This document shows positions 1-24,211 of a stretch of DNA of 24,211 nucleotides, piece by piece. Origin of the DNA: a virus; the IMG/VR virus record IMGVR_UViG_3300010157_000245, positions 1 through 24,211 of that record; one strand, given 5' to 3'. How positions within the stretch are numbered: the stretch's first letter is position 1; every line of letters starts with the position of its first letter. The position numbers and the translations under genes were made by a program. A model generated the notes under the pieces. It made no database searches and was not told the DNA's origin. It saw only the letters and a list, made by a program, of their open reading frames with translations.

Positions 1-356
1 AAACTGCCGAGACTCAGCAGATACAGCCTGGATGGATTATGCAGGATGCTAGCGGTGCTAGATACACTGTGATTTATTCAGGGCATAATACACTATTTAA
101 TGGATGGGGAGTTGGATTTGCAAATAGTATAACTATAGCATGGCCATTGACATTTATTGAACCTAAAATACAACAACTTACCTTAAATATTTCAGATACA
201 AATGGGATTGATACCGATATAAAAATTGTGCAAAAGAAAGGTCAAGTTTGGACTGGAACTGGCATAGTTTCTTTATTGGCTAGTACATCTATACAAGCTA
301 CTTTCTTGCAAGATAAGAAAGCAATATTACCTGATAGATATTATTATGGAGAATAA
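1..356 (+). CDS. C-terminal part of a virion structural protein (5' end outside window)
   Basis: The reading frame is open from the left edge (first full codon at base 3) to TAA at 354-356, so this is the last ~118 codons of a longer gene; the ATG at 39 is probably internal. I do not recognise a domain. The visible part is rich in Thr, Ile and Gly with beta-type spacing and has no membrane segment, which fits a virion or tail component. Its stop overlaps the start region of the next gene by 11 bases, and all genes downstream on this strand look structural. The structural role is inferred from position only. Confidence 0.6.
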   Translation, partial: TAETQQIQPGWIMQDASGARYTVIYSGHNTLFNGWGVGFANSITIAWPLTFIEPKIQQLTLNISDTNGIDTDIKIVQKKGQVWTGTGIVSLLASTSIQATFLQDKKAILPDRYYYGE

Positions 357-1032
357 ACTACCGGGCAATACAAAGATAAATACCGTTATGGATAATAAAA
401 ACATGAGTAACTCACCTAAAGATTCAACCCTTACTGACAAAGGTACTGTCAGCATTCAAGGACATATTAAAATATTTGATCCTACAACTAAAGAAGTCTT
501 CATTGATAAGAGAAACGCCATTCATTATGAAAACTTTTCAATTGCACTTGCACAAAGTATTTCAAACCAAGTGAATGGTACAATTGCAGAAATGGTATTT
601 GGAAATGGCGGAACAAGGGTAGATCCAACTGGAATTATCACTTACTTAACTCCTAACACTGTGGGTAGTGATGCTTCATTATATAATCAAACTTATTATA
701 AAACAGTTGATGCAAGACGTCCATCTTCTTTAGATCCTGCAAGAAATTTCATGGAAAAAAGACACATTAACGGAACTGCCTATAGTGATGTGCTAATAAG
801 TTGTCTTTTAGATTTTGGTGAACCAAGCAATCAATTGGCATTTGATACCGGAACATCGGCATCCACTAATTATATATTTGATGAATTAGGACTAAAATCT
901 TATAGCGAGTCTGGACCAAATATGGGTTCTTTAATTACTCACGTTATCTTTCATCCTGTACAAAAGTCATTGAATAGAATGATTCAAGTTGATTACACAA
1001 TAAGAATACAAAGTATTAGTACTGGAATTTAA
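346..1032 (+). CDS. Conserved phage virion structural protein
   Basis: A 228-aa protein without signal peptide or membrane segment. Around residues 36-110 it has the segments GTVSIQGHIKIFD, RNAIHYENFSIALAQS and EMVFGNGGT, which I recall from virion proteins encoded beside tail fibres in marine T4-like phages; no enzymatic motif is visible. The frame opens at 346, overlapping the previous gene by 11 bases, but no clear Shine-Dalgarno sequence precedes it. ATGs at 388 and 403 are real alternatives, since the conserved part starts only at about residue 33 and a GATAAATA late-promoter-like box lies at 375-382. It is followed one base later by the collar-domain protein. Function beyond a baseplate/tail role is unknown. 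Confidence 0.65.
   Translation: MENKLPGNTKINTVMDNKNMSNSPKDSTLTDKGTVSIQGHIKIFDPTTKEVFIDKRNAIHYENFSIALAQSISNQVNGTIAEMVFGNGGTRVDPTGIITYLTPNTVGSDASLYNQTYYKTVDARRPSSLDPARNFMEKRHINGTAYSDVLISCLLDFGEPSNQLAFDTGTSASTNYIFDELGLKSYSESGPNMGSLITHVIFHPVQKSLNRMIQVDYTIRIQSISTGI
375..382 (+). promoter_or_regulatory. Weak candidate late promoter box (GATAAATA)
   Basis: GATAAATA differs from the T4 late consensus TATAAATA at the first base. It lies after the first possible start of the 228-aa virion gene but before the ATG at 403, so it matters for the choice of start. Support is by motif and by the late character of the genes only. Confidence 0.22.
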
Positions 1033-1033
1033 T

Positions 1034-2023
1034 ATGTCTCAAACAGATTACATCTTACATTTTTCAGATCCGACTACTACCACTACGATTACAGTTACCT
1101 CAAGAGCAACTGGAACAGGAATAAACAATACATCAACTAGTTTAAACTTGGTAGGTGCAGGTTATTCAAATTATGGTTTTCCAACTGCTCAAAACTTTTT
1201 GAAGTTATTAGAAAATTTTGCAAGCCCAACGCAACCTCAACATTCAATTAAAGGTCAGTTATGGTATGATACTAGTAGCAATGTACCTGTATTAAGAATT
1301 AATAATGGAAAGTCTACACTAGACAAGTGGCCTAGTGCAAGCGGTATATATCAACAAGCAACTAATCCTAGAGATACTGGATTTTCTAGTAGCATTCTTG
1401 ATGGTGACATATGGGTTGATACAAATAATAACCAACTAAAAATAAGTAATGCCGGTACATGGACCATTGTTGGTCCAAACTTAGTAACTGGTGTTAGTAA
1501 GACAGGAATTGAGGCTACTACTGCTTCAAGCATTACTGGAGTTAGCTATCCTATTATAAAAAATTGGGTTAATGGAAATGTTGTTGAAATTATTTCTTAT
1601 GATGCATTTACTCCTAGAACTGTTATTGATGGTTTTTCAACTATTAAAGTTGGAACAAATTTAACAAATAAAATTGTTTCAAAATATAATGGATTAGCTG
1701 ATAGAGCTTCTTCATTAGAAATTTCACCAGGGGTACTTGTTACTGCTGCTAATGTTTTTACACAATCGGATTATAGTACCAGTGTATCGCCAAACTTGGT
1801 AATAACCGGAATGATAGTTGGTTACGGAATTAATTCAAATATTCCCGATGGATATCTAAAGTGTGACAATAGTGCAGTTTCAATATCTGTATATCCTGAA
1901 TTATATGCTAAGATTGGTACAACACACGGTACCGCAGGGTCTGGAACATTTAGAACTCCTAATATGACAACATCCACACCAGTGGCATCTGGCACATATC
2001 TAACATATATCATAAAGACATAA
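1034..2023 (+). CDS. Tail fibre protein with tail-collar domain
   Basis: A 329-aa structural protein. The N-terminal half (roughly residues 37-150) holds the module shared with the next two genes: a YSNYGFP/NFLKLLENFA segment, GQLWYDT, then GDIWVDT and TWTIVGP. The C-terminal ~75 residues match a phage tail-collar domain (T4 gp12 type): MIVGYG, PDGYLKCDNSAVS, YPELYAKIGTTHG and GTFRTPNM. Such domains sit at the distal end of short tail fibres or collars and help contact the host. GGAATTT about eight bases before the ATG can act as ribosome binding site. The collar assignment is firm; which fibre it forms is inference. Confidence 0.8.
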   Translation: MSQTDYILHFSDPTTTTTITVTSRATGTGINNTSTSLNLVGAGYSNYGFPTAQNFLKLLENFASPTQPQHSIKGQLWYDTSSNVPVLRINNGKSTLDKWPSASGIYQQATNPRDTGFSSSILDGDIWVDTNNNQLKISNAGTWTIVGPNLVTGVSKTGIEATTASSITGVSYPIIKNWVNGNVVEIISYDAFTPRTVIDGFSTIKVGTNLTNKIVSKYNGLADRASSLEISPGVLVTAANVFTQSDYSTSVSPNLVITGMIVGYGINSNIPDGYLKCDNSAVSISVYPELYAKIGTTHGTAGSGTFRTPNMTTSTPVASGTYLTYIIKT

Positions 2024-2026
2024 ACT

Positions 2027-3001
2027 ATGGCATACATTATATATAACACCGACGGTACAGTTCTTGTGTCTCTAGCAGTGGGAGATGTTGATAATAGCAC
2101 TACTAGTTTAGACCTAATTGGAAAAAACGTTGACAATTACGGTCAGTATGCTAATAACAATCTTGTTGGACTACTAACAAATTTTGCATTTAATATACAA
2201 CCACGTAGTCCTCAAATTGGACAACTTTGGTATGATACAGATAATGCCAGACTAAATGTCTATAATGGAACTTCATTTAATCCTCCCTACGGTGTACAAG
2301 TAAGTGGAACAACACCTACTCAACCAAGTGAAGGTGACTTATGGTATGATACCATTAATAGCCAATTAAAAATTCGTAATGGATCTGTATACAGAACAAT
2401 TGGGCCCGACGTGTCTGGATTGTATGGTAAGTTTGGAATTTCAACTGCTCCTACAGTATTGCGAGATGATGATACAGATGTAGCACAAGCTGTTGGAGTG
2501 ATGTATTCATATGGTACTGCCATAGGATTACTTACTAATGCAACATTTAATATGTCAGCAGCCGATTCACTTAATTACTTTAATACTTCTACTACTTCTA
2601 CAGTAGTAAAAGGTGTTACTGCACTTAACGATCTAGATGTCAAGGGAAATTTATATATAGATGGTATTAGACAAATACCACCTATTCAAACATTAACCAC
2701 TTATTACGATGTTAGTAGCTTTGGTGATCCTGATAATCCTGTTAATTTAGAAACTGGTAATATTGCTATTGGCAATTTTCTTGCTCTAATATTCAGTACT
2801 GCAACTAATACGTTACATAATGAAGTTGCTTATCCGTTGTATTCGGATGCAAAAGTAGTTTGTTATTACAATAGCACTCCGTCTGTTCGACGATTTCAGT
2901 TAATTGTTGATCCATTGCATCCTGGTGTTCAAATTTGGAAATCATATGATGTTTATTATAGTGATGGTATTGGTGCATTGACCAATGTGGTAGTAATATA
3001 A
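2027..3001 (+). CDS. Tail fibre-like structural protein, second member of a triplicated set
   Basis: A 324-aa protein whose N-terminal region repeats the layout of its neighbours: LIGKNVDNYG, LLTNFAFNIQP, GQLWYDT, a second GDLWYDT, then YRTIGPD. The C-terminal half differs from both neighbours and lacks the collar motif (PDGYLKCDN) of the previous gene. It contains a Thr/Ser-rich stretch followed by DLDVKGNLYIDGI, a motif frequent in fibre shafts and tips. The three-base gap after the previous stop indicates co-translation. A common N-terminus with different ends suggests that the shared part docks or trimerises and the end is an adaptable tip; this is inference. Confidence 0.7.
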   Translation: MAYIIYNTDGTVLVSLAVGDVDNSTTSLDLIGKNVDNYGQYANNNLVGLLTNFAFNIQPRSPQIGQLWYDTDNARLNVYNGTSFNPPYGVQVSGTTPTQPSEGDLWYDTINSQLKIRNGSVYRTIGPDVSGLYGKFGISTAPTVLRDDDTDVAQAVGVMYSYGTAIGLLTNATFNMSAADSLNYFNTSTTSTVVKGVTALNDLDVKGNLYIDGIRQIPPIQTLTTYYDVSSFGDPDNPVNLETGNIAIGNFLALIFSTATNTLHNEVAYPLYSDAKVVCYYNSTPSVRRFQLIVDPLHPGVQIWKSYDVYYSDGIGALTNVVVI

Positions 3002-3013
3002 GGAATAAACAAA

Positions 3014-4321
3014 ATGTCATATACTCTAAATAAAACTAATGGTGCTGTACTTACAGTAGTACAAGATGCATCAGTTGACCTAAGTACCGATTTAAAATTT
3101 CTAGGTAGAAATTATGCAGGTTATGGTGAATTTCAAAATGAAAATTTTATAAAATTATTGGAAAATTTTGCCAATACATCAGAACCACCAAAGCCAATTG
3201 AGGGTCAAATTTGGTACGATACAGCTAATAAACAATTAAAAGTTTATGATGTTACTGCATGGAAAGGTGTTGGAAATATTGATGTTAGTTTAGATAATCC
3301 TTCAACTATTAGAAATCCCGCACGAGGTGATTTGTGGTATTATACAGCTGGTGAGCAGTTATATGCGTACAATGGATCTGAATATACATTAATTGGACCT
3401 CCAACGGGCGCAGATACACAAGCTGGATGGAGAGGCGATTACGAACAATCTACCATTCAACCAAATGTTCCAATTTACAATATCAAAGCAGTTATAGGTG
3501 CTGATATAATTGCAACAGTATCGGCCGACGAATATATATTGCAAAATGATACAACTGGAAATAATTATCCATTATATGCTGAGCAGTCTCCACCAAAAAA
3601 ATTGTATAAGGGTATAAATTTATCTGATGCACACCCTACAACTGGAATTTCTGCAACATTTAATGCCAGTACATATGCATATACCGGCGGTACTATATTA
3701 TGGGGAACTGCTGCTCATGCAATTGCGGCATCAACTGCCACCGTTGCAGGCGGTATAAGCAATCAAGTAAACACAACTACTTCTGGATATTTTCCAGTAT
3801 CTTTTGTTGTAATTGATCCTGCAACGTCTTCTTCTGGTATAACTACAGTGGTAGGTAAAAGTAGCGTAAGCTGGGGATTTAATTATAATCCATCTACTAA
3901 CTATGTACAAGCAACTAGATTTGAAGGTATTGCAACTAGTGCATTATATGCTGACCTTGCTGAACGATACGAAGCAGATGCGGTCTATGAAGCTGGCACC
4001 GTTTTAGTAATTGGCGGCGATAAAGAAGTCACAGTAACCACTAGATATGCTGATACAAGGGTAGCGGGCATAGTGAGTAAAAACCCAGCCTATATGATGA
4101 ATTCTGCGGCAGGAACTGACGAAACTCATCCCTATATTGCCTTAAAAGGTCGAGTTACGTGTAAAGTTATAGGTCCTATTATGAAAGGTGATCTATTAGT
4201 AACAAGCGCACATCCAGGGTATGCTACAACTACCACTCATCCAGAAATAGGAACCGTAATAGGAAAAGCCCTCAAAGGTTGCTCCGAAGGCTTTGGTACT
4301 ATTGAAGTGTTGGTAGTCTAA
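3014..4321 (+). CDS. Tail fibre-like structural protein, third member, with C-terminal DLAERY domain
   Basis: A 435-aa protein. Residues ~25-130 repeat the shared module (FLGRNYAGYG, FIKLLENFANTSEPP, GQIWYDT, GDLWYYT, YTLIGPP). The last ~120 residues start with ALYADLAERYEAD and continue through AGTVLVIGG, VAGIVSKNPAYMMN, ALKGRVTCKVIG and GDLLVTS. I recall this DLAE-type ending from fibre proteins of marine phages; it may act in folding or trimerisation, but I cannot name a family safely. A good ribosome binding site (AAGGA) lies nine bases before the ATG. The gene ends stop to stop with thyA, the two stop codons sharing bases, and no terminator hairpin separates them. Confidence 0.75.
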   Translation: MSYTLNKTNGAVLTVVQDASVDLSTDLKFLGRNYAGYGEFQNENFIKLLENFANTSEPPKPIEGQIWYDTANKQLKVYDVTAWKGVGNIDVSLDNPSTIRNPARGDLWYYTAGEQLYAYNGSEYTLIGPPTGADTQAGWRGDYEQSTIQPNVPIYNIKAVIGADIIATVSADEYILQNDTTGNNYPLYAEQSPPKKLYKGINLSDAHPTTGISATFNASTYAYTGGTILWGTAAHAIAASTATVAGGISNQVNTTTSGYFPVSFVVIDPATSSSGITTVVGKSSVSWGFNYNPSTNYVQATRFEGIATSALYADLAERYEADAVYEAGTVLVIGGDKEVTVTTRYADTRVAGIVSKNPAYMMNSAAGTDETHPYIALKGRVTCKVIGPIMKGDLLVTSAHPGYATTTTHPEIGTVIGKALKGCSEGFGTIEVLVV

Positions 4322-5193
4322 ACAGCCATTGGTGCTTTGATTGCTGCATAGCAATTGTAGTTAACTAATTTAATATCATCCATTGTGAATTTAGAGATAT
4401 CTAAAATATCTTCATTAAGGATTAATGATGGAAATTCTAAAGGTTCTCTAGTTAACTGCTCTCTAACTTGTTCCAAATGATTTTCATATATATGAGTATC
4501 ACCAAAGGATATAATTAGTTCGCCTACTGACAGATTGCATACTTTTGCAATCATGTGAGTGAACAAAGCATAGCTAGCAATATTAAACGGCACTCCGAGA
4601 AACATGTCTGCACTACGCTGATACATGTGGCAACTTAATTTACCATTGCTTACATAGAACTGCGCCATCATATGGCAAGGTGGTAATGCCATTGATTCTA
4701 ACTCGCCGGGATTCCATGCACTAATAATATGTCTACGTCCGTATGGATCTTTTTTAATACCATTAATCAATGTTTGTAACTGATCTATATGCTTAACTGC
4801 CATACGATTTGCACCAAACACCGGAGCACGCCATTGTCGCCATTGAACACCATATACTCGACCCAAGTCGCCTTTGAATCTTGCTTTTGGTTTCCAATAG
4901 TCTGCACTAGCATTTTCAGACCAAATAGTATTTTCTGTGCTATTACGGCTACCGTGTAGTATTTCTTTTAGACGATTCTCATCTCCGCTACCTTCAATAA
5001 ACCATAACAGTTCACTAACAACTGATTTCCAGGCTAACCGTTTTGTGGTAATTGCTGGAAATCCTTGTTGTAGGTCAAATTTTAATTGTAGTCCAAATTT
5101 ACTAATAGTTCCAACGCCGGTGCGATCCGGGCGATGTTCACCTGTTTCTAAAATTTCTTTTAGAAGAGTTAGATATCCTTGTTCTTGATGCAT
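4318..5193 (-). CDS. thyA: Thymidylate synthase
   Basis: Converts dUMP to dTMP with methylene-tetrahydrofolate, supplying thymidine for phage replication. The 291-aa protein is collinear with bacterial ThyA: an early DRTGVGT motif, the catalytic PPCH (Cys about 173), QRSADMFLGVPFNIASYA with the dUMP-selecting Asn at about 204, GDTHIYENH, and the typical IKAPMAV terminus. The Asn argues against dCMP hydroxymethylase, the related enzyme that carries Asp there. I place the start at the ATG at 5193, two bases after the stop of the upstream gene; the frame could open six bases earlier with TTG. It is the last gene of the minus-strand block and converges on the tail genes. Confidence 0.95.
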   Translation of the reverse strand: MHQEQGYLTLLKEILETGEHRPDRTGVGTISKFGLQLKFDLQQGFPAITTKRLAWKSVVSELLWFIEGSGDENRLKEILHGSRNSTENTIWSENASADYWKPKARFKGDLGRVYGVQWRQWRAPVFGANRMAVKHIDQLQTLINGIKKDPYGRRHIISAWNPGELESMALPPCHMMAQFYVSNGKLSCHMYQRSADMFLGVPFNIASYALFTHMIAKVCNLSVGELIISFGDTHIYENHLEQVREQLTREPLEFPSLILNEDILDISKFTMDDIKLVNYNCYAAIKAPMAV

Positions 5194-5195
5194 TA

Positions 5196-5843
5196 TCAAG
5201 CAATCTCAACAGACTTTTTTGATTTTGTTTCTTTTGCTTTGGGAGGATCAATAGCATCTGCCATTCTACGGAAATTAGCAGCATCTTTTGCCAGCTTGTC
5301 AGCTTTGGAGCGATATTGTTTTGCTACTAGTACTGGATCAGAAATGTCTTCACTAGATTCAGCAACTACTGATTTTACTGTAGTATGAATTACTTCATCT
5401 GTTGTAATGATTTCTTCCTTACCACGAGTTGTTTCTGTGGGTTTTTGACTTCCATCGGACACTGCTAGGTCTTCTATTTTAATTCCCTTTTGAGTAGCAA
5501 TCAGTTGATTGACCTCATTTAGTGGAATAGCAGTTTTATTGTTTGGAGTCATTAGCACAATGTTAGTTGGAACTTTTTTAAGGTGCCCATTGGAATGTAG
5601 GAATTGCAACATAACAGTTCCGTCGGGAAAGCGTCGCACGGCTAATACATCTGCAAGTTCATTGGCTTGTTGTCCAGCATCGCTTTCAATCAAGCTCATT
5701 AATGAATCGTGATATGAATCAGTTAATCCGTTGGTTCCTACCACTAATGCGTTAGCAGGCTCTCCGGGCAAAGCCCGGTAAACAACCGCAACTCTTGCTG
5801 AATTGTTCTTCATTTTTCCTACATGTTTTGTATCGTTAGCCAT
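5196..5843 (-). CDS. Conserved phage protein of unknown function with C-terminal coiled coil
   Basis: A 215-aa soluble protein with a strong ribosome binding site (AAGGAGA, six bases before the ATG). The N-terminal ~125 residues look folded and carry VAVVYRALPGEPANALVVG, DSYHDSLMSLIE and RRFPDGTVMLQFLH. The middle is Thr/Glu-rich and probably disordered. The end (about residues 170-205) is Lys/Ala-rich and likely a helix or coiled coil. I recall similar proteins in marine T4-like phages but know no function. It lies between small unknown proteins and thyA, with TGATAATG joining it to thyA. Confidence 0.75.
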   Translation of the reverse strand: MANDTKHVGKMKNNSARVAVVYRALPGEPANALVVGTNGLTDSYHDSLMSLIESDAGQQANELADVLAVRRFPDGTVMLQFLHSNGHLKKVPTNIVLMTPNNKTAIPLNEVNQLIATQKGIKIEDLAVSDGSQKPTETTRGKEEIITTDEVIHTTVKSVVAESSEDISDPVLVAKQYRSKADKLAKDAANFRRMADAIDPPKAKETKSKKSVEIA

Positions 5844-5858
5844 GCGAATCTCCTTATA

Positions 5859-6071
5859 TTATTCTGCGGCTGCAGGTTGATCTTCAGCTTTTGGAGGCAT
5901 TGCTGCATTCAAAAATACATTGAGTTTGTCGTACATTGTACCAACTGCTGTCATTTCGTTAGCAGCAAACGCACCGCGCCGACTAGCAACTTCTACAATT
6001 GAACGCAGATTTGCTAAGTCGGTGAGCGTAAGCTCTGGCTGTTGTGTTGCTTCTTGAGTCTGTTCTTCCAT
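5859..6071 (-). CDS. Small conserved protein of unknown function
   Basis: A 70-aa acidic protein preceded by a good ribosome binding site (AAGGA, six bases before the ATG). It has Gln/Glu-rich ends and a likely helical centre, with LANLRSIVEVASRRGAF followed by NEMTAVGTMYDKLNVFL. There is no membrane segment and no catalytic motif. The Pro/Ala-rich tail is probably disordered. It sits in a chain of small genes between the VWA gene and thyA. I cannot assign a function; the helical layout would suit an adaptor or virion-assembly factor, but this is a guess. Confidence 0.7.
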   Translation of the reverse strand: MEEQTQEATQQPELTLTDLANLRSIVEVASRRGAFAANEMTAVGTMYDKLNVFLNAAMPPKAEDQPAAAE

Positions 6072-6080
6072 TTTAATTCC

Positions 6081-6362
6081 TTATTGTTTTATTAAAAATT
6101 GGCATCCTAATGCTAGCATGGTAAGTTCTTTAGGATCTTCTATTCCTATTTCAGTAATAGAAATAAGTTTCCTATTGTTATCCAAACCAAAACTATCTCG
6201 GATAGCATATCTGCTATCCAGGTTATATTCGATCCAATGCTCGATGTCCTTAACATCAAATCTATGCTCTATTGCAAGTTTAGAAAAATGCTCTGGAATA
6301 AAAGTTAATTTTCTTAACCCTAACACCGACAAAGCATTTACTGTTCCTCTATTTAGAGACAT
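6081..6362 (-). CDS. Small conserved protein of unknown function
   Basis: A 93-aa soluble protein beginning MSLNRGTVNALSVLGLRKL and containing FDVKDIEHWIEYNLDSRYAI and DPKELTMLALGC. I recall proteins of this form in marine T4-like phages but not a function. A weak ribosome binding site (GTAGG) lies seven bases before the ATG. A perfect TATAAATA box on this strand at 6383-6376, just upstream, raises the possibility that this gene and the three after it are also transcribed late. Its stop is nine bases from the next gene's start. Confidence 0.7.
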   Translation of the reverse strand: MSLNRGTVNALSVLGLRKLTFIPEHFSKLAIEHRFDVKDIEHWIEYNLDSRYAIRDSFGLDNNRKLISITEIGIEDPKELTMLALGCQFLIKQ

Positions 6363-6374
6363 TATATACCTACT

Positions 6375-7652
6375 TTATTTATAATAAGCAGTCTGGCCGA
6401 AGGGTGCAATTATGGAATCATTGCCGTGAACAACAAACAATGCATCGCAATAATCCTCATCACCCCAACTACCGCAAGGGTATCCATCAGTAAACATAAT
6501 GAATTTCTTTGGAATAATGTCTTCATTCTTCATAAATTCGTAATTAACATCAAAGTCAGTACCACCACCGCCCTTAACTTCATAGCTCAAAATGTCATCA
6601 GCAGCATCGGGAGTAAACCGTGCGTAGTTGTATACTTGGGTATCAAAACACCAGAGATCCAAACGGAAATCTTTGTATTCATCCATAATACCTTTAACTT
6701 CGCTGATAAAGTCTTTGGCCATTGCGTCCGAAATACTGCCACTCATATCAATTGCTACAGACACATCAATTGTTTCTTCATTCATCATTCCGGGCAGGAT
6801 AGCACCGCAATGTTGACTCTTACGATTTGGACGAGCAAAACTAAAATTGCTTTTAAAGATACTTTGGATGTTCATACGCAAAATTTGACGCCAATCCATT
6901 TTAGGCTCAGTAAAATCACTGATCATACGACGGATACCTGCTGGCACTCGACCAGCACCGGCGGATTGTGCAGCCGCCAATACAGCTTCTTTCATTTCTT
7001 CACGGATAGCCTTCTTTTCTTCTTCAGTTAGTTTAGGACGACCTTTGCCGTTCCCGTCCTTGTTGCCCTCTCCGTTGCCCTCTCCATCGCCATCTCCATC
7101 GCCATCTCCATCTGCGTCATCCAGATGTTCGTCTAGCAGTTCACCAAGAGATTTAAAATCAATCTTGTCTGCTTTTTCGTATATCTCAGCATAGATTTCT
7201 TCGTAGCTCTTGCCACGATACTTGTCATCTTGATAAATTTTAATGAAGTTTGGAACTACACCAATACGTTCATCTTTAAGAATTTGATTAGCAGCATAGT
7301 CAGCTGCAATATTAGACAGCACTGGATCTCGACTGTCGCGGCGTCCCATGTGATCAAACACGTTATGCAGAACTTCGTGAGCAAACCCAAACTCTGCTTC
7401 CTTAGGAGTTAGTTTTTGTACAAAGCCGTTATTGTAATAGAATGTGCGGCCGTCTGTTGCCAATGTAGAGCACCAGTCGCTAGCATCAACTAACTTCATC
7501 CGTGTAGCAAGATTACCAAAGAATGGATGCCTCAACAGCAAACCCACACGAGCTGTAATAAGTTTTTCAATAATTTTATTTTTTTCAAAATCAGAAAATT
7601 GGCGAGATGTCCAATCTTTTGGCATGCGTTCTTGTTTCATTACTTTAGACAT
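6375..7652 (-). CDS. Putative metallopeptidase-VWA protein (DUF2201 type), partner of the MoxR-like ATPase
   Basis: A 425-aa protein of two domains. The N-terminal ~175 residues resemble the putative metallopeptidase domain of DUF2201 proteins, with the zinc motif HEVLH at 92-96. A flexible Asp/Gly/Glu/Asn linker follows (about 178-204). The C-terminal VWA-like domain has a MIDAS motif DMSGS at about 302-306, a GGGGTDF Thr at about 364 and FTDG at about 387-390, so metal binding looks intact. VWA proteins of this kind work with MoxR AAA ATPases in assembling or activating other complexes; the target here is unknown. SD AAAGGA lies six bases before the ATG. It has its own promoter and is separated from the ATPase gene by a terminator. 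Confidence 0.85.
   Translation of the reverse strand: MSKVMKQERMPKDWTSRQFSDFEKNKIIEKLITARVGLLLRHPFFGNLATRMKLVDASDWCSTLATDGRTFYYNNGFVQKLTPKEAEFGFAHEVLHNVFDHMGRRDSRDPVLSNIAADYAANQILKDERIGVVPNFIKIYQDDKYRGKSYEEIYAEIYEKADKIDFKSLGELLDEHLDDADGDGDGDGDGEGNGEGNKDGNGKGRPKLTEEEKKAIREEMKEAVLAAAQSAGAGRVPAGIRRMISDFTEPKMDWRQILRMNIQSIFKSNFSFARPNRKSQHCGAILPGMMNEETIDVSVAIDMSGSISDAMAKDFISEVKGIMDEYKDFRLDLWCFDTQVYNYARFTPDAADDILSYEVKGGGGTDFDVNYEFMKNEDIIPKKFIMFTDGYPCGSWGDEDYCDALFVVHGNDSIIAPFGQTAYYK
6376..6383 (-). promoter_or_regulatory. Candidate T4-type late promoter box (TATAAATA)
   Basis: The minus strand reads exactly TATAAATA, the T4 late promoter consensus, across the last codons of the VWA gene and 13 bases before the ATG of the 93-aa gene. 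The resulting leader would be only a few bases long, which weakens the case, and an 8-mer of A and T can arise by chance in AT-rich DNA. Confidence 0.3.
7041..7121 (-). repeat. Tandem repeats encoding the DG/EGN linker of the VWA protein
   Basis: Imperfect 12-base units (TCCATCGCCATC and TTGCCCTCTCCG on the + strand) encode DGDG and GEGN repeats of residues ~181-204. The lengths are multiples of three, so copy-number change would keep the frame. The acidic run could bind calcium or simply act as a spacer. Confidence 0.75.
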
Positions 7653-7671
7653 AGTGTATCCTTTCCGTGTA

Positions 7672-7688
7672 AGTGTATATTATACACT
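7672..7688. repeat. Inverted repeat AGTGTATA-T-TATACACT over the VWA promoter -10 box
   Basis: Two 8-base arms separated by one base form a near-perfect palindrome centred on the TATAAT box of the VWA promoter. A further AGTGTAT copy lies at 7653-7659, just before the start codon. The position suits an operator for a dimeric repressor or a start-site hairpin; no regulator is identified. Confidence 0.6.
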
Positions 7689-7707
7689 AAATTTATCAAA
7701 AGAGCAA
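7679..7707 (-). promoter_or_regulatory. Sigma70-type promoter of the VWA gene
   Basis: On the minus strand TTGCTC (7707-7702) is followed after exactly 17 bases by TATAAT (7684-7679), a perfect -10 box. It lies between the terminator after the MoxR-like gene and the VWA start, so it explains how the VWA gene is transcribed past that terminator. Confidence 0.75.
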
Positions 7708-7709
7708 GT

Positions 7710-7734
7710 AAAAAGGCCCTCTCGGGCCTTTTTT
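7710..7734 (-). terminator. Intrinsic terminator after the MoxR-like gene
   Basis: Arms 7710-7719 and 7724-7733 form a perfect 10-bp stem (GGCCC/GGGCC plus five A:T pairs) with a four-base loop TCTC and T runs on both sides, so it could work in both directions. The stem starts inside the stop codon of the MoxR-like gene (7735-7733). Confidence 0.9.
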
Positions 7735-8815
7735 AACCTTCCATTGCTATCAGAATGTATTTTCCATATTTGGCATGGAAACGATCAAAGTTCTTCAACT
7801 TACTAGCATCAAACGGCAGTTTGTAAGTAGTCAACGCAACTTTAGAAGCCATAACAGTCAACTCAGTTGGAAAGTTATCCATAATAAACGCAAAGAAATT
7901 GTCTGCTTGAGCGTCCCAATCTTTAACTTTCTTGTCATACGCATCCTGTAATTCATAGCACAGGCTAATGCTCAATGAATACATAGCGGAAATTTCTTTA
8001 ATCTTACAAGAAGTAACTGTACCTTTTAGGATAGCAGTTGGATCAGGCATCTGTTTAGCAACACGACGGTGTGCCATAAACTTAATTGCCAGTCCTTCAC
8101 CAATTGCACCAGCCACCAGGTCGGTCAATGTAGATTCATCCAAGTCGTCATCTGTCAACAGTTCGCTAACAAAACTCCAGCTACGTGGTGTAGCAAAGGC
8201 ACGGCTTGGAGATTTTGGATCAAAGTCGTACAAATCTTGCTTGGCAAAACCAACATAACCAACAACTTGCTCATGCACCTTGTTCTTAACTGCCCATTCT
8301 TGCCAATCTTCGTAGTCTGATTTCAATTCAACGTGAACAAAACGGTTAGCCAACGGAGCAGGCATACGATATGTAACACCTTTATCGCCATCGCGGTTAC
8401 CAGCTGCAACAATACTCACGCCTTTTGGCAAATGGTATGTGCCAACACGACGATTAAGCACCAATTGGAATGCTGCTGCCTGTGTAGCAGGAGCCGCAGA
8501 GTTCAACTCATCCAAGAACAGGATAGCAGTAGAATCTGGATCTGTAGGCAGTTCTGCAGGAGGTGCCCAAGTCATTGTATTAGACGTGGAGTTGTAATAT
8601 GGAATACCTTTAATGTCAGTGGGTTCCCAAAGACTCAGACGAACGTCGATAACTTCGCGTCCTTGTTCGTCGCCTAGTTGTTTAACAATATCGGACTTGC
8701 CAATACCGGGAGGACCCCACATAAACACTGGACGCTGGATTTTAACGCATTTACGAATGCTCCGTTTTGCCTGATTAGGAGTAACGGTGCGAGTGGTACT
8801 AATTGCTTCTGCCAT
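7733..8815 (-). CDS. MoxR-type AAA+ ATPase
   Basis: A 360-aa AAA+ ATPase of the MoxR family (MoxR/CbbQ-like). The Walker A motif GPPGIGKS is at 34-41, Walker B ILFLDE at 98-103 and the sensor region AAGNRDGD near 157-164, followed by RFVHVEL as a likely arginine-finger region. MoxR ATPases are molecular chaperones that pair with VWA proteins to insert cofactors or remodel complexes. The next gene encodes exactly such a VWA protein, which supports a functional pair. The start follows a ~60-base leader and shares the leader end TACACTATG with the VWA gene. A consensus promoter precedes it and an intrinsic terminator begins at its stop. Family assignment is firm; the substrate in the phage cycle is unknown. 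Confidence 0.92.
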   Translation of the reverse strand: MAEAISTTRTVTPNQAKRSIRKCVKIQRPVFMWGPPGIGKSDIVKQLGDEQGREVIDVRLSLWEPTDIKGIPYYNSTSNTMTWAPPAELPTDPDSTAILFLDELNSAAPATQAAAFQLVLNRRVGTYHLPKGVSIVAAGNRDGDKGVTYRMPAPLANRFVHVELKSDYEDWQEWAVKNKVHEQVVGYVGFAKQDLYDFDPKSPSRAFATPRSWSFVSELLTDDDLDESTLTDLVAGAIGEGLAIKFMAHRRVAKQMPDPTAILKGTVTSCKIKEISAMYSLSISLCYELQDAYDKKVKDWDAQADNFFAFIMDNFPTELTVMASKVALTTYKLPFDASKLKNFDRFHAKYGKYILIAMEG

Positions 8816-8874
8816 AGTGTAATCTTTCTAAAAATTAAATTAATATTGTAGCGGTTTGCTGCTCCAATAAAATA

Positions 8875-8903
8875 ATTATACAGCAATCTTCGCTTTATGT
8901 CAA
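8875..8903 (-). promoter_or_regulatory. Perfect-consensus sigma70 promoter of the MoxR-like gene
   Basis: The minus strand reads TTGACA (8903-8898), 17 bases, TATAAT (8880-8875): both hexamers and the spacer match the consensus exactly. The -35 box overlaps the TGA stop (8902-8900) of the upstream gene. Expected transcription start is about 55-60 bases before the ATG. Confidence 0.93.
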
Positions 8904-9280
8904 GTCATTTCTGCAGATCTTTTATGTGCTCTTTGAATTTTTTCCAAATTTCCAGAGAATAAAATCAGCTGAATAGCCATTCTTTCTCCAAACAGGTAGA
9001 TTTCTTTTGGAGTTAGATAAAATGGGCAGTCAATATTGTTATCTATCCATAGTAATAATGCATTAGAAAGGAACATAGGATCCTCAAAAACCACTCTATG
9101 GCATTTAATATCAGCTTTTAAAAGGCTTTCGTATCCTTGATCAGTTAACCCAAGTCCACCTTTATTCTTGAGTCTAGGGTTTAGCCAAATAGTTCGACGA
9201 AGTTTATCAATGGATTTATCGTCAACAGGAAAATTTAGTTGTTCTGCTACTATCTTAGTAATTTTAAGTTTTAGGTTCAT
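8900..9280 (-). CDS. Conserved phage protein of unknown function
   Basis: A 126-aa soluble protein, starting MNLKLKITKIVAEQLNFP, with an IDKLRRTIWLN helix, YESLLKADIKCHRVVFEDP, a Trp/Asp-containing segment NALLLWIDNNIDCPFYLTP and a basic C-terminus. I recognise no catalytic motif. I chose the ATG at 9280; an in-frame GTG at 9295 would add five residues. A small hairpin (GGTGA, five A, TCACC) lies directly before this ATG. It overlaps the preceding gene by 17 bases and its stop overlaps the -35 box of the MoxR promoter. Confidence 0.65.
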   Translation of the reverse strand: MNLKLKITKIVAEQLNFPVDDKSIDKLRRTIWLNPRLKNKGGLGLTDQGYESLLKADIKCHRVVFEDPMFLSNALLLWIDNNIDCPFYLTPKEIYLFGERMAIQLILFSGNLEKIQRAHKRSAEMT

Positions 9281-9620
9281 CGGTGATTTTTTCACCAGTT
9301 GTTAGTTTGTATACAGAAAACTCCGTTGTGCCAAACATTTTGTTTAACTTTTCTGACAAATTAAATGCATGTCCGCTGTTGGCAAACGAAACTTTCTTAT
9401 ATTTTGCTCCTATATCCTGTGCAACTATACTACTGGTTTTTAGATTAATCGGTTTATCTTTGTAAAAAACTGACCATACGGCATCAGACTCTAAAACTTG
9501 ATCAGTTTTGTAGGATTTTTTATTTGTTATTTCTAACAGAATGGTTGGTTTAGGTCTGCTCAAAGTATACGCTCCAATAGTGCGTATATATTTAGCGGTT
9601 TTCCTAAAACTTTCCACCAT
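9264..9620 (-). CDS. Unknown phage protein in an overlapping gene chain
   Basis: A 118-aa basic protein (MVESFRKTAKYIRTIGAYTL at the N-terminus) with many Lys, Ser and Thr residues and alternating hydrophobic positions that suggest beta strands. There is no signal peptide, membrane segment or known motif. It starts 17 bases inside the 71-aa gene and ends 17 bases inside the next gene, so translation is probably coupled on both sides. Function is unknown. Confidence 0.6.
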   Translation of the reverse strand: MVESFRKTAKYIRTIGAYTLSRPKPTILLEITNKKSYKTDQVLESDAVWSVFYKDKPINLKTSSIVAQDIGAKYKKVSFANSGHAFNLSEKLNKMFGTTEFSVYKLTTGEKITDEPKT

Positions 9621-9819
9621 CCATTTTAACTTCTACAGTAGATGATGCTGCTGCAAGATGATCTAGTTGCCCAGATAGTCTAGTCATTACTACTGCTAGA
9701 CTATGCTGTAAGTCGGATGCTTCTTTAATACTCAATGTTACAACTTTTTGATTGCTTTTAATTGCAATTCTAGTTTTATCTAAGAAGTCTTCAATAGGTA
9801 ACGTGTTAAGTTGTTTCAT
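9604..9819 (-). CDS. Small unknown protein in an overlapping gene chain
   Basis: A 71-aa protein with a likely long helix: IKEASDLQHSLAVVMTRLSG followed by QLDHLAAASSTVEVKMDGG. The heptad-like spacing of Leu and Val suits a small coiled-coil or dimeric partner protein. It overlaps the upstream gene by 14 bases and the downstream one by 17 bases. I cannot assign a function. Confidence 0.6.
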   Translation of the reverse strand: MKQLNTLPIEDFLDKTRIAIKSNQKVVTLSIKEASDLQHSLAVVMTRLSGQLDHLAAASSTVEVKMDGGKF

Positions 9820-10288
9820 TTTTGTTTAATGTGTTAAGAACGGCCTTCATTTCTTGTGAAGTTTTAAATGGGCCTTGATACGGATTCCGTTCAAGAGTGA
9901 TTAATTTTGGGCAATAACTACGTAACCAACCTTTTTGGAATTGTATAACATAGTATCCTGCACAGTATCTACTCTTACTTTTAAGATTTTTTGTATAAAG
10001 CGGAAGCCGACTTTTAACATTGTATACTGGATTATACGGTTTAGTTCTACATGGATAATTGTAGATAGTATGTGTAAGGGGTTCTATCTCAAACTTTTGC
10101 GACTTCTTCTTATCAACTGTTGCTAAATTATCAACAATCTCTTTATAGTTGTCAATTTCAACAGTCTTACCACGCCGCAAGAATATATAACCTTTCTTGC
10201 TTTTAGCAATAGAGCCAATTTTCTTGCCGCTATCTTCAATGATCCATTCTTTATTAGGGATTAATACTTTTGAAATTGTTGCATTCAT
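9806..10288 (-). CDS. Conserved phage protein of unknown function
   Basis: A 160-aa basic protein. The N-terminus (VLIPNKEWIIEDSGKKIG) resembles a small beta domain. The more distinctive C-terminal part has YNYPCRTKPYNPVYNVKSRL, PLYTKNLKSKSRYCAGYYVI and a cysteine/lysine segment GWLRSYCPKLITL. I recall this second half from marine T4-like phages, always without known function. Two Cys-containing segments hint at a structural metal, but spacing does not match a familiar zinc finger. It is joined to the exonuclease gene by an ATGA overlap, so a nucleic-acid role is possible but unproved. Confidence 0.65.
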   Translation of the reverse strand: MNATISKVLIPNKEWIIEDSGKKIGSIAKSKKGYIFLRRGKTVEIDNYKEIVDNLATVDKKKSQKFEIEPLTHTIYNYPCRTKPYNPVYNVKSRLPLYTKNLKSKSRYCAGYYVIQFQKGWLRSYCPKLITLERNPYQGPFKTSQEMKAVLNTLNKNETT

Positions 10289-11277
10289 GCTACATACCTC
10301 GCATTAAGTGGTTCAGCGTAACTAGTGATTTGCTCACTAATCTTAACTAGATCATATTCGGAACATAGTTTTAACAAACGCACTCCAACCTGTGCAATGT
10401 TCTTTTCTGCTGTTGTAGCTGTACTGATTGTTTCGTTGATTAAAATCTTAATATCAGCAGGTTGTGCAGACAAATCACAAAGTTGTACATTACGATTGTA
10501 ATCATCTAACACTTTATGCTCAACACCTTCGTGGTCTGACCAACGCTGTAACATCATGTTGTTCCAAGAGTAGCCTTTTGAGTTGCGATCTTCAAATGCT
10601 TCACGGAGACCAACTTTATTCTTTGTACCCTTCTCGCGAACACCCGGATAAGCACTAAAGATATTATCACTTGTATCGCCGCGCATACATTTTTCAAAAA
10701 GTAACCATTGTGGATCAGGAGCAGGCTTTACTTCTCCAGTTTTTTTATCTTTAATTCTCTTACCTTTATCGTCAAAGTACCCTTCGTGTGTAGTTGTAAT
10801 TTGCATCACACCGTTATATTGTTTGACATTGGGCGCAATTAATTGTGCAAAGTCACCATCAGTTGAGATTACAACATGAGTATCATCTGGATGACTTTTA
10901 ACCCAACCACCAATTAGATCATCTGCTTCTAATTGAGGATGCTGTAATACAGTACAATTGGTCTTGTTAGTAATATAATCTTTAAACTGATCAAACGTTT
11001 CCCAAAATACTCGGTCTTCTTCTGCCTCTCGTGGACTTTGAGCAGCACGAGCTTCAGTACGTTGTCGCTTGTAAGGAGCATATACATCCTTACGCCAGCT
11101 ACGCCCCTCTAAAAAGAAGATAACGTGATCGCCTTTAAATTCGCGCCACGCTTTTCGCACACTGCCTAATACTGTGGCAAGACTCATTCCGATCTTATCA
11201 TTCAAGTCGCCACGAGTAGCGTGTCTTGCCCGAAAGAATGTGTTTGCTGTATCTACAAGAATATATGTTTTGTTCAT
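10285..11277 (-). CDS. T4 RNase H-like 5'-3' exonuclease / flap endonuclease
   Basis: A 330-aa protein of the FEN/5' nuclease family, which in T4-like phages removes RNA primers and 5' flaps during lagging-strand synthesis. Acidic metal-binding motifs appear in order: LVDT (Asp 9), FFLEGRSWRKDVYAPYKRQR with the substrate-gripping basic residues, EADD at 117-120, STDGD at 138-142 and GDTSDN at 200-205, followed by the helix-hairpin-helix region YPGV. In the second motif Glu replaces the Asp more usual in FFDG. It starts with a TAATG overlap to the upstream 117-aa gene and lies in the operon fed from the clamp promoter. Confidence 0.88.
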   Translation of the reverse strand: MNKTYILVDTANTFFRARHATRGDLNDKIGMSLATVLGSVRKAWREFKGDHVIFFLEGRSWRKDVYAPYKRQRTEARAAQSPREAEEDRVFWETFDQFKDYITNKTNCTVLQHPQLEADDLIGGWVKSHPDDTHVVISTDGDFAQLIAPNVKQYNGVMQITTTHEGYFDDKGKRIKDKKTGEVKPAPDPQWLLFEKCMRGDTSDNIFSAYPGVREKGTKNKVGLREAFEDRNSKGYSWNNMMLQRWSDHEGVEHKVLDDYNRNVQLCDLSAQPADIKILINETISTATTAEKNIAQVGVRLLKLCSEYDLVKISEQITSYAEPLNARYVA

Positions 11278-11630
11278 TAAGAAATCTCTGTTCGTCCATC
11301 GCCAATATTATTGACATTAATATAACCACTTCCACGTTTATCCATGTTTACTCCGGACTCAGTTCCTATATTTCTGCATAGGTCCTGAAACCATTGATCA
11401 ACTACAGATTCATCTGTATCTCCTTGATATCCGTTTGTTCTTAATTGTAGCACAAAGTATTCATTCCAGTCAAGTTCAAAGAATCCGTTGCGGATGTCAT
11501 CTTTATTAACATGAGTGTCCAGTACAGCTATCCACGGCTCTTTCTTTGCAGTTGCAATTTCTTTTGCTGTTTTTTCAATAATACCAGTTGTTTCTGGTTT
11601 GCTAAACATTTTTTTAATAAAATTAATCAT
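11277..11630 (-). CDS. Conserved phage protein of unknown function
   Basis: A 117-aa protein. I start it at the ATG at 11630 because GAGG lies six bases before it and the upstream gene ends there in an ATGA overlap; a longer frame of 124 aa has no such site. The N-terminus is basic (MINFIKKMFSK). The conserved-looking core is GFFELDWNEYFVLQLRTNGY followed by DESVVDQWFQDLCRNIG. I recall this core in marine T4-like phages but not its job. It is tightly coupled to the exonuclease gene. Confidence 0.7.
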   Translation of the reverse strand: MINFIKKMFSKPETTGIIEKTAKEIATAKKEPWIAVLDTHVNKDDIRNGFFELDWNEYFVLQLRTNGYQGDTDESVVDQWFQDLCRNIGTESGVNMDKRGSGYINVNNIGDGRTEIS

Positions 11631-11869
11631 TGTTTTCCTCTTAACATCCAAAATAAAAATTCTGACTTCTCTATGTAGTAATCACCATGTACAACAAGAT
11701 TCATATCTTCTCTAACTTGTCGCGATCCTTTGTAACACTGTTTACCCCATAGTGACTTTCCAGATAGATAACACTTTCTTGGAAGCCAGCATAGCTGCAA
11801 CTTCCAATTGTTTACTCGATATAGTCCCCATTCTTGAGGTTCAAGATCTACTAGGTCATCCATTGGCAT
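11627..11869 (-). CDS. Small Trp-rich protein of unknown function
   Basis: An 80-aa protein with acidic start (MPMDDLVDLEPQEW) and a Trp/Cys/Lys-rich body: WKLQLCWLPRKCYLSGKSLW and SEFLFWMLRG near the end. The three Cys residues do not form a standard metal motif. It starts with a TAATG overlap to the membrane peptide gene and ends with an ATGA overlap, strong signs that it is translated. Function is unknown. Confidence 0.65.
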   Translation of the reverse strand: MPMDDLVDLEPQEWGLYRVNNWKLQLCWLPRKCYLSGKSLWGKQCYKGSRQVREDMNLVVHGDYYIEKSEFLFWMLRGKQ

Positions 11870-11964
11870 TATTCTCTATCCACTCTAGATTCTTCGTTAG
11901 AACGATAGCACATATATAGTACACCTACTATATATCCAAGTAAGAATCCCCAAAAGAATGTCAT
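11869..11964 (-). CDS. 31-residue single-span membrane peptide
   Basis: A short gene encoding MTFFWGFLLGYIVGVLYMC followed by a charged tail (YRSNEESRVDRE). Residues 2-19 form one membrane span with a Gly-x3-Gly-x3-Gly-like face, and the tail would lie in the cytoplasm. The start overlaps the queE stop (TGATG) and the stop overlaps the next start (TAATG), the same coupling used by its neighbours, which supports real translation. The role is unknown. Confidence 0.6.
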   Translation of the reverse strand: MTFFWGFLLGYIVGVLYMCYRSNEESRVDRE

Positions 11965-12815
11965 CAAGTGCCCCACTCGTTCTTAAACAACGGAACCTGC
12001 AATCGATCACTGTAACGCACGCCTGCGTTCATTGCCATAATAGCCACTGCCTTGTTGTTTAGTGCATAGACACTTTCTACACCACCAACTGGCATTAGAT
12101 AAACGTGTCCTTCAAATCCTGCATCACGGAATTGTTTAGTTGCTTTCATAGCATCTTCAAAGTCTTGTTCAGTAGCAATAACAAACTTCAAATATGCTGT
12201 GCCAACTTCTTCATATTCACATACAACTTCTGGACAAATAGCATCTTCCCACTTCTCACCACTGCAAGGTAGTTTAGCACTTACACTGAATGTAAGTTCT
12301 TTACCCACTTCGCTATTCCACTTGGTCAAATAGCTTTTAAATTCTGGAGTAAGCTTCTGAGTACCATTTGTTTCAAAGGTGATCTCTTTCAACGCCTTCA
12401 TTTTAGGATTGTTCAGCAAGTCTGGATAAGCACGTTGCCAACCTAACAATGGCTCACCACCTGTGATAACAAGATGTTCATCCTTCCATTCATGATATGG
12501 AATAATTTCCATAATGCGATCTGTAATTGCTTCGCTAGTAAGCATTGGACTAAGATCCTTAAAGTCGGGATGCCAACTAGCATAGCTGTCACACCCTGTA
12601 CTAACTAACGGTAGTTCATTATACTCTTTAAATGGATGCATAGCATTCATAACAGCAATGGTGTCTGCCTCTTTGCTTAGTTCACCCCGTGGCATACCAA
12701 AGCCCCTACAAGAAAAATTACAACCAAAGGTTCTAAGGAACACGCTGGGCACCCCCATATATCTGCCTTCTCCCTGTATACTATAAAACAATTCTGCAAT
12801 TTTAATTTTTGACAT
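11964..12815 (-). CDS. queE: 7-carboxy-7-deazaguanine synthase (QueE-like radical SAM enzyme)
   Basis: QueE converts 6-carboxy-tetrahydropterin to 7-carboxy-7-deazaguanine, the first deazapurine of the queuosine/preQ0 pathway. The 283-aa protein starts like QueE (IAELFYSIQGEGRYMGVPSV), has the QueE arginine-threonine step before GCNFSC, and the SAM-binding ITGGEP at 117-122. The iron-sulfur cysteines are unusual: C32 and C36 are followed by the third, in GCDSYASW (C75), only after 38 residues instead of two. The other parts match QueE well, so I read this as an insertion in the cluster loop. It sits two bases after the epimerase gene in the operon with the transglycosylase. Confidence 0.85.
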   Translation of the reverse strand: MSKIKIAELFYSIQGEGRYMGVPSVFLRTFGCNFSCRGFGMPRGELSKEADTIAVMNAMHPFKEYNELPLVSTGCDSYASWHPDFKDLSPMLTSEAITDRIMEIIPYHEWKDEHLVITGGEPLLGWQRAYPDLLNNPKMKALKEITFETNGTQKLTPEFKSYLTKWNSEVGKELTFSVSAKLPCSGEKWEDAICPEVVCEYEEVGTAYLKFVIATEQDFEDAMKATKQFRDAGFEGHVYLMPVGGVESVYALNNKAVAIMAMNAGVRYSDRLQVPLFKNEWGT

Positions 12816-12816
12816 A

Positions 12817-13797
12817 TTATATTTTTTTCATCCAATCTAAAGTAGTTGATACTATTGTATCTAACTGGCTATATTTAGGTTTCCATTGAGTATCAGAAAT
12901 AAAACATTGCGGATCTGCAATTAATTTATCAGGGTCACCAAACCTTCTAGGACCAAAATTATAATCAACTGCTTGACCTATAGCAGAGTTAACTGCCTGT
13001 AATATTTCGATATTACTTATACCTTTACCTGTACCTAAATTGTACGCTTTAAATGTACTATAGTCAAGTGTGTTAGCAAGTAACAATGCCTGAACATGAG
13101 CATCTGCAATATCGGATACATGCAAATAATCTCTTATACAGGTGCCGTCAGGAGTTAGAAAGTCATTACCATTAATAGTTAGTGTACTTTTTTCTAAAGC
13201 ACTTTGTACTACCCTTGGAATTAAATGGGTGTCATTCCAGTTATTTCCTAATTCGCCTTCGGGATCACATCCAGATGCATTAAAATATCTTAGTGCAATA
13301 CCTTTGTGTCCATATGCACGAACATGACTTTCAATTATGTATTCACACATTTTCTTGCTATGTCCATATGGACTAACGGGTATACCTTGTGCAGATTCCG
13401 CAATAGGAACAATACAATCATTACCATATGTTGCAGCACTACTACTAAAAATAATAGTACCAGTCCACCCAGCTTGAGAAAGATCGTCTAGCATTTGATT
13501 TGTCTTAGCCACATTGTTATTATAATACTCGCCAGGATTGTCTATGCTAGGACCAACAAGACTTGTACCAGCAATATGTATAATTGCATCAACGTTGTTT
13601 ATTTTGGCAACTTTTGCAGTAATATTTACAAAGTCATCAACAATCAATTCATCTAAGAATTGAGCAGCAGCTGGAATTGTCATTTCACGATCAATACCAA
13701 TTACACGATATCCAGCACGACGAAAGGCCTTGGCGGTATGACTACCGATAAAGCCCATCGCACCTGTGATAATTACTTGTTTAGTATTTTGTGTCAC
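12817..13797 (-). CDS. GalE-like UDP-sugar 4-epimerase (SDR family)
   Basis: A 326-aa extended short-chain dehydrogenase. The NAD-binding TGAMGFIGSH is at 11-20, the SSSAATYG serine segment at ~118-125 and the catalytic YGHSK (Tyr 144, Lys 148) follows. LRYFNASGCDPEGELG, a GalE signature, and RDYLHVSDIADAH are present, so UDP-glucose/UDP-galactose interconversion is the best guess, although related UDP-sugars are possible. The start is GTG, 17 bases inside the glycosyltransferase gene, with no clear ribosome binding site. The pairing suggests it makes the sugar donor for that transferase. Confidence 0.88.
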   Translation of the reverse strand: MTQNTKQVIITGAMGFIGSHTAKAFRRAGYRVIGIDREMTIPAAAQFLDELIVDDFVNITAKVAKINNVDAIIHIAGTSLVGPSIDNPGEYYNNNVAKTNQMLDDLSQAGWTGTIIFSSSAATYGNDCIVPIAESAQGIPVSPYGHSKKMCEYIIESHVRAYGHKGIALRYFNASGCDPEGELGNNWNDTHLIPRVVQSALEKSTLTINGNDFLTPDGTCIRDYLHVSDIADAHVQALLLANTLDYSTFKAYNLGTGKGISNIEILQAVNSAIGQAVDYNFGPRRFGDPDKLIADPQCFISDTQWKPKYSQLDTIVSTTLDWMKKI

Positions 13798-14956
13798 GAG
13801 TATGTTTTCTGTAGTCAGTACTCATACGCAACATATCTTCGCCGTTACCCTGCAAAATATCAATTACACGATCAATAGTACCATCATTATAATCACTGAT
13901 CTTGCCCATGTTAGGATGAGGTGTATCCAATAATGCATCTAACTTATCCATTGCATCTTCTATACTCCAAGGAACATAGAGTCGAGTATGGTCATTAGAA
14001 AAAGTTTCAGGGAAAGACCGATAAGCAGGGTATAGAACATTACACCCAAGACTATCTGCTTCACTGACTGTGTTGGAAACCCAATCTTGAAGGGCGCAAT
14101 TAAACACAACACGGCTATCATTAACAATATTATAGTAATCATTCTTTTCCAAGTCCTCGTAGATAGTAAGTTTACCCTGTGCAACCATTTTGCGGGTTCG
14201 TTGCATATAGCTTTCGCTGTTGGATTTTAACTTGCCACCACTACATACACAAAATTCAATTTCTGGAGATCCTGGTTGAGCATTCCATGCTTCAATAAGG
14301 TCCATGTAAAAGTCTGGTTGCTTCTCTTGATCCCAACGTGCAGAAAATACCACACGCATTTTGCGCTCATTAAAAGGCCTGATACTTGCCACACGACTTT
14401 GTACTTCAGCCTTGCCAAATGCTAATCCTGAAATATTGTAGATTGGAGCCTGCCATCCTGCAATCTTCATGTGCATTACCATTTCTTCATTAGTAGCAAG
14501 TATACCATCTACAAACGAGTCGACCATGTACTCATATGCTGCCATAAAATGCTGCATACCCCATACATGGACAAAATCGTCAGGATCAATAGACTGTGCG
14601 AGACAACGAACAAAAATTCTTGGTCTTGATGCCTCTGGAATCTGTTTAAGGATGTACGGTAAAGATTCAATTCCGGGTTGAAACATGTCCTCAAAGTAGA
14701 TAACATCTTCATTGTTCAGTTCCCCGGCCTTCATCATCTTAACTAGATTCATTAGTTGGCTCATACCAAAGTATGTTCGACCGTGTGCATCTAATACTTG
14801 TCCAGTTACAATGGCTTGATCGTTACTAAGTGTTTCACCGGGCACAATGACATAGTCAATGCGCCGACGATCAAATACAGCAGTATTCCAATCTTGTAAC
14901 TGTAGAGTATAGCGAGCCTTATATGGCTCCAACCCCATATAATATAACTTACGCAT
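13781..14956 (-). CDS. Glycosyltransferase, GT-B type (GT4-like)
   Basis: A 391-aa protein without membrane segments. The C-terminal half looks like a nucleotide-sugar domain: MRVVFSARWDQEKQPDFYMD (the GR/K-type strand-helix of GT4 enzymes) and then CALQDWVSNTVSEADSLGCN with the EADSLG donor-binding helix, followed by YRSFPE. The N-terminal half has VTGQVLDAHGRTYFG and EDVIYFEDMFQPGIESLPYI. Similar enzymes occur in marine T4-like phages, where the acceptor is not known to me. The neighbours (GalE-like, QueE, TGT-like) suggest that the acceptor is a modified base; a virion or host glycan is the main alternative. It begins with a TAATG overlap to the 78-aa gene. Confidence 0.78.
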   Translation of the reverse strand: MRKLYYMGLEPYKARYTLQLQDWNTAVFDRRRIDYVIVPGETLSNDQAIVTGQVLDAHGRTYFGMSQLMNLVKMMKAGELNNEDVIYFEDMFQPGIESLPYILKQIPEASRPRIFVRCLAQSIDPDDFVHVWGMQHFMAAYEYMVDSFVDGILATNEEMVMHMKIAGWQAPIYNISGLAFGKAEVQSRVASIRPFNERKMRVVFSARWDQEKQPDFYMDLIEAWNAQPGSPEIEFCVCSGGKLKSNSESYMQRTRKMVAQGKLTIYEDLEKNDYYNIVNDSRVVFNCALQDWVSNTVSEADSLGCNVLYPAYRSFPETFSNDHTRLYVPWSIEDAMDKLDALLDTPHPNMGKISDYNDGTIDRVIDILQGNGEDMLRMSTDYRKHTRDTKY

Positions 14957-15192
14957 TATTGATCCTGATATTCACGTTGGGGCTTGCCAGATGATTCACG
15001 ACGTGCTTTACGTTGTAGATATTCTTGCTCTTGTTGGAAACGACGATAGTCATTAGAACGATATAGATCTTTTTCATTATATGGAAGAAGATTGAAACGG
15101 CAGTGATCAAGCCAAGCATCTAGGTCTTCAAAGATGCGAGTCACTTCGGGTTTCATACGGAGGGTTTTTTGGATAAAAGCAGGTTGTGCCAT
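14956..15192 (-). CDS. Small basic conserved protein of unknown function
   Basis: A 78-aa protein starting MAQPAFIQKTLRMKPEVTRI and containing FEDLDAWLDHCRFNLLPYNE, then an Arg/Gln-rich helical tail ending SSGKPQREYQDQ. The tail could bind nucleic acid. The protein lies between the QueD-like gene and the glycosyltransferase and shares a TAATG junction with the latter. I recall relatives in marine T4-like phages without assigned role. Confidence 0.7.
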   Translation of the reverse strand: MAQPAFIQKTLRMKPEVTRIFEDLDAWLDHCRFNLLPYNEKDLYRSNDYRRFQQEQEYLQRKARRESSGKPQREYQDQ

Positions 15193-15204
15193 TTTGTTTT
15201 CTTA

Positions 15205-15600
15205 TTAAAGATAAAGAGAGTTATTAAACATAAGGGTAGCGCCATTCTCGCCATCCTCGCTTACTTCAATCGAGGTCTTACGACCGGGATATCTTGAGAT
15301 AATTGTCGTGTTAAGTTCACGAGCAATCATTTCGCAAGATTTGTGGTTGAGCTCTAATGTGCCATCACTGTAGCACTTTTCAAGCCAACGCTTAAACTGG
15401 ATAAATTCAATGTCGCGATCATCTTGGAAGACCTGGATAGCAACACGAAAGTGGAAAATATGACGATGCGGTGTTCCAAGAAAACTGACATCATATTCAT
15501 CGCCTGTGGCTAACTTAGGATCAGTTGCCGCAGCCGGGTAGCAATGGATACCTTCTTTACGGAAGGTAACCCAAATCATTGATAGATCGTTATTCATCAT
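15205..15600 (-). CDS. T-fold protein, possibly QueD/6-pyruvoyl-tetrahydropterin synthase-like
   Basis: A 131-aa protein. EGIHCYPAA, GTPHRHIFHFRVAIQVF and ARELNTTI..VSEDGENGA follow the order of the QueD/PTPS T-fold: three His candidates for zinc (H19, H45, H47, the last two as HRH where QueD has HGH) and a late Glu where substrate pterin is held. QueD supplies 6-carboxy-tetrahydropterin to QueE, encoded in the same operon. However, the catalytic LDH..LN segment of true QueD is not evident, so this may be a diverged or non-catalytic member. The start (15600 or 15597) overlaps the previous stop; an ATG at 15579 is also possible. Confidence 0.6.
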   Translation of the reverse strand: MMNNDLSMIWVTFRKEGIHCYPAAATDPKLATGDEYDVSFLGTPHRHIFHFRVAIQVFQDDRDIEFIQFKRWLEKCYSDGTLELNHKSCEMIARELNTTIISRYPGRKTSIEVSEDGENGATLMFNNSLYL

Positions 15601-15745
15601 TTGTAGTATCTTCTGTGGGAGGAAGCATAGATTTCATCATATTCATCATCTCCCAAAGTTTCCAATCAATACTTTCAAGTAATTCAAAAGTTTTTTCGTC
15701 AAGCGTCTTATCGACAATAGGTTCTGCAAGTGTTGTATTAAGCAT
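15590..15745 (-). CDS. Small 51-residue protein
   Basis: A short gene coding 51 residues: MLNTTLAEPIVDKTLDEKTF, then a helical part with LLESIDWKLWEMMNMMKSML and an acidic tail. GAGG lies seven bases before the ATG, the start overlaps the upstream stop (TAATG), and the stop lies inside the QueD-like start region. It fills a space that would otherwise be the only gap in this operon, which supports it. The amphipathic helix suggests a protein-protein role; function is unknown. Confidence 0.65.
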   Translation of the reverse strand: MLNTTLAEPIVDKTLDEKTFELLESIDWKLWEMMNMMKSMLPPTEDTTNDE

Positions 15746-16293
15746 TAAATTACCTCATCTTTAGTATATTTAGACCAATCTGTAAAGGTCTTGCGGTTAG
15801 TTAAATCGTGTAGTGTATGACACCACACTCCTGGATTTGTGGATTTAAATCCTTTGTCGTCTATCTTTATTATAGCATTATATCCTAGCTGTTGTAAATA
15901 GGGTATTTTTACCGAAATCATTGGAATGAAATTTGAACATTCTGTAAGTCCGGATTCAGTTAACCCTTCAACTTGAGTTACATCAATATCTAATGTACAT
16001 AGATAATTTTTATGTAAAAAACATTCAATCATACTTTCCCACTTTGACCAATTTTCAACATCATTAGTGCCAATATTAGGAAAGCTCATATTGGCACCAA
16101 AGTAGATGTGTTCAATATGTTGTGTTGCATCTTCATAGGATGCAAAGTCATCAATCCAATCTTGAATCTCTGAAACACTTTGTACACCAACTACAAATAG
16201 TGTTTTCTTACCAAATGCAGAAGTATGTTCTACTTCTGTTCCAGTAAAGAATTTAACAGGGTCGGTTGTATTGTTAGCATAGTCTCTTATCAT
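15745..16293 (-). CDS. Conserved phage protein of unknown function next to the transglycosylase
   Basis: A 182-aa soluble protein. I place the start at the ATG at 16293 because AGGTG lies seven bases upstream; a GTG at 16302 would add three residues. Distinct segments are FFTGTEVEHTSAFGKKTLFVVG, cut here to its parts TGTEVEHT and KTLFVVG, then IYFGANMSF, LCTLDIDVTQVEG, FIPMISVKIPYL, NAIIKIDDKGFK and NPGVWCHTLHDL. The regular strand-helix order would suit an alpha/beta barrel or Rossmann-like fold. I recall it in marine T4-like phages, with no known function. Its place directly after the TGT-like gene makes a part in base modification plausible. Confidence 0.7.
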   Translation of the reverse strand: MIRDYANNTTDPVKFFTGTEVEHTSAFGKKTLFVVGVQSVSEIQDWIDDFASYEDATQHIEHIYFGANMSFPNIGTNDVENWSKWESMIECFLHKNYLCTLDIDVTQVEGLTESGLTECSNFIPMISVKIPYLQQLGYNAIIKIDDKGFKSTNPGVWCHTLHDLTNRKTFTDWSKYTKDEVI

Positions 16294-16294
16294 A

Positions 16295-17947
16295 TTATTC
16301 ACCTAGTTCGTCTCTTAGTTTTTGCAATTCTGCATCATCTGCATCGTTTAAATCAACTTCGTCTGATCTTGTAACTTCTTCTACTTCAAACAGTCCACCA
16401 AATGTATTATCGTTCTGCCCATTGCTAGTATTTCTAGCGCCTGCAATGCTAATTAAAAATGCCTTAGCAGTTGGATGTTCTAACATTTCCATTGCTTCGT
16501 CTAGTGTCTTTGTATTAAACAATTCTTCTACAAAACGATCAAAGTACAATACATTACGTGGTACCCATTCGCTAAACTGATCACTAGTTGCTTCTTTAGC
16601 ATTGAGTTTTTTCCATGAGCGCCAGTCTGGCTTAAATCTAGTAGCTTCAATGTCGGCGTATTCATTGGCACGTTGTACTGCTACAATATGGCAATAAACA
16701 TTATGTGCCATATACAAAGAATAAGCAAAACTATCCCACGAAGTTTTATTAGGAATTTTACCTAACTTATTAAGTTTAGGAGCAACTGTATAATGTTCTT
16801 CTTTGAGATGGTTAAATTTAATCTGATTGCCTTTTTCGTCTAATCCTAATTCGCTATCTGTTTTACGAACACCAACATCGTAATAACAAATATCGCCCAT
16901 TACTAGTCTGCGGCCAATTTCGCTTTCAAACGGGAACGGTATAGTACTTCCTGCGAGCTCTTTGTTGTCTGGGGCTTTTTCCATAACAACACTGAACTTT
17001 TTTGCTGTGTGGATTGCGTTTGTGTAAACAAGTCCGTGTGCTGTTGCGACAAACGGTGAGGCGCAATCAAAAGATATGGTAATTTCTTCATTAATATGTT
17101 TCCTAAGTTGTCGTTGAATTGAAGTTAGATAGCAAGCCCAATCTAACTGTGCCGTACCCAAAAAGTGGATCCAGTTCTTGCCTTTGAGCATGCCTTCTTC
17201 GCGCATGATCATAAGACGCTTTAGTGTGATGTCCATCTTACTCATATTGACACCACCCATTGCCCACCCTTCTGCTGCTTTGTCTCCCCAAACAGCAGGA
17301 TCACTAAATTCTTTAACACCTTCATACCAAGATTGTGCGCTATGCCAATCACTGCCTTGTAATACATTCAACCATTTAGTTTTACCAAGTCTATTCTTTA
17401 GGAAGTATTCATTATTAAAACGTGTTTTTTGCAAACAATCTTCTGGGCTGGTTAACCCAGTTCGCGCTTGATTATTTTTATCACATGCCCAAATTGGAAC
17501 ATCTAACATCATAGACCAATCAGCAGTTAGTTCTAACCAAGCAATAATATCGTCTCGTGTTTTGTTAGCAGCTTTACCTTCAAAGTCTTGCCAATCAAAT
17601 TTTAGAATACCTTTACCAATTTGATATCCACCCGAGTCGCCTAGTATCATAGTGTTAGCATGATCTCGATCTTGTATCATACTTTCTTGTACTAGACTTT
17701 TTTGTATATCCAATTGTGCATGACCTGCTGAATACAAACCATACTTGTAAGTAAAGTATCCTTGTTCAGCATTAAGAAAGTTCATACCTTCAATTCCTCG
17801 ATCGAATCCAGCAGGGATACGATCCTTGGGTACAAACTCCTCTAGTCTCTGTTTAGCAACATATGTGCTATAAAAACTTGAGATAGCTGGTAGATATACT
17901 GCGTAATCTTGTTGTAAGGGGGATAGGTTAACTGGTGGTCTTTTCAT
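16295..17947 (-). CDS. dpdA: TGT/DpdA-like guanine transglycosylase
   Basis: A 550-aa member of the tRNA-guanine transglycosylase superfamily, which exchanges guanine for a 7-deazaguanine base. The TGT hallmarks appear in order: DSGGYQ at 104-109 (general base Asp), LNVLQGSDW near 193-201, AMGGVNM at 229-235 and SFDCASPF with the nucleophile Asp at 294. The zinc motif CxCxxC of tRNA enzymes is not present before the AHN segment. With that loss, the greater length and the phage setting, a DNA-modifying DpdA-type enzyme is my preferred reading, though a tRNA role is not excluded. The ATG is 20 bases inside the previous gene; QueE and QueD-like genes follow in the same operon. Confidence 0.8.
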   Translation of the reverse strand: MKRPPVNLSPLQQDYAVYLPAISSFYSTYVAKQRLEEFVPKDRIPAGFDRGIEGMNFLNAEQGYFTYKYGLYSAGHAQLDIQKSLVQESMIQDRDHANTMILGDSGGYQIGKGILKFDWQDFEGKAANKTRDDIIAWLELTADWSMMLDVPIWACDKNNQARTGLTSPEDCLQKTRFNNEYFLKNRLGKTKWLNVLQGSDWHSAQSWYEGVKEFSDPAVWGDKAAEGWAMGGVNMSKMDITLKRLMIMREEGMLKGKNWIHFLGTAQLDWACYLTSIQRQLRKHINEEITISFDCASPFVATAHGLVYTNAIHTAKKFSVVMEKAPDNKELAGSTIPFPFESEIGRRLVMGDICYYDVGVRKTDSELGLDEKGNQIKFNHLKEEHYTVAPKLNKLGKIPNKTSWDSFAYSLYMAHNVYCHIVAVQRANEYADIEATRFKPDWRSWKKLNAKEATSDQFSEWVPRNVLYFDRFVEELFNTKTLDEAMEMLEHPTAKAFLISIAGARNTSNGQNDNTFGGLFEVEEVTRSDEVDLNDADDAELQKLRDELGE

Positions 17948-18314
17948 CTTGACTTAATATCTCTATAATTTTTAATTGTTCTTCTGCTTTGGCAAGTTCT
18001 GTTTTTGCACGATTTATATTTTGTCTAGCAAGTTTAACAGCAGGATTGTCATTGGGCAAGGATATTAGAACTTCTTCTTCTATCTTTTTCTTCCTTACCC
18101 AATCTAATAGATCTAGCACATAGTTGTCTAATGTAACGGTTGCGTAACTCGATGGCATAACTGTCCAACTACTACCGTTAAACACTTGTAAATCTGTCCC
18201 CCACACTCGGATCATACCTTGTATGGGATTTTCATGATTCATAGGCACATAAGGTAGTGCAGTGTCTCCACCCGATACCTTAATACCTACACTGCCTGCT
18301 AGACCTTTTATCAT
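17928..18314 (-). CDS. Phage protein with C-terminal coiled coil, unknown function
   Basis: A 128-aa protein. The N-terminal part (GLAGSVGIKVSGGD, IQGMIRVWGTDLQVFNGSSW, VMPSSYATVTLD) resembles the short strand-turn repeat seen in phage structural proteins. The C-terminal ~45 residues (KLARQNINRAKTELAKAEEQ, then LKIIEIL) are a clear heptad coiled coil. It is coupled to the clamp gene by an ATGA overlap and overlaps the transglycosylase by 20 bases. I recall comparable proteins near replication genes of marine T4-like phages; no function is known. Confidence 0.7.
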   Translation of the reverse strand: MIKGLAGSVGIKVSGGDTALPYVPMNHENPIQGMIRVWGTDLQVFNGSSWTVMPSSYATVTLDNYVLDLLDWVRKKKIEEEVLISLPNDNPAVKLARQNINRAKTELAKAEEQLKIIEILSQDEKTTS

Positions 18315-19048
18315 GCGTTTGCAGGTAAAATATACTTGTAAACTGCTACACCGCTGTCTAGTGTAATCTGCAACGCACCGCTATCATTGCTAAAACTCAT
18401 TGTGGTATTGTTAGCATCTGCAATTTTCAAAATGCTTAATACAGCAGCAACTGGCCAGGTCCACCCTTTGCTAAGTTTACCAGTGATGCCTTGTGCAAAT
18501 ACAAATTCGCCACCGTGACTACTAACATCTCCGAAGATAAATTTTAGTTTGTCGCCATCGGTCTTGACCAAGAATGTAGTATGTTCAGTATTAGCACCTG
18601 CCTGGAATTGAAAACGTTGAATGGCACTTACTGTGGGTTCAACTTCGACATCCCACTTTGCACCTCTGAATTTAACAGTTTTCAATTTTTCATTGATAAT
18701 GTCCTGATTCATAAAACGATAGTCGTTTTTAAAGTCGCCATCTTTATTTTCAAAATGCAATCCTACTGGAATAGTTTCACCGTTGCGTTCTGCTGTAACT
18801 ACTTCAATCTTAGCAGACTCTTGATATTCTTTACCATCTAACAAATAGCGAAGTTTTTCCAATTGCGGCATACCATAAGTACCAATCATGTCTGCATATG
18901 GCACAGTAGTTTCGGCATACATGATAACACTACGATCATCTGCCATAGAATCAATTTGAGTTTTTTCGTCTGTGCCAGTTATTTTTACGATGTTTAAGAA
19001 TCCCAATTTGTTTGTGTGGGCAACAATGTCTTGAAGAATAGATTTCAT
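18311..19048 (-). CDS. 45: Sliding clamp (T4 gp45-like DNA polymerase processivity factor)
   Basis: A 245-aa protein near the size of T4 gp45 (228 aa), which forms a trimeric ring on DNA that holds the polymerase and in T4 also activates late transcription. Supporting features are the duplicated strand-rich clamp layout, DKLKFIFGDVSSHGGEFVFA and the ending FSNDSGALQITLDSGVAVYK, plus its place directly after the polymerase gene. Sequence alone is less telling than for the polymerase, so I rely partly on context. AAAGGA lies before the ATG. It has its own candidate promoter 19-47 bases upstream. Confidence 0.85.
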   Translation of the reverse strand: MKSILQDIVAHTNKLGFLNIVKITGTDEKTQIDSMADDRSVIMYAETTVPYADMIGTYGMPQLEKLRYLLDGKEYQESAKIEVVTAERNGETIPVGLHFENKDGDFKNDYRFMNQDIINEKLKTVKFRGAKWDVEVEPTVSAIQRFQFQAGANTEHTTFLVKTDGDKLKFIFGDVSSHGGEFVFAQGITGKLSKGWTWPVAAVLSILKIADANNTTMSFSNDSGALQITLDSGVAVYKYILPANA

Positions 19049-19066
19049 TTTAATTTCCTTTGTATT

Positions 19067-19095
19067 AGTTTATTTAGATTTAGTGATAAAGTCAA
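19067..19095 (-). promoter_or_regulatory. Candidate sigma70 promoter of the clamp operon
   Basis: TTGACT (19095-19090), a 17-base spacer and TAAACT (19072-19067) on the minus strand. The -35 box is good and the -10 box fair. It lies in the 55-base gap between the polymerase stop and the clamp start and would allow extra transcription of the clamp and the base-modification operon. Confidence 0.55.
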
Positions 19096-19103
19096 CAAAT
19101 ATT

Positions 19104-21776
19104 TTACTCGAAGTCGAATAACGACCCGAATACATTTGTTTGTGTTGTGGATGCTAGATCCCATTCAAGTACGCCAATAAGATTATCAAGTTTATTATTA
19201 ATAATAACTGCTTCCATCTCAGCATGATCAAATGGTAGGTCTTGAAACCATTTAGGCAATCGCATTTCGTCTACCGGATATGCAACACTTGTATAACCTA
19301 ACGGGTTATCTTTCATTTTGCATACAATAACTTTCATGCCGTCAACAATGTTAGTGCTGTATTTGTCACCATTCATTCTTTTGAGCGTATTCCAATTAAT
19401 ACTTGCTCTAACATGACCAGGCATATTTGCCTTGCCAGCTTTCTTCTCTTTATCTTGGTATTCAGCAATATTGTTGGCTCGCTTGGGGCTACCTTTTTCC
19501 CATCCGGGTCTTGCTTTAAATATAGCACGAAACTCATTAATCATCTCCAATATTTCTTTTTCCCCAGCACCGTTGAGCACTTTGGTTAATACTTCTTCCA
19601 AGAATTTCTGCATAAATTCAGGAGTATCACTACGTTTCAAATCTAAACCCATTGCTTTAATTTTTCCAGGTTTAGTTTCGCTGTCGTATCTCTTACCGTC
19701 TTTGTCGTAATACAATACCGCATAACGTTTCTTGGTAATAAACAATCCTTTGATAGCAACAATTTCACGCCCGGCTTTAATAACTTCTCCACGTGATTTG
19801 GGACAATGAAATCCATCAAGCATCATTTGTGGAAATGTTGCATTAACATTATCTGCAATAGTATTATACAACTGAATAGCAACATCCTTATCCCACGGAA
19901 TAAGTTTCTTCTGAATTTCAATTTTCAATGTATTGTATGCTGAGAAATAACACGAGTCAGTATCACCATAGATAATACTCTTACCTACGTGATCAAACTC
20001 ACCTGTGATAATTTCATTCACCTTACCGGCCATATGTTTGGCAATAGCACGACCTGTTAGAGTTGTACTTTGTCCAATACGCTTGTCAAAGAATCTGCAG
20101 CCTGGATTTAGAATAGCACCGTACAAACTATTCAAGTTAATCTTCTTGACCAGTTGTCGTTTATCCCAATATTCTTCTTCAATCTTATTGCCAGCATCAA
20201 TTGCCGCTTTAAGTTTCTTCTGCATATCCTTACGTTCGCTATACCAACGAGCAAGTAGGCCGGGAATAATACCTTCCTTTTCGTGAGTAAAAATAGTACC
20301 ATTAGCACTGAGCATCCATGGCTGATTACTTTCGTATATTAGTCTGTACACTTCAGCAGCACTTAGTACATCCTTCTCACCGTTCTCCCAATCAATAGTA
20401 ATATCGTAAGCAATATCTTTTCTCATTACTGCTTCGTATTCGTCACTACCAAATTTACCTTCCCACGACAATGCAAATGTTTTCTTATGCAATGTCATCT
20501 GTTCATGGATAAATTGATCTGTGTTATCTTGCCGCAACTGTCCAACAATAGTTTCTGGACCCATATTCAATGCACGAATAACACTTGGATACAAACTGTT
20601 AATATCCATAGATCCAATGTAGTCGTGCAGGCCCTTTTTAGGATATGCAACATACGCACCTGCTGCTTGGAAGACTTCACTTTCATCACGTTTGGCCCGG
20701 CTTGGAACAATTAGTCCTCTGCGGTGGGCTTCATTAACAATTGCTTGTTCAGTAACTGCCACAGCACCCATTGTTGTTTGTAACAACACAGTACATTCAT
20801 GTGCCAGCGTATTTGCTAGGTCAATGAATTTTAATTTCTTATCTAACTTATCAAGCAATGCGGTATCTTGTCTATTATATTCAATAAACTTTCGAAAGTC
20901 ATTATTGTATAACTGATCCAGTGTACCTTCGTATACAGTTTTACTTTCGCCTACCTCCATTTCTCCGATTGCATCCAGTCTATACGAGTGTCGTTCCTCG
21001 TATGTATATTTCCGGTACAGCTCGAGACTATCCAAATGAACACGACCAATAAGATCGTAAGTAACAGCCTGTTTTCCATATTTCTCGTATTCTCGTTTCT
21101 TAGGAAACTGATCCCACAGACAAAATCTCCGTGTATCTTCTTTGCTTAAAACTTTAATAACACGGTTAACAGTATAAGGAATATCAAATCCTTCACTATT
21201 CCATCCGCTCAAAATATCTGCATCTTGAATCAAATCTAAGAAAGCATCTAACATTTCTCCTTCTGTTTCAAACAATATTGTGTTAGGAAAGTCTTTAACT
21301 TGTTCTTCTGCCTGCGCCATAGTTAGTGTCTTTGGCGGTACAGCAAAACATACCAATGTCTCTAACCATTGTAGGTGAACAGCAATTGCAGTAATTGGCA
21401 TAAAAGCATCTTCAGGAGTGCTATAGCCACGTTCTGGATCAAAGTCCACCTCAATGTCGAAAAATGCTACATTTAGTTTTGGAGCATCAATTCCGAGATA
21501 ATGATCTTCAAGGCAGCGGAATGCTGGTTTGATATCGCTTTCGTATAATTTACGATCGCTATGAATCCTTAGTTCTTTTTGGAAGTCCTTGTTATTTCTA
21601 CAAGTTACTTTGCTAAGATTTTCACCGTGGATTGATTTGTACTTGCCCTTGGGGTCTGGGTAGTAAAAGATGTATTTTGCAGGATACTCTTGATAGAGTC
21701 TGCCTTTTTTTGGATCTCGTTCAACAACTTTGATAATATCTTTGTCGCGATCCCACATTGCGTCAACATATGACAT
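19104..21776 (-). CDS. 43: DNA polymerase, family B (T4 gp43-like)
   Basis: Replicative polymerase with proofreading exonuclease, 890 aa (T4 gp43 is 898). Exonuclease motifs: FFDIE at ~105-109, NSEGFD at ~193-198 and YNRQD ending at ~304. Polymerase motifs: DINSLYPS at ~391-398, KKINLNSLYG at ~544-553, YGDTDS at ~603-608 and ITKKRY further on. The C-terminal GSLFDFE resembles the clamp-binding tail of gp43. I chose the ATG at 21776 because AAGGAGA precedes it with correct spacing; an upstream in-frame GTG would add ten residues without such a site. All catalytic residues seem intact. Confidence 0.97.
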   Translation of the reverse strand: MSYVDAMWDRDKDIIKVVERDPKKGRLYQEYPAKYIFYYPDPKGKYKSIHGENLSKVTCRNNKDFQKELRIHSDRKLYESDIKPAFRCLEDHYLGIDAPKLNVAFFDIEVDFDPERGYSTPEDAFMPITAIAVHLQWLETLVCFAVPPKTLTMAQAEEQVKDFPNTILFETEGEMLDAFLDLIQDADILSGWNSEGFDIPYTVNRVIKVLSKEDTRRFCLWDQFPKKREYEKYGKQAVTYDLIGRVHLDSLELYRKYTYEERHSYRLDAIGEMEVGESKTVYEGTLDQLYNNDFRKFIEYNRQDTALLDKLDKKLKFIDLANTLAHECTVLLQTTMGAVAVTEQAIVNEAHRRGLIVPSRAKRDESEVFQAAGAYVAYPKKGLHDYIGSMDINSLYPSVIRALNMGPETIVGQLRQDNTDQFIHEQMTLHKKTFALSWEGKFGSDEYEAVMRKDIAYDITIDWENGEKDVLSAAEVYRLIYESNQPWMLSANGTIFTHEKEGIIPGLLARWYSERKDMQKKLKAAIDAGNKIEEEYWDKRQLVKKINLNSLYGAILNPGCRFFDKRIGQSTTLTGRAIAKHMAGKVNEIITGEFDHVGKSIIYGDTDSCYFSAYNTLKIEIQKKLIPWDKDVAIQLYNTIADNVNATFPQMMLDGFHCPKSRGEVIKAGREIVAIKGLFITKKRYAVLYYDKDGKRYDSETKPGKIKAMGLDLKRSDTPEFMQKFLEEVLTKVLNGAGEKEILEMINEFRAIFKARPGWEKGSPKRANNIAEYQDKEKKAGKANMPGHVRASINWNTLKRMNGDKYSTNIVDGMKVIVCKMKDNPLGYTSVAYPVDEMRLPKWFQDLPFDHAEMEAVIINNKLDNLIGVLEWDLASTTQTNVFGSLFDFE

Positions 21777-21793
21777 ATTTTCTCCTTGATGTG

Positions 21794-21810
21794 ATTTGCG
21801 GCTCACAAAT
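21794..21810 (-). promoter_or_regulatory. Possible translational operator hairpin before the polymerase gene
   Basis: ATTTG (21810-21806) and CAAAT (21798-21794) can pair around a 7-base loop TGAGCCG, ending seven bases before the AAGGAGA ribosome site. T4 gp43 represses its own translation through a 5-bp stem with an 8-base loop near its ribosome site, so the likeness is suggestive, but a 5-bp A:T-rich stem is weak evidence. Confidence 0.25.
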
Positions 21811-21847
21811 ACCGACTTGATTGATTATGGCCAATCCTACCTTTCTC

Positions 21848-22138
21848 TTAATTACTTATCATTCTAAACAAGCCTACACTATCAATTGCTACTAACAAAC
21901 AATAGTTTGCCAACATGCCAAACGATTTACGACTATAAGCAGACCAGCCGTAAATAATGCATTGGCTAATAAAAATAGGATACAATATAATAAGAGGCGG
22001 ATTAGGGACAGTGAGTGCCATAGTGACTGAACATCCGATACTAAGTGTCCAAGCCGTAACCTCCAGGATAAAACGAAGAGGGTAAACTTTATAGTCATCC
22101 TTAATCCACTTAAAAATATTAATTAATATTTCATTCAT
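21848..22138 (-). CDS. Small integral membrane protein
   Basis: A 96-aa protein with about three membrane spans: FILEVTAWTLSIGCSVTMAL (residues ~23-42), PLIILYPIFISQCIIYGWSA (~48-67) and MLANYCLLVAIDSVGLFRMI (~75-94), with positive charges between. No transporter motif is complete enough to name a substrate. Similar short proteins are known to me from marine T4-like phages. It overlaps the DsbA-like gene by eight bases, so it is translated with it, and it directly precedes the polymerase gene. Confidence 0.7.
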   Translation of the reverse strand: MNEILINIFKWIKDDYKVYPLRFILEVTAWTLSIGCSVTMALTVPNPPLIILYPIFISQCIIYGWSAYSRKSFGMLANYCLLVAIDSVGLFRMISN

Positions 22139-22403
22139 CAGTTCGTCGATGTGAATGTCCGCTGATATCTACGATAGTTTCAAGATCATCAAACTCTTTG
22201 TATACTTGATCCCATTGATCTTTTTGTGCAATGCGTATTGCTTTTTTGATTACACTGGGCTTAACCTCGAGTTCCTCTGCTACTGCGGCAATAGTTTCCT
22301 TTAATCCTTCTGTAAGATCCTGAATTTCCTGCATAACAGTCATGCCCTCTGCAACGATTTGTTTAATTTTGGCCTGTTCGGGCGCTCCAAATGCTTTACT
22401 CAT
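22131..22403 (-). CDS. dsbA: DsbA-like double-stranded DNA-binding protein (late transcription)
   Basis: A 90-aa protein close to T4 DsbA in size (89 aa) and layout: a helical N-terminus (KIKQIVAEGMTVMQEIQDLT), then LKETIAAVAEELEVKPSVIK, similar to the GELxVDGKMFN region, and an acidic end (VYKEFDDLETIVDI). T4 DsbA binds double-stranded DNA and aids late transcription; it is not the thiol oxidase of the same name. I chose the ATG at 22403, which has a perfect AAGGAG seven bases upstream, over one 36 bases earlier. Its ribosome site lies in one arm of a 10-bp inverted repeat and a promoter lies in the loop. Confidence 0.62.
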   Translation of the reverse strand: MSKAFGAPEQAKIKQIVAEGMTVMQEIQDLTEGLKETIAAVAEELEVKPSVIKKAIRIAQKDQWDQVYKEFDDLETIVDISGHSHRRTDE

Positions 22404-22408
22404 AAAAA

Positions 22409-22445
22409 ATCTCCTTGTAAGTAAGTATATACTACACAAGGAGAT
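22409..22445 (-). repeat. 10-bp inverted repeat covering the dsbA-like ribosome binding site
   Basis: ATCTCCTTGT (22409-22418) and ACAAGGAGAT (22436-22445) are perfect inverted copies with a 17-base loop. In RNA read through from the upstream gene, the arm with AAGGAG is base-paired; six U follow, so the same structure could also terminate transcription. The -10 box lies in the loop, so transcripts starting there lack the blocking arm. Confidence 0.85.
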
Positions 22446-22452
22446 AAGTCAA
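22424..22452 (-). promoter_or_regulatory. Sigma70-type promoter of the dsbA-like gene
   Basis: TTGACT (22452-22447), a 17-base spacer and TATACT (22429-22424) on the minus strand, five of six matches in each box. The expected start near 22417 leaves a very short leader that begins at the ribosome binding site. Confidence 0.75.
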
Positions 22453-22461
22453 ATGTTTATT

Positions 22462-23004
22462 TTATAAACGAGCGTCTACAATGTTCCAGTTAATTATCTT
22501 CCAATGATTGGTTAGATAACCTTTTTTGTCTGCTTGATAATCCAAAACCCACGAATGTTCCCACCAATCTATTAACAAGACAATGTCATTCTTAATTTGA
22601 TGATTGACGATAGTTTTAATCTCACCGTTCTTAGCAAGATACAGCCAACCGCTGCCCTGAATACCCATAGCAACTTTGGTAAATTCATCTTTGAAATTGT
22701 CAAATGATTTAAAATGTTTATCAATGAATTCTTTAGATGCACCTATTGGCGCATTTGCTTCGTCTGAGATTTGCAGTTGTGGAAAATACATACTATGTAA
22801 GTATGCACCTGCTTCGTTAAAATCTAAATCACCTTCGCCTGCATTAAACCGATTAACATAAGTTCTATATAACTTACCATAGTGATAATCTATTGCATCT
22901 TCACTTAGGCAAGGCTCTAAAGCATCGCGAGCATAGGACAACTTCACTTGCTCAAGTTGTTTAACTTCTTTACTTTCAACAACGTATTTTATAAAATTAA
23001 ACAT
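22462..23004 (-). CDS. Iron/manganese superoxide dismutase-like protein
   Basis: Converts superoxide to oxygen and peroxide if active. The 180-aa protein follows the Fe/Mn-SOD pattern: DYHYGKLYRTYVNRFN with ligand H41, AGAYLHSMYF with H70, IQGSGWLYL, and DWWEHSWVLDY with D146 and H150, so all four metal ligands remain. It is somewhat shorter than the usual ~195 aa, and the second-shell His in KHHxTY is replaced (KLYRTY), which may change activity. It has no signal peptide, so it would act in the host cytoplasm or be packaged. No strong ribosome site precedes the ATG. Confidence 0.85.
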   Translation of the reverse strand: MFNFIKYVVESKEVKQLEQVKLSYARDALEPCLSEDAIDYHYGKLYRTYVNRFNAGEGDLDFNEAGAYLHSMYFPQLQISDEANAPIGASKEFIDKHFKSFDNFKDEFTKVAMGIQGSGWLYLAKNGEIKTIVNHQIKNDIVLLIDWWEHSWVLDYQADKKGYLTNHWKIINWNIVDARL

Positions 23005-23029
23005 TTATTTCTTTTTACCAGATTTCATA

Positions 23030-23320
23030 TTAGCAGTTCCACTTTCTTAACGCCAATGCTTTGCGTGTTGGATCACCATTGGGTTTTTTCATAGGACCAT
23101 CAACGCCACTCATTCTTGCGCAGAATGATTTACGACGTTTAGCATCTTTGCTACCTGCTTTTAATTTGCTGGGCTTAGTAGTTACTGCTGTTTGCAATTT
23201 GCTACCTGGATGCTCTCTACGATAACTAGCAACGCCTTTGGCATTTAGTCCGCCAGATTTACTTTTGCCGGCTTTGCGATGCCAGGCAGCGGATTCATCT
23301 ATAAACTCGTATGCTCTCAT
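23030..23320 (-). CDS. Small basic protein, probably DUF6321 family
   Basis: A 96-aa, very basic protein. After a short acidic start (MRAYEFIDE) it has AAWHRKAGKSKSGGLNAKGV, ASYRREHPGSKLQTAV, then KRRKSFCARMSGVDGPMKKP and DPTRKALALRKWNC. The GGLNxKG, SFCARMSG and LxKWxC segments are typical of DUF6321 proteins, which are common in marine phages. High Lys/Arg and two Cys suggest DNA binding, not shown. Its ATG overlaps the stop of a 17-codon frame (ATGA). Confidence 0.75.
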   Translation of the reverse strand: MRAYEFIDESAAWHRKAGKSKSGGLNAKGVASYRREHPGSKLQTAVTTKPSKLKAGSKDAKRRKSFCARMSGVDGPMKKPNGDPTRKALALRKWNC

Positions 23321-23370
23321 TGTTTCTTAATCTTAGGTTGACGGGCTTTATATAGCGCCGCTGTTGCCAT
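23317..23370 (-). CDS. Possible 17-residue gene or frameshift extension
   Basis: The frame encodes MATAALYKARQPKIKKQ. Its ATG overlaps the upstream stop (TAATG) and its stop overlaps the DUF6321-like start (ATGA), the coupling pattern used throughout this strand. It has no ribosome site of its own. It may be a real tiny gene, or the -1 frame tail of the upstream protein reached at the A-run at 23383-23374, or a gene split by a one-base homopolymer error. Confidence 0.35.
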   Translation of the reverse strand: MATAALYKARQPKIKKQ

Positions 23371-24211
23371 TACTTTTTTTTTTCGGGAGTCTTATTTTTG
23401 AATTGGTGATACTTTTGTGGATCAGCATTTTGGAAGTTATAATTCCAAGCATCTAAATCCATAGTAGGTTCCAATTGTCTCTCTAACATAACATTAAGTG
23501 ATTCCATATAAGAATCACCTTCTACTGCACTCTTATTGTTTAGTCTATATCTTGAGCTAATAGTGTTCTTTCTAAAATCACTATCTTGTTTATACATTTT
23601 ACCACCTTTGGTAATTCTATTCACCGGTTCTTTTCGACTTAATCTATCATACGCTTGAGAGTGATCTTGACGAGGAAAGTGCATCTTATTTGTGCCTGCT
23701 TCTACCTTGTTGGCAATGTTATCACCAAACTCTTGTCGAATCTGATCTAAAACTTCATCAGGATCGTAGTGATCGTTAACACCGTAGCCGTCGTCGGCTG
23801 GATCAGTAGCATCTCTATAAGTATCAATTAGGTGATCTAATCTTGCTCGCTGATCAGGATCCATGCCTTCCGCCACACCTTGCCCTTTTAAGCCACGAGT
23901 GGCTGAATTTAAACTGCTTAAACTTACACTGCGAGTCGCATCGTTGTTAAAGATTAGATCAACACTAAATGGCCTACCGTTCTTATAAAAATGCAATTCG
24001 TTGCTGGTTGTTTTGAAATGATCTGCACCGTGATGACGCAATACTTTCACAGCATCACTCATTGGTAAAGTTTCTGCTACGCCTTCCGCCACACCTTGCT
24101 CTTGAGGCTTTTTGAACACACTATATAGTTTTTGTGTATCAAAATCTTTTATACCATTGGCTCGTAATACATTTGCCACAAATGTTCCGCAATTTTCTGC
24201 ACCTACTGAGT
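23370..24211 (-). CDS. Unknown phage protein with QGVAEG repeats (5' end outside window)
   Basis: The frame is open to the right edge; a GTG at 24179 is only an internal candidate start, since SVGAENCGTF precedes it in frame. At least 280 residues are visible. QGVAEG occurs twice, each time at the edge of a different segment: first before VAETLPMSDAVKVLRHHG, a small folded unit, and then before MDPDQRARLDHLIDTY, a helical unit. The rest is charged and likely flexible (SRKEPVNRITKGGKM, LEPTMDLDAWNYNFQ, ending EKKK). Such a mosaic suggests a prohead or virion-associated protein, but I do not recognise it. Confidence 0.65.
   Translation of the reverse strand, partial: SVGAENCGTFVANVLRANGIKDFDTQKLYSVFKKPQEQGVAEGVAETLPMSDAVKVLRHHGADHFKTTSNELHFYKNGRPFSVDLIFNNDATRSVSLSSLNSATRGLKGQGVAEGMDPDQRARLDHLIDTYRDATDPADDGYGVNDHYDPDEVLDQIRQEFGDNIANKVEAGTNKMHFPRQDHSQAYDRLSRKEPVNRITKGGKMYKQDSDFRKNTISSRYRLNNKSAVEGDSYMESLNVMLERQLEPTMDLDAWNYNFQNADPQKYHQFKNKTPEKKK
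23373..23383 (-). promoter_or_regulatory. Slippery run A10-G at the end of the upstream gene
   Basis: The minus strand has ten A followed by G just before a TAA stop. This contains A-AAA-AAG, the slippery heptamer of E. coli dnaX, in the correct phase for -1 slippage. A stop codon lies directly after it in the zero frame, and the -1 frame stays open for the 17-codon frame. Confidence 0.45.
23865..23883 (-). repeat. Dispersed 19-base repeat, copy 1 (encodes QGVAEG)
   Basis: GCCTTCCGCCACACCTTGC on the + strand is identical to copy 2 at 24081-24099. Read on the minus strand in the same frame, it encodes QGVAEG. Flanking sequence differs between the copies, so the repeat is not part of a larger duplication. 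Confidence 0.85.
24081..24099 (-). repeat. Dispersed 19-base repeat, copy 2 (encodes QGVAEG, followed by a second GVAE)
   Basis: Identical in 19 bases to copy 1. Here the peptide continues QGVAEGVAE, so GVAE occurs twice in tandem, but the second copy uses different codons. Confidence 0.85.

Follow-up and report, generated by a model that had tools for sequence, protein, structure and literature searches.

A predicted promoter inside a hairpin that buries a phage ribosome site: a putative terminator, translation lock and promoter sharing about 50 bp upstream of a dsbA-like gene

How is the expression of a gene that leads a DNA polymerase unit controlled when the gene in front of it is highly variable? 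The question is raised by a stretch of 24,211 nucleotides, the 24-kb virus record IMGVR_UViG_3300010157_000245, which we refer to as the window. On its minus strand a small DsbA-like protein gene (22131..22403; 90 aa) stands first in a unit, with a small ORF and a T4 gp43-like DNA polymerase downstream (minus strand; annotated 19104..21779, the ORF reaching 21806). The DsbA-like protein matches phrog_12534 (E = 1e-16) and phrog_639 (E = 3e-7), the latter being the family of T4 DsbA, itself a strong member; beside the window protein's match at 3e-7, that of the phrog_639 profile to T4 DsbA alone is weak (probability 27%). The product's family is one of DNA-binding regulators. The linkage of dsbA to the polymerase is also found in the isolates PA5oct, Phosso, SCTP-2, Atu_ph07 and Vibrio phage 2.275.O. 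The closest dsbA homologues all come from uncultured sources and, judging by relatives (isolates of 285-490 kb), the source phages would be freshwater and jumbo-sized.

Upstream of dsbA and co-directional with it lies an Fe/Mn superoxide dismutase (SOD) gene (22462..23004, minus strand; Pfam Sod_Fe_C 6e-23, Sod_Fe_N 2e-11), although across 224 related IMG/VR loci the gene in this position is highly variable. The SOD-dsbA interval of the window and of loci L001-L080 is a variable cargo site, occupied in one relative or another by SOD, by GIY-YIG/HNH-like ORFs or by one of many unknown genes. Many different cargo proteins (upstream ORFs of L007, L027, L043, L045, L057 and others; window 23030-24179, minus strand) have in common an MRAxEF-like N-terminus, a basic tail at the C-terminus (e.g. 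HSSGEKQRMAHWLANMKAGRAKKK) or both, which looks like the reuse of a common tag; DUF6321 is one such protein. Elsewhere in the window a thymidylate synthase-like ORF (4318-5199, minus strand; translation read by eye only) adjoins tail-fibre-like genes on the opposite strand.

The sequence in front of dsbA reads, 5' to 3' on the minus strand, TTGACT-TATCTCCTTGTGTAGTA-TATACT-TACTTACAAGGAGATTTTTT-ATG. A -35 element TTGACT (22447..22452) and a -10 element TATACT (22424..22429), separated by a 17-bp spacer, are interleaved with two hairpin arms that are 10/10 complementary and spaced 17 nt apart: the 5' arm ATCTCCTTGT (22436..22445), which is an anti-Shine-Dalgarno within the promoter spacer, and the 3' arm ACAAGGAGAT (22409..22418), which holds the Shine-Dalgarno (SD) AAGGAG (22416-22411). 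Transcription is predicted from promoter geometry to start 6-8 nt past the -10 element, at 22416..22418, and a run of six T (22404..22409), the U-tract of a putative intrinsic terminator, reaches the dsbA-like ATG (22403-22401). An earlier note on this DNA had described the perfect 10-bp inverted repeat with AAGGAG in its 3' arm, TATACT in the loop and TTGACT 17 bp before it, and all of these are present on the minus strand as described. Its '17-nt loop' is right as the distance between the arms, but the fold consists of an outer stem, a one-base bulge and a 4-bp inner stem (AGTA, 22430..22433, with TACT, 22420..22423) closed by a 6-nt apical loop that is exactly the -10 hexamer.

This minus-strand fold has a z-score of -3.2, and opening the SD within it is predicted to cost 13.1 kcal/mol, compared with 2.8 +/- 1.7 kcal/mol for sequences in which the promoter spacer alone has been shuffled (p = 0.003). 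A leader beginning at 22417, the short RNA expected from the promoter, folds into no stable structure over the SD. The pattern of -35, CTCC and GGAG is expected 0.01 times per window of such composition. In a plain scan of the window, promoter matches numbered 14 against 14.5 expected, and the match alone is not significant; the promoter call draws its support from conservation in relatives and not from the plain-scan match. The plain terminator scan of the window does not list the dsbA hairpin site because its loop limit is 8, and none of the Rfam 15 families matched in the window at gathering score.

To compare homologous loci, we reduced the 224 related loci to 125 distinct 62-nt upstream sequences and analysed the 120 with clear boxes. 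TTGAC, its 17-bp spacing, TATAMT and a gap of 8-13 nt from the -10 element to GGAG are kept in nearly all 120, hairpin or not. The SD-opening cost is bimodal across these sequences (mostly 0-5 vs 8-15 kcal/mol); with a cost of at least 7 kcal/mol taken as hairpin-positive, a class set by threshold though on a bimodal distribution, 58 of the 120 are hairpin-positive, nearly all with p ~0.003 against spacer shuffles, and 62 are hairpin-negative. With the promoter near-universal and the hairpin present in about half, the hairpin is an addition to a constant promoter. On a tree of 120 rows built from dsbA and polymerase DNA the hairpin changes state at least 18 times on well supported branches, and such lability means that it is not essential. 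In most hairpin-negative loci the upstream gene is co-directional, and a search of the hairpin-negative loci for other terminators standing in for the hairpin mostly found none. Orientation of the upstream gene was considered as a cause of hairpin loss and rejected: the divergent cases (L004/L002, L020, L038 and SCTP-2) are all without a strong hairpin but too few for significance, and many hairpin-negative loci are co-directional. The related loci L004 and L038 have, upstream of dsbA, divergent ORFs and a shared hairpin GCCAGTGGATCTTGCCGGATCGCGATTGGC, with no strong SD hairpin.

Wherever the hairpin exists, its two arms co-vary. Arm pairs differ together among relatives (CTCCTTGT/ACAAGGAG, CTCCTGTG/CACAGGAG, CTCCTTAT/ATAAGGAG and others) and by clade (TTGT/ACAA, TGTG/CACA, TTAT/ATAA, TGTA/TACA). 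Since the MAFFT alignment (A1) shifts the arms in one clade, pairs were taken from SD-anchored positions and from arm swapping. The SD-anchored counts, which are drawn from minimum-energy folds and hence biased towards pairing by construction, contain several standard pair types at inner stem positions; in the alignment-free swap, the own 3' arm is matched by at least 8 Watson-Crick pairs in 38 of 58 cases, against 2.9% of other-class arms. The conservation of the arms as a pair, which the earlier note had asked for, thus holds where there is a hairpin, but about half of the relatives have lost the hairpin or never had it.

For SD burial the dsbA starts come top in about 400 kb of kin genomes: of 246 starts with an SD in the window and two related contigs, those of dsbA, three in number, take the first three places in SD-opening cost (13.4, 12.2 and 10.9, the median of the 246 being 1.5), and only these three join a strong hairpin to a promoter of 10/12 or better. 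An arm-pattern search of 12 long related contigs gave dsbA as the sole clear promoter-hairpin, with other matches barely above the reversed-pattern control. The arrangement of hairpin, promoter and SD upstream of dsbA is confirmed as real and not a product of chance.

That six U after the stem would permit termination after the SOD gene was also part of the earlier note, and the case is stronger than first stated, as hairpin and U-tract co-evolve. A T-run of at least five follows in 54 of 58 hairpin-positive loci but in only 3 of 62 hairpin-negative ones; of 18 independent pairs on the tree, 14 differ in hairpin and T-run in the same sense and none in opposite senses (p = 1.2e-4), and no T-run is found in hairpin-negative loci whose SDs are just as good. 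The d'Aubenton-Carafa score exceeds zero in 36 of 58 hairpin-positive sequences (+12.6 in the window) and in 0 of 52 hairpin-negative ones. The position of the upstream stop codon also differs between the classes: it lies 50 nt or less from the ATG in 2 of 57 hairpin-positive and 24 of 56 hairpin-negative loci (p = 3e-7; median p = 0.016 across independent pairs), with a median gap of 16 nt from stop to 5' arm, and the SOD stop codon (22464-22462) is 16 nt ahead of the arm in the window. The hairpin is thus almost restricted to loci in which the upstream stop precedes the arm, as a terminator requires, because translating ribosomes would otherwise melt the arm. We infer from these sequence comparisons that hairpin and U-tract of the window's clade form a putative intrinsic terminator. 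Like a Rho-independent terminator, it has a GC-containing stem and then, directly after this stable hairpin, a U-tract; in contrast to an ordinary one, it uses the Shine-Dalgarno of the following gene as its 3' arm and the -10 element of the following promoter as its loop.

We consider it likely, and the most economical account, that the dsbA-DNA polymerase unit is insulated by this fused element of about 50 bp, which would act as intrinsic terminator, as translation lock for read-through RNA and as promoter; what follows on its promoter activity, start site, termination, translation block and timing is prediction from sequence. RNA polymerase coming in from the gene upstream (SOD in the window) would transcribe both arms, and the hairpin would form and, with the U-tract, end most transcripts just ahead of the dsbA ATG. 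In RNA that escapes termination the SD would stay paired in the 3' arm, so that hardly any dsbA would be translated. The sigma70-type promoter embedded in the hairpin sequence, with its spacer encoding the 5' arm and its -10 element the loop, would start transcription just ahead of the SD, and the resulting leader of about 15-18 nt, which lacks the 5' arm, would be neither terminated nor blocked. With own-promoter RNA free and read-through RNA stopped or locked, dsbA expression would depend on its own promoter, whichever gene lies upstream.

Distant isolates and unrelated phage genes bear on how much of this is general. In PA5oct (protein about 46% identical), AACTCCGTT...AACGGAGTT surround TATAAT (z = -5.6), and Phosso has a GTTCC...GGAAC hairpin (z = -4.7); both have the same layout as the window in unrelated sequence, and neither has a U-tract, which implies that termination is not general. 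The PA5oct hairpin (L334:1420-1488) is lengthened by UCAUUG/CAAUGA, the start codon thus being paired with the -35 region. Upstream of dsbA, Atu_ph07 has neither hairpin nor U-tract, SCTP-2 has no SD hairpin and a divergent upstream gene, and Vibrio phage 2.275.O, without an SD hairpin, has a canonical GC-rich terminator upstream instead. We scanned viral contigs for TTGAC-N2-8-CTCCTT-N14-24-AAGGAG, with the reversed hexamer TTCCTC as control. Among the matches listed, outside dsbA, an ORF at the SD and a -10 element at 16-18 bp were found in 27 of 90 sites as against 3 of 101 control sites (p = 1.5e-7), and stems extend further in the CTCCTT set than in the reversed-hexamer set; an earlier scan with longer arms was concordant (11 of 42 SD sites vs 4 of 71 non-SD sites among the matches listed, p = 0.003). 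The genes preceded by this layout among the matches listed are unrelated (their products include a clamp-loader-type AAA protein, a dCMP deaminase, a metallophosphatase, a portal protein, an exonuclease, MazG and phosphatase-like proteins), and a co-directional ORF lies upstream in 28 of 31 of these sites by a simple longest-frame rule. A T-run accompanies the layout in only 3 of 27 such genes among the matches listed, making the terminator a special feature of the window's clade.

The PA5oct and Phosso hairpins, which hide the SD and enclose the promoter with no U-tract, and the scarcity of T-runs among those unrelated genes would also fit another reading, in which the hairpin only locks translation of read-through RNA, as in T4 e, soc and I-TevI (a class known experimentally in T4; PMC3014915), and the T-run is a mere linker between SD and ATG. 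In the window's clade, however, hairpin and T-run come and go together, a linker role does not sit with the T-less leaders of hairpin-negative loci whose SDs are equally good, and terminator scores are positive; we regard this reading as unlikely. The converse, that the hairpin solely ends the upstream transcript and SD hiding is a by-product of the SD serving as an arm, agrees with the U-tract co-evolution and the terminator scores, but termination cannot explain why an anti-SD arm is also present in PA5oct, Phosso and many unrelated genes that have no U-tract, and we hold this reading to be improbable. The scan suggests that an anti-SD within the promoter spacer is widespread in phages. We lean, if only slightly, towards the view that phages widely use sigma70-type promoters with an anti-Shine-Dalgarno arm in the 17-bp spacer, so that translation would proceed only from own-promoter RNA, and that in the window's clade the same hairpin also became a terminator.

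The switch that the earlier note had drawn from T4, in which dsbA would be kept silent by the hairpin on early read-through RNA and made a late gene by an internal promoter, stands in its structural part. Two reports (PMC3014915; PMC2988022) describe hairpins that hide the ribosome-binding site of T4 e, soc, 49, I-TevI, mobE and segB, with a promoter in the 5' arm: the long RNA hides the SD or AUG, and the promoter just upstream yields a short RNA without the 5' arm. As in those genes, a predicted helix in the long dsbA transcript sequesters the SD (z = -3.2; 13.1 kcal/mol), and a conserved internal promoter (TTGAC-N17-TATAMT, -10 in the loop) would give RNA lacking the 5' arm. The timing part finds no such support. 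The T4 cases are late genes with phage late promoters (gp55), some endonucleases having middle promoters, whereas the promoter here is of sigma70 type: in place of the T4 late promoter TATAAATA, nearly all relatives have TATACT and, at 17-bp spacing, a TTGAC -35 element. T4-type late promoters are not evident in kin genomes, where TATAAATA is rare, and linkage to the DNA polymerase argues against dsbA being a late gene. Although the anatomy resembles that of T4 gene e and I-TevI (PMC3014915 and PMC2988022) and T4 DsbA aids late transcription according to its database record, a temporal switch appears improbable to us; with a promoter unlike the T4 late type and with dsbA at the head of the DNA polymerase operon, shielding from read-through of cargo or structural genes is no less likely than a change from early to late expression. 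In one related contig (G001, locus L339, minus strand), three to four starts have near-consensus TTGACA-N17-TATAATACACACAT promoters with a common downstream box, probably a strong early promoter class of this phage group.

Very improbable, finally, is a DNA operator for a repressor, which might be the DsbA-like protein: a dyad centred on the -10 box, a product from a family of DNA-binding regulators and the G-U versus A-C counts (8 vs 11), which do not separate RNA from DNA symmetry, are compatible with it, but the arms differ by clade with compensatory changes, unlike a fixed-sequence operator, and neither the T-run nor the dependence on the upstream stop has a place in it.

The insulating element that we favour belongs to a class of mechanism already known from T4 e, soc and I-TevI and from the transposase genes of IS10 and IS50. 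In fold-back inhibition of IS10/IS50 transposase, read-through RNA folds and hides the transposase start, whereas RNA from the gene's own sigma70 promoter is without the upstream arm. The dsbA site is alike in that own-promoter RNA would escape a hairpin that locks read-through RNA; it differs in lying in a phage replication operon, in front of a DsbA-like gene beside DNA polymerase and not a transposase gene in a transposon, in the terminator laid over it and in having the arm within the -35/-10 spacer. It is set apart from the T4 hairpin genes by the -10 element as loop, by the U-tract that would make a terminator and by a gene heading a DNA polymerase unit. What is new is the sigma70-type promoter, the fused putative terminator and the scan for anti-SD arms in spacers.

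In these phages a putative terminator, a translation lock, a promoter and a ribosome site thus share one stretch of about 50 bp, and the comparative evidence points to hairpin and U-tract being selected together, mostly where upstream ribosomes stop in time. Because the hairpin has been gained and lost naturally, at least 18 times, its function is directly testable. If the wider pattern holds, annotation pipelines could predict phage genes that are insulated from read-through, the sequence of promoter spacers would have to be regarded as more than neutral, and ordinary reporter work in laboratory strains would gain an insulated expression cassette of very small size. For phages at large, an anti-SD arm in the promoter spacer would, if true, be a general and compact means of freeing mobile or modular genes from their neighbours.
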